DNA from: Gracilaria domingensis
Taxonomy: Eukaryota > Rhodophyta > Florideophyceae > Gracilariales > Gracilariaceae
Direction of reading: 5' to 3'
DNA length: 64,000 nucleotides
Assembly (NCBI GenBank): GCA_022539475.1
Contig: VCMS01000024.1
Location: 248,001 to 312,000 of the forward strand
In this document: in pieces, positions 1-64,000 of the stretch
Position numbering within the stretch: the first letter of the stretch is position 1
Layout: each line of letters opens with the position of its first letter
Made by a program: the position numbers and the translations under genes
The notes under the pieces: model-generated
Told to the model about the DNA's origin: nothing
Seen by the model: the letters and a program-made list of their open reading frames with translations, nothing else
The model's database searches: none

Positions 1-440
1 AGAACCGTCTTACAAGTTATACGTCCTGATTCAATTGCACATCGCATTACGTGAGGAACATGGCTCCCAAATGCATTTTGGTTCATTCTTCTTAAAAAGG
101 TTGTTTCGTGGCGTCCCGACTATGCCTCCTCAGCCAGAATTATTTCGCTAGCTTCATCATATGTACGCATTTTCTCTCATTTCGAAAGTCTTACGCTCCC
201 AGACTGACGTGCAAAAAGAGGCATCTTGCCGATGGTGTCGTGGACGCTCTATGCCGGACGATACTTAAATACTGCCCACTGTGAACAACTTCTCTCTCTC
301 TATCTCTCTACGTTTAGCTACTAACATTGTGGGCCTAGATCACTATATCTGCAAGATAAATATTCATATGAGAGCAAAGAAGCTTCTCTGACTTGTCTGC
401 AAACTTCAGTCGAGTGAATTGAGCCTTGTAACTTTTGCCA
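1..440. other. 5' flank, no gene seen
   Basis: I recognise no coding region here. It holds a short CT-rich microsatellite around 287-312, a type of pyrimidine tract that recurs in several other intergenic stretches of this window, and then the presumed promoter and leader of the channel-like gene that begins at 441. Confidence 0.5.
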
Positions 441-2303
441 ATGCAGAAACACGAAAAAGAAGAAGTGTTAGATTCTATATCCAAGAAGTTGTTCTTTGCG
501 GAAAAGGACTACAATGCTAGAAATCTGGAACTGCAAAGCTTTAAAAGAGTGGTGAACGTACTTACTAAGCTGGGAGAGACACGGAAAGAGAAGTTCAAGA
601 ACGGAGAGGATATTACAATCCTCGATGAGTTTTTGGCCGACAATCGAATGCGTCTCGGACATTTACTTTCAACTCCTCCTGCGGAGGGCGAAGGATACAA
701 CGTTGACTTTGATGCGTGGGTCGCAGACATCGAGAATGACATACGAGCGCGAGATCCTTTGATGTTGTCCTTTGACTCTACGGATGGAGAGGGATTTCCC
801 AAGGCCACCTCATCTCGTGCTATTGAAGATTCGCAGTCACTATCTAGCAAGGGGGGGACACTGCTCACAATTCTGAAGACTAACGGAAAACTCTCTCCAA
901 AGGTCGGAAATCAGGAATCTTCTGAAGCTGTAGAACAGAGTTTCTTTTGTCTCACAACCGCAGCTTGGGTTTTCGCAGTCTTTGGAATGATGGTAACTAT
1001 CGGTTTTCTTGCTGCAGATTTCTGGTACGCACAGAAGCATGTTGCTATCCATGTAGAACGATCGAAGCAACAACCACAGGAGCTTCCAGCCATAACGATA
1101 TGCAGTTTCGTTCCTAATGTTCCGAGCTTCTCAAACTATCCATCATCAGAATATCCAGGATTGCCAATCTTTGGAATCCAACGGCTCACCCGATACAACA
1201 AATCTACGTCGTTGCTTGTCTCCGACAAAACATATCCGGATATTTTGGCCACATCATCAAAGTCAGAAGTGGAGGATGTACTCCTTTCTCATGACCTGTC
1301 TCAATGTAGTGGCAATGAAGGATTCGATGTGGAGCGAGAAATGAAAGGTTTGATACTGGGCAATGACCTTGGCATTCAAAACAACGAGAACGAAGAAAGA
1401 TGCTACCACTGCATACGATTGGGACTTAAATCACGAATTAAGCTCTATCCCCCACCAAGTGAGGAAGATGCGATTCTCCCGCCAGCAATAAATATGAAAC
1501 TCTATCGAACCAAGCTACTTGCTGCCTGTCGGACGGAGTACCACAGGAGAAACATCATGGTCGTATCTCTTTTTGTAGACGAAATTCAGAAGTACGCCGA
1601 ACAACTCGGTGGACAGGGTGTTCTTGATTTTAATAATGAGGATGTAGAGAAAGCTTTTGGAGTGGACTGGTTTCGAGCTGATAGTCATCGTTTTTTCGAC
1701 TTTAGCTGCAATGTCTACTTTTTCTCAGGTTTTTTCTACCCGTCTAGAGACAACGCCGACATCTCATATCGGTTCGATGGTAGCACTGAAGAGCGGTGGG
1801 TGAAGACCGGATCTGGACCATACTATTCGGCATACACCTGGAGCTCTAATGCTGCTGATATAAACGGTCCCAATCGTGTCGCCATCGAAAAAGACTTCTT
1901 TACACCTGATGCTCTCGAACTCTATGTCGAAGAAGCGAAAGGTGTCAATATTACAGCAGCAGTGTCCCCAAGCACAAAGGTATCCGCAATTGAGGCCGCA
2001 GAAAAGACTCTATATAAGTTTAGGACAGTGCTGAGCCAGGGAAAAACGGAGTACGAGGTTATACGCAGCACATCAGTCTCAAGCCAACTTGGGCAGAGTG
2101 CAGTAGATCTATACAATGTTCATTTTGACTTTGACTCCTTTGAGACGGAAACGATTGTGACAACACCGACTATGACATGGCCAGAATTCGTTATCGATGT
2201 GTTCGAGTTTATTGGACTGTTTACCGGAATATGTATCTTCACGCTAATTGTTGCTCCTGCTCATTCCCTTGTGTACCCAACAGCAGATACTGAACAAAAG
2301 TAA
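441..2303 (+). CDS. DEG/ENaC (amiloride-sensitive channel)-like membrane protein
   Basis: Single 620-residue frame starting at the first ATG; the frame is open slightly upstream but without an ATG. The layout matches the degenerin/ENaC family: a soluble N-terminus of about 165 residues, a first membrane helix at about 168-195, a large ectodomain containing spaced cysteines, and a second helix near 589-608. Just after helix 1 is LPAITICSF, which resembles the family's FPAVTICN motif. The second helix contains GLFTGIC, close to the GLFxGxS selectivity-filter region, with Cys in place of the usual Ser. Family members are trimeric sodium or proton channels of the plasma membrane; here that role is inferred. 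The family is best known from animals, so a red-algal member would be unusual. Another two-pass membrane protein is the main alternative. Confidence 0.6.
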   Translation: MQKHEKEEVLDSISKKLFFAEKDYNARNLELQSFKRVVNVLTKLGETRKEKFKNGEDITILDEFLADNRMRLGHLLSTPPAEGEGYNVDFDAWVADIENDIRARDPLMLSFDSTDGEGFPKATSSRAIEDSQSLSSKGGTLLTILKTNGKLSPKVGNQESSEAVEQSFFCLTTAAWVFAVFGMMVTIGFLAADFWYAQKHVAIHVERSKQQPQELPAITICSFVPNVPSFSNYPSSEYPGLPIFGIQRLTRYNKSTSLLVSDKTYPDILATSSKSEVEDVLLSHDLSQCSGNEGFDVEREMKGLILGNDLGIQNNENEERCYHCIRLGLKSRIKLYPPPSEEDAILPPAINMKLYRTKLLAACRTEYHRRNIMVVSLFVDEIQKYAEQLGGQGVLDFNNEDVEKAFGVDWFRADSHRFFDFSCNVYFFSGFFYPSRDNADISYRFDGSTEERWVKTGSGPYYSAYTWSSNAADINGPNRVAIEKDFFTPDALELYVEEAKGVNITAAVSPSTKVSAIEAAEKTLYKFRTVLSQGKTEYEVIRSTSVSSQLGQSAVDLYNVHFDFDSFETETIVTTPTMTWPEFVIDVFEFIGLFTGICIFTLIVAPAHSLVYPTADTEQK

Positions 2304-2503
2304 TGCAGTTAAAATGTGGAAGCAAAAACGTAACGACGTAGCAAACTCTTAAGGGATCATTCGATAAACTACGTTTCTTTTAGTTGAACCAAACTGAGAT
2401 TGATCAGGTGTTCTTAAGCAGCTTGCAAATCAGCATAGGAAGTATGGTAATCGATCTTGACCGGCTTTCGAAGGCTTGCTTGAGATAGATTTTCGCCCCA
2501 CGA

Positions 2504-2716
2504 TTACATAGACTTCGCGGCTTCTCCGTAGAAATACCTCTCGCCGATTCGCTTCCCTAAGATGAAGCCGACCCCAGTCATTATGCCTGTGCAAAGCGGA
2601 TACAAGAATACGATTCTGAAGTCATTTGCACCGGTGGCAATGAGCTCCTTAATCCTAGTAGCCTTTTGATCCTTCTCATTCTCGGGGATGAAAGAAGCTG
2701 GGTTAGGTGAAGCCAT
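2504..2716 (-). CDS. small single-pass membrane protein, function unknown
   Basis: A 70-residue protein starting at ATG (MASPNPASFIPENEK). A charged N-terminal half is followed by one hydrophobic segment at about residues 38-58, with glycines spaced as in helix-packing motifs (GIMTGVGFILGKRIG), and a short polar tail. Size and layout recall small subunits of organellar membrane complexes such as TOM or respiratory accessory subunits, but I recognise no specific family. It is divergent from the GSA aminotransferase gene. The start is supported by the context and by the absence of another ATG upstream in frame. It could be a chance ORF, although the composition looks protein-like. Confidence 0.45.
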   Translation of the reverse strand: MASPNPASFIPENEKDQKATRIKELIATGANDFRIVFLYPLCTGIMTGVGFILGKRIGERYFYGEAAKSM

Positions 2717-3371
2717 CGTTTTCAAATCAGATGCAGATCAAAGTTAAAGCTGTGCTTCGAGGCAGAGAGCTGCCGATTTGGAGGCTGAGGCGTGATCTTC
2801 GCGGATACTGTGCTCAAGACTGGAGTTCGGGCGTCTCGATCCGGGGCTTCTGCTGCGCCGCTTTGGCAAGCTGCAACTTCAACCGAAGCTTGCAGATGGC
2901 GGGATTCGCGGTTTTCGTGACTTGGAACTCCCAATTTGGGAGTGCGGGACCGCAGGGCCCATAACATGATAACACGTGCTCCTGCCTTCGATTGCGCGGT
3001 GCTCTCGTCAATTTGTTTCTTGATCCGAAAATTGAGGCCTGTAGATGTCAATGACATGTCAGTTACGACGTCCTTGATGCATCAAAGTGCCGCATCAAAG
3101 TCAGACCTCTTGCTTGTCAACATTTGACTGGTCTGAAGCAGTAACCCGAGACTTAATCTCGCCACGCACCGAGGATCACAATTTCAAGTGTAAGAGATCT
3201 CATCTGCAATACCCTCTCGCCCATCCGGAACAAGCCATAGTCCAGAAGCTCATAACTCACGAAGATCTCCTTCCGTTGTCGCGGGGTGGCGTGAAACGTC
3301 AACTCACAGTCGATTTCGACGACCTAGAGTCTGCCACTTTTCTTCTATCGACCCATCGAGCTCAACCGACA
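2717..3371. other. Divergent intergenic region, no further gene seen
   Basis: This 655-base spacer lies between the small minus-strand gene and the GSA aminotransferase and presumably carries both promoters. The aminotransferase frame is open back to about 3087 but lacks an ATG until 3372, so I treat that part as leader. Confidence 0.5.
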
Positions 3372-4772
3372 ATGACTCCAAAAGTACCTGCGTTCATGAC
3401 TTCACTGCCTCTGTGCCCGCAGCCTCGTGCAAACCGCTCGAAGCTCTCTTCTCAACGCGCGGTTAGCATGGTCGCCAGTCAGTCATTAAAGACATCTGAG
3501 TCGCAAAGGGTTCTGAAAGAAGCCGCTGATCTTATGCCCGGAGGGGTTTCGTCTCCCGTGCGAGCGTTCAAGTCAGTCGGAGGCAATGCGGTCGTTTTCG
3601 ATTCTGTGAAAGGGTCAAAGGCGTATGATGTCGATGGAAATGAATACATCGACTACATCGGTTCATGGGGTCCAGCAATCGTCGGGGCAGCGAATGAAGA
3701 GGTTAACGCTGTGCTGCAAGAGGCCCTGAAGAAGGGAACTAGTTTTGGCGCTCCTAGCGTATTGGAAAATGAGTTGGCGAAGATGGTCATTGATGCTGTT
3801 CCTAGTGTCGAGATGGTTCGCTTCGTCAACTCCGGCACAGAGGCTTGTATGAGCGTCGTGCGCGTCATGCGTGCCTTCACAAAACGACAGAAAATCCTGA
3901 AGTTCTCTGGCTGCTATCATGGACACGCAGATATGTATCTTGTCCAAGCTGGATCGGGCGTTTTGACCCTCGGTCTGCCTGACTCTCCTGGAGTACCAAA
4001 GGCTTCCACAGAAACCACACTTGTTGCGAGATACAATGACTTGGATTCAGTCAAGGCTGTTTTTGAAGAAAACAAGGGTGAAATCGCAGGCGTTATTCTG
4101 GAACCTGTTGTTGGTAACTCTGGTTTCATTCCACCAACAAAGGAGTTCCTCACTGGCCTCAGGGAGGTCACAGAACAAGATGGAGCCTTGTTATGTTTTG
4201 ACGAAGTCATGACCGGCTTCCGTATCGCGTATAGTGGTGCTCAAGGTTATTTTGGCATCCAACCCGATCTGTCTACATTTGGTAAAGTGATTGGAGGCGG
4301 TTTACCTGTTGGGGCATATGGTGGGCGCAAAGATATAATGAGTTTAGTCGCTCCTGCCGGGCCCGTTTATCAAGCAGGTACGCTAAGTGGTAATCCCCTT
4401 GCAATGACCGCAGGTATCAAGACCCTCGAGATCATGAGAAGACCTGGTAGCTACGAATATCTGGATAAGGTAACCGCACGCCTAGTCAACGGGTTATTGG
4501 ACATAGGAAAGGAGTACGGACATGCGGTATGTGGTGGTCATATTAATGGTATGTGGGGTCTGTTCTTCTGTGAAGGGCCTGTTACTTGTTTCGAAGATGT
4601 CAAGGACAATTGCGACTTCGAGAAGTTCGCTCGCTTCCATCGCGGTATGCTGGAGAATGGAGTTTACTTGGCTCCATCGCAGTATGAAGCAGGCTTCACC
4701 GGTTTGCAACATACCGAGGCTGATATCGATAGGACTCTCGCCGCAGCGAGAATCGTAATGAAGGATCTCTAG
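3372..4772 (+). CDS. GSA: Glutamate-1-semialdehyde 2,1-aminomutase (plastid)
   Basis: PLP enzyme that converts glutamate-1-semialdehyde to 5-aminolevulinate, the committed precursor of chlorophyll, haem and bilins in the C5 pathway. The 466-residue product has a Ser/Arg/Pro-rich leader of about 40 residues ([18 protein letters not shown]...), consistent with a chloroplast transit peptide. The mature enzyme begins near [19 protein letters not shown]. Family blocks are evident: [20 protein letters not shown], and the PLP lysine in [18 protein letters not shown] (Lys305). The C-terminal [13 protein letters not shown] block is intact. The start at 3372 is the first ATG of the open frame and gives a leader of normal size. 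No intron is needed. This is the clearest evidence that the organism has a plastid. Confidence 0.96.
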
Positions 4773-5018
4773 CTACAGGAGTCTACAGCTTCACGACTGA
4801 GTCATGTTTATGCGAAATAAATCAATGATGCATTGAATCAGTCATGAGTTAGGAGTTAATAACACAAGTCGGTATGCGCTGAATCGGGTGCACGACTGGT
4901 ACATGATAATGCGGACGTCGAAATAGTGATGAAAGGACTGTGCACACGAAGGGAGCGGAATTCGCTCCGCCGTTTCCATAACAGAGGAGACGAGAGAGAA
5001 CGAGAAGGCACAGCGAAT

Positions 5019-6254
5019 TCATGTCGCCGAGTTGACACTTTCTGAATCAAACCTTTTCATGAGAGTCTGATTGTTGAGATGCAGCACATGTTGATGAACG
5101 AAAGCCCGGTCATACCTTCTGTCCACGGCATTCTTAGCTTTCTTCCAAACATCCCCACGGAGCTTAATTTTGCTGGGGGAGCTTGCAGATCCGTGCCCTC
5201 CAACACCACGTTGAAAATTCGAGTCATAAACCCCAACTCTCCATCCCGCATTCCATGCTGCGTAGCTGAGCACACAATCCTGCCATACTCCGGGCTCTCC
5301 AGCAAGAAAAAGGCCCACATCCAAACCACCCAGCCTATGCAGTGACTCTGAGCGTATGAAAAGGGGCGCAATCCATGCGCACTCGACGTACATAAATGGG
5401 TGCAGTGTTCTTGAGCTCAAGAACGGGATTCTTACAGTCTTTCCTTTTCGAGTTCCTCCATGGTCACTGGTTTGCTCGCCGAACTCGAAACCTTTGTCCT
5501 CTCCATCCCATAGTTGACCAATGAAGCCGCTGAGAACTCCAAGTTTGGGATCAGCGTCAAACAACTCGAGAGCATGACTTACCCAGTTTAAAGGTGCAGC
5601 GTCTTTCGAGTCGTCGTCTTTCGATTCTGGCGCCAGATCATCATCTTGGAGTAGCACAAAATATTCTGCTGAACTCATACGCATCGCGCGATTGTAGCAC
5701 CTTGTTTCATGCAAATTGTTACTTATGACGATAAAGTGTTTGTGATCGCGTAGCTGTTCCATCCATTTGTCCATGCTAGAGTCAGTTGAGCCGTCCTCGC
5801 AAATTATGATTTCTTGCACTGAAGGATTGTTGACAAGCGATTTGGCGATTCGCTCAACGTTTTGCTCGTGATTGAAGCTTTGTATAATCGCACACACAGT
5901 AGGTGTTTCGTGGGGTTCATAAACGTCTGGAACTCGACAACCGCATCCCATTTCCGCACGAACACGGTTGACGACAGGATTATCATCGATACCCAGCATC
6001 AAACCACGAGATATGCAACGAGACACGCTGGAGGCGTCGATCCGGTTAATAGTAGACAAAGGAGTGATCTTTGATTGATTACTCAACATCGGATCAGGGG
6101 CAACGTTGCGAGAAACCCAATGCGGTGCTGCGATATTTAGAATGGTTGCAGCGAAAAGCAGAAGGACGTAGGTCGCAACAGTGGCATGCACAAAAGGCTC
6201 TGCACTTCCAGCACGTGCTGCCTGACTTCGATATGTTTGCACGAGTGTATCCAT
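5019..6254 (-). CDS. Family 2 (GT-A fold) glycosyltransferase, type II membrane protein
   Basis: A 411-residue protein starting at ATG. A short N-terminal tail precedes one hydrophobic anchor at about residues 24-45 (ATVATYVLLLFAATILNIAA), giving a type II Golgi-like topology. The catalytic domain starts with VCAIIQSFNHEQNVERIAKS, followed by IICEDGSTDSS and LLQDDDLAPES. The last supplies the DxD-type aspartates that bind the metal and nucleotide sugar. The acceptor-side region (AGEPGVWQDCVLSYAAW) is also present. Family 2 enzymes invert configuration and use nucleotide-sugar donors; donor and acceptor cannot be told from sequence. Matrix polysaccharide or glycoprotein synthesis is a reasonable guess for an alga. 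It converges on the GSA gene across a 246-base spacer. Confidence 0.82.
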   Translation of the reverse strand: MDTLVQTYRSQAARAGSAEPFVHATVATYVLLLFAATILNIAAPHWVSRNVAPDPMLSNQSKITPLSTINRIDASSVSRCISRGLMLGIDDNPVVNRVRAEMGCGCRVPDVYEPHETPTVCAIIQSFNHEQNVERIAKSLVNNPSVQEIIICEDGSTDSSMDKWMEQLRDHKHFIVISNNLHETRCYNRAMRMSSAEYFVLLQDDDLAPESKDDDSKDAAPLNWVSHALELFDADPKLGVLSGFIGQLWDGEDKGFEFGEQTSDHGGTRKGKTVRIPFLSSRTLHPFMYVECAWIAPLFIRSESLHRLGGLDVGLFLAGEPGVWQDCVLSYAAWNAGWRVGVYDSNFQRGVGGHGSASSPSKIKLRGDVWKKAKNAVDRRYDRAFVHQHVLHLNNQTLMKRFDSESVNSAT

Positions 6255-7185
6255 CGCAGTTGAGGGGTTCGTCGCAGCGAAAAAAAGGTTCGCAGATATC
6301 TATTAATGATTGTAGGAGTTAAGCAGAGAAGAAAAGAATTTTGCGAAGAAGCTATTGACTGAATCTGTTCAAGGGACGATCGAAAGCAGCCCAAGGTGAA
6401 AGTTCAAGGACAGGAATTAATCGCACAGTTCCCCAAACAATTCAGGCCGTACAACAATTAAGATCTGTACGCCTACTTGGGCCCAGTTTTAAGGCGTTTG
6501 ATCTGCGACGTAGTGGCGACTCTGCACTTCAACGTCCGTCAAGCCGTACCCTTGGTACGGTGCCAATGGTACCCTTGTACGACGGTAGTGGCAAAAATGT
6601 GTTGCGCACTGTTCGCTTTGATTGTTTTTGCGGAGGTATGACGGAAGAGAATAGCTCTATTGATACTGGATCCCGACCGACACACGTAGGTCACCTACGG
6701 ACCGTAGGCTACGGTAGGTGTGCAAACAGAATACAGCAAGGACGGGATCAGGAAATACCAGCAGCCGGCTACTAAGAGAGCCTGCAACTACTGTGGGACA
6801 GGCTACTGGAGACATCTTAGTACCAGCCCCCATGGCATGATGCTCATGCTACTCGAGAAGTATTCTAAAGTTTGGCCTTGGCTTTTGGCGCCAAAACAGG
6901 ATCGTCAACGTAGAGCTAGTGCAAACACAGGAACCTTGTACTCAAAAGGCATAGCATGAGCGACCAGGCAACAGGTGTAAGATCACTCTGGCCTGCCGCG
7001 CTGTTTGTCTTGGGCCGCATCTTCAAGGATCGTTAGCAAGAGCTTCTTCTCCCAACTTTCTCCATTTACCGCATTCCCAGAAGCATCTGCATGGTCGCCG
7101 GATTCCCCGCTGTCCAGCGTTGTTCCGAATCAACAGAGACCAATAGTGCTTATCATTTCGCACCCGTTTGGAGGCCTCCGCAACA
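6255..7185. other. Intergenic region with palindromic GTACC motifs
   Basis: No gene recognised. Around 6545-6585 there are overlapping copies of a GTACCAAGGGTAC-like near-palindrome on both strands. At about 6685-6720 lies an imperfect inverted repeat built on ACCTACGG/CCGTAGG. The right part is the presumed promoter of the ISWI gene. Confidence 0.5.
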
Positions 7186-10100
7186 ATGCCTACCCCATCA
7201 ACTCTACAGGCCTCGAACTCCGAGATTGCGCGTGAGATAAAGCGGGCTGAGGGCAATCGCCGCAGCTTTTTGCTTGCACAGGCGCCTATGTTCAAGCATT
7301 TCATTGGCGAGGATGACGCGGAACGTCCAGCTCCATCGTCTGATGCTTCAAAAAGAACTAAGGGCTCGAAGAGAAGAATGACCGAGAAGGAAGAGGACAA
7401 GATTATGATGGAAAGCGCGGCTGGAGGAACTGACACAGAAGTGCTCGTTCAAACCACCCGTCTCGCTCAACAGCCGAGTTGTATTACTGGTAAGCTTCGT
7501 CCGTATCAGCTGGAGGGCTTAAATTTTCTCATTGGTCTCTTCGAGCGCGGTCTTAACGGCATTCTAGCCGACGAAATGGGGCTTGGAAAAACGCTGCAAA
7601 CTATTTCGTTACTCGGGTTCCTGAGGCAGTACAAGAATATAAAGGGCCCACACCTCATCATCGTACCCAAAAGCACTATAGGAAATTGGATGACGGAAAT
7701 ACGTGATGGTGTCCGGATATGATTGTCGTTCGATTTCACGGAAACGCTGAGGAGAGACGATCGCAAGCAATGCATCTGATTCAGTATGGCAAATTTGATG
7801 CCGTTGTCACTTCATACGAAATTGTGAGCAAAGAGAAGACTCATCTTAATAAGTTCAGTTGGCGCTACTTGATTATTGATGAGGCCCATCGCATTAAGAA
7901 CGAAAACTCTCTTCTTTCCCAGGTCGTCCGAATGTTCACAACTCAGGCTCGGCTCTTGATCACTGGCACACCGCTTCAGAATAATCTTCACGAGTTATGG
8001 GCGCTTCTCAATTTTCTGCTTCCGGACGTGTTCTCCAGCGCCGACGTTTTCCAGAAATGGTTTTCCAGTGTCGAAGCTATTGAAAGTAACGACGCAACGA
8101 CCGATGCTACAAAACAAAAAGAAATCGTGACCCAGCTTCATGCAGTGTTGAGACCGTTCTTGATTCGTCGTCTCAAGAGCGAAGTTGAGCATAATCTTCC
8201 ACCAAAGAAAGAGACAGTGCTTTTTACCAAGCTTTCTGAAATGCAGCTGAATCTGTACAGGAATCTTTTGAAGAAGGATATTGATGCTATAAACGGTAAA
8301 GGAGGAGATCGCGTGCGTCTGCTCAATATCCTTATGCAGCTCCGGAAATGCGTCAATCATCCGTATTTGTTTGACGGCGTTGAAGACCGCTCTCTTGACC
8401 CATTCGGTGAACATCTCATACAGAATTCAGGAAAGCTAACTTTGCTTGACAAGTTGATACCGCGACTAAAGGAAGGCGGTCATCGTCTTTTAATATTTTC
8501 GCAAATGACGAGAGTATTAGACATCTTGGAAGATTATTGCACAATGCGTCAGTATAAGTTTTGTCGGATTGACGGTCAAACAGATGGGGAATGGAGAGAC
8601 CAACAAATTATTGATTTCAACAGCGATGGATCTGATAAGTTTATCTTCCTTCTCTCTACAAGGGCAGGCGGTCTTGGTATCAATCTCGCAACTGCTGATA
8701 CGGTTGTTCTCTATGACAGTGACTGGAACGCCCAGTGTGATCTTCAAGCAATGGATAGAGCCCATAGGATAGGTCAGCGGAGACCTGTGAATGTATACCG
8801 GCTTATTACGGAAAACTCTGTTGAAGAAAGAATTCTTCGGACGGCAATGTCCAAACTGCGACTTGATACACTCGTCATTCAACAGGGCAGATTAACTCAG
8901 CAGAAAAAGAACCTACAGAAAGACGAACTTTTGGATATGATTAGATTTGGGGCAGATAAGTTCTTTAAGTCAAATGCCTCGGATTATGCTGAGGAGGATA
9001 TTGAGGTTATTCTAGCCCGTGGAGAGGAGAAGACAAAGGATATGGTCGATGAGATTGATAAGAAGATTAAGGCCTCTGGGAATTTGGATCTTCTTGATTT
9101 CAAATTGTCTGGAAACGATGAAGCAAAGGAAAAGTCAATCTTTCATTTTGAGGGGGTAGACTACAAGGAGCAGACGGCATCTGGAAAGGAGTTTTACCTT
9201 GATGTGGGAAAACGGGTTAGGTCTAAGAACTATGATGAAGCCGCCTACTTCAGAGACGCAATTCGTCAACAAACTCAGGCCCCTGAAAAGAAAAAGCCAC
9301 GGATGCGATATCGGAAAGAGCCTACTTTGCATGATTACCAGTTGTACAATGCAGAACGATTGCGAGCAATTTACAAAATGGAACGCGACATCGTTGACAA
9401 GTACAACGCGGAATCGGAGGCGGCCATCAACGAGGGTAAAGAACCACCCACCCTGCCTAAATCAAATGAACCTCTTCTCTCGCCTGAACTGGAGCGAGAA
9501 AGAGAGGAGCATCTGGAAGAAGGCTTCTCTTCATGGTCACGGCGGGAGTACCTGAACTTCTTGCGAGCTGTTGAAGGCCATGGGCGGGACAACTTGGAAA
9601 AGATTGCTGAAGATGTTGGCGCTCAGAAAACGTTAGAACAAGTTGCTGCATATTCCAAGGCTTTCTGGGAGAAAGGGCCCTCTAGAATTGAGTCGTGGTC
9701 CAAGATTCAAAAAGTAATTCAAGAAGGTGAACAAAAGATTGCCCGCCGCGAGGAAATGGAGCGTGCACTACGTCTGAAGGTTAATAGGTACGAAAATCCT
9801 TGGAAGGAATTGGATGTCGTGTATGCTCATAATCGGTCAAAAACTTTTATTGATGAGGAAGACAGATGGCTAGTCTGCATGACGGACAAGTTGGGATATG
9901 GGAGGTGGGAGGACATAAAGCTCGAAGTGAGAAGAGCATGGCAGTTCCGGTTCAATTGGTGGTTTAAAAGCCGTACTCCTGTGGAACTGAAACGCAGAGT
10001 TGATGTCCTTGTCCGGCTTATCGAAAAGGAGAACGAGGAAATTCAAGAAGCTGAAAGACTGTTAGAAAAACGCAAAAAGAACACTGCAAAACGCCGAGAG

Positions 10101-10226
10101 TCTTTCGGCAACGGTAGACTCAATGGGTCAAGTACAGGGCAGAAGAAGAGGAAGACCGAACAGTCCCAAGTGGACTCATACTTCGCGTCAAAACCAAAAA
10201 CGCAACAATTGTCGAGGTCCTCGTAA
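7186..10226 (+). CDS. ISWI: ISWI-family chromatin-remodelling ATPase (reading frame broken by one base)
   Basis: SNF2-family ATPase that slides nucleosomes in the nucleus. In order: N-terminal region with [22 protein letters not shown] domain ([29 protein letters not shown]), helicase C-terminal domain ([38 protein letters not shown]), then HAND, SANT ([19 protein letters not shown]) and SLIDE ([19 protein letters not shown]), which define ISWI. The first 173 codons run in one frame to Arg at 7702-7704. Reading continues in another frame from TGG at 7707, restoring the conserved WCPDM. Only GA separates them, so one base is missing from a codon and the raw frame stops at 7720. No intron fits. 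This is either a sequencing or assembly error or a real inactivating deletion. The C-terminal tail contains a PCNA-binding-like motif, QSQVDSYF. Confidence 0.95.
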
Positions 10227-10326
10227 CATATTAATGTCTAGACGAAAAAGGGGAGAAGTATTTTGACGATCACTTTATAGAACAGTAAACGACTACAGCC
10301 TCTAGCTGGGATATTTCTGAGGAAGA

Positions 10327-11508
10327 TCAGATGGGATTTGCCTTTAGATTTGACACATGATTAAGGACGGTATGCAAGTCACTCGGAAGCGGAGCATGAA
10401 TGATTACACGTTCTGTAGTTGAAGGATCCTTGAAGCTAAGTGTTTGCGAGTGCAAGCAACATCTTTTCACCCCATAGATATCACGGACCATTCGATTGAG
10501 CTTTCCTTTGCAATAGGACGTGTCTCCGAGGATAGGATGTCTTGAATTGCTCAGGTGACGGCGAACTTGATGCCTCCGCCCGGTGCTTAAGCATGCGCTG
10601 ACGGCCACTACATCGGCGGTGTCGAACGCCTCGATTACTTCAAACTCTGTCCTTGCATTTCTCTGTTTCCTTTCCTTTCCATCAATATCCTTTAGTGGGT
10701 GATCGTTGACCCATTTCTTCGGCATATGAGCACCGAAAGCGAGTGCCCAATATTGCTTGACACAATCTTGAGATTGCAGAGCAGCTTGCAGCTCGGACGC
10801 ATTGCTCGCGCAACCCAACGCGAAGACAATAACTCCGCTGGTAGGTCTATCAAGCCTTTGCACGGGTAATATTTTCTGATCTATACCGGTCTCTTGGTGG
10901 GCGAGATGGCTCACGTAGTCTGTCAAATACTTCTCTCGTGGGGCAGACTTGTAAAGTTTTGTTCTATGAACAAGAATTCCAGGCGGTTTATCAACAGCAA
11001 CCCACCTGTCTGTCAGCATGAGGATTTTGGGCGCCTCTATGGCTGTCAATCCATGAGACCTTGTGCTTGACGTTGAGAAAGAAGAATCTAATGGGCTATT
11101 GCCCGACATCGACAAGTATCCACATGACTCATTTTGAATGACTCTTGATAGCCGTCGCTTCCGCACAAAAGTCCCGACTTGTAGTTGAGCTGGCCATCTT
11201 GGGGGGTTGGGGGAAACTGAGCGACAAATAGAAGCAGATGGAATGTATTTCCATGGCAGCAAAGCCGTTTGGCTGAATTGTGGCGGCGCAGCAAATCCTC
11301 TTTGCCCTTGCATCTGATGGTGTGTTGAACGAAAATGGTGACAAAGAGGAATAGAACGCTGACTTCGTAATTGTAAGCATGATCGGTTCGTATGCAGCAT
11401 ATAGTCCCGACACCTTGTAGAACTCGTTGGTATCAGGAGCCAACTGGATTCCGATCCCTCTCTCTCTCCCCACAAGGAATGGTCAAAGCCATCATAGATT
11501 GACGTCAT
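10327..11508 (-). CDS. RluA-family RNA pseudouridine synthase (TruC-like)
   Basis: Isomerises uridine to pseudouridine in rRNA or tRNA. The catalytic domain occupies the C-terminal two thirds of this 393-residue protein. WVAVDKPPGILVHR is the typical opening, VQRLDRPTSGVIVFA carries the catalytic Asp (RLDxxTSG), and STGRRHQVRRHLSNSRHPILGD is the conserved RNA-binding block. The compact domain and the HLSNSRHPILGD block resemble TruC, which modifies tRNA position 65 in bacteria; the actual target is unknown. The first 150 or so residues are low in conservation and rich in Ser/Arg, possibly an organellar targeting leader, so the real start could be a downstream Met. It converges with the ISWI gene with about 100 bases between them. 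Confidence 0.88.
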   Translation of the reverse strand: MTSIYDGFDHSLWGEREGSESSWLLIPTSSTRCRDYMLHTNRSCLQLRSQRSIPLCHHFRSTHHQMQGQRGFAAPPQFSQTALLPWKYIPSASICRSVSPNPPRWPAQLQVGTFVRKRRLSRVIQNESCGYLSMSGNSPLDSSFSTSSTRSHGLTAIEAPKILMLTDRWVAVDKPPGILVHRTKLYKSAPREKYLTDYVSHLAHQETGIDQKILPVQRLDRPTSGVIVFALGCASNASELQAALQSQDCVKQYWALAFGAHMPKKWVNDHPLKDIDGKERKQRNARTEFEVIEAFDTADVVAVSACLSTGRRHQVRRHLSNSRHPILGDTSYCKGKLNRMVRDIYGVKRCCLHSQTLSFKDPSTTERVIIHAPLPSDLHTVLNHVSNLKANPI

Positions 11509-12439
11509 GTATGCTGGTTGAGAATTGTTCGAGTTGAGTGTGATGGTTCAATATGAAAGCCGCGACAGCGAATTTATAATTCGTTGGTAAGCTGTCGTTA
11601 GATGCGCGAACAAATAGATGGGAAAAGCACTTCGAAAGGAACTGGAATCCAGGCCGTGAGAGAAAACTTGGTCGCGGTTGAGTCCTCCATATGGGGGACC
11701 ATGCACAGTGGTCTAGTTCGGTGATGGGTGAGATCATCCATGATCATCTCCCTCTCTCTTTCACGCAACACAAGGGCAGGAAACGTTTTTGAAAAGACGA
11801 ACAAAAAATCATACGAGGTTACGCTTCATCACCGGAGAGTCTGATTGAGCAGCTCTCTCTTTCTCTCTCTATACGTGCTTTGTTCTGGACCCAACGGTTT
11901 CGCCTCGTCATCGTACGACATGATCTGAATTTTTTACTAAGAACTGCCCTGTGCTCGGAAGCTCGTGCCTTCATGCTAGAAAGAATGCCGCTTCAACAGT
12001 TTCGTTTCTGTTGACATGCTTTTCATGACATGTGGTCTTTGTGAAGAGCGATGCCGAAATTCGTACAGCCGAAGTGAAACCCGCGCAGTTCGCCAGCGGA
12101 CACGTCCCGGCTAAGGCGCTTACATCCCGTTGAGTAGTACTTGGATAAGATGGTGTTAAGATGCAAATGCCGCACAGGAGTCAAGAAGAGCATAGAACAT
12201 GTAGTCTTATGCTGTCTTTTGACAAACGCGTCGGGGAGGGAAGAGTTTCCCACGTAAAAAGGACCAGGAGAAGAATCTTTCTTAGAAATGATTAGACAGA
12301 CGTCCCAAAAGATTTTGGCCTTCCTGAAGAGAGAGAGAACTATCTAGATAGAGAGCCCTACCTTAGTTGCCGAGTAAGGAACCTGGGACCACAGTCAAGG
12401 AGAAGAAAGGCATGTGGTCTGAGTGCTCAGGAAGAAATG

Positions 12440-12485
12440 TCTCGTCTCTCTCTCTCTCTCTCTCTCACACACTCTCTCTCGCTCT
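12440..12485 (+). repeat. CT/CA microsatellite
   Basis: Runs of TC dinucleotides followed by CA and then TC again are directly visible. It is the longest of several pyrimidine microsatellites in the window. Confidence 0.9.
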
Positions 12486-14556
12486 CCTTGTCTTCTATGG
12501 AAACGGTGGGGCTAACTCCGCTCCGTCTCGTCTCTCTTTCCTTCGGAGAGCTTTGAGAGAGAGGATTTCAGTTCTGCTTGGGCTTAATGACGCGTGTTGG
12601 GCCAAAGCTACTGACCCATCCCATCACAACAATATCGTAGCACTAGGTATGATGGTGCTCCGCATTATTCTGCGCTCGACACGCATGCGGTGGCATGCCG
12701 GAAGTTGTATTCTTCCTAAAGAGCGCGTGATACGAGCATCATGAACAGCGATTGAGTCAAAAATCTCATTTGCAGCGCGATGATAACGACGTGATGGAGA
12801 CAACTTCGTGATCATGGATTTCGTCAACGAGCCACGAGCTCGAACAGATGTCACTGACTCTGCTAAAAGCAAACGTGCTGGAGCACTAAAGAAGGGTATA
12901 ACAAGAACGAGGAGATAACTACAAAGATAATGACCTGATCCGGGCTTTTCGTGACGGGCTACGGTTGTGTATTCTGGGAGAACTGTGTTGCTGCGCGCAC
13001 TAAGAAAGTTGCTGGCTTTAAGGAAAGATTCAAACGGCGGGTTCTGGCAAGAAAAAGAGGAGCATAGAGACACAACAGATTAAGAGGGCTCAACTTTGGG
13101 CGAGCAGTGAGTCTACATTCGCGACCAGAAAATGAGATTAACACTGTTTAACACTTGCGAGACAAAAACACAAGGCGTTACTTTGGTGTGCTGTTAAGGT
13201 CAAGAGTTGCGACAAAACGTCGAACATGTGGGATGTGCGCTTTGTGGCTCATGGTAATGTGTTGGCAAGAGGATTGAGTCTCGACGGTGGATACATTCCA
13301 TGCTGCTTATCGCGTGAAGGCGCGAGAGAAGAGGTAAAAAAAAGTGGTGCTTGACGGACTTGTATGATACAGGCAAACGCTAGTCGGCAGCATGAAGAAG
13401 GCACGTTTTGGTGGATTTGGCGCGTACGTCGAAGTACAGTATATGTGACCTCAAGGGGGGTGAAGTTGAGGTAGGCTGCGCGAGGTTTACAGAGGCGTGC
13501 CGATTGAAATGTATCGCAGCTGCAACCTGCGGTTGAGGTTGCGAAAATGAGGATTGTGAAGGAGAGCACAATTCAAGTGGTTGTGCGGAGATGAAAGAGA
13601 GTGGAATGAGAAGGAGAACACGCATGATTCTGGACACTGTACACTGCGGAGTACAGTAGAAAGCTTTCCATGGCATGCTTTCCTTGCCCCGTTGTTGAAC
13701 ACCTTTTCGTCGTTTTCGACTTGTTCTATGTTTGGATTGCGCTTTTCTTCTTGCGTGACGAGTGGAATGACTTCAAATGACTTTGGTTGAGTTGACCAAA
13801 AGGCTGTATGTGCTGCGCTGTTTGATGATACAAGCCATGCCGCTTATAATAGGCACAAGACACAAAGTGGGGATAAACTGGTTTGGACGAGAACAAGATA
13901 ATATAGCGATAGACGGAGATCGCCGCAGTGGCAGACTAGAAAGCAATGGCTTTTGAAGAAGGCATCTTCCATGCGTGCGGGACTGACATGTCGTTTCCAC
14001 AGCCGATCAGTGGGCGGCGGAGCACGCACGGCCCGGGCGTGGCTGAGAGATCAGGAAGGAAGGAAGGAAGGGGGCGCTACGTGTACAGTTAGCGTGGCGG
14101 CGCGCGAGCCACACGCCTTGTTGCCTCGCGGGCGCCGCTCGTGGGCTTACACGACTCGTCAACAGCGCGCAGTGGCGGCGGAGATGCGGGCGCAGTCAAC
14201 GCTCGGCGGCGCGGAGGCGGCGCGCGGCGGGACAGCGGAAGGCGGCGGGCGCGGCGTGCGCGCCCGCGCGTGGCGTGGCGCGCGGCGCGTCGTCATAAGC
14301 TTCGCGCTCAGCTCGCACCACGGCGGCGGCGGCGGCGCGGCGGCGCGGCGGCACCCACGCCCGTCTCCGCCCGTCACGCGCGCATCACGGCCGCCCAATG
14401 CGTGCGCCCAATTGCTCGTAAATTCAGGCTTTTGCCGCTTTCGGCGCGGTGACATGACGCAATGCGCTCGCGAACGAACCAAAAACAAACGTTTGAAACC
14501 GCGCGCACGCGCGCGCACGCGCGGCACGCGCCTCTCTTGTAACCGTCATCAACGCT

Positions 14557-14577
14557 CCCCCCCCCCCCCCCCCCCCC
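14557..14577 (+). repeat. Poly-C tract of 21 bases
   Basis: Uninterrupted C homopolymer about 170 bases upstream of the BTB gene start. Similar long G/C homopolymers occur at 25789, 36814 and 38069. Confidence 0.9.
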
Positions 14578-14745
14578 ACCACCCCGCTCCGAGGCGGTCC
14601 CCCTGCGCTCGGCGCCGCGCTGCGTCCGCCCGACGTCGATCCCGCCCCGCTTATGGTCCGCGCCCTACCCTTCCCCGTCCCGCGCTGACCATGCGCCGCC
14701 GCCACAGCCGCCGCCTGCATTGCTTCTTCCTCGCCCGTGTGCACC

Positions 14746-16584
14746 ATGGCCTCGCCCCCTTCCGGAACCTTGCGCTCGGCCAATGCCAACACGCTTCGCC
14801 GCTTGCTGGAGCCGCCCATGCGCGATTTGCGCGATGTCACGCTCATCCCCGCAAAGTCGCCCGGTCGAACTATTCGCGCCCATCGCTTCGTCCTGGCCGC
14901 TGCCTCCCCTATCTTCCGCGCGTCGCTCGCCGCGGATCCCTCCAACAACGTGCTCACCCTCGCGCACGCCGATGTGGACGCGCTCGATGCCGCTCTGCAA
15001 TACGTCTACGGCAGTGACGAAGCCATCAATCACCTGCCTGTGCACGCGCTTTGGACCACTCTCACTACATGCATCTCCTATGCCATGAACCTACCGTCCA
15101 AGGCTGTACAACAACGCATCATCGGCGTCATTAATTATACAAATGTCTTCTATCACTGGGCCATGGCCGAGAGATATAGCTTGGTTCCCGTACAGCTCAA
15201 ATGTCGCTCGCTCGTCAAGCATCAGTTCGTCCTTGTTTCCAAGCAACCGCAGTTTGTGCACATCACCTCGCAATTGCTGGCCCGCATTTTGCGAATCCAC
15301 GACCTCATCGTCAACGGAGAGGACGACGTCTTCCAGGCCCTTGAGCGGTGGCTGGCGCATGACATTGAAGCCCGTGCGGAACATGCCCTTCATCTCTTAC
15401 GTTTGGTCCGACTCCCAACCATTGACGACATTGTCTTGCTGCGCGTCTGCCGCAGCGCTTATTTCGGTGGCCACAATGAGTTTTACCAACTCTTGCTAGA
15501 GGCATTAATCCGTCGCACGGAGGTGCGTCTCATACACAAACCCAGAGTGCATGCCATCCTCGAGCATTGGAAATCCGCCAAGGGCCCCGGTCCTTCCTCG
15601 CGCTACACGCGCAGTCTGTCCTTCAAGCCATTGGGAGCAAACGACTACGAGCTTTTCCCATCTCCGGCGCTGCCGCGATCCCAACGTCACCCAAAGTCAG
15701 GCCCCACTCCAGCCGCCTCCGAGCCCGACTACAACCGCAAAGAGGACCGCACTGTACTCTTCCAGGGCGCATTTCCCCTGCGTTGGTACAAGAGTGTGCG
15801 CTTTCGCCCCCGGTCGCCTACCTCCCTGCTATTCACAGTCGTCATTCCGAAATGGTCTTTGAGTCGGAAACGCTTTGTTTCCGAGTCAAGAAGCTTTCTC
15901 GACCACAAATGGTCGCTCTGGGTTGATCCCTTTTCATCTAATCCTGCGCGCGGTGCACGAGATTCATCCCTGTCACCGCAAATGCGTTCCCAGCGAAGAC
16001 GGTCAAAACGTGACAGCGTTGGACCATTTGAGGGCGACACAAACGAAGCTCAAGATCCAACTTCGCCTGTGTCGCCCACTCGCTCAAATGTGCTTTCACT
16101 AGATGAGACTGACTACATTTCGATTTATTTATGTTGCGAGTCAGAGGTCAGCCTCCGGAAGTTTGGTCCTCCAGAAGCTATAGATGCATGCGTCGACTTT
16201 GCTTTGTTTGTAGCGTCCTGTTCGGAGGAGTATGGCATGGAAAGAAAGGTCTGCATTGGGCGGCGTTTCAAAACTAGTGGTCAAGCCATGGGTTTTCGAA
16301 GACATATCCGCCGCAATCGACTCCACTCACCTACAGCAGGTTTGTACAACAGAGAGAAAGATGAGCTGGTTGTCGGCGCTCATCTTGTTGCTCCCGAAGT
16401 TCAGCACTCCAGACTACCGTCTGAGCTCACTGCTCCATTGGGCTCCGTTTCGTTAACTGGTGACGATTTTCGCAGTGAAAGCCCCCTTTCACCGTCTTCT
16501 ACGCAGCTGGCTGGAAGTCGCATGACAACCATGGAAACGGAGCCATCCCCAATACTAACGTCCACGTCAAGAGTGTCAACATAG
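14746..16584 (+). CDS. BTB-BACK protein with a divergent MATH/TRAF-like C-terminus
   Basis: A 612-residue protein whose start sits in an excellent context (CACCATGG). The BTB/POZ domain is at about 25-125 (RDVTLIPA, AHRFVLAAASPIFRASL, ALQYVYGSDEAINHL), followed by a BACK domain at about 130-260 (AERYSLVPVQLKCRSLV, EDDVFQALERWLAHD, RLPTIDDIVLLRVC). BTB-BACK proteins usually act as dimeric substrate adaptors of Cullin-3 ubiquitin ligases. The C-terminal half has a linker followed by a beta-rich region. Spaced blocks (DHKWSLWVDPFSS, DYISIYLCCESE, VDFALFVAS, MGFRRHIRRNRL, KDELVVGAHLV) follow the order seen in MATH/TRAF domains. That assignment is an inference, and the order (MATH last) is the reverse of the common animal and plant MATH-BTB arrangement. 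A Ser/Pro-rich tail follows. No intron is needed. Confidence 0.82.
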   Translation: MASPPSGTLRSANANTLRRLLEPPMRDLRDVTLIPAKSPGRTIRAHRFVLAAASPIFRASLAADPSNNVLTLAHADVDALDAALQYVYGSDEAINHLPVHALWTTLTTCISYAMNLPSKAVQQRIIGVINYTNVFYHWAMAERYSLVPVQLKCRSLVKHQFVLVSKQPQFVHITSQLLARILRIHDLIVNGEDDVFQALERWLAHDIEARAEHALHLLRLVRLPTIDDIVLLRVCRSAYFGGHNEFYQLLLEALIRRTEVRLIHKPRVHAILEHWKSAKGPGPSSRYTRSLSFKPLGANDYELFPSPALPRSQRHPKSGPTPAASEPDYNRKEDRTVLFQGAFPLRWYKSVRFRPRSPTSLLFTVVIPKWSLSRKRFVSESRSFLDHKWSLWVDPFSSNPARGARDSSLSPQMRSQRRRSKRDSVGPFEGDTNEAQDPTSPVSPTRSNVLSLDETDYISIYLCCESEVSLRKFGPPEAIDACVDFALFVASCSEEYGMERKVCIGRRFKTSGQAMGFRRHIRRNRLHSPTAGLYNREKDELVVGAHLVAPEVQHSRLPSELTAPLGSVSLTGDDFRSESPLSPSSTQLAGSRMTTMETEPSPILTSTSRVST

Positions 16585-16966
16585 TGGTGTGCGTCGTTTT
16601 CAGTAAGCCGCGTCTTTTTTTGTTTTTCGCACACCCCTCACGGTTTGTTGTGACAGCAATACACTAGTCGACAACTCTTCTCCAATCTCCCCGCTTTAAC
16701 AGTTCGTAAAACCAAAAAAGAAGGCTGCTTAATCTTGAGCAGATCGTGCAGTCACTAAAATTTAACTCAAGCTAGATACGTTGCAGTGCGTGAAAGGCGC
16801 ATGACTGTTGTAAGCTTCCGAAATAAGGCATCTCTTTACTTCAGATGTCGAAATTCAAAACGCAGCTCGCCATTCAAAGGGGCACGAGAGCATCACGGTT
16901 TTCACTGTCCATTCAATGCGTTGGGTCATGGGTGAAGGCTGCATGGCTCTTCAGTGTATATTTACT
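16585..16966. other. Convergent intergenic region
   Basis: 382 bases between the BTB gene and the minus-strand complex I subunit gene. I see no gene; it presumably holds both 3' ends. Confidence 0.5.
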
Positions 16967-17173
16967 TCAGTGTGACCCGGCGGCCTTTGACTCCGAATGC
17001 GCTGGTGCATGTGTTGGTTTCTTCGCGAATGCCTTCTCGTAAAAAGCCTCGAGGAATGTGTATGTTCCAAAGATAGCAGCTGCAGTTCCAAACCCGGGAA
17101 ACATGGCCTTGATGTTTTCGCTTTGGCGCAACCAAGGATGTTGGCGCCATGCTTGATGTGCCCGGGCGAACAT
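16967..17173 (-). CDS. NDUFB3: NADH dehydrogenase B12 / NDUFB3-like subunit of mitochondrial complex I
   Basis: A 68-residue protein, the normal length for this accessory subunit in plants. It follows the plant B12 pattern: a short basic N-terminus (FARAHQAWRQHPWLRQ), a Gly-rich membrane helix (MFPGFGTAAAIFGTYTFLEA) and a short C-terminal tail rich in Ala, Pro, His and Lys. Compare the plant subunit, with RRDEWRKHP followed by LPGIGIGVAAF. It would sit in the inner mitochondrial membrane as a supernumerary subunit of the proton-pumping arm. The frame stays open about 80 codons upstream, but that part shows no family resemblance, so I chose the Met directly before the conserved block. An upstream coding exon cannot be excluded. 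It is divergent from the eL30 gene. Confidence 0.72.
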   Translation of the reverse strand: MFARAHQAWRQHPWLRQSENIKAMFPGFGTAAAIFGTYTFLEAFYEKAFAKKPTHAPAHSESKAAGSH

Positions 17174-17643
17174 CTTGCACAAGAGTAGCGCGTAGAAGTC
17201 CTCGTGGACAATGTGAGGTCGCCTTCGTCGGGAGTTAAAGAACTCAGTGAATGCCAAAACCAGTTGCGTTAATAATTTGAGGCTTAAAGGCTCAGCCGTG
17301 ATATGCCTCCAAATCTTGTACGACGCGGTTTGACGATACGCTGATGCCGAGACGAAGACTGCTCGACGCTTATCGACTCGTTCTTCAGCAAGAGGATCGA
17401 TGCCATACGAGCAGCCAGAAAACAATGTGTTTATGCCATAAATTCATGTTGAATTATATCCCACGTGGTAAGGTGGACACATGTCACATATTGGGGCATG
17501 CGCCCAGGACGCCGTCGGCGCGACCGCAGCGTTCCGGTATGTACTAGTCTGGATCTCATCATCGCTCCATCGTGGAGTTCAGTACTCGTTTGACCGCCTA
17601 CCAACCACGCGCATTCCATAGGTCTTCCTCTAATCCAACAGAA
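17174..17643. other. Divergent promoter region between complex I subunit and eL30
   Basis: 470 bases. No separate gene is supported; the open frames here are extensions of the two flanking genes without family resemblance. Confidence 0.5.
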
Positions 17644-18101
17644 ATGGCCAAGGGAAAGAAGAAGAATACGGAGAATGTCAACCAAAGGCTGGCTTTGGTT
17701 GTCAAATCCGGCAAGTACACTCTTGGGTACAAGTCTACCATTCGAACTTTGAGAACGGGCAAGGCTAAGCTCATCCTCATCGCTTCCAACGCCGCACCGC
17801 TGAAGAAGTCCGAGTTGGAGTATTATGCGATGCTCGCAAAGTGCCAGGTTCATCACTTCCAAGGGAATAACATTGATCTAGGTAAGTTGGCAAGCGAATG
17901 ATATGCAGCGATAATATCGAACACGATTCTGTGAATTCTTCGCGAGGCCAGACGATGGAAGACACTGACTGCTCGGATTCGATCTTCGCTTTGCGAACAA
18001 TAGGAACGGCCTGCGGTAGATACTTCCGCACTAGCGCCATGGCTATCACGGATCCTGGAGACAGCGAAATCGACAGCGTCTTCCTTAACTCAGAAAGCTA
18101 A
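17644..18101 (+). CDS. RPL30: 60S ribosomal protein eL30 (RPL30), one intron
   Basis: A 111-residue eL30 from two exons, 17644-17881 and 18004-18101. Exon 1 encodes [19 protein letters not shown]...[18 protein letters not shown]...[14 protein letters not shown]...[10 protein letters not shown], and exon 2 resumes at [22 protein letters not shown], as in other eukaryotes. The intron (17882-18003, 122 nt) begins GTAAGT, ends ATAG, and splits the Gly codon after its first base. Without splicing, the frame stops shortly after LGKLASE. The protein is a component of the large cytosolic subunit; eL30 autoregulates its own splicing in yeast, but nothing here shows that. Only this intron is needed. 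Confidence 0.97.
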
Positions 18102-18375
18102 GCGACGAAGAGCGTTTATAAAATGTAAAACGAAAACGTTGCTTGAAGTATCATTCATTGTTTCTTTTTACTTCCGCGTCGAACCGATCTACGAACTACA
18201 TGTGCGAGTTTGTTCAGTGTGCTCATTAATCGGAAGGTACCGACAAAGAACCTATGTAGCGCGTGGGAAAGCTCGCGCGAAAAGACATGCCCCGTTAGCA
18301 AATTAGTTCATATAACAGTGCAACCCGAAACCTTTGTCTCGTTCGTTACCATTTCATGGTGACTCATGCGTGCTC

Positions 18376-21300
18376 CTAGACATCGTCGTCAGAATCCAAA
18401 TTGAGTTCTGCCAATTGATCTTCATCAGCTGGATCTTCTCTAGGATCAGGAAGTCGCAGAAGAGGCGCGTTACTCTGCTTTGGTTTGTTTCTTCTCCTTT
18501 TCTTTCGCGCGGGCTCCTCTTCTTCTTCCACCTCGGACTTTTCCTCACGTTCTGAGTCATCGTCCAAGTCATCATCACTTTTGCGTGCCTGAGAGGCGCT
18601 CTTTTCATCTCTGAGCTTTCCTTCCTTCTCAATGCGCGAGTTCTCAATGTCGAAAAATCGTTGTATGGGCGTCTTGAAGCCTGCTTCAATCCCAGGGACA
18701 GTGGCGAGCATTCCAGCAGAACTAATTGCTCCATGTGGAGAGTAATCGACCTTTGCTCTGGTCCTGGCAATGAAATCCGAAGTGTCTTTCAACTTCTCAA
18801 CCAACACGGTCAACAGCGCTCTCCATTCTGCTACACGAAACTCCTTGGCAAACTTCTTCAAAGTAACTAGCGCGAAATGTGCAATTTCGGGAAAGGCTGG
18901 ATGCTTTGATATACTTGCACAGAACTTTGATATCTGGAGAACGGTGTGATCAACCAGTCCTGTTAAGAATAGTTTTGTTTTGACCGCTTCTTCATTAACT
19001 CTCAGGATGCTTCTCCATTCTAGTTTCTTCGCAGAACCTCTTCCAGGAATCCGACGCAATTCACTACAGCGCAGAATCGTCAGCAAATGCGGCAGAACTG
19101 GAATAAACACCCCTGTTTCCTCAATCAGGCCAGATAGGAATGTCGCAATGTGAAGTCGCATTGGATGGGTCCGGGGAGAGGGGTTAACTCTCATGGCACC
19201 AAGAGCAATTTGAACGTATGGATATATTAATGGTCGCAGCTCATCTTCACTCCCATAGCGCCCAAGAACTTTCCCCCATAGCCTCAGCATATTAACGTAC
19301 GACCAGTTGTGCAATCGCTCTATCTCTTGTTTTCCATCTTTCGCTGTAAGTACAGCCCGAAGAGAGATGGACATTTCTCGTAGATGAGAGAAAGCTGTTG
19401 TATACGAAGCTCCCATATCAACACCAAAAAGTTCAACTAGACACATCACGGAGAAATGTATCATTGGCAAAGTCTTTGGATTGCAAACTGCTCCTGTATT
19501 CTTTGAAAAGGAACTGCAGCAGCTTCGCAAAACTACTTCAGCATTCCCTTCACCATGAGCGAGACGATTGAGAAGCAGGTACCCCCTAAGCCGGGTCGCA
19601 TTGCTTGCTTCATGAGCCCCAGATGACCACACCCTAACGGCGACTCGTGTTATCTTCCTTGCGAGACCATCCACACCTTTTGTATATGGAACCAGTTTTT
19701 CTAATCGCTTGAGCAGGTAACGAAGTGTACTAGGGTCCTTAATTGAATTGCACATGAGGATCATATGATAGACATAGGGACGAAAAAGTGGCTGAACCTT
19801 GCTCCAACGGCTCTTTTCGGTTGGATTCCACTTCTTGAGAGCTTCGAGAGATGAGGCTTTGTCCGTTGTAGGCGCCTCAAGCACACTGTCGAATATTTCT
19901 TGAATACTTGTGATGGAGAGACTCATAGCTTGCTGATATGCCGACGCTGAAGCAAAAGTGACTTTTCCAGATGTAAACAGACCATCATCAGTAAAGATTT
20001 CTGGTTCCAAGTCCTCTTCGACAACTGACTGTTGGTTATGGCTGCGCTTCGGCTTAGATCTTGACAGACCGCCCACTTCCTTTTTCTCTGGGAGCGTTTT
20101 GGCCTTCGGAATTACTTCTCTTCCAGCACGCAGAAGCTTCAATAAATCCTTGCACACTTTCAACGAAGACCTGTTTGACTTCAGAGAAGCTTTCAAGTCT
20201 CTGATGTACTTCATGTCGACAAAAATCCCTCTAGTCGCTTGGTATTCGTTTTCTCCTGAATTTGCGTTTTGTGCCACTTCGTTGTCACTGTCTGTCGCTT
20301 CGATAGCCGTTGCAGCTTCCTCCTCTTCTTCGCGGTCATCTTCACTTTCACTGTACCCCGTAACATCTTCCGGAGTTTCTATTTCCTCTTTCGGTTGCTC
20401 AGCTTCTATGGCGGACTTCTGTTGATGATGCCTTGTACTACGGACATCGTCATTTACGATGGTTGTGTCTTCATCAAATTCGTCATCAGAATCCTCGCTT
20501 TGGCTTCCTTTTTCTTCTGAATCATTGGGAGTCAGAGTTTCAAATTCGTCATCAACTTCCAGTTTTTCCTTGCGTCCATAGTCAACTAAGCTGTTATTCT
20601 GCTTGGCTTCTGAAACCCCACCGTGCGCGGCATTCATAGAACTTTCTGTAAATTTCGCCGTTCGTTCTTCACCATCACTAGAAACGTCGTCTGCGTCTGT
20701 GTCGCTAAAGTCCAGCAGAGCTGCGTCATTTTCCTCCAGAAACTTGTAAAAATCTGGGTCATCCTTTTTCAGAGCATCGATATCTGCTTTAAGTTGGGTT
20801 GCAGAAGGCTCATCATCACTGTTATCGCTGGAATCGATATATTCAGTGGCTTTCGTTTTCTTTGCACTCAACGGCGTTCCTTTTCTCGGCATAGGGATTT
20901 TTGACATCGCTGAGGGCCTTCCTTTCCTTCTCGACGAAGGAGTAGACAAAATTGAGCGCGGCTGAGGCCCTTTCGATGTTGTGGCAGGTGGCTTTCTGTT
21001 ATCTTCAAATTCTAGAGTCTTCGCCTCGTCAGAATGCTGTTTCGAACCGCTCTCACTTGTATCAAGCAAAGCTTTGCTCGAACTCGATTTGTTGGCAGCC
21101 GGCGTGTTTGCCTTCGACCTCTTTCGCTTCTTGTTACTCGATGGCGGTGCCGTCTTCACGGCGTTCTGTTGTGGGGGGGTTTCATCACTACTGGAAGAAT
21201 CATGGGCAGTGGAGGTGTTGAAGGTTTCGTCTGCCTTCTTTAGGGCGTCCATAAGGTCTCTCCCCATCTTATCCTCTGTCAATTTCCCGCTTCGCATGAG

Positions 21301-21618
21301 ATCCCTAACCTGCTGAAGTATCTCATCAACACTGTCATCTTTTCCTGCTGAATCTGCATCGACATCAGAATGGTTCTGATTCGTGCTTCGATCGGGTTTC
21401 GCTGGAGTGGCGCGTCTTTGCTCAGACTTTCGTCTTCGGGACCCAGACTTTTTGCTGGCAAAGGCAGATGCCTTCTTCTTAGCACTCTTTCCAGGAGTTT
21501 TTAAAGCGCTCTTCACATTAAGGGACTGAGGTGTTTTCATCTTCACTTCTTCCTCATCCGGCATCGTTGGGGAGGTCCTTGACTTTCTTGGTGTTTTTGC
21601 TGCCCTTTTACCGCCCAT
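18376..21618 (-). CDS. NOC2: Nucleolar complex protein 2 (Noc2), ribosome biogenesis
   Basis: A 1080-residue protein without introns. Noc2 pairs with Noc1 and Noc3 to move pre-60S particles through the nucleolus and nucleoplasm. The N-terminal half is a low-complexity Lys/Ser/Asp/Glu-rich region with nuclear-localisation-type basic clusters (KSAKKKASAFASKKSGSRRR) and many acidic runs. The conserved Noc2 helical-repeat domain occupies about 560-960: WSKVQPLFRPYVYHMILM, LLKRLEKLVPYTKG, LPMIHFSVMCLVELFGVD, LHNWSYVNMLRLWGKVLG, LRPLIYPYVQIALGAMR, MRLHIATFLSGLIEETGVF and IPVLPHLLTILR. The acidic N-terminus is longer than in yeast (whole protein 710 residues). The C-terminus is again acidic with a KKRRRNKPKQ cluster. 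The start is the first ATG. Confidence 0.95.
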   Translation of the reverse strand: MGGKRAAKTPRKSRTSPTMPDEEEVKMKTPQSLNVKSALKTPGKSAKKKASAFASKKSGSRRRKSEQRRATPAKPDRSTNQNHSDVDADSAGKDDSVDEILQQVRDLMRSGKLTEDKMGRDLMDALKKADETFNTSTAHDSSSSDETPPQQNAVKTAPPSSNKKRKRSKANTPAANKSSSSKALLDTSESGSKQHSDEAKTLEFEDNRKPPATTSKGPQPRSILSTPSSRRKGRPSAMSKIPMPRKGTPLSAKKTKATEYIDSSDNSDDEPSATQLKADIDALKKDDPDFYKFLEENDAALLDFSDTDADDVSSDGEERTAKFTESSMNAAHGGVSEAKQNNSLVDYGRKEKLEVDDEFETLTPNDSEEKGSQSEDSDDEFDEDTTIVNDDVRSTRHHQQKSAIEAEQPKEEIETPEDVTGYSESEDDREEEEEAATAIEATDSDNEVAQNANSGENEYQATRGIFVDMKYIRDLKASLKSNRSSLKVCKDLLKLLRAGREVIPKAKTLPEKKEVGGLSRSKPKRSHNQQSVVEEDLEPEIFTDDGLFTSGKVTFASASAYQQAMSLSITSIQEIFDSVLEAPTTDKASSLEALKKWNPTEKSRWSKVQPLFRPYVYHMILMCNSIKDPSTLRYLLKRLEKLVPYTKGVDGLARKITRVAVRVWSSGAHEASNATRLRGYLLLNRLAHGEGNAEVVLRSCCSSFSKNTGAVCNPKTLPMIHFSVMCLVELFGVDMGASYTTAFSHLREMSISLRAVLTAKDGKQEIERLHNWSYVNMLRLWGKVLGRYGSEDELRPLIYPYVQIALGAMRVNPSPRTHPMRLHIATFLSGLIEETGVFIPVLPHLLTILRCSELRRIPGRGSAKKLEWRSILRVNEEAVKTKLFLTGLVDHTVLQISKFCASISKHPAFPEIAHFALVTLKKFAKEFRVAEWRALLTVLVEKLKDTSDFIARTRAKVDYSPHGAISSAGMLATVPGIEAGFKTPIQRFFDIENSRIEKEGKLRDEKSASQARKSDDDLDDDSEREEKSEVEEEEEPARKKRRRNKPKQSNAPLLRLPDPREDPADEDQLAELNLDSDDDV

Positions 21619-22615
21619 TCTGAGACGGATTAAACTCTAGAGAGAAGTTTGTCGCTGCAGAAACAAGAAGCTAGTATCTCATTCAAAGAGGGTTAATATT
21701 TTTAACCAGATGAAACTTAGGAAAGAGAGAGAAAGACGTGAATGCTTCTCCAATTCACAATGGCAGGGTACACCGGGTACGCGAGGATCAAGCTGAGGGT
21801 GGATCAATACTCATGTCGAAAGCTATTCGACGACGCTCTGTAGTATTGCCCCTGACGACGGTACGAAATGTACCTTAATACATAAACGAATACTTCGGCC
21901 TGTCTCGAAAATTTGGAATCGAAATCTTCGAAACTGCCAGGAAGTGGTCCAACTCAAAATGTTCACGTGCTTGGATGTTTTGGATCACGTTTTTCTGAGA
22001 TGTTTAGATCCCGGGGACCTATTGGGTAGAGCGGCCATATTTAAAAGCTTCCTTTCGCTAGACAGCTTCGCTCTCTTGACGTGGATGTGTTTCATAGACA
22101 TAAGGATCTTATATAAGCGTGGAACTCATTCGTCAATTTGATAGAAACGTCCAGCTCAGCTACGACTCGGCGAAGAGTAGATTGTTGGAGACGTGAGTCA
22201 GAGTTGCCCAGGGTTGACAAAGAAGTGCACTGGACCCAAACTCCCGAACTGCCGTACCGTGAGTTGTTCTCGAACACGATTCACGGTGCCTTGTTTGCCT
22301 ACCATTGCCAGAAAAACGGTTTGCTCTAGGGCCCTATCTTCACATCCGAGTTTTGCTCTACATTCAGAAGAAAATACCTTGTTATCAGTATCATCCTGAG
22401 AAGGATCTACGGGACCTATCAAACCTTCTTGAACCGAAGATCATGTGGAACGTCCTTTGCCTCAGAGGAACGTCAAGTTGAAGTATTAAAGGAAGGTCGA
22501 AATCAAGGTCTTTGAACCCACTGGGGCGGGATCGTTGCAGCGAAGAGAAAGCGGGACTGTAAGTTGCACATTGTATCAAACCCCCCAAGGATTGGACCCA
22601 TTGGTTCGAGGAAGC
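21619..22615. other. Divergent intergenic region, about 1 kb
   Basis: Between Noc2 and SDS22. I see no gene. The SDS22 frame is open for 27 codons upstream of its first ATG without an initiator. Confidence 0.5.
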
Positions 22616-23926
22616 ATGCAAAGGCAGGAAGATAAAGCCGTTAGCGGAAGCACTAGTCCGCAAAGAGAGGGACAGCATTCCGAGGAACGAGCTGAAGGGA
22701 ATAGTCTGCGTCAGGTGCTGCAAGGCGATAGCGAGGAGACTCGGAATATGAATGTACTTGCCTCTACAGGAGAATCAGAACCTCATTCAGGGGAAGTGTC
22801 AGAACTGTATACCAAAGAGATCGATGATTCGAAGGGCTTACTCGAATCACCGAGCGATCAACCACTCGCGATTGTTACCGACACCCGGGCGTCGCTATCG
22901 ACGATTAAGACAGTAGATGATTCGTATGAGGAGTGGATTGACCGAACAAACCAACCGCTTCATTTCGTTGGAAATGGATACGAACTGACTCCAACTCTGA
23001 CAAACCTTTACCTAACGAATAATCGAATTCCCGTCATCGAGAATCTAGAACAATGCGTCAATCTTCGGGAGCTTGTCCTTCGGCAGAATGCTATTCAAAA
23101 AGTTGAAGGTCTAGACAATCTAACAAACTTAACTGAACTAGATCTATACATGAATCAAATCACTGAAATTCCCCCGAATGCCTTCGTAACGAATAAGAAG
23201 CTACAGAAACTTGACCTCAGTTTCAACCTGCTTCGGGATATCAAGAGTTTTCCCTGTGCGAATCTCGAGAATCTTGAAGAGTTATACTTAATCAGTAATA
23301 AGATTAAGGCAATTCGCGGTTTATATGATATGCCAAAACTTGTTATGTTGGAACTCGGTGATAACCGAATACGTACTATTGAAAACTTGGACAAATTGTC
23401 ATCTCTTCAAGGTCTATGGCTTGGGAGGAACAAGATTGCAAAGATCCAAAACCTTGATTCCCTTGTGAACTTGAGGAGGCTTAGTCTCCAGAGCAACCGT
23501 ATTGAAGCCATCGAGAATCTGGGTCACCTCACGGAGTTGGAAGAGGTTTATCTTAGTCACAATGGGCTGAAGTCAATGAAGGGCGTAAAAGATCTAACGA
23601 ACTTGCGCGTACTTGATCTTGGGAGTAACTTCATTGAGCACATTGAAGAGGTGGAGAATCTCAAACTTCTTAAAGAGTTTTGGGTAAATGGGAACAAGCT
23701 CGAAAGCTTCGAAGAGTTAGCGCTACTGAAGAACTGTGAAGAGCTTGAGACAGTGTATCTCGAATTCAATCCCCTTGCAAGTGATCCGCAATATCAACGA
23801 AAAGCATTGGATATTCTCCCGAGTTCGTTAGAACAGCTAGACGCCCTCATGGTTTCTGACGTGCGCAAGGAAATTGCGAAGCAAGAAATTAAATCAGCGA
23901 CTTCTGGGCCTTCTGAGAAGACTTGA
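22616..23926 (+). CDS. SDS22: Protein phosphatase 1 regulatory subunit 7 (SDS22), leucine-rich repeat protein
   Basis: A 436-residue protein from the first in-frame ATG. A hydrophilic N-terminus of about 110 residues precedes some eleven tandem 22-residue SDS22-type leucine-rich repeats, such as LTNLYLTNNRIPVIENLEQC, LRELVLRQNAIQKVEGLDN, LEELYLISNKIKAIRGLYDM and LRVLDLGSNFIEHIEEVENL. It ends in an LRR cap (LETVYLEFNPLASDPQYQRK...LPSLEQLD-like). SDS22 binds PP1 catalytic subunits and acts in their maturation and mitotic targeting. The composition is regular throughout and no intron is needed. Other LRR proteins share the repeat class, but the repeat length, number and cap fit SDS22 best. Confidence 0.9.
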   Translation: MQRQEDKAVSGSTSPQREGQHSEERAEGNSLRQVLQGDSEETRNMNVLASTGESEPHSGEVSELYTKEIDDSKGLLESPSDQPLAIVTDTRASLSTIKTVDDSYEEWIDRTNQPLHFVGNGYELTPTLTNLYLTNNRIPVIENLEQCVNLRELVLRQNAIQKVEGLDNLTNLTELDLYMNQITEIPPNAFVTNKKLQKLDLSFNLLRDIKSFPCANLENLEELYLISNKIKAIRGLYDMPKLVMLELGDNRIRTIENLDKLSSLQGLWLGRNKIAKIQNLDSLVNLRRLSLQSNRIEAIENLGHLTELEEVYLSHNGLKSMKGVKDLTNLRVLDLGSNFIEHIEEVENLKLLKEFWVNGNKLESFEELALLKNCEELETVYLEFNPLASDPQYQRKALDILPSSLEQLDALMVSDVRKEIAKQEIKSATSGPSEKT

Positions 23927-24801
23927 CCGTGAAACGAAACAGTTCTCCCTATCTAGGTGATACTCGCGTTTGAATCTTCCGTTTTATTTGAAGGCTGGAC
24001 ATAAGGAGGAAACAGTCTAATGGCGAGCGTCGCTCATCGCGAGACTAACTTCTTCTTGCCGCAACTTTTGATTTGCATACCCTCTATTCTGCTGCATATA
24101 ACAATAACGTTAATGTAGGTACTCTTAACTCTCGTACCATCGTACTCTGCCTGCTGACTTCATGTTCGAGTAGAGACACACACACACACGCACAATAATG
24201 ACCCTGTTGTACCAGTCTGGTTCTCTCTTCCTTATGAGAACAGTGAAGTAGAACTGCTACGCATCGGTTTGATGAAGATTCAACAACCAATATGGTTGAG
24301 CGTTGGCCTTTGTCTCGACTATTTCATCTGTGAGGATGAGGACTTTCGTAGATAGCATTGATGGTAATTGTTTAAACCTCGCCTCCAGAGACATTGTACC
24401 AAAAGTAACATGTTCGGGAAGGCGTTTGAAAGAAACCAAGTCGAGATGCGGGTGGAGCCCCTCGTGTCAATATGGCGTGTAGCATTCCTATATGTTTCTA
24501 TCGATCGTCACCATTTCAAGTAAACCTGCTTTCGACTTCGTGAATCCCAATGTAATCCCGAGGTATAGAGAAAACCCTCTTTCTTTCTCTTTCCTTTTCT
24601 CTCATAGACCGACTATATACGGACCCTTTCTGCTCTTTCTATGAACTGGTTCCCCAAAATGCGCTGCCTTACCTTACGTCATCGTAAGGTCTCGTTGTTA
24701 GTCGAATGATTAGAAAATGGCCTGGGCCTTCCTCCTGAAAGCGTTGCGTCGAACAGAAACGCTCAATATTACGCCGGAATTAGGTATTTGTATCCACAAA
24801 T

Positions 24802-25103
24802 GACCCGGGAGGTCGTTAAACTCGTCCCAGCGATTGGCGCACCAATCGCTGTTCCGGACTCGGGAAGTCGGTAAACTCGCATAGGCGCTCGGCACACCAA
24901 CGCCTCTCCGGACTCGGGAAGTCGCTAAACTCGCCGCGGTAATCGGCGCACCGATCGCCGCTCCGGACTCGGGATGTCGTTAAACTCGCATGGGCGCTCG
25001 GCGCACCGGCGCGCCTCTCCAGACTCGGGAAGTCACTAAAATCGGCCGGACGGTTGGTCTGCTTACCGATCGCCATTGTCGACCTGGGTGGTAAGTCGTA
25101 AAA
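24802..25103 (+). repeat. Degenerate 55-bp minisatellite with hairpin-forming units
   Basis: A core close to GACTCGGGAAGTCGNTAAAC begins at 24802, 24857, 24911, 24966, 25022 and, more degenerate, 25081, so the period is 54-59 bases. Between cores lies an inverted repeat, for example AGCGATTGG-CGCA-CCAATCGCT in unit 1. Alternate units resemble each other more (ATTGG/ATCGG type versus GGCGCTCGG type), suggesting a two-unit higher-order repeat. Frames read through it are repeat-derived, because the period is mostly not a multiple of three. Confidence 0.8.
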
Positions 25104-25788
25104 AGGCCCCCGACTAGCTGCACGCAAGCAGCAGACCACGAGCTGATCACTGGGAACGATCCTACCGATGTTTTCCCTGGCTTTCCCTCCCCATGGTGTG
25201 ATACATCCAACGGAGGCAACCATGTGGCGGTTTTCTACAGGGTTTTTCTTCGTAAAAGCTTTTACGCACATGCCTAGGGTCGAAGAACGATGTGAAGCGA
25301 CTGGCTGCTCCTTTGCCTGGTGTCGCCAAGGAAATGAGGACTGAGTGAAGGAGAGCCGTCACAACCTCTTGTACGGCGCAATGAGGTACGTGCAGAGCGC
25401 CTTGCCGTGGTGTACCCCTTAGCCGATGACCTCAAGAGGAAGAAGGAAGAGGTACTACAAAAAGAAGGAGAGATGAAGAGGCTGAATTATCGGTGACGAA
25501 ATGCTCACGCAGACGAGAGAACACTTTAGAGGTTAATGCTTTTGCTGACACAAAGCTCAGTGAGCGTAACACGGTACAAATCAGATTTGTAGTCAGCAGC
25601 TACGTTGATAGGGAAAACATTATAAGTGCTGGGGGTCCTTAGCAAAACCCCACGGGATACGAGCAATAAGCGTATCACGCTCATAATAAAGAAGAAGAAG
25701 AAGTATCCACAAATAAGGAGAAGGAGAGGAAGTTACTGGCTCTTTGGAGATTCTTTGCATAATAGCTTCGTTTTTTCGCGGGTGGGAA

Positions 25789-25801
25789 GGGGGGGGGGGG
25801 G
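25789..25801 (+). repeat. Poly-G tract of 13 bases
   Basis: Uninterrupted G homopolymer in intergenic DNA. Confidence 0.9.
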
Positions 25802-26430
25802 AGTCGGCACCCTACATGACGGCGGAATCATATGTGACCGCTTTCTGTTCATCAAAGAAGTCTTCGAACGTAGCCATGCGTCATTCAGATATCAATTCTT
25901 ATGTGACAACGTGAACAGAACCTGCGTTTCACATCTTCTTAGAAGACAAAAGACAGCACAATCCGTCGATACACAATGTTCTTTATGGATATCATGCAGT
26001 CTAAAAACTTCTGTTCCCAGTACGGTCCAAATGCACCCATACATGCTTTGAGGTGCACCAGGCCTAAAGTTTACTTAAGGTTGACTTCCGATGAGTATGC
26101 ATTGTAGGGGACTGGGGGTACTTCCCAAATGCGATGCGTGACGAGGAATGCAAACACGCTCACACAATAAGGAGCAGAAAGAAGAATAAGAGTTTCTCAG
26201 GCTTGAAGTACGGCCTATCCTACGATCTAGGAACTCCATATCTGTATAGAGAGAATGCGAAAGACTGTCGATTGCGCACACATTTCGCAGCAGACGATCA
26301 TCGCCTTTTTCATTGTCACTTCTCTTTACATACATACATACATTCATTCATGCTCCCCAAAGTTTATCAGAAGAGGTAGGCATCATGACAAGGATGATTC
26401 TGTCCATTTCTACAACTGCATATCCAAGTG

Positions 26431-27535
26431 CTACGATGCCAGTCCAATAGCTCTCAACTCTTCCGCGATCTGGTCACCGGCTCTGAGCCCGTAGTACTGC
26501 TTCGCCTGATCAGTTGATGCAAATTGTTCAAAAGGATCCAAAGATGCATCTGATCTTACATGTCCAAACAGTGTGGAGCTTACGCGCCATTGGCTTCCCC
26601 CACTAGTGACACGGCTTTTCAGAGTCCTCCTTGTATCTTCACTTATGACTACTTCATGCATCCCGCGTTTGATCAAACCACCAGTAAGATACTCCAGTTG
26701 GATACCAGACTGTACCAATAAGCAGCCTTCTGGAACATGGACGGGAATGCGGAACCCAGTTCGGGTCCAAACGAATAAACCGGGGTATCGCGAACGACCA
26801 TGAATTGTGAGTATGTTTATGTCATAATGATAACCCGCTATAGTTGTTCCCACAGAGTTCCCGTATGATCCCATATCTGAGCCAGTGGGTGCAAGCAAGT
26901 GAGGTCCGTCTTTCATCTTGTCTGTTATGGACGTTTTATGAAGCCCTAATCCAAGGGCAAGCATTTCAGCAACTGTCATCACAGATAGAAGAAGTTTGTT
27001 TCCCCACTCGTTCATCGTATCCTCCCATTCATCTGTGAACGAATCTGGGATGACCTGACGGGCGTTTAGTTCTGGAAAGTCTGTGCTAGACGGTCTCTCT
27101 CCGCAACGCCAAAAAAAGCGCCATTTCGGATCTCTTTCTACAGCTGGAACTTTGCTAACGGGCTGTTCTGAACTGTTGAGTTTGGAAACCGTTTCTGAAT
27201 GATCACGTGGTATTTCAGTATGGTTCGGAGTTACTCCAACCTACTCACAATGGTTAGAAACCTCCTGAGTGACAGAAAAAGTGTGTTCACCTTACCTGAT
27301 AGAAAAGCTCCGGTCGAGCGTCTTTCATTTTCACTTCCGAAGGCTGTTCAAAGTAGCGCTCCATAAGATTAACGAACTTATCTGAATCCTTTGATCCTAC
27401 GCGGGGATCGCGAATGAGAACTGCTCCATAGTCTCGAAGAGATTTTTCTACGCGCTTACAATCCTCCGTGACATTTTGATTCGATGATAAGAACGATGTC
27501 AGATCAACCAGGTCAATGACAGCCGACAAAGCCAT
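26431..27535 (-). CDS. 2-oxoglutarate/Fe(II)-dependent oxygenase (isopenicillin N synthase-like), one intron
   Basis: Two exons, 27535-27296 and 27240-26431, give a 349-residue protein. The intron (27295-27241, 55 nt) begins GTAAGG and ends GTAG in phase 0; unspliced, the frame stops after LFYQVR. The N-terminal domain (AVIDLVDLTSFL...VEKSLRDYGAVLIRDPRV) matches DIOX_N. The C-terminal double-stranded beta-helix has the iron ligands HYD in TTIAGYHYDINILTIHG and a distal His in KRGMHEVVIS, then RVSS as the 2OG-binding RxS motif. The family hydroxylates or desaturates small molecules; the substrate is unknown. The frame is open 36 codons upstream without an ATG, so I chose the Met just before the conserved start. 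It is divergent from Prp31. Confidence 0.88.
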
Positions 27536-28422
27536 TTCTGTTTTACTGGCCAGTACCTTCGCAGCTTCAGTTAGACGAGGTTGAAGAATTTTCAAAACGA
27601 AAAGCACTCTACGAGTTTTGCTGGTCAGAACTGGAAGAGCCAAAAGCGTTGGAAGAATGGTTATCGCGAAAAAATATTTGCCTCTTCTATCGTCGTAGAA
27701 GGAAAATAGTGCGGAACTCCCACTATTAGTTGGATCAACCTAATCGTTATCTCGTCAATCCCGAGGAAAGAGAAATTCACTTCGAAGGACACGAAAGACA
27801 GAATGATGGAGATAACACATCAATGAGACCAGACAAGTTTTTAGTGCGACGAAGGAGCGAAGGACCGTCGTACTACGAAGTTCGTAGTCTGCTTCGCAGA
27901 ATTCAAAGAATTCGGAAATAAGAGTTTGCGTCATTTTTGGCAAACCACTTGGATTATCTAGTTGGATACGGCACCAACGGTACCGTATTGAAAAACTTTT
28001 TCAAACCAAAACGACCAATTTTGATGCAGTAGCCTTCTACTTCTAGATACCAATAGACTCAAAAGATATGCATGTAACCTTTGACGAGGGTAGCCGTAGG
28101 GATATCCTTATACCCTTTTACTCGTCGAGTAGAAGTCTTGCAGATTCTGTTCATCTCTTATCTCGGGTAGGAGCCTTGATGCATGTATGCTTGGCTCGGG
28201 CTGACGACCGCTTCGCAAGCTTCCTGCCCGTTCATACATTTTCGCAGATAAAGAACAAGACTACTCAGAGATTGCCATTTGCCTTTTGGTACCAAGGGCA
28301 CAATAGACGCAGGGCATAGTACCGAGGGATGAAGTGTAGCCGTGCTTGCAACGATAGTACCGAGGTTATTCTACGATACACTGCTCGAAATAACGTTGTA
28401 CGAACGACTGGAGTTTCTAAAG
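27536..28422. other. Divergent intergenic region with GTACC motifs
   Basis: 887 bases between the oxygenase and Prp31. No gene recognised. It contains GGTACC-type motifs near 27970 and 28290 (GGTACCAAGGG) and AGTACCGAGG at about 28319 and 28358. Confidence 0.5.
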
Positions 28423-29892
28423 ATGAGTTCTCTGGCAGATCTGTTTCTGAACGACATTGATTCCTCGGGCGAAGAAGAAGACGCGAGAGGAAATCAAAAC
28501 ACCGAGGAAGAACTTGAGGTAGATCTAGTCGTGTCGGGAAACGAGGAGAAAGGTCCCGTGGGGGGGGAAGCCAAGAGTGTGCACAGAGTACAAGGAGTTA
28601 CTCATATAGAAGAAAAGACCGAAGATCAGATGTGCTCACTTTTGGCAGAGATTGATCGCCATGTAGAATCGGAAACTGTGCTTGCTGGATTGTTAATTCG
28701 TTGCGCTCCAGCCATTGCAGTTATCGACGACCATGTCAAAGGGTTGCATCAATCCCTTCAGAAAGCCTTCGCTCCTCGTTTTCCGGAGCTTGAGACTTTC
28801 ATCTTCGATCCTATCGAATACGCACAAGTAGCAAAGCTCTCTGCGACGGAACAGGATCTTTCCGGAATAGACTTACGAAGCATTTTACCATCAGGAACAG
28901 CAATAACGGTTCAGCTAACCGCATCATCAACTACCGGGAGATTGTTAAAAGACAGTGAGCTTCAATTGGTCTATGAACTTTGCGAAGACCTGTTCAAACT
29001 GGATGGCTGGAGAACGCGGTTATTACACCATGTTGAACGAAATGCAGCTCTTATTGCTCCAAATCTTGTCGCTGTTACAGAAGGTGCAGTGGCCGCGAAA
29101 CTGATAGGGCATGCAGGGGGCCTGAAAGAGTTGGCACAAATGCCTGCTTCTAATGTTAAGCTTCTGGGCAAAAAAAGGAAAGCTCTTCAAGGAACATCGA
29201 CAAGCACAACCCGTATTCACGAGGGTGTAATACACACTTGCCCCCTTGTAACAAGTCTGCCGAAGCAGTATCGTTCCAAGGCTGGAGACGTGACGGCTGG
29301 CAAAGCGGTCTTGGCAGCCCGTGTCGACCTTGGCCATCAGAGGATGGACGGCTCCGTTGGCCAAAGCTACCGAAAGGCTCTGGAAGCAAAATTTGAGCAG
29401 TGGATGGAGCCTCCACCAGCACGAACTTTAAAACCGTTGCCTGTCCCCGGTGATGAGGCAAAACGGAAGCATCGGGGTGGGAAACGTGCGCGAAAGGAAA
29501 AGGAGCGTCTAGGACTCACAGAAATGCGGCGATTGGCAAATCGAGTAGCTTTTGGTGTGCAAGAACAAGATGGAGAACTCGAGGGAGAGGGTTTAGGAAT
29601 GCTAGGGGCTGAAGGGTCTAAATCTCTCCGAGTGAAACCAAAGAAGTCGACATCGGTCACATCGGCTGCAAAGAGACGATTAGATAAGCAAAAGAAGAAA
29701 GATGTACAAAGCGAAGCAGAACGGTTAGGTATATCGGGAAGAGAAGATGTCCACACGGGCACAGAGATTCAGCTAGCAGCCGCGACAAGCTTCCCCACGG
29801 TGAAGCCAGTGGAGACCTCTAGTTACTTTGCGGCTTCGACTCCATTCTACGCCGTCAAGAGGCGACGAACAGACACTCCTGACCCTAGTTAA
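28423..29892 (+). CDS. PRPF31: Pre-mRNA splicing factor Prp31 (U4/U6 snRNP)
   Basis: A 489-residue intronless gene. Prp31 binds the U4 snRNA 5' stem-loop with the 15.5K protein and holds the U4/U6.U5 tri-snRNP together. The start MSSLADLFLNDIDSS is typical of the family. A NOSIC-type helical region follows (EDQMCSLLAEIDRHV, IDDHVKGLHQSL, FPELETFIFDPIEYAQV). The Nop RNP-binding domain comes next (LHHVERNAALIAPNLVAVTE, AKLIGHAGGLKELAQMPASN, VKLLGKKRKAL). The Prp31 C-terminal domain has HQRMDGSVGQSYRKALEAK, KPLPVPGD, the basic RGGKRARKEKER and EMRRLANRVAFG. The ATG chosen gives the family N-terminus; the frame is open 27 codons upstream. A functional splicing machinery agrees with the introns found nearby. 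Confidence 0.96.
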   Translation: MSSLADLFLNDIDSSGEEEDARGNQNTEEELEVDLVVSGNEEKGPVGGEAKSVHRVQGVTHIEEKTEDQMCSLLAEIDRHVESETVLAGLLIRCAPAIAVIDDHVKGLHQSLQKAFAPRFPELETFIFDPIEYAQVAKLSATEQDLSGIDLRSILPSGTAITVQLTASSTTGRLLKDSELQLVYELCEDLFKLDGWRTRLLHHVERNAALIAPNLVAVTEGAVAAKLIGHAGGLKELAQMPASNVKLLGKKRKALQGTSTSTTRIHEGVIHTCPLVTSLPKQYRSKAGDVTAGKAVLAARVDLGHQRMDGSVGQSYRKALEAKFEQWMEPPPARTLKPLPVPGDEAKRKHRGGKRARKEKERLGLTEMRRLANRVAFGVQEQDGELEGEGLGMLGAEGSKSLRVKPKKSTSVTSAAKRRLDKQKKKDVQSEAERLGISGREDVHTGTEIQLAAATSFPTVKPVETSSYFAASTPFYAVKRRRTDTPDPS

Positions 29893-30038
29893 ACCCTTTG
29901 GAACTCAAAGAAGCTGGCGGGCGGATATTTTCAAGTTTCTGACGCATACGGCTGCTGTTCCGTGTTCCATTCGTTCATCCCAGATTATAGTTTTGTGACT
30001 AAAGCGACTCAAGGAACATGCTGTACACGACCACTTGT

Positions 30039-30830
30039 TCATGTTCTTGCCTTTTCGGGGGACTCGGCGCCTTTTTCCTCTTCAACATCCATCGCTCCCA
30101 ACTTACCTGCTCGCATCATTTCCTCAGTTGGGGCTGGGGGTAGAGAATTACCCAATGGCTGAGAGGGATCCCATCCTAATGGTGCAGAAAGCGACGCGCT
30201 GATTTTCGACCCATAGCTGATTACTTCATCCACATCGACAGGTCGCTTGTTCGCACGTTTAAACGCGGCGAGACGAGGCTTGGCTTCGTCCAAGGCGTTC
30301 TGCATGACCGACTCAGCTGCACGAAGGTTGGCGCCTAGATGAGCGATTTTGGCGTCTTCCACGCTGTTGGCTTTACGAAGTTCTTCAATTATTCCATGCA
30401 AACGTTGATGCTCAAGAACTGCCAAAGAACAGCTAAGCATGTCAGATACATATCAAGGCTCAAGTGTTCGACAAGACTTTCTTACCTTGTTCGATGACCG
30501 CGTGAAAGGACTTGACCTGGGCCACTAGCTTTTCCATAATTTGCACACTCTCGTTGGTCATATCGCGCTTTGCTCGTTTCGCGTCTTCGCTTCCAGTGGG
30601 TCTATATGGTAGCACAGAACCCATACATAGTTTCGGCAAAGGAAATGAAAGAGTCAGTCTTCACAGGACGAGCAGAAACAGTTTCAAACGAGAAAAGAAA
30701 CGACGTACACAGACTTGAGCAAGTCGGCCTGAGCGACAAACAAACTGCTTATTAGTGAGCGACATTCGCGAAGTTCATCTCGTGCTCTGTCACGAATGGG
30801 AACATTGCCCGTTTCATTCCTGGGCACCAT
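30039..30830 (-). CDS. MED4: Mediator complex subunit 4 (MED4), two introns
   Basis: Three exons, 30830-30709, 30601-30486 and 30418-30039, give about 205 residues. Intron 1 (30708-30602, 107 nt) begins GTACGT and ends ATAG. Intron 2 (30485-30419, 67 nt) begins GTAAGA and ends GGCAG. Phases agree and the total is a multiple of three. The conserved C-terminal part is typical MED4: LRAAESVMQNALDEAKPRL, KRPVDVDEVISYGSKISAS, LGWDPSQPLG and TEEMMRAGKLG. The N-terminal half is the expected coiled coil. MED4 is a Mediator middle-module subunit acting in RNA polymerase II transcription. The first exon and start are less certain: the frame is open far upstream without an ATG, and the chosen Met is the first that gives a normal length. 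Confidence 0.85.
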
Positions 30831-31856
30831 TGACAGCGAGCGCTCAACCCTTTTGGGGTCGGTAATTTGGCAGCAGGGGCGTGTTACAAAGCGAAAAACG
30901 ACTTCTCTCGTGAGTTGCTCGATTCCTAGGTAGGCACGTTCAATGTCAAGAAGGTACTGCACGTAACGGCAGTCATCGAAGAATTCGACTGGTAAGAATA
31001 ACACCGGGAGCGTTCGCAACTACAGTACCGTCGTACTCTGGCCTGCTCGGGGCTCTCACCAGTGTGTCGGCTCAGCGCCTCACGTTCGCGTCTGTGAGTT
31101 AACTCCCTTGTGTCTAATAGCGTTGTCGATTATCCGCAGGCGCTGGACAAGATCAAATGGCCAAATCATGGAATCAAGACCTGTGAGCCTCACAGTGTGA
31201 GCGTTGTGAAGTTCCCACTATTATTTAAATCAAATTCACTGATCAGTTCTCTTGAACAATGTTATGCTGAACCTTTTCCGTTCACCCAGTGACCTTCGTT
31301 TCTTCTTCTGGCTGTCGAATACTCGTTCTGGTACGGGCTCAGCAGCTCTACTAATCTACTGATTCCTACAAACCGCAGAGCGTTTCTACTGAAAGAAGAG
31401 TTCTTTTAACAGAAACCCAACACTCTGTCTGACACGCGCGGCTACTTCTGCTCCGTGCGCTGCTGCTGTCCTGAAACCTTTCATTACCACCTAACGGTGC
31501 TGCAGCAGAGGGGCAGCAAAACGAAACCTGATCGTCAAGCTCATCCCTCTGCACATGTTGAATGGTTCACCGACAGGAACGCAACTTTCGTTTGCAGTGC
31601 AGGACACTGCTAAATGATTTTTGTGCGCGGGTTTCTCGTCAAATGGGCTAAAACTCTGAAAACGATGCACGTAGCCCTCTTACTCTTAACTTAAAAGAGT
31701 CTTAAGAGATGTGCAAATTACAACTCTGTATGCCCAGAAAGAAATGCATCTGTATTGTGCACTCGTTAACAACATGTATGAATGTGCTTACGACGCTAAT
31801 GAGTACAGGGTATGTGACAACACTAAATATGAGCAGGTTTACCCAAGGCCCCCTCC
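30831..31856. other. Tail-to-head spacer of about 1 kb, no gene seen
   Basis: Lies between MED4's start and the 3' end of the serine-rich gene. The MED4 frame continues open to about 31019, so an alternative upstream first exon is possible. A GTACCGTCGTACTCTGGCCTG sequence near 31025 resembles one near 24136. Nothing else recognised. Confidence 0.5.
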
Positions 31857-33398
31857 TCATGAAGCCGGAAAAAAGTCTTCATCCGAAGCAGGAATAGACA
31901 AGGACGAATCACGACGAAAATCTTGTTTGGAGCTACGAAGCGACCAGCCGTCGTAGTTGATCATTTTGGATATGTATGGGTGTTGGATGAGTCTGGAAGG
32001 TGATAAGCAGTGTTTTTTCTCGAGGAATCGAGTATAGTCGTCTTCGTAGTACTCTGTTGATGAGGAGTTGAATGTCTCCTCACTGTCCCTCTTCTTGCGG
32101 AACAATCCAGCCGCGGCAAAAGCGAGGGATTGAGACTGTGCAATGCTGAATACAACTCGGGGATCAATAATATCCACGGCTTTTTTGAAAGCGGCTAGTG
32201 TGAGAGGCTCAGAGTTGGTATGACTTGACAAGCTCGAGAAGGAATAACTTTTTCTGTGACATACCTGTTGGTTTGAAGTGTGTGGATTGATTGGAGTGGT
32301 ATGACGCTGCGCCTGAAACAGTGACATTGGCTCTGGCAATGAAACTGGCTCCTGCAATGAAGCTGGCTCCTGCAATGAAAGACCTGCTGCCGATACGTGC
32401 GGTGAAGAGTGTCTGTAGGTGGGTCTAAATGTGTACTTTGTAGGAGAGGCTGGATTCTGACACATCAAATTTCGACTTGAGTGCAGAACATTGTCTGCGG
32501 AATATGAACTCTCCACGCGCGTTATGAGCGGAGACTGACTGCGCGAATGTAGACGGAAGAGGTCGTCATTGCTTTCCACTGATCTTATGGTGCAAAGGTC
32601 CGTGAGCGAAGCAGCATGGATGGAAGATTGCGAGGATAGGGAGCACTGTGATTCTGTACGAGGACTGACGTACGGGGTGATGGGCACGTCGAACGAAACA
32701 TGCGGGTTAGGACTGGGACAAAAGACCGGTTGCACATTGGTGACGGACCTGGAGGACCTGGAGGACGGTTCGTCCGGTTCCGACGTCGTTGGGCAAGAAG
32801 CTGTGACAGCGTGGTCCGAAGGGGCATCCTCGAAGCGCAAGTGTTCCAAATGTCCTTCGAAAAGATCGGTGTCATCCGAGCATAGGTCGTCTACGCGAAA
32901 GGAGCGGCGAAAGGCGGGGGAAAGCTTTGAGATAAGCTGCGACGAAGACGGCTCACAGTGCTTTGAGGGCGCCACAATGCTGAGCAGATTGGACACATGG
33001 TCCGAGTTATCAATGACGTACACGGCGGAGTCAATGGAATGAGGGCTGCGCTCCGAGTCGGAGGAGTGCAGCGAAGAGTCGGACGGAGCGGGGTACGGCA
33101 GCGCGCCAAAGTACTGCGGGTCAGTGACGACGGTGGCCGGGGCGCGGGCGCGTCGCTGCGGCGCGCCCGGCGGCTTGGAAAAGTCGTACGAAGGCGGGCG
33201 TCGCAGCTTATCCTGGCGCGGAAGCGCCGCGGCGGCAAAGCGATTGGGCGGCACGTCCACAAAGTCGGCCACGCGCACCTCGGCAAACGAGCCGGCGAGC
33301 TCGGGCGGGCGCGAGGGCGGCGGCGGCAGCGGCGGCTCCGGCTGGCGCTCGCGGCGGCGGCGCGGCAGAAACGAGTGCGGGCGCGAGCGACGCGGCAT
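31857..33398 (-). CDS. Serine-rich, largely disordered protein of unknown function
   Basis: A 513-residue frame from MPRRSRPHSFLPRRRRERQ. I do not recognise the family. The N-terminus is basic and Pro/Arg-rich. The middle is Ser/Asp/Pro-rich with many SP and RxxS-like sites (DSERSPHSIDS, SLSSQSSIHAAS), suggesting a phosphorylated, disordered protein. A short internal duplication reads SLQEPASLQEPVSLPEPMSL and is visible in the DNA as repeats near 32330-32385. More ordered-looking segments occur near the C-terminus (LAAFKKAVDIIDPRVVF, YYEDDYTRFLEKKH, LIQHPYISKMINYDGWSL). The frame extends further upstream into GC-rich promoter DNA, but that part is low-complexity Arg/Ala, so I start at this Met. 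Codon use and length argue that it is real. It is divergent from the GATA gene. Confidence 0.65.
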   Translation of the reverse strand: MPRRSRPHSFLPRRRRERQPEPPLPPPPSRPPELAGSFAEVRVADFVDVPPNRFAAAALPRQDKLRRPPSYDFSKPPGAPQRRARAPATVVTDPQYFGALPYPAPSDSSLHSSDSERSPHSIDSAVYVIDNSDHVSNLLSIVAPSKHCEPSSSQLISKLSPAFRRSFRVDDLCSDDTDLFEGHLEHLRFEDAPSDHAVTASCPTTSEPDEPSSRSSRSVTNVQPVFCPSPNPHVSFDVPITPYVSPRTESQCSLSSQSSIHAASLTDLCTIRSVESNDDLFRLHSRSQSPLITRVESSYSADNVLHSSRNLMCQNPASPTKYTFRPTYRHSSPHVSAAGLSLQEPASLQEPVSLPEPMSLFQAQRHTTPINPHTSNQQVCHRKSYSFSSLSSHTNSEPLTLAAFKKAVDIIDPRVVFSIAQSQSLAFAAAGLFRKKRDSEETFNSSSTEYYEDDYTRFLEKKHCLSPSRLIQHPYISKMINYDGWSLRSSKQDFRRDSSLSIPASDEDFFPAS

Positions 33399-34145
33399 CG
33401 GCGAGGAAGACGAGCACGGCGGGTGCGCGGCGGCGACGGACGCGCAGCGGTGCGCAACAAGCTGTCGGGCGGCGCATAACGGCAGCGCGCGCGCGCGCGC
33501 TTGTAAACGGGTTGGCGGTACACACGGCGGCGGCGGTGAACAGCGGCGCGACTGCGCGCGCGCCACAGCGCGCCACAGCGCGCGAGCTGCGCCAAGCGGC
33601 GGCCGCGCAGGCGCGCCGCGTCTGCGCGCGCTGTCGCGACGACGCGCGCAGGACGCGCCACTGCGCCGCCACATCAGCGGCGCGGGCGCGCGCTGACTTG
33701 GCGCCGATGCGCACGCGGCGCGCTGACGTCATGCGCGCCGCCAGTGGAGGAGCCCCGCCACGTGTGCGCCGCGGCGCACGGTGTACAGCGCGTCCGCGCC
33801 GGCCAGCGCGCCGGCGTGGCAGCGGCCGCCGCGCCGTTGCGAGCCGAGCCCGCAGCGCGCACAGGAGCACGCGCAAGCGGCGCACGTGGCACACGTTGCC
33901 ACGCGGCCGGGTGTGGCGCGCGTCTATCTCGTGCCATCTGCGTGCCGCCGCCACGCGCACCACTCAGCGCGCGGCGTGGCACGTGGGCAATGCGCCGCGC
34001 CGCGCCACTCGCCGCCGCGCCCTGTTTTTCGGTAATTTTTGGCGACGTGCGCGCCGCGCGCGCGCGCGGAATGGCGCGCTCGACGTGCTGCACGGCGCCG
34101 CCGGCGGCCGCGCCGGCGCGTTGTGCGCTCTTCGCCCTCCAGCCG

Positions 34146-34190
<45 letters not shown>

Positions 34191-34515
34191 GCCGCCGCCG
34201 CCGTCGTCGTCGTACTTCACGCCCCGAGCCGCCGCAGCCCAAAGTCGCCAAGGCCGCTTCCCTCCCTTCGCGTTCCGTCCTGCGCTCGCCCTTCTCTGCT
34301 GTTCGCCCGCCTTCCTCCCTCCTCCTCCGCCTTCTTCTTCTCTCCCACCCCGGCCTCCGCCTGCCTGCCACCGTCGTCACTGCCGATCGCTTCTTCAAGC
34401 CGGTCCCCGCCCCCTTCCGTTCCCCTCCACCCTCCCGCTCGCAAGGGCGCACGCTGTGGCACCTGCGTCCCTTCCCTGTGCACCTCCCTCGCCGCCGTGT
34501 TCCGTCCACAACCCC
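33399..34515. promoter_or_regulatory. Very GC-rich divergent promoter region
   Basis: 1.1 kb rich in GCGC strings between two divergent genes. All frames on both strands encode Arg/Ala/Pro-rich low-complexity peptides, which I attribute to composition. It includes a GCC triplet repeat at about 34147-34190. No TATA-like element was noted. Confidence 0.45.
34147..34190 (+). repeat. GCC trinucleotide microsatellite
   Basis: About fourteen GCC units in a row, then degenerate continuation, about 330 bases upstream of the GATA gene start. Confidence 0.9.
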
Positions 34516-35859
34516 ATGGGGAAGATAGCCGACCCTGCTCTTCGTCTGCAATGTGTTCACTGCCACAACACGGAAACGCCCCTCTGGCGCGCCGGCCCCG
34601 ACGGCCCCAAGACCCTTTGCAACGCCTGCGGCGTGCGCTACAAAAAGGGAAAACTCATTTTGTACAAGGATGACAACGGCAACCTCACCGCCGTTCGACG
34701 CCTGGACGCCGTGCCGTTCCACGTTCCCCCCTCGTCAAAGAAGACCTCTCGCAAGCTCCAGACCTCCGCTTCGCAGCCGGCGTCACCCGACTTGTCCGCA
34801 AAGCGCTCGGCCATACGCAAGGTTCCGAGCGAAAGCGCAATCGCCCCGCCGTTTGGAAAGAAGCCTCGCTCCAGGTCGCGACGCGCCAATGCCGGTCAAT
34901 TACCTGGCCGGTATGCCACCAAAACGCTCCCGGACAATCCTTCATCACACCCCTGTCGTTCGCCCTCCTCGTCGCCGAGGAGCTCTCCTTCAACCGCATC
35001 TAACAAAACCCCCTCTGACGGTAAGTTGCGCGCGCCCTCTTTTCACTCCTCCTCCGCGCTGCCAACAGTTGCTGACAACCCGCTGTTTCTTCCTGTCTTT
35101 CCGTTTCTTTCAGAAAACCGTGTTCCGCCTTTAAACTTTCAGCGTCTTTACACCTTCAACGAACCGCCGTTGTCCAAATTTATAGATCCCGAGGATGAGA
35201 GTATGTTTCCGGATATGGCCAGCTTAGGTTTGGACTGCAGCCCGCGTGCCAGCAATACCGTAGTGCTGCCCATGCCAGTAGATGCCTCGTGTGTCGAGCA
35301 GTTTAGCTTTGCGTTCACCGGATGTGGCAACAGTCTCAAGATTGATGCTCCCGATCGTCGTGAAGCGCTACGAGGCCTTCTGTTAGATCGAACGCGCAAG
35401 GTCTCGCGCACGTATGAGGCTACTGTCGGTGCGCTCGCGCGATTATGTGAGCAGAGGTACCACACTGCAAAGTCCAAGAATCTCGATGGCAAACTGTCGT
35501 CTACCGAAGACTGCAGAAACTTTGTACGTGCGTTTGCGCACGAGCAGTCGTGCAGCTTTGGGCTGGAGGACGATGGGCTGTCCAGCGTCGATGAGGTGAC
35601 ACAGATGATGTGTCGCAGCACTTCTGTTGCCATGATGTTGCCCGAGAAAACGGCGCATTGCCACGCCGTGAACTGCTTCAAGGCGCTCATGGACAGCAGC
35701 GAGTTGGAAGGCTTTGCCGAGGCTTGCATGGTGGAGCTGCTGGGCGAGGATATCATCGCCGTACTGGCACAACATGGCAATGCGGAGTTCGACAAGGATG
35801 CGGGCTGCCGAATTGCGGAGAGAGCGATTCAACCCAAGGCGATTCCGACTCCTGCGTGA
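34516..35859 (+). CDS. GATA-type zinc finger transcription factor (plant-type finger), probable intron
   Basis: Starts [12 protein letters not shown], directly before a single GATA finger at residues 13-38: CVHC, 18 residues, then CNAC, with the family strings [19 protein letters not shown] and VRYKKGKL. The C-X2-C-X18-C-X2-C spacing is the plant class. A basic, Ser-rich region ([13 protein letters not shown]) follows, then a C-terminal domain without a recognised family. The frame is continuous (447 residues), but 35021-35113 begins GTAAGT and ends TTTCTTTCAG after a pyrimidine tract and is exactly 93 nt. Splicing would give a 416-residue protein joining TPSD to [10 protein letters not shown] favour splicing, because the retained peptide is low-complexity. 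DNA binding at GATA sites in the nucleus is inferred from the finger. Confidence 0.9.
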
Positions 35860-36172
35860 TGAAAAACTGTGGGGCGGTTCGAACAGTGGGGCAAAACTTA
35901 TCAACTAATCTTTCATTCGAGGCGATAAAACACATTGAGCGTGCCGAAGATGAGTGTTGCACTTGTTGAGCTATGTCGTGCGTCGATGAAACAGTTAAAT
36001 AATGCTGCACTGCTTTGTTTGCTTGTAAAGTCACTTTTGTGGAGAGCCAGCTTGTCAAACGCTGACAAGTCGCATTTATCCGTTAGACGGTGTATTGGTA
36101 TCTGCTCGCAATCGCTATGCACATGGTTGTGGGGGGAATGATATCGCCATTTGAATAAACTTTGTTCTACAT
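35860..36172. other. Convergent intergenic region
   Basis: 313 bases holding the 3' ends of the GATA gene and the four-pass membrane protein gene. No other feature seen. Confidence 0.5.
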
Positions 36173-36951
36173 TCAGGGGTCTCCGGCTCCCAGCCGATGT
36201 CCGCGCCCGGGAAAGGGTTGTAGTGCGCGCGGTGGCGGGCTGTTCTGCGGCGGACGAGACATGGTTCCGAAGCCGGCGACGCGCGGTCTGGTGTACGACG
36301 GTTGCGGTCGGAAGACGGGCATGCGCAGCTCGGACGAGGCGATAGCCTCCAGCGCGTCGTTGTGCAGAGAAAAGGCCCAATACGCGGCCATGGTGTCGAA
36401 AAGAACGCTGGTGACGGCGGAGAAGATGGAGAAAAAATGAACGTCGGCGGCGAGATCCGCGAGCAGCTTTTCGAGGGATGCGGAGAGGTTTGGGAAGGTG
36501 TTGGACACCATGAGGTTGACCAAGGCGTCGCGGAGGGTGTTGGAGGAGGCGCAGACGAGCAGGGTGAGGTAGAGGACGTCGAGGACTGTCCAGACGGCGC
36601 AGCCTATTGCGTAGGTGCACACGAAGGCTACGCGATTGGTCACGTCATCCCAGCTGGCGTAAATGCCTATGAGCGACAGTATGAACTGCAGCACGCCAAC
36701 GCTGTGGCCCTCAAACAGATGAAGGATTGCAATAAGCCTGCGAGGATTGTAGGGTTGCGAAAGGGGGGGCGTTGGTTAGTTGGCGAGCGGCGAGGCGAGG
36801 GGCGGCGCGGCGCGGGGGGGGGGGGGGGGGGGGGGGCGGTGGAAGCTTACAAGCCGAACCATGAGAAGAGCTGGACGTAGACACGAGACTTGAGCTGCGG
36901 CTGGTGCTGGGGCGGCGGCAGACCGGGGTGCGCGGGCGGGAGCGGCTGCAT
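36173..36951 (-). CDS. Four-pass membrane protein with proline-rich tails, one intron
   Basis: Exons 36951-36851 and 36737-36173 give 221 residues. The intron (36850-36738, 113 nt) begins GTAAGC, contains a 23-base homopolymer, and ends CTCGCAG; exon phases match. The protein opens with a Pro-rich stretch (MQPLPPAHPGLPPPQHQ). Four hydrophobic segments follow: VYVQLFSWFGLLIAILHLF, VLQFILSLIGIYASW, VAFVCTYAIGCAVWTVLDVL plus LYLTLLV, and VHFFSIFSAVTSVLFDTMAA. It ends with a Pro/Arg-rich tail. The topology recalls MARVEL or small tetraspan vesicle proteins, but I see no diagnostic motif and make no functional call. Without the intron the second exon has no proper start, which supports the spliced model. 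It is divergent from SERF across a 2-kb GC-rich region. Confidence 0.7.
36814..36836 (+). repeat. Poly-G tract of 23 bases inside an intron
   Basis: Uninterrupted G run on the plus strand (C on the coding strand) within the intron of the four-pass membrane protein gene. Confidence 0.9.
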
Positions 36952-38940
36952 GGCGGGGCGGGTGACGAGCGCGGCGGCGGCGGCGGCGGCGGCGGCGCGC
37001 GCGGGCGTGCGCGAGGAGCTGCGGGGGAGGGGCGCGCGACGCAGTGAAAGCGCGGCTGCGGCGTGGAAGCGCGGAAGCAGCGCGAGATGCGCGGCGGCGA
37101 GCGCGGCGCGGCGCGCTGCGGACCAAGATGCAGCAGCGGGCGGCCACGGCGCCAGACGCGGCGCGCGGCGCGCGGCGTGCGGCGCGCACCACGCGCTCGC
37201 GGCGCGGCAGCCACGTGGGCGCGTGGCCAGCCGGCCGCGTGGCGCGCGCGCGGCAAATTAGCGCGCGGCAACGCAGACTGTGATCTGCACGTGAGCCGCG
37301 GCTGAACGCGCGGCGGCGCGCAGCGTCGGGCGTGTGAGCTGCTGCCGGCGCTGCACCTTTCAGCGCCGCGTGCGCGCGGTGATCCCGCCAGCGCGCGCCG
37401 CGGCCGGCTCGCGAGCGCGCGGCGGCGCGCGCAGGCTGGATCACAAGCGCGCGCTCATCTCATGTAGACACGTTGTGGTGGCGCTTTGCGCGGTGCCGTC
37501 CGCTGCGCGGCCCTGCGCGACCCGGTAGCAATGCTTGGTGGAAATGGCGCTTTATAGTAGCGCGCGGCAAATGCGCCGCTTCCGCTCTTGTTCGAAATGC
37601 ACGACGCGTATGTGGATTCGTCCTGTTAGCGCGTGCGCTATAAAACGGTGGCGTGCGCGGCGCTAGATTTTGATGTTGCTCTCTTGTACGCGCCATGATG
37701 TTTGTTGCCATACAAAGCAACGCAAGCGCGCCCCGACGCGCTCGTGCAAACGCTTCTTAAACAGATTAATGGCGAGCTCGAAGCGTTGAGGTACCGTGGC
37801 CACATTCCGCGCCGAATGGCGCGCGCTCCCACCGCCGCCAAGAGCGGCGCTCAAACAAGCGTGCAACAGCGCATGTTGCGCAGACGCGCGCGCGCCGACG
37901 TGCGTGTCCGCCGTTGGAATCAGAATGCGCGCGCTGAGTCAAAAAGTGCGTGGGAGGCTGGCGCGCTGGCGCGCTGGTGCGCGCGCGCAGACATACCCAT
38001 TCACGCAACTTTACACATAACGTTACCTCGCGTACGGCTGTGCGCGTGGGGGGAGGGTAAGGGTTTGAGGGGGGGGGGGGGGGGTCGGGCGGCGGGAAGC
38101 ACAGTGGTGCGGCAGTGCTCTGCACAGCGCTGATTCAAGCGGGGGTGGCGGATAGCGGCGGACTTTGTTGGTGGCGGATGAAAACTGATCGTGAACAAAG
38201 GGGCGGGCAATGCGCAAGGCGCGCGGAAGCAGGTGGACTGTGGGGGGGGAGAGTTGGGGCGGGGGTGGGGGGTGGGGGTGGAGGGGGGTGGAGGAGGGTG
38301 GAGGGGTTGGGGGGAAGGGGTGATGAGGACTGGAGTGGCATGGGCGGGGGGGGTGGACAGCAGGCCAGCGCCTTACATACAAGCGCGCGCGTATGAGCGC
38401 GGCGACCCGCATGGCGCCGGCGCGGCGGCGCGGCGCGCGCGCGAGACAGCGCGCGCGCGGTCGAGCGCCGTGTGCGCGCGCGGCGGCGGCGGCGCGCGCC
38501 ACTGTAACGTGCGCGCGCGCGCGCGCGCATCACAGCGCGACGTGAACCGGCGAACGACTCGTCGCGCGCATCGCGCTGTCACGCGCGCGCGCGCCACGCG
38601 CACGCCGCTTACCATCCGCTGGCGCGCAGAGGCGGCGGCGGCGGCGGCACGCGGGGCGCGCTGGTGCGTTGCGTGTCACGCGGCGTGCGCGCCGCGCGCT
38701 CACGTGCCGCGCGTGCCGCGCGCGCGCGGCGCGCTGCGCGCATTCACTTGTGCTCGCTGTCGCATCACTCGCCAACGCGGTACAAATACCGTTAGATGCT
38801 GCCATCGGCCCTACGCTGACACGCCGCAGCCGCCCGCCTCGACCGCCTCCCCGCCGCACCCCAGCCCCCTCGTCTTCGTCCGCTCCCGTTTTCGCCGCCC
38901 CGCCCTCTACCCGCCGCCCCAACCTCCATCCCCGCCAACC
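36952..38940. promoter_or_regulatory. 2-kb GC-rich divergent promoter region
   Basis: Very rich in GCGC and CGCGCG strings, with a poly-G at 38069-38084 and a G-rich low-complexity block at 38245-38360. Frames on both strands are Arg/Ala/Pro- or Gly-rich and look compositional, so I annotate no gene. It separates the four-pass membrane protein gene from SERF. Confidence 0.45.
38069..38084 (+). repeat. Poly-G tract of 16 bases
   Basis: Uninterrupted G homopolymer in the GC-rich spacer. Confidence 0.9.
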
Positions 38941-39335
38941 ATGTCTCGTAAGTTGCAGCCTTCCCCCCCCACACCCCCCACCCCCCCACCCCCATGCCCC
39001 CGCCGCACCCTCGTCCCCTCCAATCAAGCCCCTGAAACTGACCTCCGTCCTTCCCTCTTCGTTGCCGTTTATTCTTCCCCTCTCCCACAGGCGGAAATCA
39101 GCGACAAGTCGACCGCCAGCGCGCCCAGAAGCGTGCCGAGAAGGCAGCAGGCGGCAAAAAGAAGAAGAACTCGCCCAACGCCACCCAAACCCTCAACAAC
39201 AAGAAGGAAAAGGACGCCGAAATCATGAGGAGAAAGCAGCAGAAGGCTGAGCAGAAGAAGGCTGAGGCCGCCGCCGCCGCCGCTCAAACCACCACCCACT
39301 CCAACAAAATGGCACACAAGTCCGCCAACTCCTGA
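38941..39335 (+). CDS. SERF/4F5 family small EDRK-rich protein, one intron
   Basis: Exon 1 is only seven coding bases (38941-38947, ATG TCT C). Exon 2 is 39091-39335. The intron (38948-39090, 143 nt) begins GTAAGT and ends CCCACAG. The 83-residue product begins MSRGNQRQVDRQRAQKRAEK, the family hallmark (compare the MTRGNQRE start), followed by the Lys-rich stretch and KEKDAEIMRRKQQKAEQKK, which matches the conserved DAxIMxxKQxKA block. A lineage-specific Ala/Gln/Thr tail ends the protein. SERF proteins are small, disordered, nucleic-acid-binding proteins known to accelerate amyloid formation in animals. Without splicing, the conserved RGNQR start is not reachable from an ATG. Confidence 0.92.
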
Positions 39336-39690
39336 TCCTCTCAACCTGCCGCCCACACGCCCCGCCCGCCCCCCTCAACTGCCGTCGTCAATCCGCGCGC
39401 ACCGCCTGGTCGGAGCCGCAGCTCCATCTTGTCCTCCCTCTCCGTCCACGACGACAGAGTATAGCGCGGATGACCACCGAGTGCTGCCGTCATAACTTTG
39501 GTCATGTTGACCTCGTTTTCCACCTCTCTACCCTAGAAGCTATCGCATCATACGTATGATACACACACCGGCCCTCCGCCTGTGCACGTCACCCTACAAA
39601 ACAACAAAATAAAAAATCGCAAAACCAAAGCCCACCTCACATCTCGACAAACTCCAATGCCCTTCTCAGTTCTGATCACTTCCCACCGTT
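39336..39690. other. Convergent intergenic region
   Basis: 355 bases holding the 3' ends of SERF and Scc2. No other feature seen. Confidence 0.5.
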
Positions 39691-42600
39691 TTATTCTGCG
39701 CGGTAGTCCGAATCATTGTCAGAATTCGAATCCACCGCGTACACTACTTTCGTCATCGACGCCCGTCGATGCAGTCTGTACTTTCTCGCGCTCGCGCCCT
39801 CCACCCGCCTCTCCCGCCCCACCGCCCCCGCTTTCGAGCTGCGCCGCCGCCCACCGCCGCCGCCCTTGCTTTTCCTTGCGCTCTTCCTCCCAGCCACCCT
39901 CACCTCTGCTTCATCAATTGCGTCCTCCCGCATCAGCTTGCAAAACTCTTCCAGCTGCCGCCGCCAAGCTCTCTCATCGTGCCCGTCCACACCAACGCTT
40001 GCGGCTCCCCCGCCGCCACCCAGCAGCTCCAGCACTCGCCCATTGGGCCTGAAACTTGGCAATCGACACGCTGGTCGATGTCCATCCGCCTCAATTTTGC
40101 CCTCGTCATTGCTAACTGCAGCTTTCCACCGTGAAAACTTCAGATGCTGTTTCAGCGATAAAAGCAGCGACATACGCGTAGCGTACATGCATAATCTCCT
40201 CCATTTCTCCGCGCTCGCATTGTTGCTCCGTAACAGCTGCTTCGTCACCTGCAGCACCGCCTGTCCACTATTCGACACGATACGCGTTGCAATAGCCACT
40301 AATTCACTTACATCTTCCTTGGCAATCTTCAGCTTTGCTTCTGCGGCTGCAGTGCCTCCTCCCTGAGTTAAAGACCCGCCAATACCGGCGCCATTGGTAT
40401 AATCAATGCACGCGATGGTGATAGCCAAAAAGTACAATGTTGGCAGCGCGCAAAGCTTCTCAGGGCCATACACGTTCACTACACCCTTCTGTACTTGTCC
40501 TACGTCTTCATCGTCATCTGAGCCTATTTGTGCGCGTCCTCCATTGGCCAGTTTTGCACCGCTGTCATCGTCGATCACCATTGTTTCATTGCTACCGTCA
40601 TTGGGCGTCTCCAGTCGCACAGACACTCGAGGGTCAAATTCTTTCATAATGCATTCAAGAACCCCACGTCGCTGCTCTCTTCTCATTGACATTACCGCCT
40701 GTGAAAGCAGTGACATTCCACTCTTGCGGTCCACTGCCATGCTTATGATAGTGTCCACCACTCTGTTTTGATCTACAACGTGGTCGCTTTCATTACACTG
40801 CTGCATTATCTCAAGCTCTTGTCGCCGCACGTCCTCCCTCTCGTTGGATTGCTTCGAATTATGCACCGACAACAAATCAAACGATGCTTCAAAGCACGTT
40901 CGGAGCGCCGGCAGTGCAGCGGAAGCAAACATGCCAGAGTGACGATCGGCGAGAAAGTTCACCACTCTGCACGCGAGCTCTCGGCACCTCAAGTCCTTAT
41001 CCAGTAACAAAATGAACAACGAAGTCACTACCGTAGCAGGAAGCAACAAGCCTTGACGTACAAGCAACCCAAATATATTGGCCACAGTCCGTCGAATTGT
41101 GTTCGAGCTGTGAAGTACAGCCCTTTGCAAGTATGGCACCATGAGCTGGGCGCTTAGAGCCAAGAATCCAGCCTCCGTGTCCTCTTCGGCTGCTAACACC
41201 ACACCGTTTCCAGTTGGTTTCAAAGGACTCGTTGAGCCCTCCGCTGAACTCTCGCTGCGCCCGTCATCCATTTCCCTGTCCTTCATGTCATCATCAGTCC
41301 GTCTCCTTTTCCGTGATTCGACGTTTTGTTCGGTTTTGGAAGCCGAATTTCGCTCTTCTTCATCCCTGAGGAGATCATGAAACCCTTGAAGCACATAAAA
41401 CTGCACCCCTTCGCTGTATGAAGTGAGAAGGTTCTCCTGTTTTTCCGAGGGCGGTTCGCTCACTTCCGAAACATCTTCATCGGCACTTTTCAACGTCTCC
41501 AAGAAGTTTATCAAAATCCTTGTTCCTTTCTGCAAATAACATCGATTGTGAATCAGAAAATGGGAAAGCCCACGAATGGCCGACCGAGCAAGTACATCTC
41601 GGCTTGATGTGACAGCAACAGCTTCACTTGTTGCTGCTAGAGTTTCGTAAATCTGTTCCACAAATGCCGGCTCGAATTCTGCGTAACGTGCAAGCAATCC
41701 AAGTCGAGTCAGTGCGAAGCGAGCGTTTTTTTCCACCCATCCCAATTGCGCTGGCATGTTTCGAGCGCAACACAAGCGTAGTTTCTCCATGTTGGAAGAT
41801 AGGAATATCCGAAATGCGCTCGCTGACCGATGCACGAGTTCCTTACAACTCTTGAGACCCGATTTTCTCGCAATCGCGCAAAAGCACTTCACTGCAGCTT
41901 CCTCGAGAGCACCAACGGGTGATGTGCATACGATAATGTCAATGTCGTGCATCACTTCTTCAACAAACGATGTGTCAATGTCTTTTGCTGTGCCAACTCC
42001 AATCTCCAAGACCTTCAGTACCCGCTGAATGCAGTGAATTTCGTTATTGTCAAGCTTGCCTCCCACACCCTTAATGGCAGGTGCTAGGGCACGACAATGT
42101 GATGATACCAGTGTAGGGTCCAGTACAGCAAAGGCACTTATAATGGAAGAACAAGCAACTTTCTCAGTAGAGAGAAGTCTCAACTCAGCATGATCCTCAG
42201 TCGTCATGTCTTTGCGAGCTCCATCCCCTGTGAGACTCACTGCTTTCGCCTCAGACTCATGGAAGCGTTCTACAGCCGCATTCAAAATCGAAGCCAGTAA
42301 ATCCTTTTGTTTGACGAGCAGAGATCTATGAGTTACACGTGATAAGAAGCCCGCATGAATGCCTTGTGGAAGTCTTGCGAACACAGCAATGAGTCTGTTT
42401 GCTAATTGGTTCGCCTTGTCTGTATCACTCGGATCGTATGTGACTCGTTCTTGTGAGATATCGAAACCGAACAAACCTAGTCGCAGCGTCCTCTCCGCAG
42501 CTTCCTTGACTGTCATTTCGGGATCCTCGAGGCGGCTGACAAGATTTGTGCATATTTGCACTATGCGTGCCTCGTGTATCCGGACACGAGCTTGAGCATC

Positions 42601-45575
42601 GATAGGTGTTTCAGCCTCCACTCGAAGTTCTTCAGCTTCTGCAAGGCCCCAGAGGATGGATCGCATTATCGATATCGCTCGTTTTCTTACAGACGTCGCA
42701 GTATCACACAATCGCTTCTCTACCACGGCGAAGATCTTAGACATAAGGACAGGATCACGCTTTTCACTATCCTTCAAACTCCCAAGACTGATGGACTGCT
42801 CAGGGCCATTCTGCTGCAGAAGTGAGCGGCTAATGAGATCCAGAGCGGCATCTCTGGCCAAAGTCGACACATCCCGGCAACTATCCTCAATGTAACTAAG
42901 GACATTGGGAAGATGGCATAGAAGACCTCGACATGCATTATCGACGGAGGAAAGAGCCTTGATAGACTTTGCACGGACGGTAGGTGCACTGTCGTGCAGA
43001 CCATCAAGGATAGATTGCAATATTGTGCCAAACCCGGAAGTAAAACTTCGGTTCTTGCCAATGAAGCATGCCGCTCTCAATGCAGCGCTGCGAGTTATCT
43101 CTTCGTTGCGCATGCGGCGAGCCGCTACGCTTTCGGCTCGCCTTCCAGACACTTCTTCCAACGCAGTCATCGCGCTTTTCTCAACATCTGTGCACCCATC
43201 TTGACCATCGATAACTTCCTCGTCATCATGTGGATCACCCATATTTCTTTCCTGGTTCATAATTTGGGCCCTCCTTTTCAGATCCTTCGCAACTTTGTGG
43301 TCGTCAACGAGGAAAAGGGCATCGTAGAATGAATTAGCAGCAGCTACTTGAAGCGATCGCTTGGGATCGAGGTAGAGCAACAATGTCTCTCTCTCCATTT
43401 CAAGAACCTCCACTTTGATGTCAAAGGAAACGGACTGCTCTATCTCTTTCAATACATCGATGCCGTACAGCGCACACATCCTTGAAGCAAGAGAGCCCAA
43501 TATATCAAGGAACATGCACTTGGTATGCACCGTTTTGTCTTCAGGGGACCGAAATCGAGTGATGACGGCGACAGACAACGTCTGCAAGATCAGCTCCGCA
43601 GATGGCCATTCTGGGCGTCCATATAAGACGAGAAGATCCTCTAGAAGACTAGAGAACGCCGCCCTATACTCAGGGTCACGGTCGGAGCACAGCCGAACTA
43701 AGAGGGGGTCGAGAACATGTACGGCCGCCTTCAACGCACGACCATGCCTTGTCTTTCTCACTGATGTCAAGTTTTTCTGGACAGCTAACGCTGTTCGAGC
43801 CTTAAGAGGCACCGGGAGATTTTGAGCAGGATCACTGCTTGCAATACATACCAATTGTGCGAAGAGAGCGGATGAGGCCCTTACAGTAGTCTGATCTTCC
43901 GCGATTTTGAAACATCGTAAATGTCTTCTCGCCGCCGGAACAGAGCTCGCCGCTTCCCTGACACCGTCCAGGATTTGAATACGGTGATCTGGATACGACG
44001 CGAAAACTGTGCACACTGTGTTAATCGCATGAGATTGAAACCGCTCAACCCCCGTTACAGAGAGAGAGTGGACGCACACCCTTGCCAATCGAGATGCCAC
44101 AGAATGGGGAAGAAAGTGCTCCTTGCTGTGAAGTGTGCTAAGAGCATCGAGTAAAACAAAAACTTGATCGAACAGAGCCTCGTCACGCTTGAGTATCGTC
44201 CTTTTTGACCCAGATCTTCTTCGTTTAAGATTGCTTTCCGCGTACTCAACAGCAGAGTCCTCGTCGCTCCCGCTTTCATCCCCTCGTAACGGCGCCGGGC
44301 GTGAATTCTTCTTAGATTTGTTCTGTTTACCCGATTTCCGCGATGGGGTATACAGAGGGTCGCAGATGGGGAAAATGATAGATACACACACCTCTTCGAG
44401 CAGCGTAACGATCGCCTCCAGCAGTTCTTCGACAAGGAGACTTCGGGCGCAGCCGGGAGCGCAAAGAATGGAAAGAATCGTTGAAGCACACAAAACGCTC
44501 GGCATCGCATCCGAGCTTGATGTTTTCGAGAGCTCCCGCTTTCTGAGCTTGCTGCATGTTCTTGTCCCATACGCAATGCGGGTTTGCAAAATGTTGATGA
44601 CATCAGATAGTAACTTGGGCTCCACATGTCTTATAGCGCCTTTCACTGCGAAGATCTCAATACGCTGACGTAGCTCTGATATTCTGCTGAGATTGGAGGT
44701 GGCGAGCATACGTGCACTCTCAACATCGCGATCTTCCTTGGTTGCCTGACGAACGAAACGCGAGATGTAATCTATGAAGGCGTTAAACTCATCCGCGTCA
44801 ACGTCCTTTTCCATCATTCTCATCCGCTTTTCGCGTTCATCCGCAACCTCAGGACGCTGCATTGGGCGTGTCGCAGACTGAGGTTGAACGTGGGGACGGG
44901 ACGGAGCGGGCGAATGGTGCGATATAGAGCGTTTCCGAATCTTCAGCCTTCTTGGTGTGCTCGGTTGAACGACGCGGATGGGGTCGGGGAATAGACTTTC
45001 CTTCTCGCGCCTGTTCGGAGAGGACGCACGCGTGGCGACTGGCATATCCGGTTCAGAAGAATAGCTGTCAGGCAATATCGGTGCGGTGCGGGGACGCTTC
45101 GGCGTTGAACGTCGAGGGGAAGAGATTCGAGGATTGGAGAGATGGCGCTTAGTTATATGGCTAAGCTTGGAGGCAAGCTGGTCGCAAAAGGGTTTCAGCC
45201 ATTGCTCATCTGGGTCCGATGATGGTTGGACATTCCCGAATTCGTGAAGTTCACCCTTGGGAAAAGGAAACCACTCACTGCATTCGTTTCGTTTCGCAAG
45301 TAGAAGGCAGAATTCGTCAGCAAACATATGTCCAAGCGAAAAGTGGAGCTTTTTGAAACTTACTTGTGCCTCGCTGTTTCAGTAATTACATCCAGCATCT
45401 CCGCTTGCGTAGATGCAGACGGAGCGGTAGGCGGCGTATCAATATCGGTCGCAGAGAATGGGCCGCGTGGCTCGACGGGCTGTGGGATTGGAAGTTCGGC
45501 TAGTGCAACGGAGAGCGTATCGAAGGAAGTGACGGTGCTGAAGTTGAAGGGCAAAAAACTGTCATGGTTCGACAT
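39691..45575 (-). CDS. SCC2: Cohesin loading factor Scc2 / Nipped-B (NIPBL), one intron
   Basis: The spliced model, 45575-45364 joined to 45277-39691, gives 1932 residues. The intron (45363-45278, 86 nt) begins GTAAGT and ends ATGCAG, in matching phase. An unspliced start at 45327 would still give 1878 residues but lose the N-terminus. The protein is a HEAT-repeat solenoid. Scc2 blocks include LRAACFIGKNRSFTSGFGTI, LDGLHDSAPTVRAKSIKALS and DTATSVRKRAISIMRSILWG. The Nipped-B C-terminal domain includes GVQFYVLQGFHDLLRDEEE, LVPYLQRAVLHSSNTIRRTV and VRQGLLLPATVVTSLFILLLD. With Scc4 it loads cohesin on chromosomes for sister cohesion and genome folding. The N-terminus (MSNHDSFLPFNFS) would be the Scc4-binding region. 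The C-terminus is Gly/Lys-rich and basic. About 100 antisense frames inside it are shadows. Confidence 0.94.
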
Positions 45576-47193
45576 GGGCGGATTGAGGCTCACTTATGAG
45601 AGCGGCGCGTGATGGATGACAGAGCGTGGCGGGCAGGAAGAGGCTTTGTACGATGGCGTATTGCAAATCGAGAAGGTTGAGCGTTTTAGCGGGACGAGTA
45701 CAGGGGTGTGGGCGTATACACAGCGGAAGCAGTGAGAGGGGAGAAACGGAAACTGTTGAAAGTTTGACTATGATGTCGGGGCGCCATGGAAGAACGGCAG
45801 TTGGCTTCTCTGCAGCTTTCAAGAATGAAGGCAGATGCAATGCAGACACGCGGGCGTGCCAAAGCGCATGCCTGTCCGCTCATGCGCACTCGCTTCGCCC
45901 AGCGCATGTGCCCTGTGCAAAGCGGACGCTGCCAAGGCGGGAAGTGGGCGCAACGTGGTTTGATTTGAAATTATTTTAAAACTGTGCCCAACGACAATTA
46001 CAATTATAGAAAACCTCAATGAAAATTGGCAGATATTTACAATTAATTGATTTTTTAACGAATTAAAGATTTGAATGGGGTATGAAGAGAACAAGTTCCT
46101 TCGGTCGGCGTTCGTCGGTACAAGTACCGGTACCAAGGGTACATGTACTGTACCCTTTGTACCCAAGGGTGCAGTAACTTTCTCAAATTACGAAAGATGC
46201 ACCCAAACAAGGTATGGGTTTCGACTTCTGATATCGACATATGTTAAAACGCTCATATGCTGCACCCACGCTGGTACAGCAGCAAAACAGTGAAGTTGCA
46301 AGGATCGGTTCTTGAACATGATGACACGCTCAACGAAAGGGCCACTGGCTCCAAACTCAACCAGCGGTGGAGTGCGACCGTCACAATATGGGGACAGCTT
46401 TTCTCTTCTCCCGTGGAATGTTCAGGCGGAATGTGGAGGGGGAACGTTGAAAGTTCGGAAAGAGTGTTGAGGCCGACTCTGGTTGACATGATCGCTGCTT
46501 TAGAGACAAGAGTGTTCTTCAACACGCAACACTGAGCACATACTGTAGGATGCTGACCTGAGCGCAATGTACCTAAGTGCCGGTTTGGACTGGGTTCACC
46601 GCACAGATTGGCGCAGGAAAAACCATGCTGCGACTGGCAGCAGTCAAGACAGTGGTCCGCTCATGTTGGAACGCTGTACTTGTCTCGGACAAACGACAGA
46701 GGCAGCTATACTGGGAAGTCGAACGACACATTTCCTGATGTGCGACATGAACAGCTCGAACCGTGATCCGATTCGCTATCCTTCAGTGGCAGAGGTGTAC
46801 GGCTCGAAGAAATTCGGAGACAAACCAAGATACCCGCTGGGTACCCTTGGTACAGCGCACCACGTGCTTCCACACAGCCTGTGCGGTTCCGATTACCACA
46901 TGATGCCATCCAGCAAATGCAGCGCAAGCTGTAAAGAAACAGTTTTCGTGCTAAGGGTCGGTGGAGAGGATGTTGGGCTTCTTGCCGGAGAGTGGACAGG
47001 CTTCGAACCTCCACGGAAGGGAACTCCTGGAAATCCGGGTGATAGGGAGGCTGGAGTGTCCCCAGCTGCACACGTGCGCGCTGCCGTCTGCTAACCAAAT
47101 GACCGCACGCACTTCCCTTGCACTTCCCTTGCCGACCGAAGCGAAACACGCATCTGCCGAGAGACCGAAGAAAGGTGTGATAAGGCTAACCTT
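45576..47193. other. 1.6-kb intergenic region, no complete gene
   Basis: Holds the Scc2 promoter on the left. At 46115-46170 lies a cluster of GTACC-type palindromes, and GTACCCTTGGTAC recurs at about 46842. A short plus-strand frame at about 46580-46740 contains IGAGKT, a P-loop-like string, but is only some 53 codons between stops. A GC-rich frame at 46567-47094 lacks any recognised domain. Confidence 0.5.
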
Positions 47194-50158
47194 TCATATC
47201 CCTGCTTCACGAAGGGCACCTTCCGACGCGACGTCCCACGGCTTCACACATCCGTGACTAGCGGACGCTATACGCGAGCCGTCCGCACACATCGCAACAA
47301 AAGTGGGCGCCTCCTGATGGCAGCGGTCAAGCATGACGTGCAGCTCAACATTCCACACTTTCATTTCACGATCGGTACACGAAACAGCGCGCGTGCCGTC
47401 CGCGCACACCGCCACGCACGTCACCTCAGTCTCGTGGCCGGGCAGCTGGTCTCGTTCCCAAGCACTACGCGCGCCCGGCAGCTGACACGCGCAAATCGTC
47501 CCACCCTTGCCACCAGATATGAGTCCCCGCCCGTCCTCGCGGAACGAAACGCAGCGAACCTCATCCCTGCGCATTTGCCATGGCAGCATCTCTGGCTGCA
47601 GCTCCGCTGTCTCGCCGTCCCACAGCTCAATTTTGCCATTCTGCAACCCTGTCGCAATTCTCCTTCCGTCCACACTTACGGCCACGCACGATATCCTCGA
47701 GTCACCCCCACCCTCGGGATGGGAGTTAATTTCCGACTTCCTGCTCTTCATATCCCACACAACTACTTTTCCGTGTGCACACCCACAGAACCCTACTGAG
47801 CCGTCTTCACTTCCACCCACATACGAAATTTCTGTGTCCTCAATACCCACTGTCGTTACGGCATCCCCTCTTTCATATTCCCAAAACCCGAACTCTCCTT
47901 CTGTCGTGCCCCACAAAATCTGTTTCCTTCCGTCGGCGAAAGCTGTACTTGTCACCCGGCTTCCAACCTTGACATGGTACGGTACAAGCATCTACCGCTG
48001 TCCCAGTTCCAAATGAGAATATCTCCAACAATGTTTCCAGACACAACCATTTCCTCGTTCTCGTTGAATGCCAAACAAGTTACAAAACATTGTTTCACCG
48101 ATTTCACACAGATCGCTTTCCTGTCTTCTGTATCCCATGTCCATACAAAATAAATCACCTTTCTCCCACAAGAGCTCACAGCAACACATCCAATCTCTCA
48201 GGGATCCTTGGTCTCCACTTACGAGTTCTAGCGGAGCGTCATCGTCGAGTGTGTCCCACAATAAAACCTCTGCATTTTGTTCATTTGTGTCGTTGGACGC
48301 TCGTCCTAGCCCACATGCGATCCACCTCGAGTCTTTGCTCACGGAAATGCATGTAACCCACGTCAAACCCTGTCCTACGACAGACTCCATACCACTAGCA
48401 GCGTCCCACTTTGTCACATGACGATTGGCGTCCACGCATGCAACTAGTTGACCGTTGCTTGACATTGCAGCTTGCTGAAACTCTCCCACGATATCAACAG
48501 TGCTTCCACTGCCGTTGTTCAGGTTGTACTTCGCTATCTGCACTTCCTCCTTGTAAGCTAAACAGAGGATGATCAATTCGTTCTTATTCTTTCGAATACA
48601 TTTCACTTTCGCGCCCATTTCAATACTCTCGACAATAGCACCGCCTGAACCTGTCAAGAATCCTGGCAGTGCCTTTGCCCATGGTCCCGCCGCATTTTCC
48701 GCAATCGATTCTATCTCCTTGAGAAACGCTCGAGTCGTCTCGCATTTCTCCGAATACTCTATCAAGCGCCCATACAGCTGGTAATACCTCACGTTTCGCC
48801 CCCATTATTCTTTTTCATTGTTCTTTTTTTTTTTGCGTAATATACCTCACTTTCCGCAGCATTGACTCAATGCATGCTTTCAACAGCAGGCCTCCCTTCT
48901 TAAGACGCTTTATTATCCCACTGAGGCGTCAACAAAAGCCAAACCAATTCATCATCTTCTCCAGCTTCGTGCAGTAGTCGACACTGGTTCCCATCCAAAT
49001 ACCCATCTTTATCTTCGACTCTCCACCATTCCCTTCTTCTGCATTTCCTTGTGCAGTGCACCACTGGGGCGTCCTCGACAATATCTTTGTCACGCTTGTT
49101 TGATTTGCAGCAAAACAGTTTTTTCAGATTCAAGCAAATGCTGCTTTTTTCGTTCACTACATTACCAGCATTCGAAGTTCTCGGTTTGGATCAGCGTAAG
49201 CTTGAGTATCTTCACCATGGAAATAGCGGTTTAACATTTGCTTGATGTAATCTCCCTTTTTATCCTTTGAATCGTATCGAAGCACATCCAAGATATCGTC
49301 ATGTACGCGCAGCATCGAATCTAGTATCCCCCTGTCCTCTAGAATAGTCATTTCAACGACAGCCAAGTCATTCAGAACCTTCAAAACTTTGATAACTCTG
49401 TTTGCATTCAGATCCCAGAGTCGCTCCAGCATAGACACAGGCAGCTCTTGTTGCTTCTCCAGTATGCAAAGTTGTCGATGCATCTCCGGAACCAGGATTG
49501 GAAACGCTTCCAAGTCTCTGTTTCGCTGGCAACAAACCTTTAGGATAGACATCGAAGAGTCCATAACTTTTCTTATAGGACCATATCCTTCTGCGTCCTG
49601 TGTAACTAGTATGTCCGGTGTGAGTTTCAGTTCTTCATGATACAAACTCAAGGCGTTTTCTTTCGGCCCCTTCATGAGAGCAAAATAGTGTCGAACGCCT
49701 GCACCAGTGACAGCAAGCCGCAGAGGTATTCCGTCACAGACACCAATTATCTCCTCCATTGCTTCCTTATTCTTTCTCTTTAAAATCGTTGAGATATCCA
49801 ATTCAGCGTGTCGCAAGAACATTTCCCGCGAATAGTTCTCCCCACGACGCTCAAAGGTTTTGCGTTGGTCAGCCTCCCGAGCAAGAACATTGTCTCTCGT
49901 CGTGAACACAAGCCTGCTGCCGTCATTGAGCATGTCGGCCAAAATGCGGAACGTTTCAAAGTTAAACCCGTTTTCCTTCCACACATCGTCAAGTAGAAAC
50001 AGACTTTTGTGAGGTAGAAACCAATCTTTTGCCTTATCGACAGCCACCTGCAGTTGCTTACATCTACGGATTTCGCCTCCAAGCTTCCCATTTCCTGTTC
50101 TTTCAACAATCCGAGCAATCTCCTGGATAGCCACAGCAGTCGAGAGTGGAGTGCTCAT
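47194..50158 (-). pseudogene. Decayed NB-ARC-WD40 (NLR/STAND-like) gene
   Basis: Reading 5' to 3' on the minus strand, the first part (50158-49166) is an NB-ARC ATPase remnant: KSLFLLDDVW (Walker B), GSRLVFTTRD and CDGIPLRLAVTG (GLPL-like). The P-loop is absent, and only about 270 bases separate this gene from its upstream neighbour. A linker follows (EWWRVEDKDGYLDGNQCRLL). WD40 repeats follow, with IWNWDSG, VWDMKSRKSE, IELWDGETAE and MKVWNVELH among their WD-type blade ends. GT-AG introns could explain two breaks: 49165-49095 (71 nt) and 48845-48788 (58 nt). Two others, near 48180 and between about 47990 and 48000, are plain frameshifts inside WD repeats. Intact STAND proteins of this layout act as ligand-triggered, oligomerising switches in immunity or cell death. 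This copy is 5'-truncated and probably non-functional. Confidence 0.75.
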
Positions 50159-50426
50159 AGTTGCTGTATGAGCTGCTGTGCTTTGCCTTTCCACGCATTA
50201 TTCCTTGTTTTTGAAGTGCTCGTTTTGCCTTTCACGGTATATATCCTTGCGCTTTTTCTATCTCAGAACGAGCGCCTGGGAGCAAGCGTCAGAGCAAGCG
50301 CACACCATCGCCGCAAGCGCCAAGTGATGGAACAGCTTCCGTAATCCTTCATCCCATGGCGGTTCTGATAACCGTCCAATACCCTGGTTCCTTGGTAAAA
50401 GAATGACCTCTTAAACACCATTCGTT

Positions 50427-52121
50427 TCAATCTATCTCGATAACCTCCGTTGCGTTGAGCCGCCTACGTTTAACACTTTCATCAACAGATTTACCTTCTG
50501 AACTACCAAACAAACGTTCAACCTCCCGTAGCTCCTGTTGGTCCCGTTTGTACTGCTCCAATTTCTCTTTGCGAACATAGTCCACCTTAGTGATGATCAC
50601 GTATGCGTCATAGTTACCACCAAGTACCCCGGCACTTGCACAATGCCTCTCGCTGCTATTAAACGTGCCCCAGAAATGTTTTCTAGCAAAATTCGAAGCA
50701 TGTCTATGATCATTGAACGCTTTGTACTTCATAGAGGGCGCACTACTGCGGAGAAAAGCGGTCACCTCCGGATGCCGAGGCACAAAAGCGTGTGGTTGCA
50801 CATTCGTCCCCACCGGCTCTGGATATCGCAACTGTCTGGCACGAGCAGCAGCCACCGACACCACATGAGCATCGCCAGCCTTTTCTCGCACTTGCGGAGC
50901 TCGCAGTGTCTCTCGCAGAAGTTGCGCGCAGTTTGTGCGAATTATCGCCTGAGCGAGTTCTTCGAGCAGCTCTTCATCCCGCGGGTCAGCGCCGAGCAGC
51001 GCCCCGAACACATTTCCAGCATGGGATGCTGATTGTGTAGCATCGACCGTTGTAAATGCCCCGGCGATGTACTTTCGAGCGAGCTCCGCAATTTCAGCTG
51101 GAACTCCGTGCTTAGCATCGTCTTTAGCGAAGCAATTGAGGATGCTCACAATGCACGCCGCAAGACCCGCAGGCGATAACTCAGTGCACTTGGAGACAAA
51201 ACGTGCTCGGTACGGGACGCAGGAGGACAGGCTGAACAGCATTCTTCCCACGTTTGCTACCGCACCTTCGTAGACGGGACCAGTATCCCATATGTCCATG
51301 ACTGCAGTGGCAATGCTATCAGCAGAAGCGAGCACGTTTTGCAACTCGGAAACTCTTACCGCGAGAACTGCAGCATGTGCGACCATTTTGTTCGGCGTCT
51401 TACGCACGAGATTTAGGATCAGTGGTCCAAACTCTTTCCAGCCAAACAAGTTCACTACGGAGACAAACGCGTTCACATGCTTTGGTGACATACAGCCACC
51501 ACGAGCGACATTTGAACCCGAGTCCATAAGAGCCATGAGAGAACGGGCGGCGTCTTTGTGTTTGATTCTGCACGATACGTGCAGCAGATTAGCCAAGGAG
51601 GTGTACGCCTCAGTAAGAGAATTTGTGGCATACTCTACTGCTTGCAAAAGTGTTTCTGCCGTATCAGCTGCATCAGAGTTTGCACGACGGAGCACGAGTC
51701 GCACGCCATCTTGGAAACTTTCCTCACATGCTAGGGCGAATGCCTTGCTGCGAGGCAAAATAAACAGAAACGCACAATGACAGAAATACTCCAGGGTTGG
51801 TCCCGCGTTCCTAGTGCAGCCTTCGAAATCTTCTCGATCTGGATCAAGCCCGTCAAAAAATTCTTCTCCGTCTTCGTCATCGAAATCTAGGACAGACATC
51901 TCAACTTGCACATCATCTTCATCAATAACCTTCTTGGTGGTAATAGATGATTCGATAATGTCTTGCATTGAGTAGCCAGCTCCATTTTCTTCGTCGTCAT
52001 CGTCGTAATAACCGCGGCGACGACGACTGTAGTGATCAGGGGCGTTAGCAGTGCCATAGTCGTGTTTCTCGACAAGCGCCAAGAATAGATCAAACTTTTC
52101 TGATTGACGTAATATCGATAC
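50427..52121 (-). pseudogene. 3' half of a large 2OG-Fe(II) oxygenase gene, cut off by the hAT insertion
   Basis: One uninterrupted frame of about 560 codons continuing the oxygenase whose 5' half lies at 57352-58228. The visible part starts at the target duplication (VSILRQSEKFDLFLALVEKHD). It has an Asp/Gly/Tyr-rich linker (GYYDDDDEENGAGYS, DFDDEDGEEFFDGLD), then EGCTRNAGPTLEYFCHCAF and a long helical region with several LL-rich segments. It ends RRRLNATEVIEID. In my recollection, large algal and fungal proteins join an N-terminal prolyl-hydroxylase-like domain to exactly this kind of C-terminal region; the region itself has no assigned function. No ATG exists at its 5' end, so it cannot be translated alone from its own start. 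It lies 268 bases upstream of the NB-ARC-WD40 pseudogene, on the same strand. Confidence 0.75.
52114..52121 (+). repeat. Target-site duplication ATCGATAC, left copy
   Basis: Eight bases immediately outside the left inverted repeat, identical to 57352-57359. Eight-base duplications are the hallmark of hAT integration. Confidence 0.92.
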
Positions 52122-52140
52122 TAGAGTTCTAACCGGACAG
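52122..52140 (+). repeat. hAT left terminal inverted repeat
   Basis: Nineteen bases, perfectly complementary to 57333-57351; similarity ends at the next base inward. Confidence 0.93.
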
Positions 52141-52866
52141 ATACGGCGTCGTCCGAAAACCACAATATTTTAAATTCTGCTTGCGCTGGCAAAGCACGTA
52201 GTGCCAGCCCAGTGCCGCTTGAACTGTTTGAAAACCACAATCTGAGCCTTCTTGCTCTTGAAATGATTGGTAAGAAATGTCTCAGTGCAAGAGCAAACTG
52301 GCTACACGACTACTTCCACAATAATGAGAAACACTGCGTATCTGCATCCGGCTGAAAGAGAAAGCTTCATTCCTTCAGCTGTTTGATTCCATCTGTTTCC
52401 AATTCAGAAAACAGATCGTTCCAGTTTGTTCCATCTCTTCTTGTTCTCAAATTAAAACTATTCGAACGTTTAAAACATTACAAGACCCGAATATGTCCGA
52501 AAAACCAAGCCTATTGCCGGTTTCTAGCCGCATAACAAAACCGTCCAACAACAATATTGTTTGCGTTTTTACGACTATAAAGACTCCGCTTTTGCCAATC
52601 AAATGCAAAACAGCAGCAGCTAAAGTGTTCTAAAAGATCTGTGAAGGTCATGCTACCGACTTTGAATTACAAAGCTGGGAGATACTAAACAAGTTTGACG
52701 CATGCGATCTGAGCACTAGAGAAACTTCCATGTTTTGTGTTATAATAACAGCCGTAAGAACGCGGGATGGCTTGTTTGTTCGTATGTTCTTTCTAGTGGT
52801 TGCTTTTATCTTTCAGTGGTTTAGAAGTTTGACACACAGTTAGAAATCTTCGTATTGAAGAATCAT

Positions 52867-54653
52867 ATGAAAATACATAAGTCTTCTCGTAATGCAAATG
52901 TGACAAATCTAACAAAAGCGTCATCTACAGTTAAGAGAAAAGTTATTGATGCAACGGCTTTTGCACTAGCTTTTAGAATACTTTCTTTAAGCTTTTCTTA
53001 CGAAAAGAAGGGAATGCTGCAGTTCGCACAAGTTCTGGTGAATGCTGGCCGTTCGGTTCCATGCAACATAGAAGTCGATGTAGGAGACCTACTCCCTTGT
53101 GATAGAGCAGTCAGAGCAGGTGTGTCTAGAATTGCGAAGAGCGAGAGAGAAAAGTTCCGAAATATAGAGCTTTCAAATGTAATGGCATCTGGAGGTGGCG
53201 TAACATATGATGGTATGAAAAACAAAGTAACTACGAAGAACTTGTATGACATGACCGTGCAGTACGTTAAGTTGGTGGAGCCGCATGTGCTTACTCGAGA
53301 ACGATCATTTGAGCTTCTTTCCAAAACGTTGTTATGTATTTAGGTTAAAAGATCAAAGACAGCTGATGCTATTCGGGATGCTCTTGACCCTGCAGTGATG
53401 GAAAATACAATTTTGAACTCAGTTTGTTCATGAAAAACATGACATTCGTAACCGACCTTGCCGCTACTAAGCCCTTTATCGTTGGAGCCTCATCATCCAG
53501 CCGTCGAGTACCATAAACGGAAAAATGGATGGGCCGCATTTCTCACCAGCTCAATACGGCAATGGAGAAATGTGTAGAGATAGTGACCACCCGCAGGAGT
53601 GCAATAGCTTCTGATTTGACGAAAGTGAAAACCATAGTGCGCATGTACAAGCAAGGTAGTTGGAACTCGTTAATGAGGAAGGGATTTCATTTGTTGCAAG
53701 AAGTAGAAACGAGGTTTGGAACTACAATTACTGTGGTTGAAAGGTTTTTGAAGTCTGTAAAAGAAGTGAGTTACATAATCAATTCAAAGAATTCGACGCA
53801 AGCCCGAGAGGCGTTTGATTCTTTATTGACGGTTAAACCTGAAAAAGATTATATACACTATCCCGCTCTGAAAGCGATAACTGCTGCATTCGCTCCGGTC
53901 TGTCATATACAAACTGCTCTTGAAAGCTCGAAAACGACAACGATTCATATGATTTTACCAATGTTAACCAAATGCAAGCAACAACTTGGTCAGCTTCGTA
54001 ATGGTCTCCCGATAAGGCCTCAAATTGGTACCCCGCACAAATAAACGCCGGAGTTCTGCGGTGAACTGATTTTGCATTTAGAACGGATCGAAACGCATGA
54101 TCTGTGGGTAGCAGGGTGCATTATTCACCCATTATTGCGTCCTCTTACGTTTATAAAGGATGTTGTAGAGCGCAATCGATTTCTAGAGAAATGATGTGTT
54201 CTTCTCCGCCGTTTGCTTCATCAAATGTGCCCGGAAACAACAGCTACGAACGAAGAAGTAGAGGAACGTGGTTTGAGAAAATCAACGGCTAGGAAAGAAC
54301 TAGGAGCGTCTTCATTTTGTCTGGACGAAATGTTTGACTCGGAGGAATTCGAAAACGTCGAAACTGATGTGCTCATAAAGTACCTTGAAAGAAAGCTCAC
54401 CGCAAAGATGTTATCACTGTTACGTGATGATTCCAAAGGGAATGGCATAATCAAGTTTTGGATTATCATGCAGTCTAGTCTTCCAGACTTGTCTACTGTT
54501 GCTTTGCGGATTTGGGCTACTCCTGTGTCTTCGGCTGAAACTGAACGCAACTTTAGCACTGTTAATCGTACTTTGTCTGCGGAAAGATCACTGCTGCGTG
54601 CTGATATTGTAGAAGACCTTCTCTACGTTAATACGATTGTTAAGGGCTGGTAG
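52867..54653 (+). pseudogene. Broken hAT transposase
   Basis: Three consecutive frames that together resemble a hAT transposase. Piece 1 (52867-53343) contains VSRIAKSEREKFRNIEL and GGGVTYDGMKNKVTTKN, the region leading into the RNase-H-like core. Between 53430 and 53520 the core continues as FVTDLAATKPFIVGA, then a stop. Piece 2 (about 53523-54044) holds GRISHQLNTAMEKC (the CxxH/LN block), LQEVETRFGTT and a helical region. Piece 3 (54213-54653) holds the hAT dimerisation domain: FWIIMQSSLPDLSTVALRIW, PVSSAETERNFSTVNRTLS and SLLRADIVEDLLYV. At least two stops or frame changes separate the pieces, so it cannot make a full protein. Confidence 0.88.
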
Positions 54654-54659
54654 ATACTA

Positions 54660-55163
54660 CACAACAAGTGTTAATAAATGAGCTTGAGAGCACTTGAGAG
54701 AATGTTTGTACTACGGTCAGTTCTTGGCGAATGGTTTGTTCCAGTTAAATGGTTTCGTCTTCATGCAAGCCACCCAGTTGTCACACCTTTGTGTAAGTTT
54801 TGCAGGTAGACAGGACAAAGAAGGAGTAGTTTATTCATTAATGCATTGGTTCTCGTTCTAAGTCCGTTTTCGAAGTAGAATACGTCCAGAGAGAGATGGA
54901 TCAGTGGTTTTCTTTCTCTGGTCGTTTGGGAGAAATCAAACTAACTTTTGATTGAGTAGGTGCGGTTTAGACCTCAATATGTTTTGGTTGTAGCAGAGAG
55001 GAAGGAAAGGAAGAGAAGCTTAGCCACGGCGGTTGTAAAGTTTATAAAATAGGAATACAACTACTTGGAAAGACTAGAATGAAAATACAAGAAGAGGGAG
55101 GAAAGAAGAGAACGCCACCCATTCGCTCCCAACCAGGAGGTAGCCACGGTAGCCACAAACTCT
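54660..55163. other. Unassigned DNA inside the hAT element
   Basis: About 500 bases of moderately AT-rich sequence between the transposase remnant and the captured segment; no feature recognised. Confidence 0.4.
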
Positions 55164-55202
55164 CCTGCGTATATCTGTGCGTAAAGTAGAACCTCGAACT
55201 TC
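55164..55202 (+). repeat. 39-bp direct repeat, left copy, flanking the bHLH fragment
   Basis: Begins CCTGCGTATATCTGTGCG; matches 55565-55603 with two mismatches. The pair brackets the GC-rich bHLH segment. Confidence 0.9.
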
Positions 55203-55566
55203 CTGGGTTGCGTGTCCGTTGCGCCGTCCAATCCGCCGCCGTCCACCCTGCCGTCTGCCTTTACTGCCGCAAAACGGCTCGGGCCCGTGACTTCGCTCGC
55301 GCCCTCTACCCCGTCGAAGCGCCGCAAGCCGCGGGCGTCCACGCGCGCCGCGTTGTCCGCGTCGCTGTCCGTCATGCCGGAGGATGAGACCGAGCCATCT
55401 GATGCGTCGCTGCCGCGGCACAGGTCGCAGCCGTACCTCTCCGCCGCCACCCCCAATCCTCTCGTCAAGGATACGCACAACTCGCACACGCGCAAGTGTC
55501 GCGGCCAGCTCCACTCCAAGTTTCAGGAGCTGCTTAGCATTTTACCGCCGCTCCCGTCAAACAACC
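55203..55566 (+). pseudogene. Captured fragment of a bHLH transcription factor gene
   Basis: GC-rich, host-like segment inside the AT-richer element. Its plus-strand frame encodes a Ser/Pro-rich disordered region (TPSKRRKPRASTRAALSAS) followed by NSHTRKCRGQLHSKFQELL and SILPPLPS. This matches the basic region and first helix of a bHLH domain: His-Asn and Arg-Lys-x-Arg positions, then the KFQELL helix and LP loop. It stops before the loop and second helix, so the domain is incomplete. It has no start codon of its own and is bracketed by a 39-bp direct repeat. The likeliest reading is a host gene piece copied into the transposon. Confidence 0.65.
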
Positions 55567-55603
55567 TGCGTATATCTGTGCGCAAAGTAGAACCTCAAAC
55601 TTC
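55565..55603 (+). repeat. 39-bp direct repeat, right copy
   Basis: Partner of 55164-55202 (two mismatches). The last bHLH codons lie directly before it. Confidence 0.9.
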
Positions 55604-57332
55604 GCACAGCCAGCCACTCGTAATCGACGTCAAATGCTGATTCCGTCAGATTCATATCTTGCGAAGGAGCCTCATATAAAACATCATATCCACCTGCAAG
55701 TTCATTAACCTCATATTCATAACGTTAGTCTGCAGATGGGTATCCGTCCAATTGCTGATTCGTAGTCAAAGCGTCTTGCGTGCGTTATCGTTCGTGAACC
55801 AACCTGAGAACCATCTTCCGACAACACTGGGGAGCCTGCTTCAGTTCCAGCGTTCGCTGTACATGACTTTTTAGAGCTCTTGCCCCTCTTGTTGTGCCAG
55901 CTCCGCGTGGACGGTCCATTGGAGTCACTGCACAGCGGACGGGCTTTCGTGGGGACGTCTGTTTGCCGTGATGGATCATCGGCGGCAGAAGGCTACGATG
56001 ACCACGCCCATCACGCAGACACGCCCAAGCGCGTAGTCAACAGCCCCAAATAGACATCAATCAACGCAGGTGGAGGGCAGTGAGAGCAGCTTTGGTTACG
56101 CAGCAAATAGATAGATAGCGAGGGAAGTAGAAGTCGCCATCTACAGGATTAATGGATTTAGCTTGAAACGAATAGGTCTCAGCAGAACTCGTGCTGAGAG
56201 CAGACAAAAACCTGCAGCGGGGCGCTGCGCTTCACTCAGAACGCGGAGCCGTTGGGCACAAAGTCACAGCGATACCACCTGAACAACCACCAGAGTAAGA
56301 CGACCCGTTCTACTACAAAAAGTGCAGATGAGCACTTTGTATACGCGCGAGTCGACCTGCTGCCGGGCTTTCCTGGAGAGCATAGAAAACAAATCGATGC
56401 GACGATTGGCACTAAACATGTCGTGTTCAATCCGGTTCAACGACAGCTTAGAGCAGTTTACAAGCTAGCCCACAAGCGACTCAGACGCCCGAATGCAGCA
56501 ACCAGTGGCATTTGTGCCCAAGACGACGGCATACTTCATGAGCGCGTCGTAGGAAGCTGAAAAATAAGGCGGTGTTAACGCAGTCGACGTTTAGCAGCTA
56601 GACGCTCTAGAAAACGTACTCTGCAAACTGCTGGGCTTTCGTAAAGACGAGGCAGTCGACGCCGTCGTCCAGAACATGACGTTTTGTCTGTACTTTTGTG
56701 CAAAATATGAATTATCTAGCGCGGCCGAGATGCAGTCTCGCAACTTGGCGCACGCTTTCCGCGCGGCGCAAGGCGGTACGACACTTTTGAAATGTTTTAA
56801 AAGCGTTAGATTTTGCCCAATGTGGCAAAACGGGCTTTGGTCTTGAGAATAAGGTGGGCGCGCCCACCCGACGCCCAGTCTCACCTTGCCCTCCCGGCCT
56901 AGCCAACTAGGCCACACCAACTAGACGAAGTTCCTCGACACTTGTGGGTGAAAACATTGTCCTATTTAGATGAACCGAAGTTGTCCGGTTCACGTTGGCG
57001 ATGTGTACGTATCCGAATGTATTTGGTCTAATAATGAGAAATTGATTTTGATTGCATTTGTTTGGTAGAAATGTTTTTGAATATTGTTTTTTTCCGGCAA
57101 ATGAAAGCATTTCCGGCCCTTTCTTTGAATTGTTTTGAAGAAGGAGTAAGCTAATGATAGTTTTGCTTAATTCTGTCTGTGGTAAAGATGTAGAAATCTA
57201 TCATTTTGATTGTATTTGCGATGATGAGGCAAAATTGGTTTTGAAACTGTTTTCAATATTTTGTTGGCAAGTTCTATTCTATACAAAGTTGCAACAAAGA
57301 CCTGTTTGCTTCGGCAGAGGCACGGAACTTGT
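55604..57332. other. Unassigned right part of the hAT element
   Basis: About 1.7 kb. Short frames at 56252-56560 (plus) and 56591-56920 (minus) show no recognised domain. Two palindromes stand out: GGTGGGCGCGCCCACC at 56852-56867 and GGCCTAG-CCAA-CTAGGCC at 56896-56913. The last 250 bases are AT-rich up to the inverted repeat. Confidence 0.4.
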
Positions 57333-57351
57333 CTGTCCGGTTAGAACTCTA
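57333..57351 (-). repeat. hAT right terminal inverted repeat
   Basis: Exact complement of 52122-52140. Confidence 0.93.
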
Positions 57352-57359
57352 ATCGATAC
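57352..57359 (+). repeat. Target-site duplication ATCGATAC, right copy
   Basis: Identical to 52114-52121, immediately outside the right inverted repeat. Confidence 0.92.
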
Positions 57360-58228
57360 TCGCGCAGCATCATGTCCTTTAAGTCTTTGAAACGAAAAGT
57401 TCTTTTCTCTGTATTTGTGCTCCAACATATAGGTGAATTATCCGGCTCATCATTCTGGCTCCACTCTCTTGCAATGCGAAGGAGTTTCTCCAGGGCAGCA
57501 TGGTGGCGAACAAACTCTATGCCTGGCGAACGACCGTCGCATAGTATAAGATTGTACAGAAGCACCAGGCAAATGCCTCCTTTAACCTCGGTCAACTCGT
57601 GTTCGCAGTCCGCAAAAAATGCGGTGGCAAAGAGGTAAACAACACTTCCTTTGGCATGGTCAAACACTTTGCGCTCGTTGCGATGGGAAACAATCAATGC
57701 AGAGGATAAGAAGGCTGCGGGAAGCTGTACCACAACCGTAGCAAACATTCCCGGCGACTTTTCGGTGTCTTTGTGCGGCTTAAAAAAGTCACCAGGTTGA
57801 TACAGAACCAGTTTGGAAAGCTCTGCAGACACGACTCCGCTGGCTACTCCAAGATCAGACGACATGCGTTGCGCGAGTTGTTGAACGACAGTGTTCCATG
57901 CTTGACCAAGGGAAAAAGACGGCGGAGAGATCTCGCCACTTGAGCGAATGGAGGTATCCACGACGGTGTCGGCACCACGACCAAACGGTGACTGCACCGA
58001 TACGGCTAGCAAAGCGTCGGCCTGTGACTGCGACAGGGATAGCGATATATCGCCCACATTTGCGACGTTGAGGGCTGGAAGAGGAAGTGTGTGTGCAGGG
58101 CCACCGACGGCGAAGGATTTTGTTGCGGTTACCTTGTCCAGAGCATTGTATAGGCTTTTACAAAATGATTGCGAAGACACGCTTGCCTCGTGGGACGATT
58201 CATGCGACGTACCCTCGATATCTCATTG
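57352..58228 (-). pseudogene. 5' half of a large 2OG-Fe(II) oxygenase gene (prolyl-4-hydroxylase-like domain)
   Basis: Minus-strand frame open from a TGA near 58225, without an ATG, so a first exon is probably upstream. It encodes SFCKSLYNALDKV, SPFGRGADTVVDTSIRSS and LVLYQPGDFFKPHKDTEK, where the HKD supplies two iron ligands. GMFATVVVQLPAAF, FADCEHELTEV (distal His) and GGICLVLLYNL follow. The expected 2OG-binding Arg after the distal His is not seen; Ile-Cys occupies that place. After FRFKDLK a one-base deletion shifts the frame: restoring one G would read GHDAARVSILR straight into the 3' half at 52121, across the 8-bp duplication. The hAT element therefore sits inside this gene. Function before disruption is unknown. 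Confidence 0.78.
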
Positions 58229-58823
58229 ACGTTGTAAGTTGGCGATTGTGACGTGGTCTGCACGTGTATTGCACGTGAACGAACGCTTGATCTGTGTTTC
58301 CGCAGCTCATGGCCCAACAGTGTTGGCGCATAGCACTTTGCGCTGGTCTACGCCTCGCGTGTTTCCAAAAAAGCGCGGGAAGCATACCCTCTGCGAAAAT
58401 CGAAAGGGTCTAGAATTTGTTTTGTCAAACAGGACCAAGCTTGACATGGATCGGGGCGAGCTTGACATCACAAGAAAATGGCCTAGGGAGATTCTACACA
58501 GTTTGAGGCAAGTGCCACAACGCCGGCGAATCCTCGCCCGCTACGTGGGTGATTCTCGTCAGCTATTTCCGTAACGATCGGCCCAATAGCGCTTCGAAAA
58601 GTAAAAAATCCTTACAAACTAAGCACACTATTGATCGGATCGTTCGGGAAACAGACACCGCCTGGGCTCCGCCGGCCCGCCTATACGACATAAGCTCATC
58701 ACGTCAGCGTAAGTCAGACGTTGGAAGCGCTTGGAAGCGCTTAGTATCTCAATTCAAAACGCGTAGCGCGCCATTCTCATTTTGGCGTTAAGATGTTGAT
58801 GTCCTGCTCCCAACGCGACCACT
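58229..58823. other. Spacer, no gene recognised
   Basis: About 600 bases that may hold the first exon and promoter of the disrupted oxygenase, but I could not identify either. Confidence 0.4.
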
Positions 58824-59648
58824 TCAACTCATTCCGGTGTATTGCCGATCAGGATGATCAACGATACTTACAGCGCGAGCTAAGGCGCGTGAAACAGCAG
58901 CGCTACGGCCCTGTGCAGGGCCGGTCTTACGGCATTCACCATTTAGAATGTGTGAAGCTTCCGCGTTATAGTTCTGTGCAGAGCACGCATCGCGACTTTC
59001 AAGATCCGTGTCAGTTGCTGTCTTTTTCTTTTTTCTGGAACCTTTCTCTAGATGAGACTTCTTTCTGCGACGCTGCTTTGATTTTCCTTCGTTTGGGTTG
59101 CTAGTAACGGCAGGATCCTCGAGACGATTGGGCAAGGATTCGTGAATCACATCCCAATTAGCGCGCATGGAAGGATATGGATGTTTTCTATCGCCAGTAG
59201 TAGGTATCTGTCCCCCGTTGAGCAGCGCTAAACCGTTCTCGAGGTATATTTCGAGACTCTTTAGCGCCTCGCCACCATTCTCATCAGCGATACGGTGCAT
59301 TTGGTCGATAATTGCACGGCAGGCAGCCTACAATGTATACTTTTGAACCTCGCTTTTGCTCTGAGTGACTATATCGTCGAGAAATTCGTCTAACGATTTC
59401 CCACCAAGAAGCTGCGGGACTTCACTTGGATGAGGATTTGATGCTGATCCTTCTCTTCTGCGAAGCTGCTCACTCTCCACTGCAACCTGGCTTCCAATGG
59501 AGCCCATCTCCGCTCGCAATTGTAGGATGTGTTCTTTTGTCCATGTTTTCTGATCCCTGAACCAATATGCGTGCCAGAGATCCTCCACCCGAAATGTCTG
59601 TCTCTTGCAGATGCTAGTTTTTGGCGAGGGTCGTCCAGAAATTGGCAA
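58824..59648 (-). pseudogene. Interrupted ORF, unknown, probably mobile-element derived
   Basis: One minus-strand frame of about 275 codons with a single in-frame TAG at 59330-59328. The upstream part contains FRVEDLWHAYWFRDQKTW, LRAEMGSIGSQVAVE and LLGGKSLDEFLDDIV. The downstream part contains AACRAIIDQMHRIADENGGE, ENGLALLNGG and a basic run KSKQRRRKKSHLEKGSRKKK. No ATG opens it, so it is 5'-truncated or follows an intron. I do not recognise the family; the location and basic C-terminus suggest the tail of a transposon protein. Readthrough or a very short intron is possible but less likely than decay. Confidence 0.5.
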
Positions 59649-60012
59649 GGGTCGTCCAGTAAATTTTTTGAAAAAATATCGAGATCAATTATTTCAAAAT
59701 TTGCAGATAATTGCTTGGGTCGTCCAGAATCGCTGTGCAGTAAATACTGGTGGGTTTTCCACTCATGCTAGTTCTTTAGTCGAGGGCTACCTGAACGGTA
59801 TTTCGCGAAGTCTAGGTTCAGTTTCCATTAAGGTGCACATTACACGATACCTTCTGCGGAATGATACCCTGCAACGCATGGAATACTGGTGCTAGTACAG
59901 ATGATGCCCATTATGAAATCATACCGTTTTATTCGTATCTATTCTTCTATCGACCGCTTTTGCTAACCACTACTTCGCTATATTACATGTACCATTTCCC
60001 CATGATGGAGCG
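59649..60012. other. AT-rich spacer with repeated GGGTCGTCCAG motif
   Basis: The 11-mer GGGTCGTCCAG occurs at 59628-59638, 59649-59659 and 59717-59727. No gene recognised. Confidence 0.5.
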
Positions 60013-60058
60013 GGTGTAGGCGCAATCTGCGGCAGATGCCGCAGACTGCACCTCCACC
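60013..60058 (+). repeat. Hairpin 1 (22-bp arms)
   Basis: Inverted repeat centred on TGCGGCA-GA-TGCCGCA with three mismatches in 22-bp arms and almost no loop. Confidence 0.8.
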
Positions 60059-60092
60059 ATAGTGCTGTATCGGTAGAACAAATACGCACTCC

Positions 60093-60125
60093 GAGAGGAT
60101 GAGGCGCGAAGCGCCTCATCCTCTC
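60093..60125 (+). repeat. Hairpin 2 (perfect 15-bp arms, GAA loop)
   Basis: GAGAGGATGAGGCGC, loop GAA, then the exact complement. Confidence 0.9.
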
Positions 60126-60126
60126 C

Positions 60127-60178
60127 GTTCCTCATGTAGGGAACCATGCCCAGATGCATGGTTCCCTACTTGAGGAAC
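60127..60178 (+). repeat. Hairpin 3 (22-bp arms, one mismatch)
   Basis: GTTCCTCATGTAGGGAACCATG and its complement separated by an eight-base loop, one base after hairpin 2. Confidence 0.9.
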
Positions 60179-60219
60179 CTGCACCTGCAACTCGTGAGCT
60201 ACGTCCGCATCAAAAGTCA

Positions 60220-60362
60220 TTTACCTGTATACGCAAGCAGAAAGTATCCATAAGTTAGTCAATTCTCCGTTGGATGCATTTGAAATGCGATGGAACCTAC
60301 CATTGATAAAACAAAACAGAAACGTTGAGCTAGAAAAGTCGAGGGACCTAGTAACTCGCAAA
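60220..60362 (+). repeat. 143-bp direct repeat, copy 1
   Basis: Begins TTTACCTGTATACGCAAG and ends GTAACTCGCAAA. The second copy at 60593-60735 differs at only a handful of positions; the period is 373 bases. Confidence 0.92.
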
Positions 60363-60592
60363 GGGAAGAAGAAGAAGGAAAGGGATCCGTTAGATTACCA
60401 GCCCACCATCATCGTAAAGCGCGAAAGGTGTCGAAGCGAGAACTCACAAGCAAGGACACCAAGAATGCCCATGCAGCAAACATACCGCAAGATGCGATAA
60501 ACGAAAGAGCAGCCTATGTCCCAACCAAGCACCAGAATCGCCTATCCCGAACAGTCAGACATCGATCTTGAGAGACGAAATGAAATTGGTCG

Positions 60593-60735
60593 TTTACCTG
60601 TATACGCAAGCAGAAAGTATCCATAAGTTAGTTAATGCTCCGTTGGATACATTTGAAATGCGATGGAACGTACCATTGATAAACCAAAACAGAAACGTTG
60701 CGCTAGAAAAGTCGAGGGACCTAGTAACTCGCAAA
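60593..60735 (+). repeat. 143-bp direct repeat, copy 2
   Basis: Partner of 60220-60362. The DNA between the copies (60363-60592) is not duplicated after 60735. Confidence 0.92.
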
Positions 60736-60927
60736 AGTAACCCAAAGCCTTTTTCCTGCCGTTTACATGTCGCAGAGCGCGAAGAGACGTGGTGAGGATT
60801 GGTTAGTTTAGAACAAAGATACGTAGAAGGATATGGAAGCACGTACGAAAAGACTGTACGGAAAGACTGCACGGAATAAATCCGTGAGATACGGATGCTG
60901 TCCGCTTTATGGAGGCGTCCGACGAGG

Positions 60928-61014
60928 GCGGAAAAAGAGAATGAGGTACACTTCATGTCCGCTTAATGGAATCCATTAAGCAGAGATGAAGCGTACTTCA
61001 TTCTCTTTCTCCGC
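60928..61014 (+). repeat. Large hairpin 4 (about 43-bp arms)
   Basis: A near-perfect inverted repeat spanning 87 bases, centred on TTAATGGA-TCCATTAA, with a few mismatches such as CGGACAT versus AGAGAT. A small hairpin (CGCTAC-TTC-GTAGCG) follows at 61016-61030. The layout resembles MITE or transposon ends. Confidence 0.85.
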
Positions 61015-61030
61015 ACGCTACTTCGTAGCG

Positions 61031-61423
61031 AGTGCGAGGGCGGAAAAAAGTACGACGGAGCGGAGTAGAACGCGAGAATGGCACGGATCACGACGGTAAC
61101 AGAAGGTCGGACGTCGGACGGGCGGCGGCGGCGGCGGAGGGAAGAGATTTATTTTTCTGTGCGAGATTGGACAAGTGTACAGCCTACAACGTTGCGAAAC
61201 CACAGGTTTATAACCGGTGGTAGATAATACGAGAAGTACACCCTTGTGTTGAGGTCGACGTGTACCTACGTTCCTTTTTGAACGAAAGCACGTGATTTAA
61301 ACTCAAAATATATTCTCCGTTCTCAGCATGACGTCGATCTTGACTGTCGCTCGACCTCCTTCTCCCTTCCTTCAACCTTCCTTTGCAGTCTTTGTCGTCG
61401 TTTCTCGTTCATTTCTTCTTCCC
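61031..61423. other. Leader/promoter region of the transposase-like gene
   Basis: 393 bases without a recognised gene. Contains a CGG-rich patch near 61120. Confidence 0.4.
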
Positions 61424-64000
61424 ATGGTCTACTACTGTACACATAAGAAGCGTGGGTGCCCGTTCGTTACTCGCCGAAGAGTCTTATCTCTTCAACAGCA
61501 TGTCAACCATTGCCCGTTTCGTCTGAAAGCAGCGCTGGAAGACGACAATAGCCGGCCCATTCGGAGAAGCAAGCGTCTCAAGCTTTCCGCGCCCGCGCCC
61601 GCATCTTCCGAAACGGTCACTGCCCCTTGTCGCCTTCCCAAGCCTCCGGTGTTCGAGGACATCGTCGACCCCACTCCGTGCGCCCCTCCCATTCCGGACA
61701 CTTCGCATTGTGTTTCTCCTTCCCCGGGTCCCGCGTCATTAGAGCGAGAACACGGAAGCAGTTCCCGCCCAGTGCCTTCTGAGGAGACCCTCGGTGATTT
61801 GCATATGGATTATCTCACGGTTTGTCTGGCTTCCGTAGCTTCCAACCTTGGTCATCGTGAGGCTGACGAGCTAATTGGGCTACTTCGGGACCCGCGAATC
61901 TCGAAAAAGCGATTCAACGAGACCATAACAAGTTCCAAGCGCTGTACAGAACTGAAGAACGCCATTTTCGAACGATACGCCTCAAAGGACGGTTTCAATC
62001 GAAGAACTGTCTCGCCAGAAGGATGTAAGTTCAGCGCCACCCTCTACACGAGAGACTCCGTTCAGACACTTGTGAAACAGCTCCAGTTGGCTAACAACGA
62101 AAACACATTCTTCCGCCCTATACCTCAGACCCACTCCACGAAAATATCTCACCCCATGTCCGGCTCTCTCGCAAGAGACGCCACCTCAAAACTTAAGGAA
62201 ATGGTCATGGGCTCTTTGGATAGTAGAATAGTGTGGTACTCCCAAGAAATAAGTTACAGTGAATCTTTCGTAGGTCTTCTGCAGGTATACACCGATAAGT
62301 CTTCAACAACTCTAAAGCAAACATCGGTTACCGCCTATCCTCTTCACCTCATATTTCTCAACTTCTCCGACGAGCTTCGCCGTAAGTGTATCCGTGATGA
62401 CCTCACAGTAGTGGCATACTTCCCTACAACACTGATCGAGGTTTCCGCATCTGAAGCAGACGCAATGCCATTCTTTTCTAGCAAGTCTCTACGCGAGTCC
62501 AGGATGCAAATCCTTCAAGAATCTCTTCGTCAAGTCCTGGAGCCCATTCTAAATCTCACGCGGAAAGGTTTTCAGTTCATCGGCGAAGACAAACTAAGTC
62601 GAGTGTGCCATCCTCTGCTTCCAAGTTATTGTGCGGATATTCCTGAGGCTAAGGACATTCTGTCCATTCTTCATGGGACCAAAACCGAAAGCCCGTGTCA
62701 TAGATGCAAAGCCCCTCGCTCATCTTTATGCAGTCCTATTCCCACCTCATTCAACGGACGTTCTCAAAAGCACACGAAAAGCATCCGAAAGACATACACA
62801 GCTATCTTGCAACATGCACAAAAAGAGGAGGCGAAAAGACGTCCACGTCGTGCGAGGGAGAGGAGATCTCAAGCGGATACTCTGATGCGTTCAAATTCCA
62901 TATCTCTCATTCCATCGTTCCTCGAAACTTCCGTAAGCCTTGGAATGATCCCGGGATTGTCTCCATACAGTCTGTTCTCATTTGAACCATTACACAACTT
63001 GCATCTCGGCATCTCAAAGTTGATAAAAACGGCCACAATCGAGAGACTGCAGTCAGACACCCTGTGCACCACAATAGGAACATCTGCATCGCGTTCATTT
63101 CGAACGATACGCACCCAACTCCTCAAACATGCAAACGCAATTCTAGCTGCCATAGAACGCGATTCTCCTGCCAAAGGTTTACATATCGATTTCTCCACGC
63201 AGGAGAAAGGCAAATCTTTGAATGGTATCTTCACGAAAGACGGTCTCCGTGGAATGCTGGAGGCCAAAAACTACAAAGCACTTGACATGGTCTTTCCCTT
63301 CATAGGAGCATTCTTTGACATATGCTGTGGAGAACAGGACGTTGCCCCAATCACAACCGTTTTCTCTCAGTACTCGGACTTGCTTTCGACCTTATTCAGA
63401 TACAATCGTGACCCGTATTGGACTGAAAGCTCTCTCCTGTGTCTTAGTTCGGAGATTGAAGCCTTCAAGCGTTCCGCAACAAAGACTCTGTCGGATTTTC
63501 ATCCCTCCAGACTGGGAACTCTGAAGTTTCATCTTCTCGATCATCTCGTGGACGATATTCGCCGTCTGGGAAGTATCAAGTACTACGACGCAGGCATATA
63601 CGAACATGCACACCTGCTATTTAAAAGACACTATAAAAAGACGTCCAGTAGAACAGCAACGGCTGTGGAGGAGACTATTCGCTCCATTGAGCACAGACAT
63701 GTTAGAAAGCAATGGAATGGCAATACTCCTTACCAGCGTAATCCAGGTTTACCAGGAACTTCCACACAGCTTCCTCGGTTTGCAATGAGAGGGCGTTCTT
63801 TCACTTTACTAGCTCTTCAACAACAATGGCATTGTGTTTCAAGTATGTCTAGTTCAAAAACATGGACTGCAGTTAGAGAGATGTTCTCAAGTAGGGACAC
63901 AAGGTCGAATCTTGATCAAATTGGTGAACAGGCCCTTCCTCCTTTCCTCAGTCTCGTGAAAGAAACACTGGATGAGCACTCTATTACATACTTCCCAGAA
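61424..64000 (+). CDS. KDZ/Plavaka-like (CACTA-related) transposase, cut by the window end
   Basis: An uninterrupted frame of 859 codons from ATG 61424 to the last base, still open. The N-terminus has a C2H2-like finger (CTHKKRGCPF...LQQHVNHCPF). A Pro/Ser-rich linker follows. A catalytic-like region reads VWYSQEISYSESFVGLLQVY, TDK (Asp291) and then YPLHLIFLNFSDELRRKCIR, followed by DDLTVVAYFPT; this corresponds to the D-K...P-V-Y-L...G-N...R pattern of fungal Plavaka/KDZ transposases. Further on come CHRC (Cys425-Cys428), a knuckle typical of that family, and EPLHNLHLGISKLIK, like the D-x-L-H-x-x-x-G-x-x-K block. Family assignment rests on motif order only. The intact length suggests a recent, perhaps active, copy. 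Confidence 0.72.
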   Translation, partial: MVYYCTHKKRGCPFVTRRRVLSLQQHVNHCPFRLKAALEDDNSRPIRRSKRLKLSAPAPASSETVTAPCRLPKPPVFEDIVDPTPCAPPIPDTSHCVSPSPGPASLEREHGSSSRPVPSEETLGDLHMDYLTVCLASVASNLGHREADELIGLLRDPRISKKRFNETITSSKRCTELKNAIFERYASKDGFNRRTVSPEGCKFSATLYTRDSVQTLVKQLQLANNENTFFRPIPQTHSTKISHPMSGSLARDATSKLKEMVMGSLDSRIVWYSQEISYSESFVGLLQVYTDKSSTTLKQTSVTAYPLHLIFLNFSDELRRKCIRDDLTVVAYFPTTLIEVSASEADAMPFFSSKSLRESRMQILQESLRQVLEPILNLTRKGFQFIGEDKLSRVCHPLLPSYCADIPEAKDILSILHGTKTESPCHRCKAPRSSLCSPIPTSFNGRSQKHTKSIRKTYTAILQHAQKEEAKRRPRRARERRSQADTLMRSNSISLIPSFLETSVSLGMIPGLSPYSLFSFEPLHNLHLGISKLIKTATIERLQSDTLCTTIGTSASRSFRTIRTQLLKHANAILAAIERDSPAKGLHIDFSTQEKGKSLNGIFTKDGLRGMLEAKNYKALDMVFPFIGAFFDICCGEQDVAPITTVFSQYSDLLSTLFRYNRDPYWTESSLLCLSSEIEAFKRSATKTLSDFHPSRLGTLKFHLLDHLVDDIRRLGSIKYYDAGIYEHAHLLFKRHYKKTSSRTATAVEETIRSIEHRHVRKQWNGNTPYQRNPGLPGTSTQLPRFAMRGRSFTLLALQQQWHCVSSMSSSKTWTAVREMFSSRDTRSNLDQIGEQALPPFLSLVKETLDEHSITYFPE

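Follow-up and report, generated by a model that had tools for sequence, protein, structure and literature searches.

A cut-and-paste transposon of the hAT type broke a host gene of Gracilaria domingensis within the window, by which we mean the whole 64,000-nucleotide stretch of DNA that was analysed. It is one of a group of elements that have related transposases and similar terminal repeats and bear, right of the transposase, host-gene fragments that vary between members (seen in 9 of the 11 members examined). We consider it highly probable that an insertion splitting the gene, a cargo-bearing group of hAT elements, movement in trans and capture by template switching together account for what is seen. 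The features concerned are the following.

50427..52121, minus strand: split host gene, downstream half, an open frame of 564 codons
52114..52121, no strand: left copy of the 8-bp target site duplication, ATCGATAC, one copy in the paralog
52122..57351, plus strand: whole hAT element, 5,230 bp, bounded by terminal inverted repeats
52122..52141, plus strand: left terminal inverted repeat, 20 bp
52592..54644, plus strand: decayed hAT transposase (tblastn match to the 753-aa frame found in related elements)
54420..54632, plus strand: hAT C-terminal dimerisation domain (PF05699, E 2e-13)
55077..55208, minus strand: WW-domain gene piece, two sub-pieces, like C14:189256-189484
55209..55563, plus strand: bHLH/GAF-like gene piece, 88% to C76:142774-143128, inside the WW piece
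55565..56070, minus strand: further part of the WW-domain gene piece, with 85% and 73% identity to C14
56160..56241, minus strand: Nsp1-type nucleoporin gene-like piece, 82 bp, 80% to C111
56244..56586 (56244-56310 and 56377-56586), minus strand: DUF547-gene piece, compared with C12:202225-202512
56846..56940, no strand: dispersed repeat of about 95 bp with 8 other matched places
57332..57351, minus strand: right terminal inverted repeat, 20/20 complementary
57352..57359, no strand: right copy of the 8-bp target site duplication, ATCGATAC, one copy in the paralog
57360..58222, minus strand: split host gene, upstream half, with a weak match to 2OG-FeII_Oxy_3

The element inserted once into the host gene, duplicating an 8-bp target and splitting the gene in two. 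Much of this had been recognized in the initial annotation: the halves of one minus-strand gene are open frames where it placed them, ATCGATAC does stand at both 52114-52121 and 57352-57359, and inspection by eye confirms the joined peptide that it gave, in the reading frame of the downstream half. The inverted repeats, described as perfect over 19 bp, are perfect but match at 20 of 20 positions, one base more than claimed. On a uniform-base estimate, about 3e-4 perfect 20-bp inverted pairs no more than 6 kb apart are expected by chance in 64 kb, and about 5e-9, likewise for uniform bases, once a matching 8-bp flank is added. The assignment to hAT is borne out by the 8-bp duplication, the short inverted ends and the PF05699 domain (2e-13; 50.4 bits against a cut-off of 21.4). 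The gene has a close relative on C298. Alignment of the two halves to relatives from the same genome had been proposed as a check, and the C298 paralog spans the junction uninterrupted, with a single copy of ATCGATAC. When the flanks are joined with one ATCGATAC, 2,247 of 2,552 positions are identical to C298, and none of the 16 gap positions in the alignment falls at the junction. The C298 paralog is a paralogous empty site for the window insertion and gives a clean view of its effect on one gene. The single base reported as missing from the rejoined gene does correspond to a one-base frame difference from this nearest paralog, but it lies about 80 bp off the insertion, the junction itself being gapless.

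That the gene was split is supported by the uninterrupted paralog, but its designation as a 2OG-Fe(II) oxygenase gene rests on a domain that scores under threshold: PF13640 (2OG-FeII_Oxy_3) reaches 15.1 bits in the split gene and 26.4 bits in a paralog on C95, below the Pfam cut-off of 27. Since, in addition, a PDB sequence search with the split gene returned no match, we use only the tentative label 2OG-oxygenase-like. The PDB matches of the upstream half are attributable to chance (E 0.88 or worse). Longer open frames of the family are found on C95, C5 and C397, the C5 frame being without a Pfam match. When window positions 50000-52121 and 57360-58800 were compared with C298, homology began about 140 bp beyond the downstream gene end, and the upstream half aligned at the DNA level only after its initial 152 bases; the C298 relative is therefore taken as a gene duplicate and not the other allele. 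Synonymous divergence between the two is 0.28 and 0.27, and dN/dS values of 0.27 (downstream half) and 0.35 (upstream half) point to constraint on both the split gene and the C298 copy during most of their divergence. The C298 paralog (C298:29292-33983) has its own stops and two one-base gaps. Because its downstream half also holds a stop, both close copies of the gene appear to be broken, by different lesions. Adjoining the split gene there is a frame with an NB-ARC domain (window 49160-50197, minus strand, E 2e-9), followed by a frame at 47995-48804 (minus strand) with a weak WD40 match under the cut-off; the two are perhaps one NB-ARC/WD40 gene.

Much of the right half of the element is copied host-gene sequence, which had escaped the initial annotation: blastn reveals a patchwork whose pieces match four host genes. 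The host loci on C14, C12 and C111 have domains above the Pfam cut-off (WW, DUF547 and Nsp1_C, respectively), and the locus on C76 has HLH and GAF matches just under it. The DUF547 piece shows 81% and 67% DNA identity and 44% amino acid identity to C12:202225-202512. The first 39 bp of the WW piece at 55565..56070 repeat positions 55164-55202, and thus about 39 bp of the WW gene are repeated on either side of the bHLH-like piece. At two of the WW joints the overlap is 3 and 2 bases. Microhomology is nevertheless not general at the capture joints, because no base is shared at the WW-to-bHLH joint and an additional one is present at the return joint. The joints and the placement of the bHLH-like piece inside the WW piece fit template switching without proving it. 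Most likely, the fragments were acquired by template-switching DNA synthesis while a gap in the element was being repaired, with synthesis passing from one host gene to another and then back. Regarding the remaining sequence, an 82-aa frame at 56595-56840 has no match in the genome but itself. Seven of the 8 other copies of the 95-bp repeat were aligned and show long invariant stretches; one copy sits in a hAT element on C361. Neither ARAGORN nor Rfam gave a hit when 52000-57500 was scanned, so the repeat does not correspond to a recognised RNA.

The window transposase spans residues 66-752 of the 753-aa sister frame (tblastn), with amino acid identities of 47% and 44% over two long stretches and 35% over a short one, and at least two frame changes. 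A match of the piece at 53517-54041 to NleF_casp_inhib was rejected as chance (E 0.087; 13.3 bits, cut-off 24.1). This transposase might have worked when it arrived: an autonomous hAT element may have landed intact and decayed in place, its right half being the product of nested later insertions and drift. Such a course of events would explain why the transposase is still recognisable along most of its length and how the right half came to hold a dispersed 95-bp repeat. Yet there are 8 in-frame stops in 679 transposase codons and none in 851 codons of the host gene, a disparity with P 0.003 for equal decay time (P 0.015 with the downstream half alone), on the premises that stops are neutral events and that the host gene, which also has one frame change, lost its function at insertion. 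Moreover, the right half matches host genes, and sister elements bear other genes beside their transposases. Decay in place is accordingly improbable. The excess of stops suggests instead that the element was probably dead on arrival, in which case this copy, without a working transposase on landing, would have been mobilised in trans by the transposase of a relative. Similarity by itself is directionless, and one could also suppose that it was the loci on C76, C14, C12 and C111 that acquired transposon pieces. This direction is very unlikely given the longer open frames at the host loci, three of which have domains above the Pfam cut-off and the fourth HLH and GAF matches just under it, and the partial, rearranged versions in the element. 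An assembly artefact fusing unrelated contig ends, for which we found no supporting point, can be dismissed almost entirely in view of the perfect terminal repeats, the target duplication at both ends and the uninterrupted paralog with its single target copy.

The exact 19-mer end occurs at only two sites in the 77.9-Mb genome, both belonging to this element (reversed control pattern, 0). With up to 3 mismatches, the 19-base end occurs at 17 places compared with 7 for the reversed control, and 7 of the 17 near-matches read TAGAGTT[T/G]TAACCGGACGG, which means that relatives of the window element exist. A genome search for a second full-length copy of the window element, which gives lower bounds, found none. 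The C-terminal transposase piece has 21 matches, the window included, and we examined the cargo in 11 of them (the window, C1, C59, C241, C165, C36, C340, C85, C37, C41 and C4). Nine have a recognisable host fragment, representing five cargo types; the C41 and C4 frames have no recognisable cargo. Both ends were mapped in only some of the 11 members. Paired 8-bp duplications are present in the window, C1, C59, C241, C165 and C41, with carriers of TAF2 and of TPR cargo among them; they were not found for C36, C29 and C70, nor in the examined stretches of C340, C4, C37, C85 and C22, where an end is missing or was not found. Members without paired ends have their cargo assigned from neighbourhood or homology instead of from two ends. 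C1 and C37 resemble each other at the transposase end (75%) and over the right-hand 560 bp (81%), with different sequence in between. Beyond the terminal repeat the right end of the window element has little in common with the C1 family except one 44-bp stretch.

The hAT family of C1 and C59 has been recently active. The two copies are 99.7% identical over 5,734 aligned positions, and each has its own 8-bp duplication. Both the element at C1:158498-164229 and the C59 copy have open transposase frames and paired target duplications. The 753-aa transposase frame is open in C1, C59 and C241, so that gene-carrying hAT elements are seen here still holding transposase sequence. Residues 685-752 of this sister frame match Hermes, a hAT transposase of known structure (PDB 6dww, 2bw3; E 5e-11), with no sequence match outside these residues. 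Hermes is not known to carry host cargo. The target preference nTnnnnAn described for Hermes (PMC10368747) is followed by the window site and by 5 of the 6 paired sites overall, the exception being C241.

Host relatives were located for the sister cargoes. The TAF2-like cargo is related at 90% amino acid identity to a 1487-aa frame on C228, which matches TFIID subunit 2 in the PDB; the TAF2 piece of C241 is broken, and the joint of the TAF2 deletion in the C1 element shows an overlap of 8 positions with mismatches. For the TPR cargo the relative is at C1:642472 (91%), for the alanyl-tRNA synthetase cargo on C13 (85%) and for the heat-shock factor domain on C12 (72%). The hAT copies at C165:80317-86042 and on C36 are 97.6% identical and have the same antisense TPR fragment. 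Of the 8 kinds of captured piece observed in the group, 6 run in the orientation opposite to that of the transposase. Both sets of carriers, C1/C59/C241 and C165/C36, are multicopy.

A transposase-bearing hAT with variable genic cargo is an architecture already known from grapevine, in the form of Hatvine-6 (PMC2528002). As described there, transposase sequence and terminal repeats are common to the copies and the remainder is variable, often with host-gene matches. Our case differs from that description in the located host relatives of the cargo, the empty site and two cargoes that seemingly diverged before capture. Pack-TYPE elements, Pack-hAT among them, likewise have hAT ends, 8-bp duplications and host coding fragments between the terminal repeats, but they are described as non-autonomous and without transposase, whereas here transposase sequence and cargo occur together (PMC8903248). 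In the published Pack-TYPE pipeline a transposase match is enough for an element to be labelled 'autonomous', and elements such as ours would be filed there (PMC8903248). In animals, 208 of 370 Pack-TIRs derive from hAT, and microhomology and template switching have been proposed, as they might apply here; those elements are mostly single-copy and ascribed to a transposition-free process, in contrast to our multicopy carriers (PMC8277862). Maize Ds elements are also hAT elements with genic filler DNA, but non-autonomous, and the paper on them describes gene capture as rare among hAT elements (PMC3260210). Neither the present hAT members nor the question of their donors is covered by any report that we found in the open-licence literature, at the level of titles and abstracts and of passages in the papers cited.

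Having both the cargo and its host relative at hand offers a way to time the capture and to probe transposon transfer between lineages. If a host gene is copied and the copy then drifts as fast as its parent, the copy-parent dN/dS is expected to be about 0.5 or more. We applied this reasoning to the TPR, TAF2, alanyl-tRNA synthetase and bHLH-like cargoes. The TPR cargo has a dN/dS to its host relative of 0.08 (C165) and 0.06 (C36) at dS 0.45-0.49, and the TAF2 cargo one of 0.18 at dS 0.27; both reject post-capture drift with P below 1e-10 in an approximate Poisson test with rates taken as equal. For the alanyl-tRNA synthetase (0.45) and bHLH-like (0.39) cargoes, capture from the host's own gene is unrejected (P 0.21 and 0.10). 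Because the TPR and TAF2 differences lie mostly at synonymous sites, the divergence of these two cargoes probably predates their capture. Between the two TPR copies there are 13 nonsynonymous and 6 synonymous changes, a ratio in agreement with neutrality (P 0.42) and at odds with a ratio of 0.07 (P 3e-6, with site shares rounded), and the TPR cargo does not look constrained any longer. With a low dN/dS to the host gene but a near-neutral ratio between the copies, the constraint acted before capture: the TPR cargo built up its distance from the host gene while still part of a functional gene.

A search of the genome found no closer host relative of the TPR cargo than the one at 91%, and the cargo donor was likely another lineage or a paralog that is lost or unassembled. 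It is conceivable, if rather doubtful, that certain members of this hAT group acquired their fragments in a different species or lineage before reaching this genome, in which case the cargo would label the transposon's origin. A lost or unassembled paralog in the same genome would leave an identical pattern. As for the material that was copied, some stretches within the TAF2 piece correspond to sequence as far as about 670 bp ahead of its parent's open frame, which favours genomic DNA over transcripts as the source of that cargo.
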